Positions 1 through 54,402 of a stretch of 54,402 nt of DNA are shown here, piece after piece. A model generated the notes under the pieces. The model was not told where the DNA came from, did no database searches, and was given only the letters and a program-made list of their open reading frames with translations. The translations under genes were made by a program, and so were the position numbers. Origin of the DNA: Pelotomaculum isophthalicicum JI (lineage in GTDB: Bacteria > Bacillota > Desulfotomaculia > Desulfotomaculales > Pelotomaculaceae). The DNA lies in the NCBI RefSeq assembly GCF_029478095.1, contig NZ_JAKOAV010000025.1, forward strand, positions 1-54,402, in the 5' to 3' direction. Position 1 is the first letter of the stretch, and each line of letters begins with the position of its first letter.

Positions 1-264
1 AAATATTGTTGTTGCAACCACATAAGGTATTAATATTTTAAGTAAGCGAGCACTTAAAAAACTCCAAGTTAATCTCTCCTGACGATTATATGAAATATAA
101 ATATTTACTCCACCCATCAAAACAAACAATGGTACATTAAATAAGGTTTGTACTGAAATAATAATATCAGTAAAGACAAATTTCCATAAATGGCATACGA
201 CTACAGCAATTATGGCCAACCCTTTCGCAAAATCAATCCAATATAGTCTTTTTTCAAAGTCCAT
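1..264 (-). CDS. Acyltransferase 3 family membrane protein, N-terminal part (runs off the window)
   Basis: The 88 visible codons start at an ATG preceded by a GGGGG ribosome binding site about 7 nt away. The protein opens with RLYWIDFAKGLAI, the usual N-terminus of acyltransferase-3 (OafA/WecH-like) membrane enzymes, followed by VVVCHLW and a second hydrophobic stretch with NVPLFVLMGGV. These proteins move acyl groups onto exported sugars or cell-surface polymers from within the membrane. Only the first two or three membrane segments are in the window, so substrate and completeness cannot be judged. It is transcribed away from the regulator gene at 511. Confidence 0.75.
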   Translation of the reverse strand, partial: MDFEKRLYWIDFAKGLAIIAVVVCHLWKFVFTDIIISVQTLFNVPLFVLMGGVNIYISYNRQERLTWSFLSARLLKILIPYVVATTIF

Positions 265-510
265 CTATTTATCCCCCAAACATTATTAAATTTAAGAATG
301 CTATAGTAAGTTTACTCTAATGCTCTATATAAGGTTACAGTTTTCATATAGGCATTACATCCTTATTTCCAATTATGTTTAATATTAACACCATTATAAA
401 TCTATAATTAATTTAACGTAAGGTTATTTTATCTACTTATAATGGGTTGCTATTGACGCTAGGGGATGTATTTGATACCATATCAAAAAAAGATAAGGGG
501 AGTCCAGAGA

Positions 511-822
511 ATGATAGAGAGGGTAAATTTATACGTCGATAAAGATGATTGGAAAGTCTTGGGGGAAATATCCCGGCTGTTGGACAAAAATCGTAGTGAA
601 GTAGTACGTGACGTTATTTCTTTGTTTCTAGCAAATTTAAAAGCATCATTCGGAGATGAACTAAAAATAACAAGGGAAAATCTGTCCGGGTTCTACCAAG
701 CAATGTTGGCAGTAGGGAAAAAGGATATTGTTAAAGAAAATACATCCGAAGAAATAAAACTTACGGAGCAGTACCAAACTACAAAGAATAAGAACAAGAA
801 GAAGAAAAATAAACGCAAATAA
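511..822 (+). CDS. Ribbon-helix-helix-type small DNA-binding protein
   Basis: This is a 103-aa protein. The ATG at 511 is preferred over the ATG at 466 because AAGGGGAG lies 8 nt before it, and the extra 15 residues of the longer form look unstructured. Residues 1-40 (RVNLYVDKDDW, then two helices with NRSEVVRD) follow the CopG/ribbon-helix-helix plan of a short beta strand plus two helices. The C-terminus is very lysine- and asparagine-rich (KNKNKKKK), which suggests nucleic-acid contact. No toxin gene or other partner follows, so an antitoxin role is not supported. The gene is AT-rich and differs strongly in composition from the oxidase gene downstream. Confidence 0.55.
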   Translation: MIERVNLYVDKDDWKVLGEISRLLDKNRSEVVRDVISLFLANLKASFGDELKITRENLSGFYQAMLAVGKKDIVKENTSEEIKLTEQYQTTKNKNKKKKNKRK

Positions 823-904
823 CGTATAAAACAGTCTCAAACACAGTTAGCTTCCATTTTAACTAAGTGAACCATTTTCACTATAATAATCTCAATCAAT
901 ATGT

Positions 905-1115
905 TCCGAAACTAATTAAAGGTAGGTCAGACCCGGAGCAGGAGGGCACGGTTTCAAGTAGTTAGACCGGCTGATTAGTCAAAGTCGGTAGGACAGGGCG
1001 GCCTCCGGACATGATCCGGTCTGAGTGACCTGCTGCGGAGCCCGACCGGCTAGAAAGCAGAAGCGTTTCTCTTACAGCCATGTTCGGAGGTGTTAAACAT
1101 AAGGAAAACCTGTTA
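905..1115. other. GC-rich, structured intergenic segment, possible non-coding RNA
   Basis: The 640 bases between the regulator stop (822) and the oxidase start (1462) hold no convincing gene. Within them 905-1115 is sharply GC-richer than its AT-rich surroundings and contains pairable pieces: a CCGGA/TCCGG hairpin (1005-1009 with 1015-1019), an imperfect long-range helix CAGAC (928-932) with GTCTG (1019-1023), and a repeated ACCGGCT (966-972 and 1045-1051). It ends near a purine-rich GTTCGGAGGTG. I could not match it to RNase P, SRP, tmRNA, 6S, a group II intron or a riboswitch I know. Strand is unknown; a plus-strand transcript could end at the hairpin at 1164. Confidence 0.3.
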
Positions 1116-1163
1116 GAAACAAGCTTCCTTCGAGATTATTCATAGTCGTTGTCATTATAGCCA

Positions 1164-1200
1164 TAAGCCGGAGTTCCTTAGTGTACAGGAAATCCGGCTT
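1164..1200 (+). terminator. Stem-loop, possible terminator
   Basis: AAGCCGGAGTTCCT pairs with AGGAAATCCGGCTT around an 8-nt loop, with one mismatch. It is followed by GTTGCTTCATTG, which is only weakly T-rich, so termination is plausible but not strong. It lies just after the structured segment and just before the 19-bp repeats. Confidence 0.4.
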
Positions 1201-1211
1201 GTTGCTTCATT

Positions 1212-1268
1212 GTATTGCTTAGCGTACGAAGTATTGCTTAGCGTACTAAGTATTGCTTAGCGTACGAA
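1212..1268. repeat. Three tandem 19-bp repeats
   Basis: The unit GTATTGCTTAGCGTACGAA occurs at 1212-1230, 1231-1249 and 1250-1268. The middle copy differs by one base (GTACTAA). There are no spacers, so this is not a CRISPR array. GCTTAGCGTACGAA has partial dyad symmetry (CGTACG). The array could be an iteron-like protein binding site or a replication-slippage product; no adjacent gene identifies its user. Confidence 0.85.
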
Positions 1269-1461
1269 ATCCGCGTTTTGGCGGCGGTACCCCTAAATAT
1301 ATTATTCGCGAGTACAGTAAAGAATTAATAAAATTATAAAAAATGGATGAACAAAGAAAATAGAAGCACTGTCCATAGCACTCAAAAACACGTATTACAC
1401 ACCTTTTCCATTAATGGAATATTATATCATACACCGATTTCAGATAGGGAGAGATGTGTGC

Positions 1462-2844
1462 ATGTCCCACAAAAAGGAACCTGAACTAACTGGACGTATC
1501 GTTTTACCAAATGACCCGCAATACGACGCAGCGCGCCAGGAGTTCAACACCTTTTTCAACAGGTTCCCGCTGGTCATCGTCTTTGCCCAGGAGACGCAGG
1601 ACGTAGTCAACGCCGTGCGCTGGGCGCGTTTTTATGACGTGCCGATCCGCATGCGCTCCGGCCGTCACAACTACGAGGGCTTATCGGTCGTCGACGCCGG
1701 TATCGTGATCGACATCAGCGAAATGAAGCGGGTGGAGGTGGATCGTAAGCGAGGCACCGCCACAGTGCAGACAGGCATACGGGACTTCGCGTTTTACGAG
1801 GCTCTTGGATCCGAAGAGTTGGTAGTACCGGTCGGTCTCTGCCCCACCCCGGGCATCGCCGGACTCACCCTGGGCGGTGGCGCAAGCATGCTAGTTCGGC
1901 TGTATGGTCTAACTATCGACAGTCTGCTTGAGCTGGAGATGGTCGACGCCAAGGGCCACTTGCTCCACGCCAATGCCGACCACCACTCCGATCTGTTCTG
2001 GGCCTCACGCGGGGGTGGCGGCGGCAACTTCGGCATCTGCACCGTCTTTCGTTTCCGCACGCACCGCATTGAGACTGTCGCTTACGTCGAAATCGGCTGG
2101 GATCTGCGGGACCTGGAGCCGGTGCTGCAAACCTGGCAGGACTATACCACCCCCGGTGCCGACGAGCGGCTCACCCCCGTCCTCACGGTAGCTTCGGGAC
2201 TGCAGCCGATGTTTCCAGCCCACCAACCTCAGGAGACTTTCCCGCTGTTGATGCAAGGGGTCTTCCTGGGTCCCGCTGAAGAACTGCGCCACCTGCTGCG
2301 GCCTTTGCTCCGGGCGGGCACGCCACAGAAGGTGACCATTGAAGAGATACCCTGGCTCGAATCAGTTGCCCGGGTAGCTGCCACCCAGCCGGGTTCTCCT
2401 CTGCCTTTCAAAAGCGTGGTCCCCTTCATCCATGAACGGCTGCCCGGCACCGCCATCGCCGTGATCCGGCGCTTCATCGAAGCTCCACCCACCTCTATGG
2501 CCGGTGTCTTTTTCCACGGCCTGGGTGGGGCGGTGGCCAGAGTGCCGAGTCAGGCTACGGCCTACTTCTACCGCCAGGCCCGGTTTAATATGTCCATCCT
2601 TGCTTCCTGGAACGTGCCGGAAGGGGCGGCCCTTGGCATCCACTGGGTGGAGGACTTCCGCCGGGCGATGCTCCCCTTTACCCGGGGTGACTACGTCAAT
2701 GGACCGGACCTATCGATCAAGGACTGGCCCAAGGCCTACTATGGTAGTAACTTTAAACGGCTAACCGAGGTTAAGGCCAAATACGACCCGGAGAACGTCT
2801 TCAATTTTCCACAGAGCATCCCTCCCGCCTGCAAAGATGCGTAA
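1462..2844 (+). CDS. FAD-binding oxidase of the berberine-bridge (BBE) family, probably bicovalent FAD
   Basis: This is a 460-aa protein. The ATG at 1462 is chosen because AGGGAGAG lies 8 nt upstream; an in-frame ATG at 1414 lacks a site. It has an FAD_binding_4 (PCMH) domain at about residues 35-205 and a C-terminal BBE segment with YYGSNFKRL near 430. RSGRHNYEG carries the histidine (H69) that binds FAD covalently in this family, and GLCPTPGIAGLTLGGG supplies a cysteine (C127) where bicovalent members have their second link. Relatives such as Bacillus YvdP/CotQ oxidise sugars or phenolic compounds using oxygen; the substrate here is unknown. The gene is far GC-richer than both neighbours, which suggests recent transfer. 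A strong stem-loop follows. Confidence 0.85.
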   Translation: MSHKKEPELTGRIVLPNDPQYDAARQEFNTFFNRFPLVIVFAQETQDVVNAVRWARFYDVPIRMRSGRHNYEGLSVVDAGIVIDISEMKRVEVDRKRGTATVQTGIRDFAFYEALGSEELVVPVGLCPTPGIAGLTLGGGASMLVRLYGLTIDSLLELEMVDAKGHLLHANADHHSDLFWASRGGGGGNFGICTVFRFRTHRIETVAYVEIGWDLRDLEPVLQTWQDYTTPGADERLTPVLTVASGLQPMFPAHQPQETFPLLMQGVFLGPAEELRHLLRPLLRAGTPQKVTIEEIPWLESVARVAATQPGSPLPFKSVVPFIHERLPGTAIAVIRRFIEAPPTSMAGVFFHGLGGAVARVPSQATAYFYRQARFNMSILASWNVPEGAALGIHWVEDFRRAMLPFTRGDYVNGPDLSIKDWPKAYYGSNFKRLTEVKAKYDPENVFNFPQSIPPACKDA

Positions 2845-2896
2845 ACAGGCGATATGCGAAACACACAAACCTAGGCAACGACGCTAATAATGAAGC

Positions 2897-2931
2897 AAAA
2901 TACACTACCACGCAAAGTGTAGTGTATTTTT
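2897..2931 (+). terminator. Rho-independent terminator of the FAD oxidase gene
   Basis: AAAATACACTAC (2897-2908) pairs perfectly with GTAGTGTATTTT (2919-2930) and ends in a T-run. The A-run on the other side lets it work on both strands. Confidence 0.75.
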
Positions 2932-3274
2932 ACGCCTGGAATAATGAACCCAGCACTTTGCCATGTTGAGCGTGGAATACTGGTTGTTAGACGTTGGCGT
3001 TAGTGATGCCTCCTGCTATTGTTTCAACTCTTTGGACATTGCTACAATTAAAAAATTTAACATATATGTCATATATAAAAATATATTATAAAATATCAGC
3101 TTTCCACAAGCTTCTAGCCTGTGAGATCACTCTTCTTAGAGAATGCAGAAATTTGTATTTTGGCAATGATTCCACTAGCTCAGATGGAAATTAATTTTGG
3201 ATTATCTCGGGGATATAACGATAGAACCAGCTATAGAAAAACAATAATAATCAAAAAAAGGAGGCATAAAAAAT
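2932..3274 (+). other. AT-rich gap upstream of the RiPP precursor
   Basis: I see no convincing gene here. The 66-codon open frame at 2994-3194 lacks a ribosome binding site and recognisable domains. The stretch presumably holds the promoter of the precursor gene, but no clear -35/-10 pair stands out. A strong AAGGAGG (3258-3264) serves the TTG start at 3275. Confidence 0.5.
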
Positions 3275-3586
3275 TTGAGTAAAAACAAGCAAACTATGAC
3301 TCTAGGGGAGGAGGTAAAGGAAAAAATCAAAGCGGTCGTACAAGACACAGACTTTAGGAAAGCACTAGTGAACAATCCAAAAGAAGCTCTTGCCCAAATA
3401 GGTATTCAATTCCCTGAGGAAGTCGACATTAAAGTCGTTGAATCGGCAAAATCAGAAAGTAAAGTAACATACCTGGTATTGCCAGTTAATCCTGACGAGT
3501 TAACCAATGAACCCAGGATTTCAAAGCACGATTGCCGTGGCCCCTCCCTTCCGCTCGTTGTTTGTCTTTATTGTCCCTTTCATTAA
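3275..3586 (+). CDS. RiPP precursor peptide with NHLP (nitrile-hydratase-like) leader
   Basis: This is a 103-aa protein starting at TTG with AAGGAGG 10 nt upstream. Residues 1-75 follow the nitrile hydratase alpha-subunit-like leader (NHLP) pattern: a charged helix, DTDFRKALVNNPKEAL (25-39), then GIQFPEEVDIKVVE and a strand ending in TYLVLPVNPDE. Such leaders direct modifying enzymes and are cleaved off later. The remaining tail of about 28 residues is unlike the leader, rich in Pro and hydrophobic residues, and has three cysteines (C87, C97, C100) near the end; it is the probable core. No Gly-Gly or Gly-Ala cleavage site is seen. A radical SAM/SPASM gene follows on the same strand. The leader call is firm; the modification is unknown. 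Confidence 0.8.
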   Translation: MSKNKQTMTLGEEVKEKIKAVVQDTDFRKALVNNPKEALAQIGIQFPEEVDIKVVESAKSESKVTYLVLPVNPDELTNEPRISKHDCRGPSLPLVVCLYCPFH

Positions 3587-3741
3587 GAACCATACATACT
3601 AGTCTGGTCGAATTATTGCCTTAGTTTCGCTATCATGTTAGCTAGAATGAAAATACGGGCAATCTCGGTAACTTTGGGCTCATCCATTACCTGACACACT
3701 GTTCTGGCCACTCCGGTGAGTAATTACTCCATAGAGACATG

Positions 3742-3768
3742 CCCGGAGGGGAGGCTTTCTTCTCCGGG
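3742..3768 (+). terminator. Stem-loop between precursor and maturase, possible attenuator
   Basis: CCCGGAG (3742-3748) pairs with CTCCGGG (3762-3768) around a 13-nt loop, followed by TCTCCTTTTG. It lies in the 228-bp gap between the RiPP precursor and its maturase. A leaky terminator here would make more precursor mRNA than enzyme mRNA, a common arrangement in RiPP loci. The T-run is short, so efficiency is uncertain. Confidence 0.45.
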
Positions 3769-3814
3769 TCTCCTTTTGTCCATAGTTGACGAGCAGTTTA
3801 AGGAGTTGAAATAA

Positions 3815-5125
3815 ATGATACCGTCCAGGTACAACTTTATCTGGCCCACTGATGACTCTGAGAAGGTAATGATCTTTAATAGTCTTACAACTTCTTTGGC
3901 CGAGGTAGAGAAGACCTATATAGACTTACTGAACGTTCAGCAATTTGATTATGATGCCCTGCCTAAAGATAAAAAGCAGTTTATCGACGAGTTAATGCTG
4001 GGAGGATTCGTCTTAGAACACGCAGCCGATGAACTAAAAATACTAAAGTTTGCATATAACAGCAATAAATACGACAGGATTGGGCTGGGATTTACCATCG
4101 CTCCCACCCTAAGGTGCAACTTTGATTGCACCTATTGCTATGAACAGTCTGGAATAAGCCAGGACAAGCGAAACGGGCAAAATGCTTTCATGCCTGAAAA
4201 TGTACAGCAAAAGTTGCTGAAGCTTATTGAAAAGGCTGCTAAGACAGTAAGGTTCGTATCCGTCACCTGGTACGGTGGAGAGCCGCTTTTGGGCAAAGAT
4301 ATTATCTTCGATTTATCTCAAAAAATACTCGCTATTACTAAGGAGAACAAGATAGGCTATTTTGCCGATATGGTTACCAACGGTTACCTGCTGACCGGCG
4401 ATCAGGATATAGTGCAAAAGCTGAAAGGCAGTCGAATTGGGACTTTTCAAATTACTCTTGACGGGCCGCCTGATGTACATAACAACCGCAGGATGCTTAA
4501 AGGCAATAGCGGCCCAACATTCGACCGAATCCTGGAAGGCATCCATCTCTTGACTGCCAATGATTTAAAAGTTAACCTTCGCATCAATGTAGACCGTTAC
4601 AACTCGGACGAGGCGTTAAAACTTTTAGATATACTGGAGGACAACAATCTTAAAGACATCTCCATCAACTTAGGCCATGTTAGCGCAATCACAGCAGGAT
4701 GCAAGTCTATTTACGAAATCTTAAGGCAAAGAGGCTTCAAAACAGGCCAGACGCCCTATTACCCCCGTATTGCCCTTGCCTGTGGCGCTGTACGGATGAA
4801 CACCTTTGTGCTCGATCCGGACGGCGACATGTACAAGTGCTGGTCAGAAATCGGCGATAAGCCCGCCCGCATCGGTAATATTGTAGACTTCCAGCAACTA
4901 GCCAAAGATGAACGCATGCACGAAATACGCTGGTTGACCTGGGAGTCTTTCGAGTATGCCGACTGCGTGAAATGCAAGATGCTGCCCATTTGCATGGGAG
5001 GCTGTGGCTATCGGGCCATGTTCGTCAACAAAGACAGGCCCGATTGTGTGGAATGGAAATACAGCCTGGAACATTACGTCAGGGCGCGCTACCGCAGAGA
5101 GATAGAAAATAATAATAAAATTTAA
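3815..5125 (+). CDS. Radical SAM/SPASM peptide maturase
   Basis: This is a 436-aa protein; its ATG is preceded by AAGGAG. Residues 1-70 (SRYNFIW, then FNSLTTSL) form the N-terminal region usual in RiPP-modifying SPASM enzymes. The radical SAM core begins at CNFDCTYC (C101, C105, C108), which binds the 4Fe-4S cluster that cleaves SAM, and has GGEP at 154-157. The C-terminal SPASM domain is complete: C323-x13-G-x4-C342, then C384-xx-C387-x5-C393-xxx-C397 and C411, enough for two auxiliary clusters. Such enzymes install thioether, C-C or C-O crosslinks or epimerise residues in a precursor peptide. The NHLP precursor upstream is the obvious substrate. No peptidase, transporter or immunity gene is visible nearby. 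Confidence 0.85.
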   Translation: MIPSRYNFIWPTDDSEKVMIFNSLTTSLAEVEKTYIDLLNVQQFDYDALPKDKKQFIDELMLGGFVLEHAADELKILKFAYNSNKYDRIGLGFTIAPTLRCNFDCTYCYEQSGISQDKRNGQNAFMPENVQQKLLKLIEKAAKTVRFVSVTWYGGEPLLGKDIIFDLSQKILAITKENKIGYFADMVTNGYLLTGDQDIVQKLKGSRIGTFQITLDGPPDVHNNRRMLKGNSGPTFDRILEGIHLLTANDLKVNLRINVDRYNSDEALKLLDILEDNNLKDISINLGHVSAITAGCKSIYEILRQRGFKTGQTPYYPRIALACGAVRMNTFVLDPDGDMYKCWSEIGDKPARIGNIVDFQQLAKDERMHEIRWLTWESFEYADCVKCKMLPICMGGCGYRAMFVNKDRPDCVEWKYSLEHYVRARYRREIENNNKI

Positions 5126-5258
5126 AAAAATGAAAGGTAGGTGAACAGCCCTTAGCTGTTTAAAAATAATATCCTCATGGAAAAGAGCAGGGCAAAGAAA
5201 GTCCCATTAAACGCATAGGGCGCAATAAAGACCCATTAAAGCTTGAAAAAGTGAGGGA

Positions 5259-6034
5259 ATGGATAACTTATTCATTCGTTTTTGTCAAGCAGTGTATGGG
5301 TTTTTTATTATGTCCTTTTCTAATGCCCGTATATATGATTTGGATGGGGACTTTGAAGCAAAGTTTTTTGATGCAGGTTGGTCAACCAGCGAGCTAAAAG
5401 AAAAAACTAAGATTACGGAAAGAAGAAGAAAATTATCAGCAAAAGGTGAATCACCTGATTATGAAAAGAACAGTCAAAAAAATGTTACTAAAGCAAGGGG
5501 AAATGTCAGGCGCAGAATAAAGAAATATAAGCTGATTCGCAAGTGGGAATTAACTTTTGCTGATAATATCCAGGAAGTCAAAGAAGCCGATTATTACTTT
5601 CGTAACTTTATGAAACGAATAAACAGGAGATTTCCGGGGTTCAAATATGTTGCCACCAGAGAATTCCAAGATAAAAACGGTAGGGGAGCCGTTCATTATC
5701 ATATTGCCGTAAATATGTTCATCCCTAAAAAAGAACTGGACGAAATATGGGGGCAGGGTTTTACCTGGGTGAGAGCCTATATAAAAGACGAAAAAGCAGG
5801 CCGGAAAAACATTTATAACTATCTTACCAAGTACCTTACAAAATACAGCAACGACGAAAGATTAAAAGGGTATCACCTGTATCTGTGTTCCCAAGGATTG
5901 AATGTCCTTTTTACCGATATGCACAATTTGAAAGCGCGGAAGCCTTTTTACAATACCTTTTTCAGAATTACAAAAACGCAGGGGAAAAATTCATTAAATA
6001 TTATGAGGATACTGGCTTAACCATTGTAATCTGA
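5259..6034 (+). pseudogene. HUH replication-associated protein (ORF2/G2P-like), frameshifted near the C-terminus
   Basis: The frame from 5259 gives a basic helix (TKARGNVRRRIKKYK), the WELTF strand, REFQDKNGRGAVHYHIAV with the metal-binding HUH-type HYH (H146, H148), and the tyrosine motif YNYLTKYLTKY (186-196). This order is typical of rolling-circle replication proteins of the ORF2/G2P type. At the T-run around 5908-5912 the sensible protein leaves this frame. The frame two bases on continues as YRYAQFESAEAFLQYLF and then KNAGEKFIKYYEDTG, stopping at 6032-6034, whereas the original frame ends in unlikely sequence at 6020. I infer a one-base indel or sequencing error. The start is uncertain: GAGGGA almost touches the 5259 ATG, and 5310 is an alternative. 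Confidence 0.6.
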
Positions 6035-6225
6035 ATGCGGGCGGCTCTGAAGGTAACACTACCGTTCCTAGGAAGCACCAACGGGAGCTACAATCCTTTT
6101 TCGGGCACTCCTCTTTAAACAAACTGCTGCCAGCCACCGTCAGGCACAATGATTAGCGACGCCGCGCCGGATGCGGCGAAGTAACCTATGCAAGAGAGTT
6201 TGCGGGTTGGCGCTAGTTATGTAAA

Positions 6226-6317
6226 CTTACCACTTTCACCGCACAGGCCGCCCAGGGTCCCGGCATAAGGGGTTCTCAGGGGTCCCTGTGCCGGGTATGG
6301 ACGGCCTGCCGGTGAAA
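6226..6317. repeat. Three nested inverted repeats forming one long cruciform/RNA stem
   Basis: TTTCACCG (6234-6241) pairs with CGGTGAAA (6310-6317), AGGCCG (6245-6250) with CGGCCT (6302-6307), and CCCGGCA (6259-6265) with TGCCGGG (6289-6295), all about the same centre. Outside these, ACTTACC pairs with GGTAAAGT with one bulge. Nested pairing with asymmetric internal loops suggests a selected structure. Its closeness to an HUH endonuclease gene points to a recombination or replication site, but this is inference. Confidence 0.75.
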
Positions 6318-6534
6318 AGGTAAAGTATATCATAACACCGCCAGGTCCAAAACTATCACCGAAGGAAACACCACCGGACCGGGTAGCAAGCTGACGCCGT
6401 AGTGTTTTTCTTTTATGCAGAAGTCCCTTAAATATTATGTAATACCCGCTGCGGTACAATAACACCTAAGAAACCAGTACGGGCGACGATAAAATTTTAC
6501 TCAAATGTAACGTATTTTACTCAATGTATCTAAT

Positions 6535-6648
6535 CGGCACCCAAGGTAACGCACCGCCCAGCGTGAAGGCACAAGGCCGTAGCCTACCTCTCAGCGAAAG
6601 GGCGGGTTTACATAATATCTATTATCGGAACATAGATACTTGGTGCCG
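6535..6648. repeat. Second nested inverted-repeat structure
   Basis: CGGCACCCAAG (6535-6545) pairs with CTTGGTGCCG (6639-6648) with one bulged C, and inside it CCGCCC (6554-6559) pairs with GGGCGG (6600-6605). Together these could fold a 114-nt element. No known RNA family was recognised. Confidence 0.55.
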
Positions 6649-6683
6649 TTGGTAAGGTAATATGGTTATACTGGTTATGATAT

Positions 6684-6724
6684 AAAAAAATAATTCCTGA
6701 AGTCCTCTAAAACTTCAAGAATTA
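6684..6724 (-). terminator. Terminator of tRNA-Pro
   Basis: Read on the minus strand, AATTCTTGAAGT pairs with ACTTCAGGAATT and is followed by a run of seven T (6684-6690). It lies 26 bp past the tRNA 3' end. Confidence 0.8.
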
Positions 6725-6749
6725 TATTTAGTATTCCGGTGTTAATTTC

Positions 6750-6826
6750 TGGTCGGGATGACACGACTTGAACGTGCGACCTCACGGTCCCGAACCGTGC
6801 GCTCTACCAAACTGAGCTACATCCCG
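6750..6826 (-). tRNA. tRNA-Pro (anticodon CGG)
   Basis: This is a 77-nt cloverleaf. The acceptor stem CGGGATG pairs with CATCCCG, discriminator A and an encoded CCA follow, and the D arm (TAGCTCAGTTTGGTAGAGC) and T arm (GTTCAAGTC) are in place. The anticodon stem CACGG/CCGTG closes the loop TTCGGGA, giving anticodon CGG, which reads CCG (Pro); G37 fits tRNA-Pro. It has its own promoter and terminator. The accessory segment begins at its 3' side, a usual position for integrated elements. Confidence 0.93.
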
Positions 6827-6838
6827 TCAACAAACTAT

Positions 6839-6867
6839 ATTATGCAATAAGTTATAAACGTTGTCAA
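6839..6867 (-). promoter_or_regulatory. Sigma-A-type promoter of tRNA-Pro
   Basis: On the minus strand TTGACA (6867-6862) and CATAAT (6844-6839) are separated by exactly 17 bp, and the tRNA begins 12 bp after the -10 box. This is a near-consensus vegetative promoter. Confidence 0.8.
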
Positions 6868-6884
6868 GCTGGATTTCGTTCAAT

Positions 6885-8237
6885 CTATGATAACCCAATC
6901 CTACTATTAACTCGCTTTGTGGCAATATTTGCTTGTTTAATTGTGTCATCCTCATCAATAGTAGTTAGGTTACCTTTTTCATAAACCACCCGCCCATTCA
7001 CCATGGTAAGGGTTACATCACTACTTCTTGCCTGGTAAACTAACTGAGAATAAATATCAACATTATCACTAGGACTGCAATGAATCTTGTTAAGATCAAT
7101 CATAGTTAAATCAGCTTTTTTGCCTACTTCCAATGAACCTATTTCCTTTTCCAGTCCCATGGTTTTGGCTCCTCCCAAAGTTGCTAGTTCAAATGTTTGC
7201 TTTGCGGACATGGCTGTAGGTCCATATAATGGCTTCTGTATCAATGCGGCAATACGCATTTCAGTGAACATGTCAAGATTATTGTTACAAGGGGCACCGT
7301 CAGAGCCCAAAGAAACATGAATATTTTTAGATAACATTTCCGGAATTCTGGCAATGCCAGAGCCAAGCTTTAGGTTGCTGACAGGACAATGAACTACCCT
7401 CACTCCACGTTGGCGCAATATCTCCATTTCTTTATCGTCCAACCAGATACAGTGAGCCATAATTAAATTTTTACCGGTTATTCCCAGATGATCGTAGTAA
7501 ACAATATTTCGCATCTTTCTTTCCTGCTGTATAAGAGTTATTTCTGTTGTATTCTCTGAAGCATGAGTATGGATTTTGACATTATATTTTTGAGCCAAAT
7601 CCCTTACTTGTATTAATAATTCTTCGCTACATGAAATAGCGAAGCGGGGCGCAAACGCATAATGCAAGCGGCCATTATCACTACCATGCCATTTTTCTAA
7701 CAGATCCACACTTTTCTGAAGAGACTCCCCTGTACTTTCAATTAAACTATCCGGTACTATATCGCTACTATCCATCATACATTTGCCGCTTATTGCCCTG
7801 ATTCCAGACGTAATAATTGCTTGAAAATTTGATTCAGTGTAATTCACCGTTCCCATGTCAATAATTGCAGTGGTTCCATTTCGGAACAATTCCCCAATTC
7901 CTAATAATGCTGAATAATATAAAGAATCATGGTCGTGGGCTCCTTCCAAAGGCCATATACGTTTTTTTAACCAGTCTAATAACTCAAGGTCATCAGCCTG
8001 GCCCCTGAATAGAGTTTGACATAGATGAACATGCGATTGTATGAATCCTGGGATTACTATCTGTCCCCTTGATTCAATAACTTTTGATGTATTTAGATCA
8101 AATATTTGCACAATACGCTGGATATCTTTTTCAATGGCTTTAATTGTATCATCTTCAACTAATATATTACCTCGAAAAATATCCCTGTTTGGGTTCATTG
8201 TTACTATCAAAGCATCCTTTATTAGGATAGATGACAT
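6885..8237 (-). CDS. Amidohydrolase, 5'-deoxyadenosine / S-adenosylhomocysteine deaminase type
   Basis: This is a 450-aa cytosolic zinc amidohydrolase of the TrzN/MtaD/DadD group. Metal and catalytic residues are present: HVH (H69, H71), HTHASE (H225, E228), AHC (H262) and GSDGAP (D313). HLCQTLFRGQADDLELLDWL is the substrate-loop sequence usual in adenosine-type deaminases, which convert 5'-deoxyadenosine, SAH or methylthioadenosine to inosine forms. Removal of 5'-deoxyadenosine would suit a genome rich in radical SAM enzymes, several of which are in this window. The exact substrate cannot be fixed from sequence. It lies 27 bp downstream of the alkyltransferase gene and is probably co-transcribed with it. 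Confidence 0.8.
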   Translation of the reverse strand: MSSILIKDALIVTMNPNRDIFRGNILVEDDTIKAIEKDIQRIVQIFDLNTSKVIESRGQIVIPGFIQSHVHLCQTLFRGQADDLELLDWLKKRIWPLEGAHDHDSLYYSALLGIGELFRNGTTAIIDMGTVNYTESNFQAIITSGIRAISGKCMMDSSDIVPDSLIESTGESLQKSVDLLEKWHGSDNGRLHYAFAPRFAISCSEELLIQVRDLAQKYNVKIHTHASENTTEITLIQQERKMRNIVYYDHLGITGKNLIMAHCIWLDDKEMEILRQRGVRVVHCPVSNLKLGSGIARIPEMLSKNIHVSLGSDGAPCNNNLDMFTEMRIAALIQKPLYGPTAMSAKQTFELATLGGAKTMGLEKEIGSLEVGKKADLTMIDLNKIHCSPSDNVDIYSQLVYQARSSDVTLTMVNGRVVYEKGNLTTIDEDDTIKQANIATKRVNSRIGLS

Positions 8238-8264
8238 ATTTTATCCTCGCTTATCGATTGTAAA

Positions 8265-8783
8265 TCAAAATGCAGGTATCATTTCTAACTTTAATAAATC
8301 TTTTTTTAATTCTAGTCCATCGCTAAAACCGCCCAAGGAACCATCAGAGGCGAGAACACGGTGACACGGGATAACTAAGGGTGTGCGGTTTGAACGCATA
8401 ACTCCTCCCACAGCCCGGGCTGCCTTAGGAAAACCAGCTTTTATGGCAACTTGTTTATAAGAACTGACCTTACCATACTTTATTTGCTGTACTACCGATA
8501 GAACGCGTTGTTGAAAAGGGGTATAACCAGCCCAGTCTATCTTAGCTGTAAAACTGACAACTTCACCTCTAAAGTATCTTTCAATATCTTGGATAAGTTT
8601 CTTTTCATCACTTCTTAACTGTTCAAATATATGCATTGTCAAAGATTCAGCCTGCAATCTAACCGCCAATTTCTCCAAAGCTTTTTCATAACTTTTCTGA
8701 GGCAAGACTAATCCCCTTAACCCTTCAATGGACCATCCGGCAGCCAGCCAACCATGTTTGGTATGAATGGTGACAATCTTCAT
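8265..8783 (-). CDS. ogt: Methylated-DNA--[protein]-cysteine S-methyltransferase
   Basis: This is a 172-aa suicide DNA-repair protein that moves alkyl groups from O6-alkylguanine to its own cysteine. The active-site IPCHRV is present (C140, H141), preceded by the DNA-binding helix with KAARAVGGVMRSN, whose Arg finger region is typical. After the PCHRV come GSLGGFSDGLELKKDLLKLE, the family's C-terminal signature. The N-terminal half is the variable Ogt-type domain. The first gene of a two-gene minus-strand unit with the deaminase. Confidence 0.92.
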   Translation of the reverse strand: MKIVTIHTKHGWLAAGWSIEGLRGLVLPQKSYEKALEKLAVRLQAESLTMHIFEQLRSDEKKLIQDIERYFRGEVVSFTAKIDWAGYTPFQQRVLSVVQQIKYGKVSSYKQVAIKAGFPKAARAVGGVMRSNRTPLVIPCHRVLASDGSLGGFSDGLELKKDLLKLEMIPAF

Positions 8784-9397
8784 AAATCTACACTACCTGT
8801 CCGATAAATGTCATTAGATCTCAATGCTCATATTAGATTAAAAAGAAATGCATGACATTATATTTAAGAATTCTTTTTTATTATAGTAATATTCTCCGTA
8901 GAGCGTGATTAACCTCCTGGAGATATACTTGATATGGAAATATAAACCACTTAAAAATATGCGCTGTGGCAATTTATTAATATCTTTAATTTTACATATT
9001 ATGTTATTAGGCATTCTGCCTAATAAGGTCAGAAAATATTTATTATCCACAGAAATATTAACAATACATAAGGATTCTGTTGATAAATAGTTCATTTATC
9101 CTAGAGATAGGTCATTTGTCCTGGCCGCAATCAGGACCGTGAAAGATAGAATATGGCTTTCGCCATAATTTGTTTCAAATGCTTTTGTGCATAGTGATTA
9201 ATAAAATGGGGACAATTTATACCATGGAGATCAGAGATAACATCAAAATTTATTTGGGGTATGGAAATTTTGTACGTATAGATTAAGACAACCGCAGAAT
9301 TATGCTCCCGATAAATACTATAACGGCGATGGCCAAATAAAGGAAAACGATAATCATATTAAAGAGAAATCAATACAAAAGGACAATAAAAGTAATA
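8784..9397. other. AT-rich gap without a supported gene
   Basis: Between the alkyltransferase start and the groEL terminator I see no convincing coding sequence. An 85-codon minus-strand frame at 8838-9095 has no good ribosome binding site, is rich in Ile, Asn and Tyr as expected of random AT-rich DNA, and matches no family I know. Short purine-rich remnants around 9210-9390 may be a decayed gene. The alkyltransferase promoter is probably in 8784-8850. Confidence 0.5.
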
Positions 9398-9448
9398 AAA
9401 ACTGAAGCTCCTCAAAAGTTCTGATAACCAATGAGAAACTTCAGTTTT
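9398..9448 (-). terminator. Terminator of groESL
   Basis: AAAACTGAAG (9398-9407) is the perfect inverse of CTTCAGTTTT (9439-9448), with a further CTCA/TGAG pairing inside. On the minus strand the stem ends in TTTTTATT. It lies 60 bp past the groEL stop. Confidence 0.75.
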
Positions 9449-9506
9449 GATATTTTTTTATATAGGTTTTACAGGCTCTTATAATCAGGGCTTATCGGCA
9501 ATTCTA

Positions 9507-11180
<1,674 letters not shown>

Positions 11181-11468
11181 CTATTTCTCGATTACGCCGA
11201 GAATATCGGCTTCACGCATAATCAAGTATTCCACATCATCAATTTTAACTTCGTTTCCGGCGTATTTGGAGAAAAGGATTTTATCTCCCGGTTTTAAATC
11301 AATAGGCACACGCTGGCCGGTTTCCAACAATCTGCCGTTGCCAACTGCCACAACTTCGCCCTCCTGTGGCTTTTCTTTGGCGGTATCAGGTAAAACAATA
11401 CCACTTTTGGTTTTTTCTTCACTCGGCATCGGTTTTACAACGATCCGGTCGCCTAAAGGTCTAATCAC
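11181..11468 (-). CDS. groES: Co-chaperonin GroES (Hsp10)
   Basis: This is a 95-aa protein that caps the GroEL chamber as a heptamer. It has [12 protein letters not shown] at the N-terminus, the mobile loop [17 protein letters not shown], and [17 protein letters not shown]. The start is GTG, with GGAGGGG 5 nt upstream; an ATG two bases before is out of frame and runs straight into TGA. First gene of the groESL operon. Confidence 0.97.
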
Positions 11469-11502
11469 ATAAACCCCTCCTTACTGGTTAGTCTGTTTAT
11501 TG

Positions 11503-11529
11503 TTAGCACTCATTGTTAACGAGTGCTAA
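11503..11529 (-). promoter_or_regulatory. CIRCE operator (HrcA binding site)
   Basis: TTAGCACTC-N9-GAGTGCTAA is an exact CIRCE inverted repeat, 35 bp upstream of groES. HrcA binds it to repress class I heat-shock genes. AT-rich sequence upstream (11530-11570, minus strand) probably holds the sigma-A promoter, but no single -35/-10 pair is decisive. Confidence 0.97.
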
Positions 11530-11747
11530 TATCAACGTAAATATAATATAAAATAAGAAAATCAAAAGCAAATAACACCATCGCATAATTTCATTCAAAA
11601 TATATAAAATAAAGAAATTAGCAGGATCTGCCTTTAATTATCTCCCTCTAATTTAATTTTACCTTGGTTCCTGGTCTTTCTTCAGGCCACCTAGAAATAT
11701 TTTCCCACTTTATAATGTTTTTATACATGTTTATCAATAAATTCCTA

Positions 11748-12251
11748 TTAATTTTGCTCACTATTATTTTCGCCACAATCACTGGCCCTGCCGGATAAAA
11801 TTTCAAGTCCATGCGGCAAAACGGGCATGATTACCCCCAGGCACTCCCGGACAGCTTTAACGCTGCCAGGAAGGTTGATAATCAAGGTGCTCCGGCGCAC
11901 TCCCGCTACAGCCCTGGTAAGCATAGCCCTGTTGGTCTTTTTTAAGCTTTCCATTCTCATGGCTTCGGCCAGTCCAGGCACTTCACGCTCTATAACCGCC
12001 AAGGTAGCTTCCGGCGTGCTGTCACGAGGGCTCAAACCTGTCCCGCCAGTGGTTAAAATTAAATCTACTTTTTCCATATCAGACAAGCTAATCATCAATT
12101 CTTGAAGTATCTCAGGCTCATCAGGAACCACGTGGGAACTTACAACCTCGCCCAGGCCTCCAATCATTTCGCAAATTGCCGGGCCGCTCTCATCCTTGCG
12201 TTCTCCGCGCGAGCCTTTGTCGCTTACGGTAATGACAGCTATTTTATACAG
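11748..12251 (-). CDS. mog: Molybdopterin adenylyltransferase family protein (MogA/MoaB), probable CTG start
   Basis: This is a 167-aa protein when started at CTG 12251. It adenylylates molybdopterin before metal insertion. The in-frame ATG at 12167 would remove the first strand and KIAVITVSDKGSRGERKDES, the conserved opening of this family. A stop lies just upstream, and the only sensible start after GAGGTGA is CTG, 6-7 nt away (CTG TAT AAA ATA). Other motifs are LILTTGGTGLSPRDSTPEAT and LIINLPGSVKAVRECL. It is the last gene of the W/Mo cofactor operon. MogA and MoaB cannot be separated by sequence alone. Confidence 0.85.
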   Translation of the reverse strand: MYKIAVITVSDKGSRGERKDESGPAICEMIGGLGEVVSSHVVPDEPEILQELMISLSDMEKVDLILTTGGTGLSPRDSTPEATLAVIEREVPGLAEAMRMESLKKTNRAMLTRAVAGVRRSTLIINLPGSVKAVRECLGVIMPVLPHGLEILSGRASDCGENNSEQN

Positions 12252-12376
12252 GTTCTTTCACCTCTTATGCAATTCAGTTTACATTACTCTTCGGTATTCA
12301 GGGTTTAGTAGCCGGAATTCATCATACTGCGAGACGATAAAACATGTTATCATTTTTACACCGGACTCCTGAACAG

Positions 12377-12871
12377 TTACTGGTTTTCTTTAATAGGCTC
12401 CCGCTCAAAAACACCGCTTTTACCACCGCTTTTATGAATCAACCTGATTGCGCCAATTGTCATCGCACGGTCAACCGCTTTGCACATATCGTAGATTGTT
12501 AAAGCGGCGACTGATACAGCTGTAAGCGCTTCCATCTCCACGCCGGTTTGACCGGTGATTCGCACACTGGCTTCTATTTCTATCTTATTATTATCCTGGT
12601 CGGGACGGAATTGGACGTCAATTCCAGTAAGATTCAACGGGTGACATAGAGGAATCAGGCTTGATGTCTGCTTGGCAGCCATAATTCCTGCTACTCTGGC
12701 AACGCCAAAAACCTCTCCCTTGGTCACTTTACCAGAGATGATCATGTCTAGCGTCTCTGGACGCATGACTATCTCACCACGGGCCACTGCCAGCCTGCGA
12801 GTAATTTCCTTGCCGCCGACTTCAACCATCCTTGCTTGTCCTTGATCATCTAAGTGAGTAAAATTATTCAA
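12377..12871 (-). CDS. moaC: Cyclic pyranopterin monophosphate synthase
   Basis: This is a 164-aa protein that, with MoaA, converts GTP to cyclic pyranopterin monophosphate, the first step of molybdenum/tungsten cofactor synthesis. Conserved segments are [49 protein letters not shown] and [12 protein letters not shown]. The start is TTG with GGGGGC 6 nt upstream. It sits between the MoeA-PBP fusion and mog in the cofactor operon. Confidence 0.97.
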
Positions 12872-12901
12872 TAAAACGCCCCCATCAGATATACATACCT
12901 G

Positions 12902-14854
12902 TCATACTAACAGCAAATTTTCTCTTGCTTTATTGCTGTGCCACATCACTTTGCCACAATCACGCAGGTCATATCCTCCCAATTTTACAACTTCCTCTTT
13001 AAATTCAGTCAGAGAAATCACTTCCAGTAGCCTCTGTATATATGGTGTTTCCATGAATTCAACGGGTATACATAAATCATAGCGTTCTTCGGCAATGCCA
13101 ATGAACTCCAGTCCAAGGGCTTGTGCCGCGGCGCGTATACCCAACCCCGCATCAGCCGCTCCTGCTTTCACAGCCGCTGCCACGGCCATATGAGTGTATT
13201 CCTCATGCTCGTACCCATGTATGTTATCATCGTTAATTCCAAGTTCTGACAAGTGGTAGTCAAGTAAGATCCTGGTGCCGGATCCACGCTGGCGGTTGAC
13301 GAAGCTAATCCCATTGCCGGCCAGGTCCTCCAGCGTCCGGATATTTTTCGGATTCCCTGCGGCTAATATCAGCCCTTGCTCGCGGTATACCAGGTTCACC
13401 AGCACAACGTCACGGCCGGGCAGCAACTTTTTCACATATGTAGTATTATAATCCCCTGTCTCCTCGTCCAGTAAATGTATCCCGGCACAGTGCGATTCAC
13501 CACGTTTTATTGCTGATAATCCTCCCAGGCTGCCGACGTGGGCGGAAGACAGTGATGAAGACGGGTACTTTAAACGGAGGAAATTTGCCAGAACATCCAG
13601 TGTGATATCATGACTGCCGATAATCACAGTAGTATCCTTTATTTCTTCAAGAGGCCTGAACAGCTCCACTAATGCGATATCTCCACCGTTATATCCCTCC
13701 GACAACCGCGGCACCCGGATCATCCCGTCCGCCCTGACCAGGGACATCAGGATGCCGGCGCCACGGGATACGGGTGTGGCGATGATCTTATCACTCACCT
13801 GCCCCAGCTTAACCCTTACAAATTCTTCAACACCCATCGGTGAAACCAATTTCCTTGATACGGTGGCCTCGACCTTTTTTATGTCAGGTGGATGCAAACC
13901 AAGTTTCCGGTAGACAAGCGGTTTAACAAATAGTTCCATAACCAAATAAGCGGAAACAGGGTAGCCTGGCACTCCGATCACCGGCTTGCCTTTTATTTCA
14001 CCCAGAATTACCGGCTTACCCGGCTTTGTGGCTATGCCGTGCACCAGCACTTTGCCCAGCGACTGGATTACATCGGCGGTATAGTCTTCACTGCCCGCGG
14101 AAGATCCTGCATTTACTATAACGATATCGGCTTCATCAACCGCAGATGATATTACTGTTTTCAGACTATCAAAATCGTCAGCCGTTATATCCCTGCGTAA
14201 CGCGACAGCGCCCCACTGTTTTGCCATTGCGCCAAATATCCGTGAATTAAACTCGACAATGTCCCCCGGAAGCAACTCAGAACCGGGCTGCACCAGTTCA
14301 GTGCCGGTGGGCAAGAGGGCAACTCTTGGGCATGGGTGAACATATATATCATTCACTCCACCGGCCAAAAAGGCGCCGATGTCGACAGGCCGCACCTGGT
14401 GGTTGGCAGGTACAATCATTTCTGTGGCGATAATGTCCTCCCCTACCGCGCGGACATGCTGCCAGGGCGTCGCGGGATGGATAATCTCAATCAAGTCTGG
14501 TTGAACGTAATGAATATCTTCTATCATTATCACAGCGTCAAACCCGGCAGGCACCGGATCTCCCGTGTCAACCAAAACAGTTTCTTCGCCTACTTTCAAC
14601 TGTACGGGCGTGCTTTCCGACGCTCCATATGTACTCGTAGAATGCACAACAAAACCGTCCATAGCCGAAGCGTGATAATGCGGGGAAGAGTTCCTGGCAT
14701 ACACGGGTAATGCCGTCACCCTGTTTAATGCCTCTTCTGCCGGTATCAACTCCGGCGGCCCTGGATTCAACGTTCCAATTTCTTGTAGATGCGCGAAATA
14801 ACGCTCTATAGCCCTCTCCAAAGGCAGGTCATCAAGATAAACCTTCCGCTTCAG
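12902..14854 (-). CDS. MoeA-PBP fusion, molybdopterin biosynthesis protein, probable CTG start
   Basis: This is a 650-aa fusion. Residues 1-410 are a MoeA domain (metal insertion) with YHASAMDGFVV, VNAGSSAGSEDYT, IATKPGKPVILG and VIGVPGYPVSA. Residues 420-640 are a periplasmic-binding-protein-like domain of the PF12727 type (HVGSLGGLSAIKRGE, GSGTRILLDYHLS, AAVKAGAADAGLG), thought to bind an oxyanion. The previously obvious TTG (14821) would cut off KRKVYLDDLPLERAIE, the conserved N-terminus of this subfamily. CTG at 14854 lies 8 nt after AAGGAG. It is the second moeA of the operon, so the pair may divide W and Mo insertion. Confidence 0.88.
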   Translation of the reverse strand: MKRKVYLDDLPLERAIERYFAHLQEIGTLNPGPPELIPAEEALNRVTALPVYARNSSPHYHASAMDGFVVHSTSTYGASESTPVQLKVGEETVLVDTGDPVPAGFDAVIMIEDIHYVQPDLIEIIHPATPWQHVRAVGEDIIATEMIVPANHQVRPVDIGAFLAGGVNDIYVHPCPRVALLPTGTELVQPGSELLPGDIVEFNSRIFGAMAKQWGAVALRRDITADDFDSLKTVISSAVDEADIVIVNAGSSAGSEDYTADVIQSLGKVLVHGIATKPGKPVILGEIKGKPVIGVPGYPVSAYLVMELFVKPLVYRKLGLHPPDIKKVEATVSRKLVSPMGVEEFVRVKLGQVSDKIIATPVSRGAGILMSLVRADGMIRVPRLSEGYNGGDIALVELFRPLEEIKDTTVIIGSHDITLDVLANFLRLKYPSSSLSSAHVGSLGGLSAIKRGESHCAGIHLLDEETGDYNTTYVKKLLPGRDVVLVNLVYREQGLILAAGNPKNIRTLEDLAGNGISFVNRQRGSGTRILLDYHLSELGINDDNIHGYEHEEYTHMAVAAAVKAGAADAGLGIRAAAQALGLEFIGIAEERYDLCIPVEFMETPYIQRLLEVISLTEFKEEVVKLGGYDLRDCGKVMWHSNKARENLLLV

Positions 14855-14900
14855 ATGATCAACTCCTTTACATAGTAAGGAATGAAATAATAATCCAACT

Positions 14901-16142
14901 TTAAAAGGGCTTTACTCTAACAATCTCCCCCGCTTCCACACCTTCTTTTCCGGCAGGAATATATGCCAGTCCGTCTGCTTTAACCATAGTGGCAATCAGC
15001 CCGGACTTACCAAGCACAGGGTCGGCGCAAAGCCTGCCTTCCCGTAAAAAAAGCCTTACGCGAATAAAATCCTCACGTCCAGCCGCGGAATGGAGATTGC
15101 GGACAATCTCCGCTTGTAACGGGTAATCCATATATATATCTTTTTCCAAGACTGAATACTCACCGGAACGAATCAGCGGCGCAACCAGGAGGTCAAAGAC
15201 CACCATGGCTGAAGCGGGGTGGCCGGGCAGTCCAAATACAGGCTTGTCGCCTACCATGGCTCCTATAGTAGGTTTCCCCGGCTTGATGGAAATACCATGA
15301 AAGAGCACACCCGGCTCACCCATCGAATCAATTACTTCCGAAGCAACGTCACGCGCGCCAACAGAGCTTCCCCCGGAAAGCAGCACCATGTCGTTATCGG
15401 CGATTACTTTTTCCAGGACATTTCTTAATTCTTCATGATTGTCCCTCACAATACCATGGTATTGTGGTACCCCGCCGCACGCGGCTACTGCTCCAAACAA
15501 AGTGTACGAGTTGATGTCACGGACTTGTCCAGGGGCTGGAGATTCAAACGGTGCAACCAGTTCATCACCGGTGGAAATAATTCCGACTCTGATGGGAAGG
15601 ATAATGTCAACCTCCGTAACACCGATAGATGACAACATGCCCAGATCTTGAGGCCTGATCCGATGATAGGCCGGCAAGGCAATCTCACCGGCGGCAATGT
15701 CCTCGCCTTTGCGGACGACGTTTTCCCCCGGTGCTACCGCCTTTGTGATTAAAATCGATTTTTTGTCCAGTTCTTCGGTAAACTCTACCATTACAACAGC
15801 GTCAGCACCGGAAGGCAACATACCGCCCGTTGAAATGCGCCATGCCCGCCCGGCGCCAACTTTACCTTGCGGCATATGCCCCATCAGCACTTCGCCGCTG
15901 ATATCCGCGTATGCCGGTAAACTCTCCGAAGCTCCATATGTATCCTTAGCCCGCACAGCAAATCCATCCATGGTAGAACGGTCAAAGCCGGGAACATCCT
16001 CGGCCGCCCGGACATCTACCGCAAGTAGACGGCCGAGACTCTCCAGCAAAGGGACTTTCGTTACGGTTTTTTTAGTCGGCAGGTATCGTGTTAATACAGC
16101 TCTTGCTTCTTCCACAGTCAAAGCTTTAAATAATTCTGCCAC
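14901..16142 (-). CDS. moeA: Molybdopterin molybdenumtransferase
   Basis: This is a 413-aa full-length MoeA that inserts molybdate or tungstate into adenylylated molybdopterin. Motifs in order are DVPGFDRSTMDGFAVRAKD, ISTGGMLPSGADAVVMVE, ISTGDELV, LLSGGSSVGARD, SIKPGKPTIGA and VFGLPGHPASAMV. The GTG start has GAGGTGA 4 nt upstream. It has no PBP extension, in contrast to the paralogue directly downstream. Confidence 0.95.
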   Translation of the reverse strand: MAELFKALTVEEARAVLTRYLPTKKTVTKVPLLESLGRLLAVDVRAAEDVPGFDRSTMDGFAVRAKDTYGASESLPAYADISGEVLMGHMPQGKVGAGRAWRISTGGMLPSGADAVVMVEFTEELDKKSILITKAVAPGENVVRKGEDIAAGEIALPAYHRIRPQDLGMLSSIGVTEVDIILPIRVGIISTGDELVAPFESPAPGQVRDINSYTLFGAVAACGGVPQYHGIVRDNHEELRNVLEKVIADNDMVLLSGGSSVGARDVASEVIDSMGEPGVLFHGISIKPGKPTIGAMVGDKPVFGLPGHPASAMVVFDLLVAPLIRSGEYSVLEKDIYMDYPLQAEIVRNLHSAAGREDFIRVRLFLREGRLCADPVLGKSGLIATMVKADGLAYIPAGKEGVEAGEIVRVKPF

Positions 16143-16174
16143 GTACTCACCTCGTTAAAAGGGTTGCTTCTTTC

Positions 16175-16351
16175 TTAAAAACATCCCAGTTCACATGCTT
16201 TGATTTTTATTTTTAATTTATTGGCAGCCTCTCCAATAAGCCTGGGTGGTACTTTTAACTCCTCCGCCAATCTCCTGGCTTCAGTGCAGCTTATTCGTTT
16301 ATCTTTCGAAGTTTTTTCAACCGCTTCTAAAATCTCTGAACTAACTTCCAC
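16175..16351 (-). CDS. 58-aa helix-rich protein of the cofactor operon, function unknown
   Basis: This short gene starts at GTG 16351, 3 bp after the stop of the MOSC gene, with AAGGATG upstream, and ends 32 bp before moeA. The protein (EVSSEILEAVEKTSKDKRI, then TEARRLAEELKVPPRLIG and KLKIKIKACELGCF) looks like a small winged-helix or helix-turn-helix: the TEARRLAEEL-VPPRLIGEAAN part has the rhythm of a DNA-binding motif, and the C-terminus has two cysteines. Tight coupling to its neighbours and even codon use argue it is real. It may sense or carry something for the pathway; that is inference. Confidence 0.7.
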   Translation of the reverse strand: MEVSSEILEAVEKTSKDKRISCTEARRLAEELKVPPRLIGEAANKLKIKIKACELGCF

Positions 16352-16354
16352 TGC

Positions 16355-16798
16355 TTACACATCCTTTTTTATAATATTAATTTGGTCACCCACTTTAATT
16401 GTGCCGCCGCCAAGGACGCGGATAAAAATACCTTCCCTGGGCATAACACAATCTCCGGCCTGATAATAGATTGCGCAATGGTTATGGCATTCCTTGCCGA
16501 TCTGGGTTACCTCACCTATTGCCGAATCGCCTATTCTCAGACGGGTACCCAATGGGAGATTAACAAGATCAATACCTTCAGTGGTGAGATTCTCGGCAAA
16601 GTCACCAGGCCCCACTTCCAGCCCCAGCGCCCGCATTTTATTGATGCTTTCGATGGCCAGCAGGCTGACCTGGCGATGCCAGTCACCGGCATGCGCGTCA
16701 CCGTTTAAACCGTGTTCTTCGATTAAAAGCCCCTGGCCGATATTTTTCTTGCGCATACCTTTGTCGGGACTGGCGCATACTGCTTTTATTATTCCCAT
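16355..16798 (-). CDS. MOSC-domain protein
   Basis: This is a 147-aa protein covering a single MOSC domain (the C-terminal domain of Moco sulfurase), used for sulfur or cofactor handling. Recognisable parts are VCASPDKGMRKKNI, EHGLNGDAHAGDWHRQVSLLA, GDFAENLTTEGIDL, and IGKECHNHCAIY with the conserved cysteine. Stand-alone MOSC proteins are often found in Mo/W operons of anaerobes and may help give the sulfido or bis-MGD form of the cofactor. It lies between moaA and the 58-aa gene. Confidence 0.92.
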   Translation of the reverse strand: MGIIKAVCASPDKGMRKKNIGQGLLIEEHGLNGDAHAGDWHRQVSLLAIESINKMRALGLEVGPGDFAENLTTEGIDLVNLPLGTRLRIGDSAIGEVTQIGKECHNHCAIYYQAGDCVMPREGIFIRVLGGGTIKVGDQINIIKKDV

Positions 16799-16831
16799 AA
16801 TGTCACTAAATCCTCCTATGTGTATTGATGA

Positions 16832-17809
16832 TTATCCGCCAATCTGTGACATCACCCGGTTGTCTTGCCAGCCATCAAGCATGTGGTGCTGATCTGCTTT
16901 TAAGCTTACCGCTTTCTTGATTAGAGCGGCTATCTCTTTGATGCCCGCGCCATTGCGCAGCGGAGCCTTTAAGTCTACCTCGCAGCTGTCATACAGGCAT
17001 GGCCTCAAGCTTCCTGTCGAGGTCAGCCGCAGGCGGTTGCAACTGCTGCAAAAATGTTCGCTCATTGATGTGATGAAGCCGACGGTACCCTGGGCGCCTT
17101 TAAGACGGTAGTATTTTGCCGGCCCGCTGCCTGCGGGTATTTTCGCCGGAATCAGTGGCCCCAGCTTATTTTTGATTAATGACATTATTTCTTCCGCGGG
17201 CACGAAACGGCCGGTAGCCCAAGCATTGGAGGAACCTATGGGCATAAATTCGATAAAACGTATGTGCAATGGCTTCTTTAAGGTTAGCCTGGCTATGTCC
17301 ACTACCTCGTCATCATTAAAACCGCGAATTACGACTGTATTCAATTTAACCGGATGAAAACCGGCATCCAGAGCGGCGACGATCCCTTCCCAGGCCCCGG
17401 ACAATTCGCCAAAACGGGTTAGTTCACGGTAGCGTTCGCTGTCAAGGGTGTCGAAACTGATGTTTACGCGCTTCAACCCGGCATCTTGCAAAACCTGAAC
17501 ATGTGGCGGCAAAAGCAAACCATTTGTAGTCAGGGCTATATCGTCTATCCCTGGTATGTTGGAAATGCGTCTTATCAGGTTTTCCAACCCCTTGCGCACA
17601 AGGGGTTCCCCCCCGGTCAGGCGCACCTTTTTCACACCGATAGAAGCGGCTGCCCGCACAACGATCTCGATTTCTTCAAAACGCAGGATTTCTTTATGAT
17701 CAACAAACTTTACACCTTCCGGCGGCATGCAGTAGACACATCGCAAATTGCACCGGTCAATGACGGAAATCCGCAAATAATTTATCTCTCGCTGGTAGTT
17801 GTCCTGCAT
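16832..17809 (-). CDS. moaA: GTP 3',8-cyclase, radical SAM
   Basis: This is a 325-aa protein when started at ATG 17809, which has GAAGGTGA about 7 nt upstream; the longer frame from 17845 adds residues with no family match. C20, C24 and C27 in CNLRCVYC bind the SAM-cleaving cluster. HFCSSCNRLRLTSTGSLRPC gives the second cluster that holds GTP, and the protein ends in the conserved Gly-Gly (QIGG). It converts GTP to 3',8-cyclo-7,8-dihydro-GTP for MoaC, encoded in the same operon. Confidence 0.96.
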   Translation of the reverse strand: MQDNYQREINYLRISVIDRCNLRCVYCMPPEGVKFVDHKEILRFEEIEIVVRAAASIGVKKVRLTGGEPLVRKGLENLIRRISNIPGIDDIALTTNGLLLPPHVQVLQDAGLKRVNISFDTLDSERYRELTRFGELSGAWEGIVAALDAGFHPVKLNTVVIRGFNDDEVVDIARLTLKKPLHIRFIEFMPIGSSNAWATGRFVPAEEIMSLIKNKLGPLIPAKIPAGSGPAKYYRLKGAQGTVGFITSMSEHFCSSCNRLRLTSTGSLRPCLYDSCEVDLKAPLRNGAGIKEIAALIKKAVSLKADQHHMLDGWQDNRVMSQIGG

Positions 17810-17884
17810 TACACTATCACCTTCTCGATTATATGTCAAAATCATTTCTTATCAACTAATCAACATAAAAAACTTGCAGGTATT

Positions 17885-18577
17885 CTACCTTCCCCGCTGC
17901 TGGCCTACAGTTAGTACTACAGTTACACCGAAGGCCAGTAAAAGGAGGATAATGCTTAACGCTGTAGCCATTTCGTAGCTCCCTTTGTTGACCGATAAAA
18001 CTGTTGCTGTTGTAAGGACCATTGTTGAACCCTTCAAGTTGCCGCCTACCATCATGGAAGCGCCCACTTCAGAAATAGCCCCTCCAAAACCCGCGATTAT
18101 GGCCGCAAGAAGCCCCAATCTAGCCTCTCTTAGCAGCAACAAGAGCAATTGCAGCCGTGACGCCCCAAGAGCAAGAATCTGAAGTTTTATTTTAGGGTTT
18201 AAGGATTGAATAGCCGCAATTGTGAATCCGGCAATAATCGGCGCGGCGATAATTACTTGGGCTGTAATCATTGCTGTGGGAGTATAAAGAAGGCCTAACA
18301 GACCCAAAGGACCATACCGGCTTAAGGTCAGCCATACCCACAGGCCTACCACAACCGGGGGCAGTCCCATTCCCAAGTTGATTATACTAATCGTCAAACG
18401 TCGTCCTGGAAAAGAAACAAGGGCTATAAAAGTACCCAGAGGAATACCGATCATTACACCGATAATTGTGGCCGTTCCGGAGACATGAAGGGTTCGCAGG
18501 ATTACTTCCAAAACCTCACGGTCCCCGCTCAGCAACAACCGGATTGCTTCTACCAGGCCTTGCCAATAGACACCCAA
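17885..18577 (-). CDS. tupB: Tungstate-type ABC transporter permease
   Basis: This is a 230-aa membrane protein with five to six hydrophobic segments. The N-terminus (VYWQGLVEAIRLLLSGD, then RTLHVSGTAT), GLPPVVVGLWVW and the EAA-like AISEVGASMMVGGNL are typical of TupB permeases. TTG at 18577 with AAAGGTGA 5 nt before is preferred to GTG 18584-18586, which is itself part of that site. It lies 75 bp before moaA, linking oxyanion uptake to cofactor synthesis. No tupA binding protein is in the window; a possible ATPase partner is encoded at 26557-27657. Confidence 0.85.
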   Translation of the reverse strand: MGVYWQGLVEAIRLLLSGDREVLEVILRTLHVSGTATIIGVMIGIPLGTFIALVSFPGRRLTISIINLGMGLPPVVVGLWVWLTLSRYGPLGLLGLLYTPTAMITAQVIIAAPIIAGFTIAAIQSLNPKIKLQILALGASRLQLLLLLLREARLGLLAAIIAGFGGAISEVGASMMVGGNLKGSTMVLTTATVLSVNKGSYEMATALSIILLLLAFGVTVVLTVGQQRGR

Positions 18578-18879
18578 GACAATCACCTTTACATATAACA
18601 GTGCTTAAATAATTATTTTTAATAAAAATCCAATATTATTTTGTTTAAGCAGGTTGTCCAAACAGGTTGCCCTGTATTAGCTTTTTAGATCTAAAATAAC
18701 TATTTAAACAACTTACATAATGACAAACCTTCTTAAAAACAGTGTTTATTCCGAGCAGGATATTATTTATTATAACAAATTTCATCTTGAACAGGCAATT
18801 TCTATAAATTACCATTATAGATCCCTATAATTAGCCTGAAAAAGATATACGCTTCATAACCTTTTTTCCATGCCATATG

Positions 18880-19671
18880 TTATTTTTTAAATTTATCTTC
18901 GTGTGCTACCTTTTCAATCATCCGCGTGATTGTGTTGGCCATCGCGCCGGCGCCAAAACCGTTATCTATGTTAACAACACTAATACCTGATGCACAACTG
19001 TTAAGCATGCCTAATAAAGCAGAAAGTCCATTAAAGCTGGCGCCGTAGCCGGTGCTGGTCGGTACGGCAATTACCGGCTGGTCAGCCAGTCCGCCGATTA
19101 CACTGGGTAGCGCTCCTTCCATACCAGCTACAACAATAATTACATGCGCCCAACGAATCAATTCAAGTTTGTCCAGGAGCCGGTGGAGACCTGCCACCCC
19201 GACATCGTAAGCTTTTCTGACATGATTTCCCATTACCTCAGCAGTTACGGCAGCTTCTTCCGCAACCGGCAGATCAGTAGTACCCGCGCTCATGACCAGC
19301 ACGTTACCAGTTTTATTTGAATCCTCACCCTGACTAACCACTATCGTTCTGGCTAATTCGTTATATATAGCTGCAGGGTATAATTTTTGCACCGACAAGA
19401 AAACTTCCATTGAAGCCCTGGTTCCCAGGATGTTTCTGTTTTCCTCGCCAAGTTTTGAAAATATCCAAACAATCTGCTCAATTGTTTTTCCTTGGCAAAA
19501 AATCACTTCCGGAAAACCTTTGCGCAGGGTACGATGATGGTCAATCACCGCAAAGCCGAGGTCTTCGAAAGGCAAGTATTTCATTTTTGTTAATGCAACA
19601 TCTATATCAGTAGCGCCGTTTTTTACATCTTCAAGTAGTTTGCGCAACGTATTTGGTTCGATTAAAATCAA
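18880..19671 (-). CDS. larB: Nickel-pincer cofactor biosynthesis protein LarB
   Basis: This is a 263-aa protein of usual length. Residues 1-100 are the LarB N-terminal region (RKLLEDVKNGATDID, LGFAVIDHHRTLRKGFPEVIFCQGKT). The rest is a PurE/AIR-carboxylase-like fold with VMSAGTTDLPVAEEAAVTAE, VAGMEGALPSVIGGLADQPVIAVPTS and GFGAGAMA. LarB carboxylates and hydrolyses nicotinic acid adenine dinucleotide to start the nickel-pincer cofactor used by lactate racemase and related enzymes. LarC and LarE are not in the window. The start is TTG with only a poor ribosome binding site; an in-frame stop lies just upstream. Confidence 0.93.
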   Translation of the reverse strand: MILIEPNTLRKLLEDVKNGATDIDVALTKMKYLPFEDLGFAVIDHHRTLRKGFPEVIFCQGKTIEQIVWIFSKLGEENRNILGTRASMEVFLSVQKLYPAAIYNELARTIVVSQGEDSNKTGNVLVMSAGTTDLPVAEEAAVTAEVMGNHVRKAYDVGVAGLHRLLDKLELIRWAHVIIVVAGMEGALPSVIGGLADQPVIAVPTSTGYGASFNGLSALLGMLNSCASGISVVNIDNGFGAGAMANTITRMIEKVAHEDKFKK

Positions 19672-19703
19672 CCCCGCATATCATTGAATTGTTGGAAATA
19701 GTT

Positions 19704-20630
19704 TTAATTATTATTCTGCGCAGAGTATTTTTCCAAAACCGCTATAGTTTCTTCAGCATTACGGCCAGCGCTGATGCGGCAAATGTAAGAAGGGTCTTGA
19801 CCCGGTTCGTTTAAACCGGGAATATTTGTATACAGGTATGTGTAGCCAGCTTCATTAAGCATTTTCACCAGGTCAGCGTTAAAAGCACCATAAGGAAAGG
19901 CGAAGTCCTTCGGTTCAGTTACACCGGCCAGTTTTAAGGCAATAGTGTTTAGATTAATATCCTGCCATACCCTAGCCCGGTATTCCGCTTCAGATTCCAG
20001 ACGAAAATCTTCTACCACCAATCTACGGGTTACTAAATAAGCGCCTGCTTCACTATGCGAACCTATAATCAACCGGTGTCCATCATAGCTGTGACCGCCG
20101 ATTTGCCATAAGCCTGAGCTTAACAGTTCCTTAGCTTCTTCCACACTCAGGTGCTCACGGCTGTTCTCCGGTCTCGGGTACCGGTCAAACCACTTAGAAA
20201 CGGCAAATACCACGGCAGGGTAGTTGTAACGCTTTGTAAGCGGGAGAACTACTTTGTAGACATCGCTGTACCCGTCATCGAAGGTTAGCAACACTGCCCG
20301 TGGTGGCACTTCAGCCTGTCCTTTTATAAAGGCGTGAAATTGTTCCAGGCTGATCGGGTGATAACCACCATCCATTAACGCTTGAAATGTTTCTTCCAGA
20401 TCTTTCGGCCGCATAGTATTCGGATTAGCCGGTTCTTCCGCAACCGCGTGGAACACCAACACTGCTACCCGCTGGTCTGTCGTCGTAGACTGATTTGCTT
20501 GCGCACTAGCTTCCATAGAAACGCTTGAACCCGGCAAAGCTAAACAAATCAATAAGCAAAAGGTAAATAATCCGGTTCCTTTAATTATTGCCATCAGCGT
20601 GTGTTTTTCTAATAATTTAATTATTAACAT
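19704..20630 (-). CDS. Exported polysaccharide deacetylase (PgaB-like NodB domain)
   Basis: This is a 308-aa protein. A signal anchor or signal peptide spans about residues 14-45 (GLFTFCLLICLALPGSS, then ASAQA as a likely cleavage zone). The NodB domain has LLTFDDGYSDVY (D118, D119) and GGHSYDGH (H180, H185), the zinc-binding set of PgaB/IcaB-like enzymes, which remove N-acetyl groups from surface amino-sugar polymers. AGGAG lies 8 nt before the ATG. It is separated from larB by 32 bp and probably shares its transcript. Confidence 0.88.
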   Translation of the reverse strand: MLIIKLLEKHTLMAIIKGTGLFTFCLLICLALPGSSVSMEASAQANQSTTTDQRVAVLVFHAVAEEPANPNTMRPKDLEETFQALMDGGYHPISLEQFHAFIKGQAEVPPRAVLLTFDDGYSDVYKVVLPLTKRYNYPAVVFAVSKWFDRYPRPENSREHLSVEEAKELLSSGLWQIGGHSYDGHRLIIGSHSEAGAYLVTRRLVVEDFRLESEAEYRARVWQDINLNTIALKLAGVTEPKDFAFPYGAFNADLVKMLNEAGYTYLYTNIPGLNEPGQDPSYICRISAGRNAEETIAVLEKYSAQNNN

Positions 20631-20660
20631 TATTTTTACTCCTATTCAATTAATATAAAA

Positions 20661-20684
20661 ATACCAGACTCTAAGGCCTGGTAT
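20661..20684 (-). terminator. Terminator downstream of the small Fe-S protein
   Basis: On the minus strand ATACCAG pairs with CTGGTAT and is followed by TTTTTATA. It starts directly after the stop of the 67-aa frame, which supports that frame being a real transcribed gene. Confidence 0.7.
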
Positions 20685-20888
20685 CTAAATAAATATATAC
20701 AAAACTGCGTAAGCTCGCGTCCGAACACCTCGATGGGCCATAAACCAATTTATAATATTATGCTTAAGAGGAATGATGGAGCCGGTTTTGCATTCAGCCA
20801 GGCATTCGCCACAATGTATGCATTTTTCCGGATCGGCTTTTTGATATTCTTCTTTCTCGCTTGATGCTAAATCTCCCCTATTCGTCAT
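20685..20888 (-). CDS. Small single-cluster 4Fe-4S ferredoxin-like protein
   Basis: This is a 67-aa protein with one CxxCxxCxxxC motif (CIHCGECLAEC, C23-C33) followed by KTGSIIP, the usual end of a ferredoxin half-domain. A normal bacterial ferredoxin has two such halves or an isolated fourth cysteine with proline. Here the C-terminus (HNIINWFMAHRGVRTRAY) does not look like ferredoxin. It may be a truncated gene or a small electron-carrier domain. No strong ribosome binding site precedes the ATG. A terminator follows at once. Confidence 0.55.
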   Translation of the reverse strand: MTNRGDLASSEKEEYQKADPEKCIHCGECLAECKTGSIIPLKHNIINWFMAHRGVRTRAYAVLYIFI

Positions 20889-20992
20889 GTATATTTAAAA
20901 ATTTCCAACAATATATTATTTCGCCAAACAAACTAATAAACCTTCTCAGTTTATAAAGTTTATGTAAGTAAACCATTAAAAATCTTATTTAA

Positions 20993-21577
20993 TTATTTCA
21001 CCCGCGGCATAGTTCTGAGCAACCGTTTTTCGGTAACCAGGTAGTGCACTGGTATATCGTGAGCGGCAGGATATACATATCTCCGTACCTGGAGCTCAAA
21101 GGCCAGGGCGATAAAAACCGAATGGGAACTGAGCCGGGCTAAAAAGCGGTCATAGTAACCGCCGCCATAACCTAATCGATTACCATTAACATCAAAAGCA
21201 ACCCCAGGTACAAATATTATATCAATATCGCCTGGTTCAACCGGCCTCAGGCATTGTGGCTTGGGCTCAAGAATACCCCAGTTGCCAGGTTGGAGGTCGC
21301 CGGGATAGTCCACAATTAGTGAAGGTATCAATTTACGTTCTTTCACTTCAGTTACTGGAACTACGACTCGTTTGCCGGCTTTCATAGAATGCGACACCAG
21401 GGTTCCGGTTTGCACTTCGTTCCGAAAATCCAGGTATACCATTACAGTAGCAGCCTGTAAGTATTCTTCCATCGTCAATACTTTATTTACAATAAGATTG
21501 CTTTTCCCGGTCACTTCAGCACGACTTAAAGCTTTTCTTTCTTGAAGCACCGCTTTTCTTAATATATTTTTAGACAC
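20993..21577 (-). CDS. 5-formyltetrahydrofolate cyclo-ligase
   Basis: This is a 194-aa protein when started at GTG 21577, which follows GAGGTG by 5 nt. The longer frame to 21721 overlaps the upstream gene by 83 bp and its 48 extra residues are not family-like. It has the N-terminal KNILRKAVLQERKAL, the folate/ATP motif GYGGGYYDRF, and IIFVPGVAFD. It converts 5-formyl-THF to 5,10-methenyl-THF using ATP, returning stored folate to one-carbon metabolism. Confidence 0.95.
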   Translation of the reverse strand: MSKNILRKAVLQERKALSRAEVTGKSNLIVNKVLTMEEYLQAATVMVYLDFRNEVQTGTLVSHSMKAGKRVVVPVTEVKERKLIPSLIVDYPGDLQPGNWGILEPKPQCLRPVEPGDIDIIFVPGVAFDVNGNRLGYGGGYYDRFLARLSSHSVFIALAFELQVRRYVYPAAHDIPVHYLVTEKRLLRTMPRVK

Positions 21578-21638
21578 TCCCACACCTCGTCGGGTTTTAT
21601 TGCAAGATTGTATTGTGGTATTAAATTTGTTAAAATCA

Positions 21639-22991
21639 CTATAATGTTTCAACCACCAGGTTGTACTTTTCTGCCAAATCCATATATGAACAGCCGGTAA
21701 GATCTCTACCCAGATGGTCAAATGCCAGCCCCGGCAACATTATCAGATCCGGCCGCCATCCCGAAGCGTCATTTAGGAAACCTTCCAAAGCAATGATGAA
21801 ATCTTCAATTGTCAGCAAGCCGGCTGCCTTAATCGAACCCCCGAAAAATTTATTGCGAGCTATTAATACCTGGATTTTCGCCGTGCCACGATAAAATTGT
21901 CGCAGCGCCATATTGATTACCGGACCGGCAAATTCGGAAGTCATTATAAGCGCTTCAGACGCCCGCCGGCGTCTTATTACCCGGTTAATGTCCTCAATTA
22001 GAGCCGGATCTATGTCATAATCCATCACCAGGCCGGAACTTTCAAGCGATTTTTTATTTAACCACACTTTAATCTGTTTATCTCTTCTTTTTATTGTGAG
22101 AACCGGTGAAGCAGTTCTGTAGACTTCTCTAAAGGCTTGAACACGGGTTAAAGGATTTACTGTATTAACAGCCACTATCAAATCTCCCGTTTGAATACCA
22201 GCCCGACCGGCCGGAGTATCGGCGATTACCCCGGCAATTCGTGGTTCCAGGTCTTGTATAACCGGTGGTTCGCAGATTAAAGGCGTAGATATTTTCTCCC
22301 TGAGCCGGGCTATGAATAAATGCAGTTTATTTAAAATAGAAGGCTCAAACCGTAAAGCAGGCGGCGCCAGCTTTGAATAGCCAGGCAGGAATATTCTGAT
22401 GGTTTGCGCTCCACATTCAGATAAATATTTAATTGTTTTGCAAAGATCCTGCCACCCGACTAGATGAGGCATGGCTACGACACTACCATGAAAAGGAACG
22501 CCATGTTTTTTCAATAAAAGGGGGCATTTAATTGAATTTTGAGCATTCACGTCTCCCATTAATAATGCGCGGCCCTTTTCCGAGGCACTGTTCAAAGAGA
22601 GGTTAATCACGACCCTGCCCAGTGCTCTCAAACCCTCAACCTTTCTCTCATCCAACAGACTGCCGTTAGTGGTGATCTTTATTGTCGTACCTTTGAATCT
22701 GTTACGAACCAGTTGAAGAATTTCTTCTATTTCTGGATGGGTAAATGGCTCTCCTTCTATAACCCTGGTAACTGATTCGCCGATTATAACCGGATATGCC
22801 CGATCCATAAATGAAAGTGTTCTTTCAACTTCCACCCTGCTGCGGGGTGCGATGCGGCATACTTTCACACATGATGGGTTTTGGCTATGTGAGCAAAATA
22901 CGCAACGCATATTACATGACGATGTTAGAGGTAAAATGTTCCCGCTTATTGCTCCGTGCAAGATTAGGCTCTCGACATTGTTTTCATTCAT
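21639..22991 (-). CDS. Radical SAM - PDZ - DUF512 protein
   Basis: This is a 450-aa protein with three domains. The N-terminal radical SAM domain has CNMRCVFC (C26, C30, C33) and a GEP motif (IEGEPFTHPEI). A PDZ-like stretch at about 250-310 has GVIADTPAGRAGIQTGDLIVAVN. The C-terminal DUF512-like part has EALIMTSEFAGPVI and NKFFGGSIKAAGLLTIED. In the widespread DUF512 proteins the PDZ comes first; here the radical SAM domain leads. Function is unknown even for the better-known relatives, which occur in cyanobacteria and Clostridia. It lies 61 bp upstream of the cyclo-ligase gene. Confidence 0.75.
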   Translation of the reverse strand: MNENNVESLILHGAISGNILPLTSSCNMRCVFCSHSQNPSCVKVCRIAPRSRVEVERTLSFMDRAYPVIIGESVTRVIEGEPFTHPEIEEILQLVRNRFKGTTIKITTNGSLLDERKVEGLRALGRVVINLSLNSASEKGRALLMGDVNAQNSIKCPLLLKKHGVPFHGSVVAMPHLVGWQDLCKTIKYLSECGAQTIRIFLPGYSKLAPPALRFEPSILNKLHLFIARLREKISTPLICEPPVIQDLEPRIAGVIADTPAGRAGIQTGDLIVAVNTVNPLTRVQAFREVYRTASPVLTIKRRDKQIKVWLNKKSLESSGLVMDYDIDPALIEDINRVIRRRRASEALIMTSEFAGPVINMALRQFYRGTAKIQVLIARNKFFGGSIKAAGLLTIEDFIIALEGFLNDASGWRPDLIMLPGLAFDHLGRDLTGCSYMDLAEKYNLVVETL

Positions 22992-23141
22992 ATCTCAAAA
23001 TGATTTCCCACAGGGTAACCCCTTTATTTACAAGTTATTAACAGACTTATGCACAGTATCCACAGAATTATTAATTAACAAAACTATTTTCTAAGCAAAA
23101 TTAACACCTTTTAAAATACAAATTAATCATACGTATTTAGT

Positions 23142-24194
23142 TTATTGCATGATTTTACCTCTAAAGCGACCTTCATACCTTTCTTCACCTAGTTTCAAAT
23201 CAGGAACAGCGTTTAAAGTCAAGGGGGCGAAAGCGCTTCTAAGGTATTTGTAATAGGCTGCACCAGCAATCATAGCCGCGTTGTCAGTACATAGTACAGG
23301 TGGCGGGTAGATCACCCGGTGGTTTGTTTTGGCGGCCTTAATGGATAGGTCTGTTCTCAGGCGTGTATTTGCGGCTACTCCTCCGGCCAGAAGAATGGTT
23401 GACACTCCTGCTTTCTTGGCCGCATTCAATGTTTTGTCAATTAATACATCCGTCACCGCCTTTTGAAATCCAGCAGCCAAATCTACTTTATTCACTTCTT
23501 TATTGTTTTGATCAGCCCGGTGTATATAGTTAATCACGGCTGATTTCAAACCGCTAAAGCTAAAGTCTAAACTACCTTCTTCTAAATAAGCCTTTGGAAA
23601 AGTAATTGCATCGGGATTTCCTCCCTTGGCCAGGCGGTCGATTAACGGTCCCCCCGGATAACTGAGCCCCATAGAGCGCGCTACTTTGTCAAACGCCTCG
23701 CCCGCCGCGTCATCTCGTGTTTTTCCTTCAACATGATAACAACCATGTTTCTTTAACAGTACCAAATCAGTATGACCTCCTGATACAACTAAGCAAATCA
23801 TGGGAAAAGCGATATTGGGTTCAGATAAAAAGTTGGCATAAATATGCCCTTCTATATGATTAATACCAATCAAAGGCAGGTCCAATCCATAAGCGATAGC
23901 TTTAGCGGCCGATACTCCCACGAGAAGCGCGCCAACCAGACCCGGCCCATATGTAACCGCTATCGCATCAAGATCTTTAAAGGAAAGCCCGGCTACTGAC
24001 AACGCTTCGTTGATCACGTGGTTAATCAGTTCCAAGTGTTTACGTGAAGCTTCTTCAGGAACGACTCCGCCAAATTTGCCATGTACATCCACTTGAGATG
24101 AGATTATATTCGACAATATTTCTGTACCGTCGACCACTACTGCGGCCGATGTATCATCACAAGATGTCTCTAAAGCAAGGATCACAACACTCAA
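23142..24194 (-). CDS. tsaD: tRNA N6-threonylcarbamoyladenosine synthase subunit TsaD
   Basis: This is a 350-aa protein. It transfers threonylcarbamoyl to A37 of ANN-decoding tRNAs together with TsaB and TsaE. LALETSCDDTSAAVV opens the ASKHA fold; HIEGH (H113, H117) binds iron; VSGGHTDLVL, GEAFDKVARSMGL and LAGGVAANTRLR are all in place. The TTG start has GAAGGTG upstream. TsaB and TsaE genes are not seen here, though they often lie upstream. Confidence 0.97.
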   Translation of the reverse strand: MSVVILALETSCDDTSAAVVVDGTEILSNIISSQVDVHGKFGGVVPEEASRKHLELINHVINEALSVAGLSFKDLDAIAVTYGPGLVGALLVGVSAAKAIAYGLDLPLIGINHIEGHIYANFLSEPNIAFPMICLVVSGGHTDLVLLKKHGCYHVEGKTRDDAAGEAFDKVARSMGLSYPGGPLIDRLAKGGNPDAITFPKAYLEEGSLDFSFSGLKSAVINYIHRADQNNKEVNKVDLAAGFQKAVTDVLIDKTLNAAKKAGVSTILLAGGVAANTRLRTDLSIKAAKTNHRVIYPPPVLCTDNAAMIAGAAYYKYLRSAFAPLTLNAVPDLKLGEERYEGRFRGKIMQ

Positions 24195-24416
24195 AAAAAC
24201 ACCTTCTTTACGCTATAACTTGCTTGCTTGAACATAACAATCTTGTATTAACCTTAGCTGCTTGCCGGAAAATCATGCATAATTTTTCTGATCGTCATTA
24301 TAACATAAAAAAAACGAAATATTTTCTAAAGAAAGAACAAATTCCCCATTAGCGTCCTTTGGGCGTATAACGCACCTCATGTTCGGCCCTAATAAATTCG
24401 CCTTAACAAAATGAAA

Positions 24417-24437
24417 ACCGCCTGTTTTAAAGGCGGT
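24417..24437 (-). terminator. Terminator of the alpha/beta hydrolase gene
   Basis: ACCGCCT (24417-24423) pairs with AGGCGGT (24431-24437). On the minus strand the stem is followed by TTTTCATTTTG, 25 bp past the hydrolase stop. Confidence 0.7.
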
Positions 24438-24461
24438 ATATCTCTTCGATGTCGCATATAA

Positions 24462-25223
24462 TTAAACCCATCCTCTAACAATTTCAGACGCTATCGCTTG
24501 CAAACCTTCCCCCCTATAAAAATATTCCTGGTGACCTTTTATCGGATTAAAGGGATTTATTATAAACTCAAGATTACTGTCAAGGCCAGACAGTATTTTC
24601 GGTACCATCTGCGGCCAAGCTATATCGATAGTTCCGGCGATGTTGGTGAAGCGACCAACAAGCGGCCTTGAGTCAAGATCAGCGTGTCGGGCCACTCCCT
24701 GTTTGAACCAAAAAAGAGGGCTTCCGACCAGCAACAGGTGGTTTACCTTCTGCGCGGCTGTCTGATTTTGCATAAGGGCGCAAAAACTGACAATCGAACC
24801 AAGACTATAGCCGATTAAGTGCACCGGTTCCTTACTTTTATCAATCATCTCGTAAAGACGTTTATTAACCTCCTGATGGGTCTTCTCCAAGTATAAATAG
24901 GTAAAAATATCTCCGAAGTTATCCACTATTGAGTCTGATAGCTTGCGGATTGCGCCAATCTCTTTAGCGTAAGGTGAGCGAAGTGAACCTAGTTCTTCTT
25001 CAGCTCTCTTTTTTAAACCGATTATTTGTATTTGTAAAACACCTTCAGCTTGCCCCTTACCATGTTTAGGGCCGGGAACAAGATCATAATAATAAACTCC
25101 GTCAAATTGCTCATCCGTTAATTCAAGACTTTGTTTTGCCAGTTCATTCTGAAGAGGAACCGCCCAATCCTTCCAATAATTTCTATCACTACTAAAGCCC
25201 ATACCATGGACAAACAATATCAT
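24462..25223 (-). CDS. Alpha/beta-hydrolase-fold protein
   Basis: This is a 253-aa cytosolic protein. ILFVHGMGFSSDR forms the first strand and oxyanion region, and GYSLGS is the nucleophile elbow (S140). NIAGTIDIAWP (D200) and IKGHQEYF (H231) are plausible acid and histidine residues of the triad. It looks like a stand-alone esterase or lipase-like protein; the substrate is unknown. It is probably a single-gene unit ended by the hairpin at 24417. Confidence 0.7.
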   Translation of the reverse strand: MILFVHGMGFSSDRNYWKDWAVPLQNELAKQSLELTDEQFDGVYYYDLVPGPKHGKGQAEGVLQIQIIGLKKRAEEELGSLRSPYAKEIGAIRKLSDSIVDNFGDIFTYLYLEKTHQEVNKRLYEMIDKSKEPVHLIGYSLGSIVSFCALMQNQTAAQKVNHLLLVGSPLFWFKQGVARHADLDSRPLVGRFTNIAGTIDIAWPQMVPKILSGLDSNLEFIINPFNPIKGHQEYFYRGEGLQAIASEIVRGWV

Positions 25224-25335
25224 CCCAATGTCCTTACCCCCGTATATAAATTTTATACATTATATTCCGGGGAATGACAGACAGCTACGCTCATTCAAAG
25301 TTAAAATAAGCCCGGTTCAATAGTTTTGTCAACCA

Positions 25336-25500
25336 TTATAATGTTATTGTATCTCTGTAACAGGCCACAAGTTCTACTATCGTGTAGCCACACTGCCTGC
25401 ATATGACAGTAAGAACATCACACAAGTCAATTTGAGACACGTAAACATCAAACCCTTCCTGGTCGTTATCATTTCCGCAATCACAATTGAACCGGATCAT
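25336..25500 (-). CDS. Small zinc-finger-like protein, 54 aa
   Basis: The ATG at 25500 is favoured over TTG 25521 because GGTGA lies 7 nt before it. The protein has RFNCDCG near its N-terminus and ICRQCG 29 residues further on; the two cysteine pairs (CDC and CRQC) could bind one zinc. Otherwise it is acidic (NDNDQEGFDVYVSQIDLCDV). I do not recognise the family; short CxC...CxxC proteins of this kind are frequent in Clostridia. It stands alone between the hydrolase and rhomboid genes. Confidence 0.55.
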   Translation of the reverse strand: MIRFNCDCGNDNDQEGFDVYVSQIDLCDVLTVICRQCGYTIVELVACYRDTITL

Positions 25501-25614
25501 CAATATATCACCGTCCTTCAATGTGCAACGTATATAATATCATATATTCGCTTATATATTTCTACACTATGATAAGCAAAACCTTTTAACAATAAATAGC
25601 ATATATCTAAGCGG

Positions 25615-25641
25615 GAAGCCCTCCATAAACTGGAGGACTTC
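25615..25641. other. Stem-loop of unknown role
   Basis: GAAGCCCTCCA pairs with TGGAGGACTTC with one C-A mismatch, loop TAAAC. It lies downstream of the rhomboid gene. Neither strand shows a T-run, so a standard terminator call is not supported. Confidence 0.4.
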
Positions 25642-25682
25642 TCAACAATACTGTGTTAGTCATATCTAGGTGTTAGTCATGC

Positions 25683-26351
25683 CTAATAGTTAGCATAATC
25701 TCTGCGCTGTGCAAATAGCTTTACCAGCAGTATACCGGCAATAAAACCGCCAATATGCGCCCAGAAAGCGACACCTTGAGCAGTCTGATCCGTTAAGCCG
25801 GCAACTCCGTTAAGAATTTGCAGGACAAACCAAAGCCCTAAAAATATTACTGCTGGAATGGGTATGATCTGAATAAATATAAACAGAAATACTAATGTAA
25901 GCACTTTAGCACGCGGGTATAGAATCAAATAAGCCCCGAGTACTCCCGCTATAGCACCACTGGCGCCAATTAATGGCGATTTTGAAAGCGGGTTGTAAAG
26001 AACGTGGGTAATAGTGGCTATATACCCTGTTAACAGGTAAAACACCAGGTACCTCACATGCCCCATGCGACTTTCAACATTATCCCCGAAAATCCATAAA
26101 TAAAGCATATTGCTCAATACATGAAACCATCCTCCATGTAAAAACATAGTCGTAGTTAGCCTGATCAATTGGTCCGCGGTCATGCCTACAGATGCAAGCT
26201 GGAGCGGAATTACCGCATGGGAAAAAATAAACTCATCCAAATGCCTTCCCAACTGCACTTCATAACCAAACACTAAAAGATTGACTATAATCAAGAACAC
26301 ATTTATTATCGGAAAACCCCGGGAAGGTATATTATCTTTTAAAGGGATCGT
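25683..26351 (-). CDS. Rhomboid intramembrane serine protease, non-canonical start (ACG or ATC)
   Basis: This is a 222-aa polytopic membrane protease if started at 26351. GASGAIAG supplies the catalytic serine and AHIGGFIAG the histidine; HGGWFHVLSNMLYLWIFG is the conserved helix-2 region. The first standard start (GTG 26300) has no ribosome binding site and would lack IPLKDNIPSRGFPIIN, a conserved rhomboid N-terminus. AAGGAGG lies 9 nt before ACG 26351; ATC follows it. An in-frame stop sits right before the Shine-Dalgarno. A start-codon mutation or read error is also possible. Substrates are unknown. Confidence 0.85.
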   Translation of the reverse strand, partial: TIPLKDNIPSRGFPIINVFLIIVNLLVFGYEVQLGRHLDEFIFSHAVIPLQLASVGMTADQLIRLTTTMFLHGGWFHVLSNMLYLWIFGDNVESRMGHVRYLVFYLLTGYIATITHVLYNPLSKSPLIGASGAIAGVLGAYLILYPRAKVLTLVFLFIFIQIIPIPAVIFLGLWFVLQILNGVAGLTDQTAQGVAFWAHIGGFIAGILLVKLFAQRRDYANY

Positions 26352-26556
26352 GGCCGGTTTCCTCCTTTATATTCTTATTTTAATCATTATTATTATATTC
26401 TAATTAATTTTCCTGCTTACCGTTCTCTTTTATTTTTTCCGGTTAAACGCAGATTAAAGTAGGTGAATATTGGTTTATGATTTTATTTTGAGGAAATCTG
26501 GTGGGATAGGAAATAATAAAAAGATTAAATAGAGATATGGAGTTGATGAGTTTATC

Positions 26557-27657
26557 CTATTCTGGTGTTATCGCTTGAGCATTAATAAGGTGGACTCTAT
26601 CCGGGCTAAAACTAATCCACACATCACGACCTATGGTTAAATCTCCATGCAGTGCTTGTTCATGGCTTATAGTGGCGGTGAATGGTATCCCGCAATCCAC
26701 TACCGCTGTAAACATATTGCCATAAGGCATCAGCTTGCCAATTCTCCCACGCATAGTATTAGCTTCGTTCTTTTCGAGTGTCACCATCATTTTTACATCC
26801 TCCGGCCTTAGCAGGATATAAACTTTTTCGCTATTAGGCGGAGTAAAAACATTAGCGACAATATCGTGCTGTCCGGCCTTTACAAATACTTTACCGTTGT
26901 CATTGTCATACCCGGTAATCACGCCCTTTATTGCGTTTTTTATTCCCACCAGGGAAGCGACACCAAGGCTGGCCGGGCGTGTCAGGATCTCCCAAGGTGT
27001 GGCAACCTGAACTATTCTGCCTTTGTCCATCGCGACTGCCCTATCGGCCAGAACAGGAATTTCAGCGTAATTGTGGGTTACAATGATACTACTAACACTG
27101 GTGTCCCTTAATATATCTGCTAGATCAGATAGAAGAGTATTACGCGTTGGTTCGTCAAGAGCGGCAAAGGGTTCATCAAGAAAAATTACTTCCGGTTCCA
27201 GCACCAGCGCCCTGGCCAGACTAACCCGTTGCGATTCCCCGCCAGACAGGCTACGTGCCGAACGATATGACAAATGTTCAATACCTAGCCTAACCAACCA
27301 TTTCTTTACGCGTTCTTGAATTTGTTCCTTTGGAAAGCCCCTAATCACCAGACCGGAGGCAACATTATGATAAACTGTTGTTTCAAGCAGCAAAGCTTCC
27401 TGAAAAACCATAGCCATACGGCGGCGGTAGCTAAGGGAGTCCTCCCATCTGACTTTTTCGCCTCTAAAATAAAAATCACCTGCTGTGGGACGCTGCAATA
27501 GCATTAGAATCTGCAATAAAGTGCTTTTTCCCGCTCCGTTTGGCCCAATTAAGACTATAGTTTCACCTTGCTCCAGGTAAAAAGTGTCAATATCCAAAAT
27601 AGTATGTTTTTCTTTGTTTAAGACGAGGTTGCTTATTTCAATTATTTTCCTGTTCAT
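26557..27657 (-). CDS. ABC transporter ATPase with TOBE domain, probably tungstate/molybdate (TupC-like)
   Basis: This is a 366-aa protein. The nucleotide-binding domain is intact: GPNGAGKST (Walker A), LSGGESQRVSLARAL (signature), VIFLDEPFAALDE (Walker B) and VTHNYAE (H-loop). Residues 250-360 form a TOBE-like oxyanion-sensing extension. RRRMAMVFQEALLLETTVYHNVASGL resembles TupC/tungstate ATPases. No permease or binding-protein gene is beside it; tupB at 17885 is the nearest candidate partner. Its ATG lies 20 bp inside the end of the GGDEF gene with AGGAGAG upstream, so it is translated from the chemosensory operon transcript. Confidence 0.8.
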   Translation of the reverse strand: MNRKIIEISNLVLNKEKHTILDIDTFYLEQGETIVLIGPNGAGKSTLLQILMLLQRPTAGDFYFRGEKVRWEDSLSYRRRMAMVFQEALLLETTVYHNVASGLVIRGFPKEQIQERVKKWLVRLGIEHLSYRSARSLSGGESQRVSLARALVLEPEVIFLDEPFAALDEPTRNTLLSDLADILRDTSVSSIIVTHNYAEIPVLADRAVAMDKGRIVQVATPWEILTRPASLGVASLVGIKNAIKGVITGYDNDNGKVFVKAGQHDIVANVFTPPNSEKVYILLRPEDVKMMVTLEKNEANTMRGRIGKLMPYGNMFTAVVDCGIPFTATISHEQALHGDLTIGRDVWISFSPDRVHLINAQAITPE

Positions 27658-29035
27658 ATATACTTTTCTCTCCTGTTAAATGTCTTTTATCACGTTTTTG
27701 CTCATACATTAACTTGTCTGCTTCAATTAACATTTTATCAATAGTATAGTTTGATTCAGGATCATAATGAACAATACCGACGCTGATAGACAACCTGTAG
27801 TGAACTGTCTGCGCGTTGCGGCCAGCAAGTTTTTCACGCAAGCGTGTAATTAATGTTTCAGCGCTGGAAACGGGCGCTTCAAGCATAAGAACAGCAAACT
27901 CGTCACCACCGATACGGCCGATGATATCAGACTCTCTAAATGTGCTTTTTAAAATATTGGCGGTCTCGATCAAAGCCCGGTCTCCTTCATGATGGCCAAA
28001 ATTATCATTGATCCACTTCATGTCGTCCAGGTCTCCATATAACAGCAAGACTTCCCCTTTGGAGCGGTTGGCTAATGCCAGCTGTTGTTGAGCGAGGGTT
28101 AAAAATCCGCGCCTGTTGCATAGGCCGGTAAGTTCATCCGTTAGGGATATACTGATCAATTTTTCTCTTAATTGCACATTATCAGTAACATCCCGGAGTG
28201 TTGCGATGAGGGCGCTGTCACCTTCCCAATTTGTATCCGCCACACGTACCTCCGCGGTAAGCTCCGCTCCGTCCTTGCGGGTTATATTAACCTCTCTTGT
28301 TTCACCAGCTTTAACAGGAAAATCAAACAATTCACCCAGCAAATCTTCTTTATTGCGGCTAAAAAGGGTTTCCGCAGCGGGATTGAGATAACGAATCACT
28401 CCTTCAGAATCTACAACAATCATGGCATCAGCATTCCTTTCAAGGAGCGCGCGGTAATCAGCTTCCAGAATCTTAATAGTTTCAAACGCTTTTGTCAATT
28501 CCTTGTGTGATTGCTCAAGCTCAATGTTTTTTTGAATGGCATTCTCAAAAGTGGAAAGAAGCAAGTCTATAATCTGGATACGTTCTGAATTAAGATAATG
28601 CTTTTGCCCTGCAAAAAAAACCTCAATACCCATTTCCGCAGCGATCCCGTTTTTTCTCAGCTCCATGTTAGCCAGTATGTAGCGGATGCGGGAGATAAGA
28701 AATTGCTCATTATAAGGCTTTATAATAAAGTTATTTGCGCCGCATTTCATCCCGTTGATAACATCAGTTGGCTCGGACAGCGATGTTAAAAGTATAACTG
28801 GAATGTCTTTAAATCTTTCATCAGATTTGATCAGCCTGCAGAGTTCATAACCATTCATTTCCGGCATGACCACATCACTGATCACTATCGTCGGTTTTTT
28901 TACCTTAATATTTTCAATTGCTTCCAACCCATTGTGTGATACTGTCACATTATATCCGTACTGTTCGAGAGTATATCTCAGTTGCTCTGCTTGGGTTAGA
29001 CTGTCTTCCACAATCAAAATATTGATATCGTTCAT
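27638..29035 (-). CDS. REC-PAS-GGDEF response regulator (diguanylate cyclase, WspR-like role)
   Basis: This is a 465-aa protein. A receiver domain (1-120) has the phospho-acceptor D54 in VISDVVMPEMNG. After a helical linker a PAS domain (about 195-300) has NADAMIVVDSEGVIRYLN. The GGDEF domain at about 305-450 has an intact GGDEF active site (376-380) and an RESD inhibitory I-site five residues before it, so cyclic-di-GMP synthesis with product feedback is predicted. It is encoded directly after the hybrid CheA, as WspR output proteins are, so phosphorylation by that kinase is the likely trigger. The stop overlaps the ABC ATPase start. Confidence 0.93.
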   Translation of the reverse strand: MNDINILIVEDSLTQAEQLRYTLEQYGYNVTVSHNGLEAIENIKVKKPTIVISDVVMPEMNGYELCRLIKSDERFKDIPVILLTSLSEPTDVINGMKCGANNFIIKPYNEQFLISRIRYILANMELRKNGIAAEMGIEVFFAGQKHYLNSERIQIIDLLLSTFENAIQKNIELEQSHKELTKAFETIKILEADYRALLERNADAMIVVDSEGVIRYLNPAAETLFSRNKEDLLGELFDFPVKAGETREVNITRKDGAELTAEVRVADTNWEGDSALIATLRDVTDNVQLREKLISISLTDELTGLCNRRGFLTLAQQQLALANRSKGEVLLLYGDLDDMKWINDNFGHHEGDRALIETANILKSTFRESDIIGRIGGDEFAVLMLEAPVSSAETLITRLREKLAGRNAQTVHYRLSISVGIVHYDPESNYTIDKMLIEADKLMYEQKRDKRHLTGEKSIYEQENN

Positions 29036-29083
29036 AACATTTCCTCCCCTAACGACATAACAAAAGAATAATATATCATGAAG

Positions 29084-31390
29084 TTAGATAAGTTTATTTA
29101 TTACTTCTAACAAATTACCATGGTCGAAACTGCTTTTCACAATATAAGCGTCAGCTCCCGCGTCTATGCCGCGCTCCCGGTCTTCCCGGGAATCAAGCCC
29201 GGTCACCAAAACAACGGGCAACCACGCATATTTTTTATCCATACGTATCCTGGATGTGAGTTCAAAACCATTCATTCTCGGCATTTCCACATCTGACACA
29301 ACTAAATCATAGTCCTCCGTTTTCAGCGCTGTTAACGCTTCAATACCATCAACAGCGGTTTTGACACTGTACCCTGATGACTCCAGAATATTCTTTAGTA
29401 ACATTCTTGAAGTAATTGAGTCCTCCACTACTAGAATTGATTTTTTATTTAAACCTGCTATCCCTGTTGCTGAGGCCGTTTCAAAAGTTGCATTTTTAAT
29501 TTTTATTGTTGATCTCAACAAATCTGGAACATTTAAAACAGGTACTACCTTTCCGGAGCCAAGTACAGTGGCGCCGCTAATATTCCTTACCCGTGAAAGC
29601 TGTTTGCCAAGACTTTTGACCAGTACCTCCTGCTCACATACAATCTCGTCTACAGCGAAGGCGATTCGTTTTTCCGCAGTGCCTAGCAGCAGCACCGGGA
29701 TATATCCTAAACTATTGTTTTTGTTTTCTTGAAGGGCAAGTTCCAACACATCAGCCAGTCTGACGAAGGAAAAAGCGCAACCCTTTAGTGAAATGATTTC
29801 TTTATTCTCGATCGTTTTTATCTCATCTTGTTTAATTCTCGTAACTTTATCTACGTTAATTGAAGGTATTATAAACAATTGTTCAGAAACTCTAACGAGT
29901 ATCCCCCTGAAAGTAGCCAGTGTCACCGGAATAATCATTCTGAATGATGATCCGTTTTGAGGTTGGGTTTCCACTGTGATAACCCCGCCAAGCTGTTCCA
30001 CTTTTTCGCGCACTATAGCAAGCCCGAGTCCCCTGCCGGAAATATCGGTAATTATCGGACTTGTAGAAACTTCCGATTGGAATATCAGCGCCAGCGCCTC
30101 TTGTTTACTGAGCTTATCACATTCTTTTTCTGTTAATATTCCCTTGTTTATAGCAGATTCTATAACTCTATCTAAATTGATACCAATTCCGTCATCTGAA
30201 ACTAGGATCTCAACTTTATGCCCACTCAACTGTGAAATAGTCACAGTAATCTTCCCGCATCGCGCTTTTTTGCTTCTTTCCCGTTCCTCCGGTGTTTCAA
30301 TGCCATGATCGATACAATTTCGCAGTAGATGAATAAAAGGATCTTTTATATCTTCAAGGATGCGCTTGTCAATTTCAATCTCACTTCCATGCAAAATTAA
30401 CTCCACTTCTTTGTTCTGGGCCCGGGACAAGTCACGAATCATCATGGGGAAAGTTGATAATAAGGAGGAAAAGGGAAGCATAAGCGCTTTTCTTATATCT
30501 TTTTGGAAATTATCAACGACTGCGCCAATTGATCGTCGATCATGTTCAGCTAATTTTATCATTGTTTTTACTTTGCTTTCCAGTAATCTAAGGCAGTTTT
30601 GATTTCGATCGAGAAACTCCATCAGTTTGTCAAACTGTAAATTGTTCTTATCTGTTTGCATACCCGGATGATTTTTATCACATTCCTTATCCCAGTAGCC
30701 AAGGATATCCTGAATATTCCGCAAGTCGGCGGCATGTCGGTCCATTGTCAGTTTTATTGACAGCATTTCCTCAGCTTGCAGTAATAGTGAATCCAACTTT
30801 TCTGTGGAAATCCGCACCGTTCCTGATACAACCTGCTTGTCCACAATACTTGGCTCAGCCTGACCGGCGGTATCGTTGCCTATTATTGGTGATAAAAAGT
30901 AGTTGTTGCCCGGTTGAGCCGTCGGGATGTTTCTTTTTAATTTGGGTAAATGTTCTTCAGTTTGGGTACTGCCTGACTGCTTGCCGGTTTCCAGGTCGGC
31001 TAACTGCTGAATGAGTGTCGTAATAAGAACTTGTCCTCCTTCAGCAGTAGAAAGCAGCTTATTAATTGTGTCGACTGCGTTATGTAGCTTGTCAAAAAGT
31101 CCGGGTGACGGGTTAATCGCCTTGCGCTTCAAGACGGCCAGGACGCTCTCAAGTGACTGGCAAATCGTTTCAATATCTGTCATGTTGACTGCCCGCGCCG
31201 CGCCCTTTAAACTATGCGCTTCCCGGAAAATAGCTTCAACCACTGCGTTTTGACTTTCAGCATCCGGTGTTTTCTCTAATTCAAGCAGTCCCGCAGACAT
31301 TGCTTTAAGTCGTTCTTCCGCTTCTATTTTAAAAAGTGAACGAAGTCTTTTCAGTAAATCGTTATCTTTTTTATTATCTTGCATGGGCAT
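29084..31390 (-). CDS. Hybrid CheA histidine kinase with C-terminal receiver (WspE-like)
   Basis: This is a 768-aa protein. The HPt domain (1-115) has FREAHSLKGAARAV with phospho-histidine H59. A linker without a clear P2 domain follows, then dimerisation helices, an HATPase with NCIDHGIETPEER (N box), SDDGIGIN and SGRGLGLAIVREKVEQLGG (G boxes), and a CheW-like coupling domain. The C-terminal receiver has VVSDVEMPRMNG (D700). The domain order matches WspE and other hybrid CheAs of alternative chemosensory systems; the fused receiver may act as a phosphate sink, replacing CheY phosphatase. It is flanked by its MCP and its GGDEF output gene. Confidence 0.93.
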   Translation of the reverse strand: MPMQDNKKDNDLLKRLRSLFKIEAEERLKAMSAGLLELEKTPDAESQNAVVEAIFREAHSLKGAARAVNMTDIETICQSLESVLAVLKRKAINPSPGLFDKLHNAVDTINKLLSTAEGGQVLITTLIQQLADLETGKQSGSTQTEEHLPKLKRNIPTAQPGNNYFLSPIIGNDTAGQAEPSIVDKQVVSGTVRISTEKLDSLLLQAEEMLSIKLTMDRHAADLRNIQDILGYWDKECDKNHPGMQTDKNNLQFDKLMEFLDRNQNCLRLLESKVKTMIKLAEHDRRSIGAVVDNFQKDIRKALMLPFSSLLSTFPMMIRDLSRAQNKEVELILHGSEIEIDKRILEDIKDPFIHLLRNCIDHGIETPEERERSKKARCGKITVTISQLSGHKVEILVSDDGIGINLDRVIESAINKGILTEKECDKLSKQEALALIFQSEVSTSPIITDISGRGLGLAIVREKVEQLGGVITVETQPQNGSSFRMIIPVTLATFRGILVRVSEQLFIIPSINVDKVTRIKQDEIKTIENKEIISLKGCAFSFVRLADVLELALQENKNNSLGYIPVLLLGTAEKRIAFAVDEIVCEQEVLVKSLGKQLSRVRNISGATVLGSGKVVPVLNVPDLLRSTIKIKNATFETASATGIAGLNKKSILVVEDSITSRMLLKNILESSGYSVKTAVDGIEALTALKTEDYDLVVSDVEMPRMNGFELTSRIRMDKKYAWLPVVLVTGLDSREDRERGIDAGADAYIVKSSFDHGNLLEVINKLI

Positions 31391-31408
31391 GTTAGCTCCC
31401 CCGATTCT

Positions 31409-33049
31409 TTAAACCTGGTATTGCTCAACCAACTCCTTCAGCCTCCGTCCCAATTCGTCTAATTTCAGCGCCGCTGTTTCCAGTTGTCTAGCGCTGTCAA
31501 CGTTCTGATTGCTTGCTTGCTCAATATTATTCATCGCTATAGCTACCTGATCAATTCCGGTCAACTGCTGCTGGGCGGTAACCGCAATTTGAGTTAACGC
31601 CTGCGTTGCTTCCGTAATCGTATTCGCCATAGTCCGGATCGACTCGCTTGCTTCAGTGGATTGTTTTACACCGGCATCAACCGCTTTACTACCTTGTTCA
31701 GTAGCCATTACCGCCGCGCTGGTGGCTTTCTGGATGTCATTCAAGATTCTCCGCACCTGAGCCGTCGCCTGTTTTGACTGTTCCGCCAGGCTCTTGATTT
31801 CTTGGGCGACCACGGCAAACCCTTGCCCGTGTTCCTCCGCCTTGGCCGCCTCGATCGAAGCGTTGACCGCCAGGAGGTTTGACTGTTCCGCCACGTCATC
31901 GACAATAGAAATAAGTTCCCCTATGGCCTGGCTCTGTTCACTAAGCCGGACAATACTTTCAGCAATAGAGACCATCTGTTCTTGAATTAGATCCATCCTC
32001 TTGATCGTTTCATTCACCGAATCCTGACCATCTTGTGAAGCTTGCATTGCTTTAGGGGCTATCTCCGACATATATTTGGCTTTTTGACTGGAAACTTGTA
32101 CTGTCTGTCTTACTTCTTCCATAGTGGCGGTTGTCTCACTTAGCGCGGCAGCCGATTCCGCCGCGCCGGAGGCGAACTGAACGGTTGAGGCTGATATCTC
32201 ACTGGCGGAGGAAGCTAGAACGTTTACCCCTTCCATAATCTGCCTGGTTTCTTCTCTTAAATTCTCCACCATCCTGTGGAATGATTGAATCAGGAAACCT
32301 ATTTCATTACGGCTATTATTGACAGGCACATCAACCCTTAAATTCCGGTCTGCAATTTGTTCAGCCACGTCTACCGCGATTTTCAAGGGATTTGTGATGC
32401 TGCGCGTGATAATGAAAGTAATCAGCCAAGAAATAAATATCCCCAATATTATCGCTATACCACTGTTAATTAACATAAACAAACGGGTTCTGGCATATAA
32501 TTGAGCCGCCTCGTTAAAACGCGCTTTACTGCGTTCTTCCTGGTAATTGACAACGTTTTTCAACGAATCTTCAATTCTAGCCATGCCAGGCATAGCTTCT
32601 TTATTAATCACAGAAACTGCCTCAGCGTTATTACCCGCCAAACCTAAAGTAACCACTTTATCGTTGGATAGTTTGCCGGATTCGATAGCCTTTTCAACAT
32701 TTGCCAGTAGAGCCTTACCTTCAACAGTATTGTCCATTTCCCTAAGCTTGGCAAAGTCCTTATTATATCTAGCCCGTGCCTCTTCAATCTTGTTGCTGGA
32801 ATCCTGCTTCGCGTTAGAATCCTCTAATAAAATAATAGAGCGTGTTTCCCGCGAGATGACGGCCATTGAATCCAACATATCATAAGCCAATTCCATACTG
32901 ACAACGTTAGTATTATAGATCTGATTCATATCGCCCTGAATCTTCCCCATACTACTGTTTCCTACCAGCGTTGAAATAACGAGCAGGATCAAAATTAGCC
33001 CAAAGCCCAGCCCCAGTCTTGTTCCAATTTTCATGTCTTTAAAATTCAT
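31409..33049 (-). CDS. Methyl-accepting chemotaxis protein (WspA-like position)
   Basis: This is a 546-aa protein when started at ATG 33049 with GGGGTGA upstream; a longer frame to 33109 overlaps the CheW gene. A first membrane helix (LGLGFGLILILLVISTLV), a four-helix-bundle sensor of about 150 residues, a second helix (GIAIILGIFISWLITFI), HAMP, and the signalling domain follow. The conserved tip EQSNLLAVNASIEAAKAEEHGQGFAVVAQEIKSLAEQS contacts CheA and CheW. No NWETF-type tether ends the protein. It is the only receptor in the operon and presumably the dedicated input of this kinase. Confidence 0.94.
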   Translation of the reverse strand: MNFKDMKIGTRLGLGFGLILILLVISTLVGNSSMGKIQGDMNQIYNTNVVSMELAYDMLDSMAVISRETRSIILLEDSNAKQDSSNKIEEARARYNKDFAKLREMDNTVEGKALLANVEKAIESGKLSNDKVVTLGLAGNNAEAVSVINKEAMPGMARIEDSLKNVVNYQEERSKARFNEAAQLYARTRLFMLINSGIAIILGIFISWLITFIITRSITNPLKIAVDVAEQIADRNLRVDVPVNNSRNEIGFLIQSFHRMVENLREETRQIMEGVNVLASSASEISASTVQFASGAAESAAALSETTATMEEVRQTVQVSSQKAKYMSEIAPKAMQASQDGQDSVNETIKRMDLIQEQMVSIAESIVRLSEQSQAIGELISIVDDVAEQSNLLAVNASIEAAKAEEHGQGFAVVAQEIKSLAEQSKQATAQVRRILNDIQKATSAAVMATEQGSKAVDAGVKQSTEASESIRTMANTITEATQALTQIAVTAQQQLTGIDQVAIAMNNIEQASNQNVDSARQLETAALKLDELGRRLKELVEQYQV

Positions 33050-33080
33050 TTTGTCACCCCTATGTATTCGTTTTACCGTT

Positions 33081-33680
33081 TCACGCTTCTCCCTCTTCAT
33101 TAACAACAATCCGTTTGTCGGATAGAATCCTTGCCATATCTAGTACGATGAATTGTTCCATTGTCATACCTTTCAGATATTCCGCGCGTATGTTGGTCAA
33201 GGTGGGCGGCAATGGTTGAATCTTATCCTGTGGAATGTAGCTAACACCGGTAATGGTTTCCGCGGGAATAGCAAACTCCATTTCATTGTTATGAACAATT
33301 ATGGTCTTATTGAGAACGTTGGTTCCCTTCCCTGTAATACCAAAAAACTTATTTATATCAACTACTGATAATATTTGTCCTCTGATATTGATTATCCCAA
33401 GAATAAACGGCGGTGTGCAAGGTAACGGAGTCATTTCTTTTAGTGGGCAGACCTCGCGGATAAACACCGACTCAACCGCATATTTTTCACCGTTCAAAAA
33501 GAATCCAAGGATCTTTAGATGCGTTTCAGTTGATTCTTTATTTTTGGGCACTTGGGCAAGTGTTTTCGCTCTGGCTCTGAGAATCAATTTCCTTTCTTCA
33601 GGAGATGGTGTAAATCCCCTCTCAACAGCTGCTCTGGCATTTTCTAAACGATTGTATATATCATTCCAGACAACCTTCAT
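33081..33680 (-). CDS. CheW-like coupling protein with N-terminal extension (WspD-like)
   Basis: This is a 199-aa protein from ATG 33680; nine extra codons upstream are possible because the ribosome binding site (AGGAG) is poorly spaced for either. Residues 1-60 form an extension with RLENARAAVERG and RKLILRARAKTLAQ, a RAR-x-LA pattern found in coupling proteins that accompany CheR-TPR. The CheW domain follows (FFLNGEKYAVESVFIREV, GIINIRGQILSVVDI). It links the MCP to the hybrid CheA. The operon's second CheW lacks this extension. Confidence 0.92.
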   Translation of the reverse strand: MKVVWNDIYNRLENARAAVERGFTPSPEERKLILRARAKTLAQVPKNKESTETHLKILGFFLNGEKYAVESVFIREVCPLKEMTPLPCTPPFILGIINIRGQILSVVDINKFFGITGKGTNVLNKTIIVHNNEMEFAIPAETITGVSYIPQDKIQPLPPTLTNIRAEYLKGMTMEQFIVLDMARILSDKRIVVNEEGEA

Positions 33681-33739
33681 AATTCTTGCACCGCTCCTAT
33701 TGTTCATAAATGGGAAGCACTCACTGCGTGATTTTTTAC

Positions 33740-35209
33740 TTATCTCAAAATTCTGCTTCCAATTATACCGGCAATAATTTCTGATAGCCTGCCGGCGGTA
33801 ATGCCTTCCGACTCCGGTAAGATATCTTCTTGAGCATATTTAGTTAAAAGCGTTAGAGCATTTTTATAGTGTTTCTTCGATTCAAGATGATTTCCCTGCC
33901 GCATGGTGATGTTTCCCAATGCAAAATGAGCTAGAACAAAATTGGGGTCAAGGTAAAGCGCGCGCTTTAATGATACTATCGCCTCTTCTACCTGCTCTTT
34001 TTCTTGCAGGATTGTTGCGAATAGATAATGCAAGCCGGGATTAAGTTTATCTGCGCAGATAGCCTTTTCACAACACTCCAGCGCCTCATCAAGTTTTCCC
34101 TGATTAGCGCAAATCCGCGCTAAATAAGCCATTTTACTGTCGTTACGTGAATCTTCATTGGACGCTTGGGCATCGATTAATACACCATCATCAAAAGACT
34201 GAACGGTGGTTTTTTCTGATAAGTCAGCATGAAAAACGTCTGTATATTTAGGTTGATATTCAAGACTGGAGTCACCCGGTAGATATTTTTCTGTTTTTGA
34301 CTGTATTGTAGCAAAATTATTTATTAAATTAGTCTGCAAGTCATTTTTTTTAAATAGAATCGTTCCATCATAATTTAATTTTGTAAATTGGGAATATAGA
34401 TCGGGCGCAGCTTCGGCTGGACTGGTGATTAGCCACCCGCCGGGCTTAAGAGAGCGGAAAAGACGTTGAATGACTTTTTCCTTTTGTTCATGTGAAAGGT
34501 ATATAAGCACATTGCGGCAAAAAATCACATTTACCGCACTGGTGTTGTTTAACACTGACGGGTAAGTTTCCTCTGCCAAATTGAGTTGCGCAAACTGCAC
34601 CATTCTTTTAATATGAGGGAGAACTTCAAAGCGGTTATCTTTTGAATGCTTAAAAAATCTCTCCTTGATCCATGCGGGTGTGTCACGAAACGACCATTCA
34701 CTATAAATACCCTCAAGCGCCTTTTTTAAAAAGTTTGAGTTAATGTCTGTGCCAAGGATGCTAATATGCCAATCCCTTAAATAATAGTTCATTTTATCCA
34801 GCAGTATCGCGATTGAATATGGCTCCTCGCCTGTACTGCAGCCAGCGCTCCAGATCCTTATTGGTTGCCTTTTTTCTAAAAGATTATAAGAGTTTATCAA
34901 TTCGGGGATAATATGCTTTTCGAGCACATTAAATATTTTTTTATCCCGATAAAAATAAGTTTCACCAACGGTCAGGTGACTTGCCAAAATATCTATTTGA
35001 TAATTAGACAAATGCGATGACATTAACCACCGGATGCATGATTCCATGTCTTCAAAGCCAAAGGCAAAAGCGGCGGCACTAATCCCACGCTTTAGCTCAT
35101 GCCGGCGCTTCTCCGGAAAATACAAACCTAACCGCTCGGCAAGAAATTCATTGAGTTGAGCAAGGAGGAAATCAGAGATACCGGCAGATATATTTCTTTC
35201 CTGTTTCAC
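33740..35209 (-). CDS. CheR methyltransferase with C-terminal TPR repeats (WspC-like)
   Basis: This is a 489-aa protein. A CheR N-terminal helical domain (1-90) precedes the SAM-dependent methyltransferase, which has RIWSAGCSTGEEPYSIAILL and FCRNVLIYL. The C-terminal 100 residues hold TPR units (KLDEALECCEKAI, EEAIVSLKRALYLDPNFVLAHFALGN). It methylates glutamates on the receptor. TPR-bearing CheR is characteristic of Wsp and other non-flagellar systems. Its ATG overlaps the stop of the upstream CheW gene by 4 bp. No CheB demethylase is seen. Confidence 0.94.
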   Translation of the reverse strand: MKQERNISAGISDFLLAQLNEFLAERLGLYFPEKRRHELKRGISAAAFAFGFEDMESCIRWLMSSHLSNYQIDILASHLTVGETYFYRDKKIFNVLEKHIIPELINSYNLLEKRQPIRIWSAGCSTGEEPYSIAILLDKMNYYLRDWHISILGTDINSNFLKKALEGIYSEWSFRDTPAWIKERFFKHSKDNRFEVLPHIKRMVQFAQLNLAEETYPSVLNNTSAVNVIFCRNVLIYLSHEQKEKVIQRLFRSLKPGGWLITSPAEAAPDLYSQFTKLNYDGTILFKKNDLQTNLINNFATIQSKTEKYLPGDSSLEYQPKYTDVFHADLSEKTTVQSFDDGVLIDAQASNEDSRNDSKMAYLARICANQGKLDEALECCEKAICADKLNPGLHYLFATILQEKEQVEEAIVSLKRALYLDPNFVLAHFALGNITMRQGNHLESKKHYKNALTLLTKYAQEDILPESEGITAGRLSEIIAGIIGSRILR

Positions 35210-35664
35210 TTCTCCTCCATTAAATTTATTAAGATTTGTTCTTCTTCGTGGAAAAGTAGCCTGCCGAGATCAAGTATGAGAATCATACCGTCCTCAAGTT
35301 TTATTACGCCTTCAACGTACTCTATATCCGGCATGATCTTCCCGGCTGCAACGATTTCATGTTCCGGCCTTTCAACAACATCTCCTACCGCGTCCGCCGC
35401 CAGGGCTACAGTTCGTCTAGACGTATTGGCAATGATGAACTGGTCACTTAAACCAATTTCCCGGTCGGGTAAACAGAATCGTCCCCGTATATTAACAACT
35501 GGAATAATCCTGCCCTGCACGTTGATTACGCCAAGTACAACTTCCGGCGCTTGAGGCAATGGTGTTACTTCTACCGCTCGAATGATTCTTTCCACGTTGA
35601 GAAGATTAAAACCAAACCATTGTTCTCCAATTTTAAAAGTAAGATATTTATTCAACCTGTTCAT
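35206..35664 (-). CDS. CheW-like coupling protein (WspB-like)
   Basis: This is a 152-aa single CheW domain (TFKIGEQWFGFNLLNVERIIRA, VLGVINVQGRIIPVVNIRG, LILDLGRLL). It couples receptor to kinase. It begins 4 bp after the Sir2 gene and overlaps cheR by 4 bp, so these genes are co-translated. Two different CheW proteins in one operon repeat the wspB/wspD arrangement. Confidence 0.93.
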   Translation of the reverse strand: MNRLNKYLTFKIGEQWFGFNLLNVERIIRAVEVTPLPQAPEVVLGVINVQGRIIPVVNIRGRFCLPDREIGLSDQFIIANTSRRTVALAADAVGDVVERPEHEIVAAGKIMPDIEYVEGVIKLEDGMILILDLGRLLFHEEEQILINLMEEK

Positions 35665-35668
35665 AAAA

Positions 35669-36424
35669 TTACAATTCCTTTTTCAACCCCAGCGCCGCCA
35701 GTGTGTCTATAAATACTTGTCCGGATTTCTCATGAATAACCAGATCCGCCTGGCTGTCCCTGGGGGTGTCGTCCTGATTGATGATTACCAGTTGTCTGGC
35801 GTAGTCCGGGAGCGAAGCAACCGGATAGACCTGCAGACTGCTTCCGACAACGATAAGAAGCTGGCAGCCTGAAATAGCTTTCGTCGCCTGAAAATAGTCA
35901 TCACCCATCGAATCCTCGAAAAGAACAATATCAGGGCGCAATACACCGTTGCACTTATCACAGCGGGGCGGGTTTTTCCCGGCATCAAATTGGTTGATTA
36001 AATATTCAAAAGGGTAACTATTTTTGCAATCAAAACAATGGCAGGTGCGTAGATGGCCATGCACTTCCCATACTTTTTGCGAGCCGGCCTTGCGATGCAG
36101 CCCGTCAATGTTCTGAGTGATTACCCCAATCAAGAAACCTTCCCGTTCCAATTTAGCCAGGGCATAATGCGCCGGGTTAGGTTCAGCTCCTGAATATGTT
36201 ATCCACCGTTTTAAGTTATTTTGGTAAAATGCCGCCGGATCACGTCGTAGTGCTGAAGTACAGGCAACTTTCATCGGGTCGAACTTATTCCACAGACCTG
36301 TTCCTGGACTGCGGTAATCCGGTATGCCGCTCTCCGTACTGATCCCGGCGCCAGTCAATGCGAAGGTGCGGGAAGACCCTTTTAACAGATTAACAAATGC
36401 ATTAATTTTTTCTTCGTATTTCAT
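35669..36424 (-). CDS. Sir2-family NAD-dependent protein deacylase
   Basis: This is a 251-aa protein starting at ATG 36424 with GAGGTGAG upstream. It has GAGISTESGIPDYRSPG and QNIDGLH for NAD binding, H122 in VHGHL as catalytic base, and two cysteine pairs (C130/C133, C155/C158) for the structural zinc. It removes acetyl or longer acyl groups from lysines, giving nicotinamide and O-acyl-ADP-ribose. It heads the chemosensory operon; CheW follows after 4 bp. Whether it deacylates signalling proteins is open, but acetylation of chemotaxis proteins is known in other bacteria. Confidence 0.93.
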   Translation of the reverse strand: MKYEEKINAFVNLLKGSSRTFALTGAGISTESGIPDYRSPGTGLWNKFDPMKVACTSALRRDPAAFYQNNLKRWITYSGAEPNPAHYALAKLEREGFLIGVITQNIDGLHRKAGSQKVWEVHGHLRTCHCFDCKNSYPFEYLINQFDAGKNPPRCDKCNGVLRPDIVLFEDSMGDDYFQATKAISGCQLLIVVGSSLQVYPVASLPDYARQLVIINQDDTPRDSQADLVIHEKSGQVFIDTLAALGLKKEL

Positions 36425-36465
36425 TATCTCACCTCGTTTTAATAAGTTCACTTATATTCACAGGC

Positions 36466-36494
36466 ATTTTACATTGTATAAAAAAAACTTGCAA
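36466..36494 (-). promoter_or_regulatory. Probable sigma-A promoter of the Sir2-chemosensory operon
   Basis: On the minus strand TTGCAA (36494-36489) and TAAAAT (36471-36466) are separated by 17 bp, 42 bp before the Sir2 start. Confidence 0.5.
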
Positions 36495-36612
36495 TAATAC
36501 TTGATTATATTTTACACCCTTTTTCTCCTAGATAATAATATAAAATCTCTATTCATAATGACAAGTCCCAACCGGCCGGGTAATAATCAGCCTTCATGTT
36601 GGAAATATTATA

Positions 36613-36641
36613 TTGCACAATTCGACAACCAGGAGTATATT
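36613..36641 (+). promoter_or_regulatory. Probable sigma-A promoter of the deacetylase gene at 36685
   Basis: TTGCAC (36613-36618) and TATATT (36636-36641) are 17 bp apart, and the ATG lies 43 bp downstream with AAGGAG before it. Confidence 0.45.
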
Positions 36642-36684
36642 CAATTATATTGCTAGATGACTAAATAGACACAAGGAGTACCCA

Positions 36685-37536
36685 ATGTTTTATAAATGTT
36701 CCATTACATTGCTTATTGGTTTAATATTCCTGGCTAATTGCGCAAATACTCCACTGGTTGCCATAGTTAGTCAAACAGGTAATTCAGACAGTGCTGAAGC
36801 GTCGAATCAACCCTTAACTCCTGTTCAAGTCCCAACCGATCCGCAAACTGCCGGCAAATCGCAGACTGAACCTGCAAAATACGTCTATCTTACTTTCGAT
36901 GACGGGCCCAATTCGTATTATACAGGCATAATTTTAGACATTTTAAAGAAATATGGTGTAAAGGCAAGCTTTTGTGTCATCGGCAACAACATTGAGAAAA
37001 ATCCTGAAGTATTAAAAAGAATTGTCAATGAAGGACATGGTGTGGTCAACCACACCTATTGCCATGATTACGATAAAATTTATGCCAGTCCCAAAGCCTA
37101 CCTGGGAGATCTACAAAAGTGCAACCAGGCAATCGTCTCGTTAACAGGAAAAAATGTTAGAGTGTACCGCGCTCCCGGCGGTGATCCTAAATTAAATAAA
37201 GAAACTTATAATCTGCTAAGCAGAGAAGGTTATACCTCGCTTGGCTGGAATGTTACCTCCGCAGATACCGATCCCAACGGCGCAACACCGGAGCAAATTT
37301 ACGGCAATGTTGCAAATGGGGTTGTTAAAATGGAAAAAATGAATAAGGCGCCAATTATCCTTATGCATGACGGTACCGAAATCAATCGCAGTTTAAGTTC
37401 GCCCGGAACAGCGACGCTTAATTACATAAAGAACCGCGAAAGCGATGTCGCGGCTCTGCCCAAAATAATTGAGTTTTTACAAGCAAAGGGTTACTCCTTT
37501 GCTGTCGTTGACGAAAAAACACCGCCGGCTTGGTAA
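36685..37536 (+). CDS. Exported polysaccharide deacetylase (peptidoglycan deacetylase type)
   Basis: This is a 283-aa protein. A signal peptide ends near LANC at residue 19, a weak lipobox, so it may be a lipoprotein. A Ser/Thr/Pro-rich linker leads to the NodB domain at about 65-275. All five motifs are there: LTFDDGP (D72, D73), NHTYCH (H123, H127), YRAPGG (161-166), GWNVTSADTDP, and ILMHDG. It likely removes N-acetyl groups from peptidoglycan or chitin-like polymers outside the membrane. It is transcribed divergently from the chemosensory operon. Confidence 0.9.
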   Translation: MFYKCSITLLIGLIFLANCANTPLVAIVSQTGNSDSAEASNQPLTPVQVPTDPQTAGKSQTEPAKYVYLTFDDGPNSYYTGIILDILKKYGVKASFCVIGNNIEKNPEVLKRIVNEGHGVVNHTYCHDYDKIYASPKAYLGDLQKCNQAIVSLTGKNVRVYRAPGGDPKLNKETYNLLSREGYTSLGWNVTSADTDPNGATPEQIYGNVANGVVKMEKMNKAPIILMHDGTEINRSLSSPGTATLNYIKNRESDVAALPKIIEFLQAKGYSFAVVDEKTPPAW

Positions 37537-37582
37537 CGGATTCGCCTCCTGCAGCCTGTGGGCGGTCATGCGAGACTCATGC

Positions 37583-38542
37583 TTATCGCTTGTCCGGCTC
37601 AAAACCTTTTAGAGGGTCATTTCCCACAACATTCCTGCCTAAATAAAGGCATACGGCACCCATTAAGATATTTAACAGCGCAAAAGACAGGTAAAACAAA
37701 CTAAGAAAAGATGTGCCGCGCATCAATAAATGCCCTCCATATAACATCAGTCCAAATAAAAAGTAGCTCTTTGCCTTTTCGAAACGAAAAACAGAATTCC
37801 ATATCAAGATAAATATTGTCCGCTTATCATTCACTGCCGGAAAAGATACCCCGGGGGTTGCATCTTTTTCCTGCAATCCTCCTAAGCCTGCTCGCAGAGC
37901 TAAATTCATCATCCCTGACCGGTCTATCAATTTTATATTGATACCTTTACGGGATATTTCTTTGATTATACGTGTCAAACCAGGCGCGTATTCCCCGGTT
38001 GTAACAAATAAGCCGTTTTTATAACCCCCATGGCTCAGCGCGCCGGCAAATGTCCGGATATCAGATTGATTTATTCTATTACCCCCCTCTGTGCGCATAC
38101 ACAGGATTGCTACTGGCACACCCTGATAAATACCGATTAGATCAATTCCTTTTTCTTTATCATTGTCATCGCACTTTCTCGATGTATTTAAACTCAAAGT
38201 CTGAAATTCAGGTATTTTTGCAAATAACTCCAGCACTGTAAGTATAAATTCGTTCCGTGAATTGATTTTCGAGATATCTTCAATAAACTTTTTGCCGGCC
38301 AGCCAAAACCTTCTCTGCTGTTGCCGCTTGCGCCCAATAATATTTAAAAATATCCGCAGCGCCACAGCTTCCAAAACTAGAAGCGGGATAGAAAACATCA
38401 AAGCAGTAAGCAGCTTTTCTACAAGACTTGCAACAAAAAGAAAGTTTACCAACCATAAAAGAAAAAGCCCGCATAATCGATCAAATCGGCGCCCTAAAAC
38501 ACTTCTTGTATCTTCCTTCGGCTCTTTTTTATTATAGAGCAT
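37583..38542 (-). CDS. Membrane protein with a degenerate Mrr-like (PD-(D/E)xK) domain
   Basis: This is a 319-aa protein. Two membrane helices (25-70) precede a cytoplasmic domain at about 95-220 and two more helices near 255-305. The middle part (GIDLIGIYQGVPVAILC, then FVTTGEYAPGL and IKLIDRSGMMNLALRAG) follows the restriction-endonuclease-like Mrr_cat pattern. The metal-binding aspartate is kept (D134), but the QxK positions of active Mrr enzymes read LCM (147-149), so nuclease activity is doubtful. Similar membrane-anchored Mrr-like proteins exist in Firmicutes without known function. It is convergent with the deacetylase gene. Confidence 0.55.
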   Translation of the reverse strand: MLYNKKEPKEDTRSVLGRRFDRLCGLFLLWLVNFLFVASLVEKLLTALMFSIPLLVLEAVALRIFLNIIGRKRQQQRRFWLAGKKFIEDISKINSRNEFILTVLELFAKIPEFQTLSLNTSRKCDDNDKEKGIDLIGIYQGVPVAILCMRTEGGNRINQSDIRTFAGALSHGGYKNGLFVTTGEYAPGLTRIIKEISRKGINIKLIDRSGMMNLALRAGLGGLQEKDATPGVSFPAVNDKRTIFILIWNSVFRFEKAKSYFLFGLMLYGGHLLMRGTSFLSLFYLSFALLNILMGAVCLYLGRNVVGNDPLKGFEPDKR

Positions 38543-38686
38543 TTATAACACCTCAACGTTTTACTATTATCTTGCCCAATAAAATGGAAAAAGTAACATG
38601 CCGACTTTACTAAACTTGTCAGTTCAGGTTATTTAGGTTACAATTCGTTATATAATGTGTAATCAGTTATCACAGGAGGACTTACC

Positions 38687-40192
38687 ATGCTATACGAAAG
38701 CACCAGGGGCCAGTTCAAAAAGATTTTATCAGCTGAAGCAATCAAACTTGGTATTTCACCTGATGGAGGGTTATTCGTTCCTTGTGAAATACCAATGATC
38801 TCCATTAACAGGTTAAAGGAAATGACCAATCAGGACTATCAAGCCCGGGCAGCTGTTATTTTAAAAGAGTACCTCACAGATTATAGTGAAGAAGAAATAG
38901 ATGAGTGTGTTTCATTATCATATAACCAGGAGAAGTTCGATTCGCCAGCTATTGCTCCGGTTCGCCAATTAGACGATTCTCTCTATATTTTAGAGTTGTG
39001 GCATGGTCCTACTTGCGCTTTCAAGGACATGGCCCTGCAAATTCTGCCCCATTTATTGACTAAAGCAGCGGTCAAGACTGGTGATATCTCAACCATTGTG
39101 ATTCTTGTCGCTACTTCTGGCGACACGGGCAAGGCTGCCCTGGAAGGCTTTAAAGACGTACCGCGCACAAGGATTATTGTTTTTTACCCGGAACAAGGAG
39201 TAAGCGCAATGCAGCAACTGCAGATGATTACTCAGGAAGGCAACAATGTGGATGTAGTGGCCGTACGGGGCAACTTTGACGACGCACAAAACGGAGTTAA
39301 AGATATTTTTGGAAACACCGGGTTCAACCAGGATTTGCACAGGAAAAACTACCGTCTTTCTTCTGCCAACTCAATTAACTGGGGACGCTTGGTGCCACAG
39401 GTTGCATATTATTTTTCAGCTTACCTGGACCTGGTAGCCAAAGGAAATGTGACCCTGGGAGAAAAAATAAACTTCGTGGTGCCGACAGGTAATTTCGGCA
39501 ATATTTTATCTGCCTATTACGCTTTGGAGATGGGCTTGCCAATAAGCAGGCTAATTTGCGCTTCCAATGCCAACAATGTCCTCACCGATTTCATTAGGAC
39601 CGGTGTATATAACCGTAAACGGCAGTTCCGGAAGACTATTTCGCCCTCGATGGATATCCTTATCTCCAGTAATCTGGAGCGTCTGCTATATCATCTGAAC
39701 GGTCGCGACCACACCAAAACCAGTGAATGGATGGCTAGTTTAAAAGATTCGGAGAAATACCATGTTGATGAGCTGACCTTCGCACGGATAGATAGACTTT
39801 TTTGGTCCGGATTTGCAAATGACAGCGAAACGATAGAAACAATTCGCTCAATATTTCAAAAATACAGTTACGTAATAGATACTCATACCGGTGTGGGCAT
39901 AAATGTATATAAGAAATACCTTAAAGCCACAGGCGATAAAACAAAAACAATTATAGCATCAACAGCCAGTCCTTTTAAATTCAACACAAGCGTAGTCCAG
40001 GCCGTCCTGGGAGATGACGCGGTACAGAATAAAAACGAGTTTGAACTGTTGGAAATGCTCTCTGTTTTGAGCGGTAATGAAATCCCATTTGGGCTCAAAG
40101 ACCTTGACAAGAAAACCATACTACACCGAAGAACGGTATCAAAAAATAATATGCGTGATGAAGTCAATAATATCTTGCAATCAGCCAATTAG
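38687..40192 (+). CDS. thrC: Threonine synthase
   Basis: This is a 501-aa PLP enzyme that turns O-phosphohomoserine into threonine. It has the N-terminal STRGQFKKILSAEAIKLGISPDGGLFVP, the PLP lysine K113 in HGPTCAFKD, ATSGDTGKAALEGF and VPTGNFGNILSAYYA. The length fits the longer enterobacterial/fungal type. AGGAGG lies 8 nt before the ATG. It is not in the hom-thrB-lysC operon at 43.5-47.2 kb but completes that pathway. A strong hairpin lies 124 bp past the stop. Confidence 0.96.
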   Translation: MLYESTRGQFKKILSAEAIKLGISPDGGLFVPCEIPMISINRLKEMTNQDYQARAAVILKEYLTDYSEEEIDECVSLSYNQEKFDSPAIAPVRQLDDSLYILELWHGPTCAFKDMALQILPHLLTKAAVKTGDISTIVILVATSGDTGKAALEGFKDVPRTRIIVFYPEQGVSAMQQLQMITQEGNNVDVVAVRGNFDDAQNGVKDIFGNTGFNQDLHRKNYRLSSANSINWGRLVPQVAYYFSAYLDLVAKGNVTLGEKINFVVPTGNFGNILSAYYALEMGLPISRLICASNANNVLTDFIRTGVYNRKRQFRKTISPSMDILISSNLERLLYHLNGRDHTKTSEWMASLKDSEKYHVDELTFARIDRLFWSGFANDSETIETIRSIFQKYSYVIDTHTGVGINVYKKYLKATGDKTKTIIASTASPFKFNTSVVQAVLGDDAVQNKNEFELLEMLSVLSGNEIPFGLKDLDKKTILHRRTVSKNNMRDEVNNILQSAN

Positions 40193-40315
40193 CTAATTGC
40201 AACTACCCTATCGCAGTTATTAAGAAACAAACTAGTGTTTTAAAATATATTACAAGTATCGTATAGCAACACATATTTTATTGATCATTTGACTGAATAT
40301 GACAATAAATAATAT

Positions 40316-40346
40316 AAAAGGACCCTAAATTATTGTGGGTCCTTTT
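40316..40346. terminator. Bidirectional terminator between thrC and the 108-aa gene
   Basis: AAAAGGACCC (40316-40325) pairs perfectly with GGGTCCTTTT (40337-40346), giving T-runs on both strands. It serves thrC from the left and the convergent minus-strand gene from the right, whose stop codon lies inside the loop. Confidence 0.85.
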
Positions 40347-40656
40347 GCATCTTATCAATATTGACATACAAAGCTCTTTCTTTTTCGTCATATTCAGCAT
40401 GGAATTTACCTTTCGCAGTAATTCCAAAGTGATTAAAAAACCCCCTGCCAAATACCTTGGTCTTCTTTATGTTTTGACCTTCACTACTGGCTTTTATCCT
40501 GATAACATTAGATTCCGGGTCAAAAGCCAGTTCAACTTTGCCGACACTCAGTTTTTCACGGGCATATTTGTTCAATACCATAGAATTCTTTGAAATCGTG
40601 ACCAATGGTAACTTAGGCACTCGCTCGCCACGTGGTTTATAAATTTCAAATGCCAT
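40330..40656 (-). CDS. Conserved hypothetical protein, 108 aa
   Basis: AGGAGTGTG lies upstream of the ATG. The protein begins AFEIYKPRGERVPKLPLVTISKNSMVLNKYAREKL, then ELAFDPESNVIRIKA, FGRGFFNHFGI and ERALYVNID. I recognise the general plan of small clostridial proteins of two beta-rich halves that start this way, but not a function. The swapped strand pattern recalls AbrB/SpoVT-type DNA-binding proteins; that is weak. It is a single-gene unit convergent with thrC. Confidence 0.65.
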   Translation of the reverse strand: MAFEIYKPRGERVPKLPLVTISKNSMVLNKYAREKLSVGKVELAFDPESNVIRIKASSEGQNIKKTKVFGRGFFNHFGITAKGKFHAEYDEKERALYVNIDKMQKDPQ

Positions 40657-40964
40657 ATTTCACACTCCTATTTTTTACATCAAATAAATTATAAATTGAA
40701 AACTGGTAATTGTCAATCTTTATGTAAAATAAAGAATTAAATTATCTTTTTAGTATAAATATCAATATATTTATCTGAGTATAAAATAAATCCTTTTCAA
40801 TGCAATATTATGATTGTCAATTGGTAACCTGTTATACTTATGACCCATATTAATATTTATTTTTGCTGACAGCGGAAAACCGACAATAATCAGGTTTTTT
40901 ATGAATATTGGCAGGAAATTAGACTTTTACGGGGAAGTTATTCTATAATAGAGGTGTTTAAATT
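40657..40964. other. AT-rich divergent intergenic region
   Basis: This 308-bp gap separates the 108-aa gene from the HD-GYP gene. It must hold both promoters. TATAAT (40944-40949) lies only 15 bp before the HD-GYP ATG, too close to be its sole -10 box. I see no RNA gene or strong hairpin. Confidence 0.5.
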
Positions 40965-42110
40965 ATGCGTAGAGTTCCGAGTACTGCGCTTCGTCCAGGG
41001 ATGAGAGTTGGTCATGCTATATATAACAGCAATGGCGAAATACTATTAAACAGTCATGTTATTTTAAAAAAAAGTTATATTGATAGTTTAATAAAAATGG
41101 GTATACCCGCCATTTATATTATCGATGAAAGTCTGCCGGACTTTTATGTGGAAGATATTATTGATGAAAAAACCAGAGTTGATACAATAAGGTTAACCAA
41201 AAATATTCTTAAAGACACGGACTTTGCCAAGTCACCCTTGAATAAAGCGCATCTTTCCGAAGCGAGAAAAAACATTGTTGATATTATCGACCAGTTACTG
41301 GAGAAGCAATATTTAATGGTCAACATGGTTGACATACGTAGTTTTGATGATTATCTCTTTGGTCATTCAGTCAATGTTTGTGTACTTTCACTGATTACAG
41401 GCATATCACTGGGATATAATAAAACGAAATTAATGCTCCTGGGTATGGGCGCCCTGATGCATGATATCGGTAAAACCTTGATCCCGGCAAAACTACTAAA
41501 CAAACCGGGCACGCTAACAACTGATGAATTCAATGTAGTTAAACAGCATTCAGAGTTAGGTTATACGATTCTATCAAATTGCGAACCGCATATTAAAAAA
41601 ATATCTGCATTGATCGCGTTACAGCACCATGAACGATTTAACGGTGAAGGATATCCGCAAGGTCTCTGCGGGTTAAAATCAGAGATTCACGAGTTTTCTC
41701 AAATTACCGGAATAGCGGACGTATACGATGCCATGACTGCAGATAGGGTGTACCGGAAAGCCCACCCGCCATATGAAGCTTACGAAATGTTGGCCGGTTC
41801 GGGGAATTTCTTTTTTGATTATAAACTTGTCAGGTCCTTTCTCTCCAACATAGCCGCTTACCCCGCGGGTTCGCTGGTGCGCCTCAGCACCAATGAAATC
41901 GCCATGGTTACTGAAACTGCTAAAGGATATTCTTTATACCCCAAAATAATAATAATATTTGACGCTGAGGAAAAACGTTTAGAAAAACCAGTTGAGATTG
42001 ACTTGTCAAAACAAAATACTGTAACAATAACCAAAGTACTGGAATATGAAGAAATTCAAGGATTTAAAATACAGGATGAAGGGCAATTTGACAAAGCTTA
42101 CGGGATATAG
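40965..42110 (+). CDS. HD-GYP domain protein, predicted cyclic-di-GMP phosphodiesterase
   Basis: This is a 381-aa protein. The N-terminal 115 residues (STALRPGMRVGHAIYNSNGEILL, ILKKSYIDSLIKMGI) are the usual leader of HD-GYP proteins and may sense or dimerise. The catalytic domain has HDIGK (166-170), HHERFNGEGYP (221-231) with the intact GYP, and ADVYDAMTADRVYR. It should hydrolyse cyclic-di-GMP to GMP, opposing the GGDEF protein at 27638. GAGGTG lies 8 nt before the ATG. Its 3' end overlaps the convergent NlpC/P60 gene by 13 bp. Confidence 0.92.
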   Translation: MRRVPSTALRPGMRVGHAIYNSNGEILLNSHVILKKSYIDSLIKMGIPAIYIIDESLPDFYVEDIIDEKTRVDTIRLTKNILKDTDFAKSPLNKAHLSEARKNIVDIIDQLLEKQYLMVNMVDIRSFDDYLFGHSVNVCVLSLITGISLGYNKTKLMLLGMGALMHDIGKTLIPAKLLNKPGTLTTDEFNVVKQHSELGYTILSNCEPHIKKISALIALQHHERFNGEGYPQGLCGLKSEIHEFSQITGIADVYDAMTADRVYRKAHPPYEAYEMLAGSGNFFFDYKLVRSFLSNIAAYPAGSLVRLSTNEIAMVTETAKGYSLYPKIIIIFDAEEKRLEKPVEIDLSKQNTVTITKVLEYEEIQGFKIQDEGQFDKAYGI

Positions 42111-43162
42111 CGTTTTGCTCCCCAATATTCTCTAATGTAAGCTCCACTGTCTATTGCGTCTATCTGCACTGAAGAACTGCTGTTGGGTGAATGGATCATC
42201 ATACCGTTGCCGATATACATAGCTACATGATGGATTTGCCCCTGTCCTTCTTTGGCCGCGAAAAAAAGCAGATCGCCCGGTAAAAGGTCGGATTTATCTA
42301 CCATTTGACCTTCCCTTGCCTGTTCGTGAGCATCCCTGGGAATGGATATGCCTTGAGACTGGTAGAGGCGCATGGTATATCCGGAACAGTCAAAACCGTA
42401 AGAAGATGTACCGGCCCAAATGTACCGCAGTCCGAGAAAGCTCATTGCCTCATTTACAATATCCCCCGCGGAAAAAGTCAATTCACTTGTTTTCTTAACA
42501 TCCTGGCGCGGCAGGTATCCGGTACCGCCATCGGGTAGCCGAACCGCAACATTATATGTTTTCTCTTCCAGCAACGGAAGCCTGGTCTGGTAACAGAGTT
42601 CTGTAACAACCTCGGTTAATTCTTGATTTGCATAAAGTTTGGTCAGCGGTTTTGCAACAACAATATTGGGCCGGGTTTCTAAATCGCTTAGATAAGACTG
42701 CTCAGTGATAACATGAACTGCCGGTACCCAGCCAGGATAGCCCAATTCGTTGAGGCTGCTTTTTTGTTTGGCAGCCGCTACTCTTAGCCATTCACCGCAC
42801 CGCTCCAAGATTACTACCGGCTCCCCATAAAGCGCCTGGGTTTCTGCCTTTCCAACCAGCCATAACCGCATCTCGGTGTCCATACCGGCTGCCCAAACAG
42901 CCGGGTTGCTGGGTTTTTCCAGAAGAAAGTGATCATAATCGCGGAGTTGGCCAGGATTTGACCAAAGCATGGTGACCGGCTCAGTTATGGCTCCACGCGA
43001 AAGCCCTGCCTGAGTGTCTGTTCCCGACATTTCGACAGGCGCCACCGGTTTGGCTGGTACAACGTCTTGTCCCGGCTCCGGACCCGGCGTCAACCTGCAT
43101 GACATTAACATTAATAATGTCATGGTAGAAAGCAATAAAATACCTCTGCGAGGATATTTCAT
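42098..43162 (-). CDS. SH3 / NlpC-P60 peptidoglycan endopeptidase lipoprotein
   Basis: This is a 354-aa protein. The signal peptide ends in the lipobox LMSC with C22 as the lipid anchor. Two SH3b-like regions (about 95-220; GYPGWVPAVHV, GTGYLPRQDV) precede the NlpC/P60 domain (230-354), which has GFDCSGYTMRLYQ (C259), QIHHVAMYIGNG (H312) and MMIHSPN (H324). It cleaves peptide stems of peptidoglycan, probably gamma-D-Glu-diamino acid bonds. The architecture resembles YkfC and DvLysin-type enzymes. It is convergent with the HD-GYP gene. Confidence 0.92.
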   Translation of the reverse strand: MKYPRRGILLLSTMTLLMLMSCRLTPGPEPGQDVVPAKPVAPVEMSGTDTQAGLSRGAITEPVTMLWSNPGQLRDYDHFLLEKPSNPAVWAAGMDTEMRLWLVGKAETQALYGEPVVILERCGEWLRVAAAKQKSSLNELGYPGWVPAVHVITEQSYLSDLETRPNIVVAKPLTKLYANQELTEVVTELCYQTRLPLLEEKTYNVAVRLPDGGTGYLPRQDVKKTSELTFSAGDIVNEAMSFLGLRYIWAGTSSYGFDCSGYTMRLYQSQGISIPRDAHEQAREGQMVDKSDLLPGDLLFFAAKEGQGQIHHVAMYIGNGMMIHSPNSSSSVQIDAIDSGAYIREYWGAKRYIP

Positions 43163-43253
43163 TTAATATTGCACCTGCTATCCTGTTTGATGATAATTTA
43201 AAACTATTATATACTGAATAAATGCGTTTCAGTCCTAAACCTCTCTTCTTAGT

Positions 43254-43541
<288 letters not shown>

Positions 43542-43555
43542 GTACCCAAAAATTT

Positions 43556-44767
43556 TTATTCTGCCAGGTTGAATTTATTGTGCAGGGTTTGTACAGCCTT
43601 TTTTGCCTCACTTGCTTCGATAACACAGGATGTTTTAATTTCAGAAGTACTAATCATTTCCAGGTTAATTCCTTCTTTCGCAAGCGCTTCAAACATCATG
43701 GCGGCCACACCCGGGTTGCTGACCATGCCGGCGCCCACGATGGAAACCTTGGCCACGCTGTCTTTGCTGGTAACTCCACTGGCGCCAATCTCCGGCAAGA
43801 GGCCTTCAACGACGGACAATGCTTTCTTTAAATCGCTCTGCGAGCATGTGAAGGATATATCATTCCTTTCGTCCCTTGTAGCGCTTTGAATAATCATATC
43901 GACGTTTATTTTTTCATCAGCTAGCGACTTAAACAATTTATAGGCAATACCTGGCTTATCAAATACATCATACAACCCTATCTTGGCAACATTTAGATCA
44001 TACGCCACACCGGTAACCACAAGTGATCTCTCCATACTGTCTACCTCCCTTACTATTGTCCCTGAATTAAGATTAAAACTTGAACGCACATGCAGCGGTA
44101 TCCCGTATTGCATAGCCAGTTCCACCGAGCGTGGGTGCAGCACTACCGCTCCCAGGTTGGCAAGTTCCAACATTTCATCATAAGAGACTACGTCAAGCTT
44201 GCGGGCTTCTGTGACAATCCTTGGATCCGTGGTGTAAACCCCGTCAACGTCAGTATAAATCTCGCACAGATCAGCCTTTAAAGCAGCGGCTAGAGCCACT
44301 GCTGTGGTGTCCGAGCCACCACGGCCGAGAGTAGTTATATCATTCTTTTCATTTATTCCTTGAAAACCAGCTACTATAACAATATTGCCCCCGTCAATTT
44401 CTTTTTGCAACCGGGCAGTATTAACATCCAATATTCTAGCCTTTGTATGTGCATTATCAGTCATAATACCTGCTTGCGCCCCGGTAAGAGAAATTACCGG
44501 CGCCCCCAGTTCCTTGACGGCCATGGCAAGAAGCGCTATTGAAACCTGCTCCCCCGTTGATAAAATAACATCCATTTCCCTTTCCGGCGGGCTGTCGGTT
44601 ATACTCTCGACCAAATTGATTAAATCATCAGTCGTGTCGCCCATCGCTGATACAACAACTACTACACTATGACCTTCAGCCCGTACATCATTAACCCGCC
44701 GGGCAACCCGCCGGATTCGTTCGGCGTCGGCCACCGAACTGCCCCCGTATTTCTGCACAACTAACAA
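43556..44767 (-). CDS. lysC: Aspartate kinase
   Basis: This is a 403-aa protein, first enzyme of the aspartate family (Lys, Met, Thr). KYGGSSVADAERI, the kinase motif LGRGGSDTTAVALAAALKADLCEIYTDVDGVYTTDPR and two C-terminal ACT domains (VAYDLNVAKIGLYDVFDKPGIAYKLF; VSIVGAGMVSNPGVAAMMFEAL) are all present, so feedback control by Lys and/or Thr is expected. It is the last gene of the hom-thrB-lysC operon, 65 bp after thrB. Confidence 0.96.
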   Translation of the reverse strand: MLVVQKYGGSSVADAERIRRVARRVNDVRAEGHSVVVVVSAMGDTTDDLINLVESITDSPPEREMDVILSTGEQVSIALLAMAVKELGAPVISLTGAQAGIMTDNAHTKARILDVNTARLQKEIDGGNIVIVAGFQGINEKNDITTLGRGGSDTTAVALAAALKADLCEIYTDVDGVYTTDPRIVTEARKLDVVSYDEMLELANLGAVVLHPRSVELAMQYGIPLHVRSSFNLNSGTIVREVDSMERSLVVTGVAYDLNVAKIGLYDVFDKPGIAYKLFKSLADEKINVDMIIQSATRDERNDISFTCSQSDLKKALSVVEGLLPEIGASGVTSKDSVAKVSIVGAGMVSNPGVAAMMFEALAKEGINLEMISTSEIKTSCVIEASEAKKAVQTLHNKFNLAE

Positions 44768-44832
44768 TAATATCGCCTGCCCTTTCAGTCCGGTGTTTTA
44801 GCCGGACGTTAATATGATTGATATCAAAAATT

Positions 44833-45744
44833 TTATTTTACTTCAAGTGCTCTCGCACCTATTGGACTTGGTTTCAGAACTAAAGTCCTGCATTTCACGC
44901 CATTTTGACGAAAAGTATCGCCCATCACCCGGGCTATTAAATCAAAGTTGCCGTCAGCAAGAGCAATCACGGATGGTCCCGCGCCACTCAGAGTAACCCC
45001 CCTGGCTCCGGCTAGTTTTGCCGCAGCCAGCACCTTTTTCATACCAGGAACCAGAACTGAACGGAAGGGTTGATGAAGGTGGTCCTCCATCGCTGTCCCC
45101 AACAAGGAGAAATCACCGCGCTGCAAGGCGGCGACTAAAAGGGCAACCCTGCCCAAATTAAATATAGCGTCTTGAAATGCTACTTGAGACGGCAGAACAT
45201 CCCTGGACGTTTTTGTCGCAAGTATAAAATCAGGTACTGCCACCACGCATCTGATGCCTTGAGGCGGCTGGATTTTCATATTTTTTAGTTCCCCGTCGGC
45301 CTGAACAGAGATCACTATACCTCCCAGGACCGCAGGCGCGACATTATCCGGATGGCCCTCTATCGAACTAGCTAAACTGATAATATCTTTTAAAGAAAGC
45401 CGTCCCCCGGCGAGTAAATTAGCAGCTATCACTCCACCGATGATGGCGGCGGTACTGCTCCCTAAACCACGGGCAACCGGTATCTGGTTAATCAGGCGTA
45501 TTTTCAAACCAGTGGGCTTAAAGTCCACTTGTTCGAAAACACGCTGCGCAGACTTAAATACGAGGTTGTCCACATCCCTGGGAATATCAGCCGTACCCTC
45601 GCCGGTCACCTCGATGGTCAGGCCATAAGGAACCTGGACCAACTCCACTATGTTGTATAATTCCAAGGCCATTCCCAAGCAGTCAAAACCAGGCCCAAGG
45701 TTGGCCGTGGTAGCAGGCACCTGCACACGAATCATTTGAGGCAT
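44833..45744 (-). CDS. thrB: Homoserine kinase
   Basis: This is a 303-aa GHMP kinase that phosphorylates homoserine for threonine synthase. It has VPATTANLGPGFDCLGMALELYN, the ATP-binding PVARGLGSSTAAIIGG, GHPDNVAPAVLGG and GVTLSGAGPSVIAL. Its ATG overlaps the stop of hom (TAATG), giving translational coupling. Confidence 0.96.
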   Translation of the reverse strand: MPQMIRVQVPATTANLGPGFDCLGMALELYNIVELVQVPYGLTIEVTGEGTADIPRDVDNLVFKSAQRVFEQVDFKPTGLKIRLINQIPVARGLGSSTAAIIGGVIAANLLAGGRLSLKDIISLASSIEGHPDNVAPAVLGGIVISVQADGELKNMKIQPPQGIRCVVAVPDFILATKTSRDVLPSQVAFQDAIFNLGRVALLVAALQRGDFSLLGTAMEDHLHQPFRSVLVPGMKKVLAAAKLAGARGVTLSGAGPSVIALADGNFDLIARVMGDTFRQNGVKCRTLVLKPSPIGARALEVK

Positions 45745-47036
45745 TAATCCCCCTCAGTGCGAATCACACTGGTTATTTCATAGACAGCAGACAGTTTTCT
45801 TATTGATTTCAAGGCTTCTTGAAAATTTCTTTCCAGCACTTCATGTGTTACCAGCACAATTTCCGCAGAATGCCCGGAAGTATGCCTTTGGATTACAGAA
45901 GACAGGCTAACTTCATTATTGCCGAAAATCAAAGCGATCCCCGCCAATACTCCGGGCTTGTCGGCAACATTCAAGCGCACGTAATATTTTGTCGAGGTGG
46001 AGCCCATCGGTTTAACCGGTTTCTCCTCAAAACAGGTACAGCTAATAATACCCGGCACATTTCGCAGCAAGTTGCGGGCCGCATTCATCACATCTGCCAC
46101 TACGGCGCTGGCAGTTGGCATCTCACCTGCGCCGCGGCCGTAAAACATCACGTCGCCAACCGCGTCGCCCCTTATAAAAATAGCGTTGTACACGTCATTT
46201 ACCGAGGCGAGCGGGTGGTGTTTCGGAAGCAAGGCCGGGTGTACCCGCACCTCGATACCTTCATCTGTTTCCTTTGCAATCCCAAGCAGTTTGATCACAT
46301 AATTCAGTTCATTGGCGTAAATGATATCTTCGGCGGTAATCCCGGTAATACCTTCAACAAATACTTTATTTAACGGCACTCTGGTGTTAAAAGCAATTGA
46401 GCTGAGGATTGCCAGTTTACGCGCCGCGTCATAACCCTCCACATCGGCGGACGGATCGGCTTCGGCATACCCGAGAGCCTGCGCTTCCTTAAGCACCTGT
46501 TCAAAGTCCAGGCTTTCCTTGGTCATTCTGGTCAGCATGTAGTTTGTTGTTCCATTGATGATGCCGATAACTTGCCGGATCCGGTTAGCGGCCAAGCATT
46601 CTTTCAACGGCCTGATAATTGGTATGCCCCCGGCGACGCTTGCTTCAAAAAGGACATCAGCATTATTTTCATCTGCAGCTTCAAAAAGCTCTTTACCGTG
46701 TAACGCGATCATGTCTTTATTCGCGGTAACCAGGCTTTTGCCCTTTTTTAGCGCCATCATTGAATATTCAAAGGCCGGGTTAATTCCGCCCATAACTTCT
46801 ACCACCAGGTCAATCTCAGGGTTTTCAACAATATCGCCGACATTGGCGGTCAGCATATCTTCCCGCAAATCGATACCCCGGTTTTTCGCCGGTTCCCGCA
46901 CTAATATTTTTTTTATCTCAACCCGGGCGCCCACTTTTTGCTCTATTCCCGCACTATTATCTTTCAGGATGCGGTATACGCCCCGGCCTACGGTACCAAG
47001 GCCCATCAGGCCGACGCTAATTACCTTATCAGTCAC
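45744..47036 (-). CDS. hom: Homoserine dehydrogenase
   Basis: This is a 430-aa monofunctional enzyme with C-terminal ACT domain. The GTG at 47036 is preferred (GAGGG 7 nt upstream); the 14 extra codons upstream are not family-like. VGLMGLGTVGRGVYRIL binds NAD(P); VEVMGG, TANKDMIALHGKEL and ILSSIAFNTRVPL are conserved; the ACT region begins near YYVRLNVADKPGVLAGIA. It reduces aspartate semialdehyde to homoserine. The start overlaps the small leader frame by 8 bp. Confidence 0.95.
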   Translation of the reverse strand: MTDKVISVGLMGLGTVGRGVYRILKDNSAGIEQKVGARVEIKKILVREPAKNRGIDLREDMLTANVGDIVENPEIDLVVEVMGGINPAFEYSMMALKKGKSLVTANKDMIALHGKELFEAADENNADVLFEASVAGGIPIIRPLKECLAANRIRQVIGIINGTTNYMLTRMTKESLDFEQVLKEAQALGYAEADPSADVEGYDAARKLAILSSIAFNTRVPLNKVFVEGITGITAEDIIYANELNYVIKLLGIAKETDEGIEVRVHPALLPKHHPLASVNDVYNAIFIRGDAVGDVMFYGRGAGEMPTASAVVADVMNAARNLLRNVPGIISCTCFEEKPVKPMGSTSTKYYVRLNVADKPGVLAGIALIFGNNEVSLSSVIQRHTSGHSAEIVLVTHEVLERNFQEALKSIRKLSAVYEITSVIRTEGD

Positions 47037-47157
47037 TCTCAATCCCTCTTTCCTTAAACATATAACAGCAACTGTCATTAACTAAAGTATTCCGGTCTTC
47101 CGACAGCAGGCGGTAATCCCCGTAGTTTAATTTAATATGCGAGTTTACTACGGTCAT
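47029..47157 (-). CDS. 42-codon leader frame before hom, possible Uma2/DUF820 remnant
   Basis: The frame starts at ATG 47157 with GGGGTGA 7 nt upstream, about 20 bp below a consensus promoter, and ends 8 bp inside hom. It reads TVVNSHIKLNYGDYRLLSEDR and then loses family resemblance. The first 20 residues look like the N-terminus of Uma2-family (DUF820) nuclease-like proteins, which begin with K-x-x-Y-x-D-Y-x-x-L-P-E-D. It is not rich in Thr, Ile or Met, so it is not a classical attenuation peptide. It may be a decayed gene whose translation start now feeds hom. Confidence 0.45.
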   Translation of the reverse strand: MTVVNSHIKLNYGDYRLLSEDRNTLVNDSCCYMFKERGIESD

Positions 47158-47177
47158 TTGAATTCACCCCTGGTGAC

Positions 47178-47207
47178 ATTATACCGTCTCTTTTTTCCAG
47201 GTGTCAA
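47178..47207 (-). promoter_or_regulatory. Sigma-A promoter of the hom-thrB-lysC operon
   Basis: On the minus strand a perfect TTGACA (47207-47202) and a perfect TATAAT (47183-47178) are separated by 18 bp. Transcription should start near 47171, giving a leader of about 14 nt before the 42-codon frame. No T-box or riboswitch fits in that space. Confidence 0.8.
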
Positions 47208-47281
47208 ACAATGCTTCATTAAATTTCGGCAAGTGACTTGACAGCTTCGCGAATCAGTTGGTTAAACCTTCATTCAGATAC

Positions 47282-47307
47282 GGGCAAGTATACTATTATA
47301 CTTGCCC
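47282..47307. other. Perfect 11-bp stem-loop downstream of the ger operon
   Basis: GGGCAAGTATA pairs exactly with TATACTTGCCC around CTAT. It lies 39 bp past the last ger gene, where a terminator is expected, but no T-run follows on either strand, so it may protect mRNA ends instead. Confidence 0.5.
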
Positions 47308-47345
47308 CGCTTCAGTTCTCACCATTCCGCGCTGCACCCTGCCTG

Positions 47346-47516
47346 CTAAAACTCCCGCTTGAAAAACAGGGCAAACACGGCCAGGGCCAGGACAAAGGCG
47401 GCCAGGAAAAAGACCCCGACCCCGCCGCGCCGGTATCCGTTTTTTAGCGCCCACCGGCCGTAAGTGCAGGTGTAATAGGCAACGGCCAGGGGTATCAGCA
47501 GCAGCAACCATTTCAT
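47346..47516 (-). CDS. Small two-helix membrane protein of the germination operon, 56 aa
   Basis: The frame begins at ATG 47516, 6 bp after the gerC-type stop. It reads KWLLLLIPLAVAYYTCTYGRWAL, a basic turn (KNGYRRGG), then VGVFFLAAFVLALAVFALFF and a charged end (KREF): two membrane helices with an internal positive loop. A longer frame overlapping it in another phase (47296-47526) is arginine/glycine-rich noise. Small membrane proteins of this size (GerD- or GerX-like additions) accompany some gerA-type operons. Its role is unknown, but position and composition make it a likely germinant-receptor accessory. Confidence 0.7.
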   Translation of the reverse strand: MKWLLLLIPLAVAYYTCTYGRWALKNGYRRGGVGVFFLAAFVLALAVFALFFKREF

Positions 47517-47522
47517 GAGCAA

Positions 47523-48800
47523 TCAATCCTCCTTTGACGGAGACGTTTTCAACATAAGACCGGTCCGCCTGACCCTGGTATGCACCGTGACACTGACCTG
47601 CGCTTCCGGGTATCTCTCCAGCCAGTTAAAATCGTGCCAGGTTTGCACAGTCCAAAAGTGACGCTTCAACCGGTAGCCGAAGTTGAAGATATCAGCTTTA
47701 TACTCCTCCTGGGTGCGTTTAATCAAGTTCTGGCACCCCTGCTGGACATACATTGAGAAAGCTTCTTCAATAACTGGTTTGAGGTCCGGGTTCTCGTAGT
47801 TGATGCCTTTCAACATCGCTGAGAGATCAGCTTCCAGGTAAATGTCAACATCAATCGTTACAGTCCCGTCTTCATTAATACTGGTTACATATTTGGGGCT
47901 GCGCGCCTGGTGAACGGTGAAACCAATCAGCGCGGGCTCATGAAGAACAGGGTCTACAAAAGAAAAGAAACCATTTTCGAATTCGCCCCGCAGCATCAGG
48001 TAATACCTGGTTTCCTCGCCGCTGATAGCACCTACCATTTTACTTCCCCGGAACACGGCGGTACCCATAATCTGGGCCTTATTCGCCCCGCTGACCGGTA
48101 ATTCCCCGGCGAAATACCGGCCAGGCTCATAGCCCCCCCCTTTTTTCAACCCCGGCTTGGCTGTTTCCAGCCCGCCCTCGTGGATGGCCACCAGCGGCAG
48201 GCTGGGCTCGGCCGACCAGCTCTTTACATCCTGATGAAAGTTCAAAAACATAGCGTTTTTATAAAATCCATGAGCTCTGGACAAACTCCCGATCAGCTCG
48301 TATTGTTTAGTCGGGCTTAATTCAAGGGGAGGCTGGTTTTTTTCCAGGAAATCTTTCGCTTTTCCACGGCAGACAAATACATAGGAAGTTGCCCGGAGTT
48401 CGTAGTACCGGCTCATGGTGCTAACCCAGTCCGCGAGGCCTTCTTTGGCCAACTCTTCAGAAAATATATACGCCTTCGTATGCAACAGCGACAAGTGCCT
48501 GCCGGTTACCGAGCTTAATTGTTCCAGCCCGGCAAGCGGGCCATAGGTCTCCACACTTTGCACCAGAACATTGCGCCCTTCCTCTTTAGCCCCACCCGCT
48601 CCGCCGGCCATTCCGGCGATAACCTTCGTGTTGGCAATGCTGACGGTCACGACCATGTTGTCTTTTTCTCCCTTGTCGAAGCCCATGGCCAGGACATAGG
48701 CAGTCTCGTCGGTCTCCCTGCTCCCGAAACAGCCGGTCAATAATAAAACAGAGAGCGCTGTCAGAAATAAAGCGCCCAACCTAGCTGCCCGCACGCCCAC
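47523..48800 (-). CDS. Ger(x)C family spore germination lipoprotein (GerAC/GerKC type)
   Basis: This is a 425-aa lipoprotein. The signal peptide ends at LTGC (C24). The N-terminal domain has YVLAMGFDKGEKDNMVVTVSIANTK, and the family's SVTGRHLSLLHTKAYIFSEELA and a C-terminal domain with ARSPKYVTSI and EADLSAMLKGINY follow. It is the C subunit of the nutrient germinant receptor in the spore inner membrane. The start is GTG with GGGAGGA upstream, overlapping the gerB-type gene by 20 bp. Confidence 0.94.
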   Translation of the reverse strand: MGVRAARLGALFLTALSVLLLTGCFGSRETDETAYVLAMGFDKGEKDNMVVTVSIANTKVIAGMAGGAGGAKEEGRNVLVQSVETYGPLAGLEQLSSVTGRHLSLLHTKAYIFSEELAKEGLADWVSTMSRYYELRATSYVFVCRGKAKDFLEKNQPPLELSPTKQYELIGSLSRAHGFYKNAMFLNFHQDVKSWSAEPSLPLVAIHEGGLETAKPGLKKGGGYEPGRYFAGELPVSGANKAQIMGTAVFRGSKMVGAISGEETRYYLMLRGEFENGFFSFVDPVLHEPALIGFTVHQARSPKYVTSINEDGTVTIDVDIYLEADLSAMLKGINYENPDLKPVIEEAFSMYVQQGCQNLIKRTQEEYKADIFNFGYRLKRHFWTVQTWHDFNWLERYPEAQVSVTVHTRVRRTGLMLKTSPSKED

Positions 48801-49878
48801 TCCTCCCTTTCAGCCAGTACGCGGCGAGAATAAGCAACGGTAACAGGTAGTCGGGAATAAAGACAAGCCTCCTGACAATAATGTCGAGATTCACGGCGGC
48901 AGGCATATCCGGCGGCAGGAGGCCAATAATGAACATGGCCAGGCCCAGGGGCCAGATCAGTGGCCGGTAGTCAGGCAGCTTCAGCGACCTGGCCAGGGAA
49001 ACTGCCGCCCCGTAAAGCACCAGGGAGATTTTCAAGGCTCCGACAATAGTCCAGATCAGGATAAAAATGGCTTCCGGCCGCTGAAAAAAACGTCCGAGGT
49101 AAATAGTCCTGGACAGCCTTAAAAAAGGGAGGGTGAATTCTTCGCTGACAGGCCAGTTGTAAGTTAGAACAAGGGTTGCCAGGAGCACGATCAAAATCCC
49201 GAAGCTGATCAGCATGGAACGGTAACCAATCCTGGTAAAGTATGTGACTCCACCCATGGCCTGTACTATTACCGCGGCTAAAATTACTTCAGTTATTCCG
49301 GAGGTAGCATAAGTGCCAAGGAAAAAATCTCTCGACGCTCCTTTCCCAAACATTGGCAACAAATTGCAAAACTCCCAAAGTGGTATTAAAGAAAGGATCG
49401 TAACAAGCAGCCCGACTAATACATACAAATAAATAAGGCGGGCTGTCCGCGCCAGGGCCTCAACACCCAGGTACGCCCCTAACAACCCCATCGCCAAAAA
49501 AGAAAAAGCTATTATGCTGATAGGCGCAAAACGCAGGGTGGTGTTCAGCATTGCTTCACTGAACTCCCTGAGAAAAAGGGCGCCCAGCATTTCGAAAGCT
49601 GACACCACAATAAGAACATTCACTGCCGTTCCGATAAACGGGCCGAAGGCCTGCTCGGCGGTTTCGATAATGGTATAGCCGGGGTTTTTTTTGAGGACCA
49701 GCGATATCAGATATACCCCCACCAGGGTTACGGCCAGCCCGCCAACCGGCGTCATCCAGGCAGCCGGGCCGGCAATTTCCACCAGAAATCTCGGATAGGA
49801 CAAGAAGCTCCTGGCCAGGCTGGAGAGGGCCAGCAGGGCGATCGCCTCAGCCGGGCCAAATGTGCCTTCTTTAACCAT
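48781..49878 (-). CDS. Spore germination permease, GerB family (GerAB/GerKB type)
   Basis: This is a 365-aa protein from ATG 49878, which sits within the last codons of the gerA-type gene with GGTGG upstream; longer frames to 49920 overlap it by 50 bp. It opens with GTFGPAEAIALLALSSLARSFLSYPRF and has about ten membrane helices of the APC transporter type. It is the B subunit of the germinant receptor and probably binds the nutrient. Confidence 0.94.
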   Translation of the reverse strand: MVKEGTFGPAEAIALLALSSLARSFLSYPRFLVEIAGPAAWMTPVGGLAVTLVGVYLISLVLKKNPGYTIIETAEQAFGPFIGTAVNVLIVVSAFEMLGALFLREFSEAMLNTTLRFAPISIIAFSFLAMGLLGAYLGVEALARTARLIYLYVLVGLLVTILSLIPLWEFCNLLPMFGKGASRDFFLGTYATSGITEVILAAVIVQAMGGVTYFTRIGYRSMLISFGILIVLLATLVLTYNWPVSEEFTLPFLRLSRTIYLGRFFQRPEAIFILIWTIVGALKISLVLYGAAVSLARSLKLPDYRPLIWPLGLAMFIIGLLPPDMPAAVNLDIIVRRLVFIPDYLLPLLILAAYWLKGRSGRAGS

Positions 49879-51697
49879 TTTTACCACCATTCTCAGGCCC
49901 AATCCAGCTTCTGGAAACATCCGGCTGGCGGTTAATATCCTGCGGGTTCAGGTAGTCCGGCCGCTTTTCGTGAAAGAACACCGGCAGCCGGGTAACCACG
50001 TCCGCGCCGGCGACGGTCCTGGGCCCGATTGGGGCCAGGTACGGCACGCCGAAAGATTTTAAATTGGCTGTCAAAACGATCTGGCTGAACAGCCCGACGG
50101 CGATCCCGAAAAAACCCATTGTCGCTCCCAGCATGATGTAAAAAAAACGGTAGATCCGCAGGGTGAAAGCCAGGGAAAAGTATGGAATGGCAAAGCTGGA
50201 CAGCCCGGTTACGGCTACCAGGATCACCAAAACTGGATTGACGATGTTGGCCTGAACGGCGGCCTGGCCTAAAACCAGCGCGCCGATGATGCCGATGGTC
50301 GTACCCATGATGCCGGGTATGCGCAGCCCCGCCTCCCGGATCAGCTCAAAGGAAATTTCCATCAAGAGCACCTCGACCAGAGAGGGGAAGGGGACTTTTT
50401 CACGGTTCCCGGCGATGGCTAGGAGCAGCTCTGTAGGGATCATTTCGTGGTGGAACAGCACAATAGACAGGTAGACCCCCGGCGCCAGGAAAGCCAGGTA
50501 AAAAGCCAGGGCGCGCAGGTAACGGATGAAAGTGCCGAGCTGCCAGCGGCTGTAGACGTCCTCACCGGTTTGCATCATTTCATACATGGTGGCAGGCACA
50601 ATCAGGACGAAGGGGCTGCCGTCGACGATGATGGCCACTCTTCCCTCGACAATGCTTGAGGCTACACGGTCGGGGCGTTCCGTGGCCAATATCGTCGGGT
50701 TTAAATTATAGGGGTTGTCCTGGATAAATTCTTCGAGCACCCCGCTGTCCACAATGAAGTCCGTCTTAATGCTTTCAATTCTTCTTTTCACCTCCGCCAC
50801 CAGAGCGGGGTTGGCCAGGTCGCGCAGGTACATAACCGCCACATTAACCCGGTTGCGGGCGCCTACCTTTAATAATTCCGTGGTCAGGTTTTCGTTTTTG
50901 ATTAATTTCCTGATCAGGGCCGTGTTGGTGCGCAGGGTTTCCCCGAATGCTTCTTGCGGCCCGCGGAGTACTTGCTCGATAACGGGCTTTTCCACCCCCC
51001 GGTGCTCCCATCCCTTGGTTTCAACCAGCACCGCTTCGGCGCATCCTTCCAGAAACAAGGCCGTATCGCCGTAGTTCACCGCGTCCAGAATATCACGGAA
51101 CCGTGACTGGACAGAAACCTGGTTGCCCGGCAGCAGCCTTTCTTTAACATATGAGGACAGCTTGCCTTTATCCGGCGGGGCGGGCCGGGCGGCAAAAAGC
51201 ATTAAAGCCTGAAACAGCAAGTCCTGGACAGACTTGTCCACCAAACCGTCAATGAAAACGACAAAGCCGTCAATCGACGGGTTTGTTCCGATGACAATAT
51301 CTCTTATTATGATATCTTTATTTTCCGGCATCCCGTATAATTCCTCGATAGTTTCCCGGTTTTCCGCAAGCGAAGCGCTAACCGGCAGGTCGTCTACCAC
51401 CGGTTTTCCATGCGCTTGCCCGGAGGTTTGCCCTGTTTGAACATCTCCCGCCTTACCGCTGTCTTTGACCTTTTTGGGTTTTTCCGTAAGTTTACCGGCG
51501 GGACGGACGGGCTTTTTAAAGGAGCGGCGGCCGGCCGGCGCTTTTTCTTGATCGCCGGGGGCGGCTTCACCACCAGAGGGGGGTTCGCTCTTCCGGGTTG
51601 TTTGCTTTTCTTCAGCCGTTTCCTCCAGGACAAACCCTTCGCGGTCGGGGTTTTCCTGGTAGGTAATCAACTTGAGTAAACTTACAAGAATGCTCAT
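49871..51697 (-). CDS. Spore germination protein, GerA family (GerAA/GerKA type)
   Basis: This is a 608-aa protein from ATG 51697 (AGGTG 6 nt upstream). An N-terminal tail of about 100 residues is Lys/Pro/Gly/Glu-rich and probably disordered. The soluble domain follows with PENKDIIIRDIVIG, then EGRVAIIVDGSPFVLIVPATMYEM and, from about residue 390, four to six membrane helices (FLAPGVYLSIVLFHHEMIPTELL, IPGIMGTTIGIIGALVLGQAAV). It is the A subunit of the nutrient receptor and part of the ion channel that starts germination. First gene of the A-B-C-small protein operon. Confidence 0.95.
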   Translation of the reverse strand: MSILVSLLKLITYQENPDREGFVLEETAEEKQTTRKSEPPSGGEAAPGDQEKAPAGRRSFKKPVRPAGKLTEKPKKVKDSGKAGDVQTGQTSGQAHGKPVVDDLPVSASLAENRETIEELYGMPENKDIIIRDIVIGTNPSIDGFVVFIDGLVDKSVQDLLFQALMLFAARPAPPDKGKLSSYVKERLLPGNQVSVQSRFRDILDAVNYGDTALFLEGCAEAVLVETKGWEHRGVEKPVIEQVLRGPQEAFGETLRTNTALIRKLIKNENLTTELLKVGARNRVNVAVMYLRDLANPALVAEVKRRIESIKTDFIVDSGVLEEFIQDNPYNLNPTILATERPDRVASSIVEGRVAIIVDGSPFVLIVPATMYEMMQTGEDVYSRWQLGTFIRYLRALAFYLAFLAPGVYLSIVLFHHEMIPTELLLAIAGNREKVPFPSLVEVLLMEISFELIREAGLRIPGIMGTTIGIIGALVLGQAAVQANIVNPVLVILVAVTGLSSFAIPYFSLAFTLRIYRFFYIMLGATMGFFGIAVGLFSQIVLTANLKSFGVPYLAPIGPRTVAGADVVTRLPVFFHEKRPDYLNPQDINRQPDVSRSWIGPENGGKNG

Positions 51698-51918
51698 GCC
51701 ACACCTGCCATTTTCAATCATTTGGTAAATATGTTGCCCTAATTGGGATTTACTATCCTGTTAATTTTTACTAAGCAAGCAAGCTATTTTTACGAATCAA
51801 GGACAAATAAGAAACTTCTTGTCCAATTATTTAAAAGCGTAATTTACCGTGTTGCTTTCAGACCGCTGAAGACCGTTGCGGTTCAAATATTGTCGCTATT
51901 GCCACGACGCCTGTCAAG

Positions 51919-52989
51919 CTAAAGGATTCCCGCCAGATGCTTGATAATGTCCAGGTTGGTATTGTAGACAAATTGCTTAATCCCCGGCGCGGTTAAAATA
52001 GCGATAAGGTGGTCGTAATCTTTATTGGTGAAACGGTTCAGCACTTTTCTCAACTTAATGGAAGCCCAGATGTTTTCTTTTAGACGCGCCAAGTAATCCT
52101 CATATTTTCCCCCTTCGACTATTGACCTGGCTGCATACACTCCGCTTCTGATTGCGTCAAATAACGCGAACCCCAATACCGGTTCCATAAATCCCCCGGC
52201 GTTGCCGGCAAAAAGAATATTGCCAACCTGGTGGGGATAAACAAATCCGGATACGTGTTCCCAATCCCAAAGCGAGCTAATTTTAAAAGTAAAATTTTCT
52301 ATTTGCCAGAATTTTTTCCAATAATCAACGATGTTTTTTCTGTTGGCGTTGGATACAACCAAAATCAGAGAGGCACTCTCGTGGTTAAATGGCGTGAGGT
52401 AGGCGTACCCGCTTTTTGCGTACTCCGTATTAAGCCACATTTTTATTTCATCAGTTTCAAATGAACCTAAAACTGTCGCCCCCATCAGCCAGGTTTTATA
52501 AACATCCTCCCAGCAGCCTAGTATTTTAGTAATGTCATAAGTACCCGAGGCAACAATTACATAATCGTACTTCCGGGCGAGAGCCGCGCAATCAGCTCTG
52601 AAATTATATCTAACGGGCGTTTTTACCAATGAGAAGAGCTGATTTTCAACAGCATCAACCCCTTGCCCTCTTTTGATCAAGTAGCCCAACTTTCCACAAA
52701 TAGAACCTGAAGCCCGGGGAGCGTACATGGTAACCTTATTAACCAAATTCAACGGTTTAATGGAAATATGGCAGCTTTCCTTAATTTCCTCAATCTGGTC
52801 TTTTACCGGCCTGTTCATGACCTGCAAGAGTACGCCAACGTGTTCAACAAGGTCCCCGCTGCGGGGCCGCTGTTCATATATATCCGGTTTAACCCCGTGC
52901 CGCTCCAATTCATGAGCGCAGGCTAAACCACTAACACCGGCGCCGATGATGGCGACTCTCAATTTTTTAACCCCTTTCATCTTTGACAT
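51919..52989 (-). CDS. FAD-dependent oxidoreductase, geranylgeranyl-reductase/FixC-like
   Basis: This is a 356-aa cytosolic flavoprotein. RVAIIGAGVSGLACAHELERHG is the FAD-binding Rossmann motif, YDYVIVASGTYD the ATG-type second motif, and VGNILFAGNAGGFMEPVLGFALFDAIRSG the third, which is the hallmark of the geranylgeranyl reductase/tryptophan-halogenase-like group. Substrates range from prenyl lipids to aromatic compounds and cannot be assigned here. The two genes upstream encode small multi-pass membrane proteins; a shared unit is likely because all are minus strand with short gaps. Confidence 0.8.
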   Translation of the reverse strand: MSKMKGVKKLRVAIIGAGVSGLACAHELERHGVKPDIYEQRPRSGDLVEHVGVLLQVMNRPVKDQIEEIKESCHISIKPLNLVNKVTMYAPRASGSICGKLGYLIKRGQGVDAVENQLFSLVKTPVRYNFRADCAALARKYDYVIVASGTYDITKILGCWEDVYKTWLMGATVLGSFETDEIKMWLNTEYAKSGYAYLTPFNHESASLILVVSNANRKNIVDYWKKFWQIENFTFKISSLWDWEHVSGFVYPHQVGNILFAGNAGGFMEPVLGFALFDAIRSGVYAARSIVEGGKYEDYLARLKENIWASIKLRKVLNRFTNKDYDHLIAILTAPGIKQFVYNTNLDIIKHLAGIL

Positions 52990-53056
52990 AAAACTTTTGC
53001 GTTTAATTTTGAATCGTAATAATGCATTAAATAGCCAGGTACACTAATAATAATCA

Positions 53057-53509
53057 CTAATTTTTCTTAAGGGCTAATTTGGAAGGGCGGGTCGTGACAC
53101 TATAGAGAAAAGCAAGCATAGTAAGGCCCGCAATTAGTAAAAAATAACTGTACCCCAGTTTCCAGTTCGGGTAAGCAATGCCGCCCAGGCTGTAAACCGC
53201 CGCCTCGACGGCAAGATAAAAAACCGCGATATATGCTGTATATAAGAATCTGTCCTTCCACCGCCCGGGTAACCGGCACAGATAAATGATTGACATCGCA
53301 TAAGTACCGAAATACTGAAATAAGGGTATCCCTCCGATATAAATAATCCCGTCCGGGTAATTGTACAGGTTTAGCTTAATCGCGATGTAATCTATGGAGG
53401 CCATCATGGCAACACCGATAAAACCAGCCAGCCAAAACTCAGGATAACGTTTTTTAACAAAAACCAAGCATATTGTCCAGGCGAAAAGCGCAAAAAGTAT
53501 ATGGGACAT
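53057..53509 (-). CDS. Five-helix membrane protein, CBO0543-like
   Basis: This is a 150-aa protein from ATG 53509 (AAAGG 8 nt upstream). Five hydrophobic segments alternate with short basic loops (FVKKRYPEFWLAGFIGVAMMASID, YNYPDGIIYIGGIPLFQYFGTYAM). The motif YP-x-W near helix 1 and the D-x-IAIKLNLYNYP stretch are like the CBO0543 family of Firmicutes, whose function is unknown. The gene downstream encodes the FAD oxidoreductase. Confidence 0.65.
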   Translation of the reverse strand: MSHILFALFAWTICLVFVKKRYPEFWLAGFIGVAMMASIDYIAIKLNLYNYPDGIIYIGGIPLFQYFGTYAMSIIYLCRLPGRWKDRFLYTAYIAVFYLAVEAAVYSLGGIAYPNWKLGYSYFLLIAGLTMLAFLYSVTTRPSKLALKKN

Positions 53510-53529
53510 AAACTTAACCTTTCTCAATT

Positions 53530-53571
53530 ATTACAGTATTATTACAGTATTATTACAGTATTATTACAGTA
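53530..53571. repeat. Tandem 11-bp repeats, 3.8 copies
   Basis: ATTACAGTATT is repeated exactly from 53530 to 53571, about 20 bp upstream of the start of the membrane-protein gene at 53509, in its likely promoter or leader. Copy number could change by slippage. Confidence 0.85.
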
Positions 53572-53689
53572 ACCATACGGGCATGAGCGCTGCTCAATTT
53601 GATGAGCTATCGTATTTTGGTTAAAAATTTAAACCAGGAAAAAACCAACAAACCGATTAGCAGCGAGTACAAAGTAAATTCAAGCAGGT

Positions 53690-54166
53690 TCAAATTATCG
53701 AACCTCCTTTTTCAATACGGCCTACCCGGTTCAACTTAAGCGTATCCACCAACCAGGTGAAGCCGGTGAATACAAGCAAATTTATAAAAATACTGGCCTG
53801 GTGATTCCAATGGTTATACTCCAACACGCCAATTTTTACATAAAGATGCTCTTCAATGGAAAAAAGGGCTACTACAACCAGGATGTTCAAGGCTTGCATC
53901 CAACGTGACACCGGCATGGACTGGGTAAACAAAACGCCAACGGTGAAAACCACCCCGAAGGTAAAATAAACAGAAGAACCCAGGATATGGGTTATATTTT
54001 TTACATGATACAAATCCATCTTCATTGCCGCGGTATCCACCAGTATTTGCAGGATGGAAGCAATAGCCCCGCCCCATATAGTGTATTTAAGCCGGGACCA
54101 GTCCACCAGCAGGAAAAAAATAATCCAGGCAATAACTAAGCTGATCGGCCAGGCGTATTCAGGCAA
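53690..54166 (-). CDS. Second CBO0543-like membrane protein
   Basis: This is a 158-aa protein. The TTG at 54166 (GGGAGG 9 nt upstream) is preferred to the TTG at 54193, which lies before that site. Five to six membrane helices are visible (WPISLVIAWIIFFLLVDW, LKYTIWGGAIASILQILVDTAAMKMDLY, FTFGVVFTVGVLF). The D-x-A-MKMDLYHV stretch parallels the D-x-IAIKLNLYNY of the next gene, so the two are probably paralogues. Function unknown. Confidence 0.65.
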   Translation of the reverse strand: MPEYAWPISLVIAWIIFFLLVDWSRLKYTIWGGAIASILQILVDTAAMKMDLYHVKNITHILGSSVYFTFGVVFTVGVLFTQSMPVSRWMQALNILVVVALFSIEEHLYVKIGVLEYNHWNHQASIFINLLVFTGFTWLVDTLKLNRVGRIEKGGSII

Positions 54167-54280
54167 ATATTGCACCCTCCCTTCAAGCGGCAAGTGACAA
54201 GACTTATATATTGATTAATGTTTCCCCCATGAGTAAAAAATATGAACAGATGCTCAAGTACGCCTGAACAAGAACAAAAA

Positions 54281-54297
54281 GCCGCCCTATCGGGCGG
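54281..54297 (-). terminator. Terminator of the zinc-ribbon gene at the window edge
   Basis: CCGCCC (54282-54287) pairs with GGGCGG (54292-54297); on the minus strand CTTTTTGTTC follows. It lies 11 bp past the stop of the partial gene. Confidence 0.75.
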
Positions 54298-54308
54298 TTC
54301 TTCCTTTT

Positions 54309-54402
54309 CTAGAAGATATCTTCTAAGCTGTTTTGCCATGGCTCTTTAGGACGCATTTCTCCTCCGCATTTTTCGCAGACAAACCTGGGAGGTACCGTCG
54401 GA
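54309..54402 (-). CDS. C-terminal end of a small zinc-ribbon protein (runs off the window)
   Basis: The last 30 codons read PTVPPRFVCEKCGGEMRPKE and then PWQNSLEDIF before TAG. CEKC is half of a zinc ribbon; the other cysteine pair would lie outside the window. An out-of-phase frame over the same DNA (54136-54339) is rejected. The terminator follows immediately. Confidence 0.6.
   Translation of the reverse strand, partial: PTVPPRFVCEKCGGEMRPKEPWQNSLEDIF

Follow-up and report, generated by a model that had tools for sequence, protein, structure and literature searches.

The window analysed here, a stretch of 54,402 nucleotides from Pelotomaculum isophthalicicum JI, carries at positions 3275-5125 a gene for a precursor peptide with a cysteine tail and an adjoining gene for an iron-sulfur enzyme that probably crosslinks the peptide. 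The best explanation as a whole, with a rough probability of 0.58, is a RiPP pathway reduced to precursor and maturase, in which thioether formation would be guided by the leader and the window copy would be reduced and possibly inactive. The window forms contig C25 in an assembly of 3.6 Mb and 93 contigs, rated 99.95% complete. The main features of the locus are as follows:

3260-3264 (+): GGAGG, the precursor's ribosome-binding site, 10 nt upstream of its TTG start, from sequence
3275-3586 (+): NHLP-leader RiPP precursor, 103 aa, TTG start, over the cut-offs of TIGR03793 and PF02979
3275-3508 (+): leader, about residues 1-78, no cysteine, partly homologous to nitrile hydratase alpha chain
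3509-3583 (+): tail or core, about residues 79-103, with C87, C97 and C100, from sequence and comparison with the related locus L047
3741-3779 (+): terminator-like hairpin of 13 pairs with a T-rich tail; L047 and L048 have a similar hairpin in the same position
3800-3805 (+): AAGGAG ribosome-binding site of the maturase, from sequence, kept in 5 of 5 aligned spacers
3815-5125 (+): radical SAM/SPASM peptide maturase, 436 aa, Clo7bot-like, from profile matches and a CteB/TigE fold
3815-4069 (+): predicted N-terminal RRE-like domain, residues 1-85, from AlphaFold2 secondary structure (three strands, then helices)
4115-4138 (+): radical SAM cluster motif CX3CX2C (C101-C105-C108), unchanged in all 22 rows
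4711-4712 (+): junction of a 51-bp in-frame deletion of 17 residues (L047 residues 300-316), from the row alignment
4781-5047 (+): SPASM cysteines C323, C342, C384, C387, C393, C397 and C411, invariant in 22 of 22 rows

The precursor and its pairing with the maturase

The precursor belongs to the NHLP class by its leader, which matches TIGR03793 at 69.8 bits over residues 14-79 (cut-off 50.9). Residues 23-75 also match the nitrile hydratase alpha chain (PF02979, 33.1 bits against 27.2), as expected for this class of leader, and the match spans profile positions 113-162 of 184 only. TIGR03793 is over its cut-off in none of 14 control genomes; the precursor is the sole NHLP over it in the window genome, where the second match is weak (15 bits). 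A preliminary description of the locus, made from the sequence alone, had read an NHLP-type leader and a tail ending VVCLYCPFH with C87, C97 and C100, and all of these elements are present.

The tail of about 25 residues shares the form H-D-C-x-G-x-S-x-P-L-V-V-C-x-Y-C-P-F-H with that of L047. Most bacterial relatives end the leader in VAGG or VSGG, whereas the window precursor lacks this GG-type end and reads HDCRG, making the leader boundary approximate. The available text of PMC4289311 describes GG as a frequent and not a constant end of NHLP leaders, so the RG of the window precursor does not expel it from the family. The leader end of L047 is also atypical (HDCGG), and RG may therefore not represent a lost cleavage site.

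The pairing of precursor and maturase extends across the order. Among 113 genomes, the maturase is present in 17 (at E 1e-20 or lower), an NHLP in 22 (E 1e-4) and both in 15; the 17 include G080 and G028, in which only a short piece matched. NHLPs occur in 15/17 maturase genomes against 7/96 others (Fisher p 1.1e-11, uncorrected for kinship). Spacing was examined in 33 loci, 23 of them with close maturases, defined by at least 440 bits against the window enzyme and with the window's species counted once. An NHLP lies within 700 bp and on the same strand in 20 of these 23, and the remaining close maturases have one at 1175 bp (L056), at 2956 bp (L029) or none in the stretch (L057). The more divergent maturase of L040 (348 bits) has an NHLP at 2433 bp, and a 90-aa maturase fragment in G095, which we take to be P. 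thermopropionicum, has one at 3706 bp. None of eight distant homologues (at most 226 bits) has an NHLP in the stretch examined, which is short for L042 and L068. The dedicated pairing proposed in the preliminary description is real and beyond chance, and close homologues of the maturase stand mostly with NHLPs rather than with unrelated precursors.

In the spacer between the two genes (3587-3814), the hairpin is a possible attenuator that would raise the precursor over the enzyme. It is not stronger than shuffled sequence in the window (z -0.70) or in L047 (z -0.79), with z -2.83 in L048, so that its support in the window comes mainly from its repeated position. A search of 2850-5300 against Rfam returned no match up to E 1.

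Two flanking genes were considered as parts of the system and rejected: the FAD-linked oxidoreductase gene upstream (1414-2844) and the Rep-like gene downstream (5259-6020) fall in no cluster common to the 26 neighbourhoods compared. The latter (+), directly after the maturase, encodes a replication-associated ORF2/G2P-like protein (PF23343, 54.8 bits), which suggests a mobile-element remnant. At 6885-8237 (-), 1.8 kb from the maturase, lies a 5'-deoxyadenosine deaminase gene (NF005557, 689.5 bits, cut-off 522), whose substrate is a by-product of radical SAM chemistry; related amidohydrolase frames are present in three stretches of G095. Further along, a 9-bp CATGCCGCC repeat at 9513-9567 stands at the end of a chaperonin (Cpn60) gene (9507-11156, -) and encodes the usual Gly-Gly-Met tail. 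Two tandem radical SAM enzymes lie near the maturase at L029:11198-14073 (-) and at L057:13605-16480 (+). The first of the L029 pair is a nif11-peptide maturase (TIGR04064, 741.8 bits, cut-off 518.7), and the second, at 373 bits, is a more divergent relative; the L057 pair is linked to it by clustering only.

The maturase and its predicted fold

The window enzyme is a SPASM-type radical SAM protein that matches no listed family at the level of an equivalog. Its best NCBIfam match, nearly full-length, is the Clo7bot maturase TIGR04334 (414.4 bits, E 4.7e-124), short of the equivalog cut-off of 600; the same profile matches all 22 aligned maturase rows at E 1e-40 or better. TIGR04085 reaches 63.8 bits against a cut-off of 27 and PF04055 67.6 bits, while PF13186, at 19.3 bits, is slightly below its cut-off of 21.5. 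None of the NCBIfam equivalogs listed for the enzyme reaches its cut-off, PapB (NF047865, 104.1 against 340) and SCIFF (TIGR03974, 68.5 against 425) included. All ten cluster cysteines, three in CX3CX2C and seven in the SPASM region, are invariant in the 22 rows. The clade conserves two further cysteines, C296 (21/22 rows) and C303 (19/22), and nothing in the alignment with CteB corresponds to this C296-x6-C303 pair.

AlphaFold models of the window and L047 enzymes, of middling confidence (mean pLDDT 73.8 and 77.0), both predict an N-terminal region of three strands and helices, followed by a barrel and a SPASM region. With the window model, Foldseek places CteB at the top (E 2.2e-15), directly followed by TigE, and a PDB profile search likewise ranks CteB first at 95 bits, covering the core and SPASM parts. 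In VIA-align, the model aligns from residue 4 with CteB (5why_B; Z 22.6, rmsd 4.3, 374 aligned) and from residue 1 with TigE (8vpo; Z 22.1, rmsd 4.0, 383 aligned). The match to anSME is tied or slightly better (Z 23.8, rmsd 3.3, 315 aligned) and covers 90-432 only. The predicted fold thus agrees with CteB and TigE from the N-terminus into the SPASM region. Few rows reach residues 1-82, so the prediction of an RRE-like domain in residues 1-85 rests on these two matches and on strand order. A single cysteine precedes the SPASM G-x4-C in the window enzyme, as in CteB, whereas anSME has more; this suggests an open auxiliary site, as the accessible text of PMC8326336 describes for CteB.

A probably reduced copy in the window

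The preliminary description took the enzyme to be a complete radical SAM/SPASM protein. The CX3CX2C motif and the seven SPASM cysteines are present, but the protein is not complete: it lacks 17 residues, a loss that is invisible from the raw sequence alone. The missing segment is whole in 20 of the 21 other rows and present in part in the distant row L064. Its loss removes C303 and most of a helix that the L047 model predicts at 306-322 (11 residues out of 17). Near the deletion, the pLDDT of the window model falls below 50 at residues 288-298 and 311-323, and other low stretches exist in the same model. The DNA of 3275-5125 is identical in a second assembly of the species, recorded as Pelotomaculum sp. 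PtaB.Bin013, and assembly error is therefore an unlikely source of the deletion, with the caveat that the two assemblies are possibly not independent.

Despite the deletion, the maturase frame is open. Between the window and L047, omega is 0.227 for the maturase, 0.381 for the leader and 0.80 for the tail, which is short and offers few sites. Amino-acid changes that can be polarised number 22 on the window side and 15 on the L047 side, with 23 unpolarised; when only sites on which all 11 outgroup rows agree are counted, the numbers are four and two. By these comparisons, substitutions in the window copy are still under constraint. The omega values and the polarised changes do not support a long-dead pseudogene, and a recent or tolerated deletion fits better than a pseudogene of long standing.

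No NHLM exporter (TIGR03796) is over the cut-off in the 93 contigs of the 99.95% complete window genome, where the best match scores 348 bits against 853.3; its single Peptidase_C39 match falls in a 233-aa frame that hits no NCBIfam model. The absence of a visible transporter noted in the preliminary description holds for the locus and for this genome. In the L047 genome, by comparison, Peptidase_C39 is matched within a frame of 729 aa. The exporter is the usual partner of NHLP precursors, and TIGR03796 is over its cut-off in 26 of the 113 genomes of the order and in 15 of the 22 NHLP genomes. A fuller gene row occurs at L051, in the order NHLM HlyD (TIGR03794), ABC1 (TIGR03796), ABC2 (TIGR03797), GNAT-type, precursor, maturase and DUF7005-type; the three NHLM genes are all over cut-off, and the GNAT and DUF7005 types are named from scanned cluster mates. 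At L039, an ABC1 gene over the cut-off lies near the precursor-maturase pair. Protein clustering places GNAT-type proteins in 6 of the 26 neighbourhoods and DUF7005-type proteins in 4, in stretches of unequal length. Because some relatives have NHLM exporter and GNAT genes beside the pair, the two-gene state that the preliminary description took for a minimal system is a reduction or reflects a different lifestyle, rather than a rule of the family. The genome G101, of the same genus, is the mirror image of the window genome: it has an NHLM exporter over the cut-off (1161 bits) but lacks both an NHLP (threshold E 1e-4) and the maturase (threshold E 1e-20).

Taken together, the 17-residue deletion, the RG at the GG position and the lack of a detected exporter point to a window copy that is probably reduced and may have lost its activity, in a family where most of the other members examined are intact. 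A tentative alternative, unlikely but still credible, is that the window pair is fully functional, the deletion being tolerated and the modified precursor acting inside the cell with neither cleavage nor export. The open frames, purifying selection on maturase and leader, the retained tail cysteines and the lack of a clear excess of changes on the window branch are all consistent with this alternative, as are the archaeal pairs, which likewise have no exporter homologue grouped beside them in the clustering of neighbourhoods. Against it stand the loss of most of a predicted helix and of a cysteine kept in 19 of 22 rows, and the low model confidence around the deletion, which is shared by some other stretches.

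Tail cysteines and the proposed chemistry

Cysteine is nearly confined to the tails of these precursors. The fetched stretches contain 63 NHLP matches, 44 of them distinct and not all adjoining a maturase; 43 were used, and one was left out because it lacks the Y-L-V-L-P-type motif at which leader and tail were cut. In these 43 precursors, cysteine accounts for 117 of 1680 tail residues and 1 of 2953 leader residues, an enrichment of about 159-fold with a small pseudocount; the next residue, Trp, is enriched 3.8-fold. This confinement suggests that cysteine is likely the substrate of the maturase, in line with the target proposed in the preliminary description. At least one cysteine occurs in 42/43 tails and at least two in 34/43, while 8/43 have exactly one (for example, SCRVIF) and the maximum is five. 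With counts ranging from none to five, a single crosslink rule is not visible.

Several tail forms recur within the set: SCKDFCVHDIF, exact or nearly so, in L051, L053 and L063, and GYLYICD-x-VFGFLGCT in L054 and L055. The C-x9-C-x2-C spacing, whose co-occurrence with the maturase clade was the check proposed in the preliminary description, is confined to the window and L047 among the 43 distinct precursors and does not mark the clade. The window tail is also unlike the tails of most relatives, as a variable core would be and a conserved nitrile hydratase fragment would not.

Leader-guided thioether formation is the favoured chemistry. In this scheme, the nitrile-hydratase-like leader would dock on the N-terminal RRE-like domain of the enzyme, and the CX3CX2C cluster would generate a 5'-deoxyadenosyl radical that abstracts hydrogen from a core residue. 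The sulfur of a core cysteine, held at the SPASM auxiliary cluster, could then close the thioether. Many relatives would next remove the leader by cleavage after GG and secrete the product through an NHLM peptidase/ABC system.

An unlikely alternative keeps the same pair and assigns it non-thioether chemistry, such as a C-C crosslink, a cyclopropane or epimerisation, with the cysteines serving later in disulfides or metal binding. CteB is a thioether enzyme, and TigE, which makes cyclopropylglycine instead, is as near in fold to the window enzyme; similar folds here carry different chemistry. The NCBIfam matches below cut-off also include cyclophane and geopeptide maturases alongside ranthipeptide ones. 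However, cysteine is present in 42 of 43 tails and nearly absent from leaders, and no other residue is comparably restricted to the tail, which argues for thioether formation.

Archaeal relatives

The maturase is also present in archaea: in a Methanomicrobiales bin and, within the genus to which the Methanosarcina DH2 record belongs, in 7 of 30 genomes, DH2 included. Two of these seven are broken, by a TAG in G126 and by a split gene in G125. The Methanosarcina maturase of L130 has one in-frame TAG and is probably a broken copy; in Methanosarcina, TAG can also be read as pyrrolysine. The archaeal maturase rows form one group (97/100), and the root and most bacterial branches are unsupported, so the tree gives no direction of transfer.

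Conservation in the archaeal precursors is concentrated in the core, GCDGVGGCGFCEC, where 15 of 21 columns are invariant among 8 distinct sequences. Core identity is 76-100% (mean 88) against 55-89% (mean 66) for the leader over all 28 pairs. For 27 of the 28 pairs the core has the lower omega (0-0.31, against 0.10-0.47 in the leader); these pairs are not independent, and the core is short. Judged from these alignments, the archaeal precursors reverse the usual pattern of fixed leader and free core. Three of them (L131, L133 and L134) lack part of the leader and have short QIRDQVQIK-like repeats after the core; in G114, a genome with a leader-shortened precursor, TIGR03793 finds no match.

These features invite a more speculative and rather improbable reading, in which the family is mainly non-antibiotic. 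The Methanosarcina enzyme would make an intracellular, cofactor-like peptide from the near-invariant core GCDGVGGCGFCEC-x-S-x-I, leaving the leader free to erode, and gene transfer would link these methanogens with their syntrophic bacterial neighbours, in which the cores would have diversified.

Relation to known systems

It is highly improbable that the NHLP gene is a chance frame or a piece of a nitrile hydratase, with the radical SAM enzyme acting on something else: PF02979 is over its cut-off, but over a limited part of the profile, and L047 has a closely similar tail at the same place in a pairing that is repeated in relatives. Maturation as a thiazole/oxazole peptide (TOMM) is equally implausible for the window. 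G095 does have a YcaO protein within its NHLP island, at 2427872-2428888, with three long maturase matches, of which one is interrupted by a TAA, and the fragment within about 40 kb either side of it. YcaO and maturase may draw on one precursor pool in that genome. The azole route is the one published for P. thermopropionicum NHLPs, 12 of which are shown as coming from an azole cluster in the portion of Haft 2010 consulted (PMC2887384). In contrast, neither YcaO nor, above its cut-off, TIGR03882 is matched in the window genome, whose maturase adjoins the precursor. A LanC-like cyclase, the mark of an NHLP lanthipeptide pathway, has no match there either.

The main reading, a reduced RiPP pair with leader-guided thioether formation, connects the NHLP precursors of Pelotomaculum and its Bacillota relatives with a Clo7bot-like SPASM clade, and the same connection recurs in methanogenic archaea with an unusually conserved core. 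It also provides a second possible maturase for the P. thermopropionicum NHLPs that the literature places in an azole pathway. Pairs that lack the deletion (L047; L051, which is BRH_c8a; and L059, which is Methanosarcina DH2) are better bench material than the window copy. The titles, abstract openings and passages searched, a body that leaves out most subscription journals, contain neither a report of the present clade nor the word Clo7bot.

Among known families, the Clo7bot maturases (TIGR04334) are the nearest by profile, nearly full-length, but the window enzyme is below their cut-off and its partner has an NHLP leader. The nif11-peptide maturases of TIGR04064 are a different family, with the window enzyme at 67 bits against a cut-off of 518.7. 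CteB, the SCIFF ranthipeptide synthase (PDB 5wgg, 5why), is the closest solved structure by sequence and by Foldseek, at about 16% identity. TigE (PDB 8vpo) is a nearly full-length fold match at 15-16% identity. The window tail, with its three cysteines, has the cysteine donors characteristic of ranthipeptides and sactipeptides. The domain order of CteB, RRE, radical SAM and SPASM, as given in the accessible text of PMC8326336, is the order predicted for the window enzyme.

Compared with the NHLP precursors of TIGR03793, as the consulted portion of PMC2887384 presents them, the window peptide shares a leader over the cut-off and a cysteine-rich tail, with an NHLM exporter in several relatives. 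It differs in lacking a VAGG end and in having a SPASM enzyme as partner where the published pathway is an azole one. The closest precedent in logic is the set of NHLP and Nif11 peptides for which the accessible part of Haft 2011 (PMC3023750) states a radical SAM enzyme as the sole candidate maturase. Systems of NHLP and sole radical SAM maturase have thus been known since 2011, and the Clo7bot-like clade described here would be a new variant of them.
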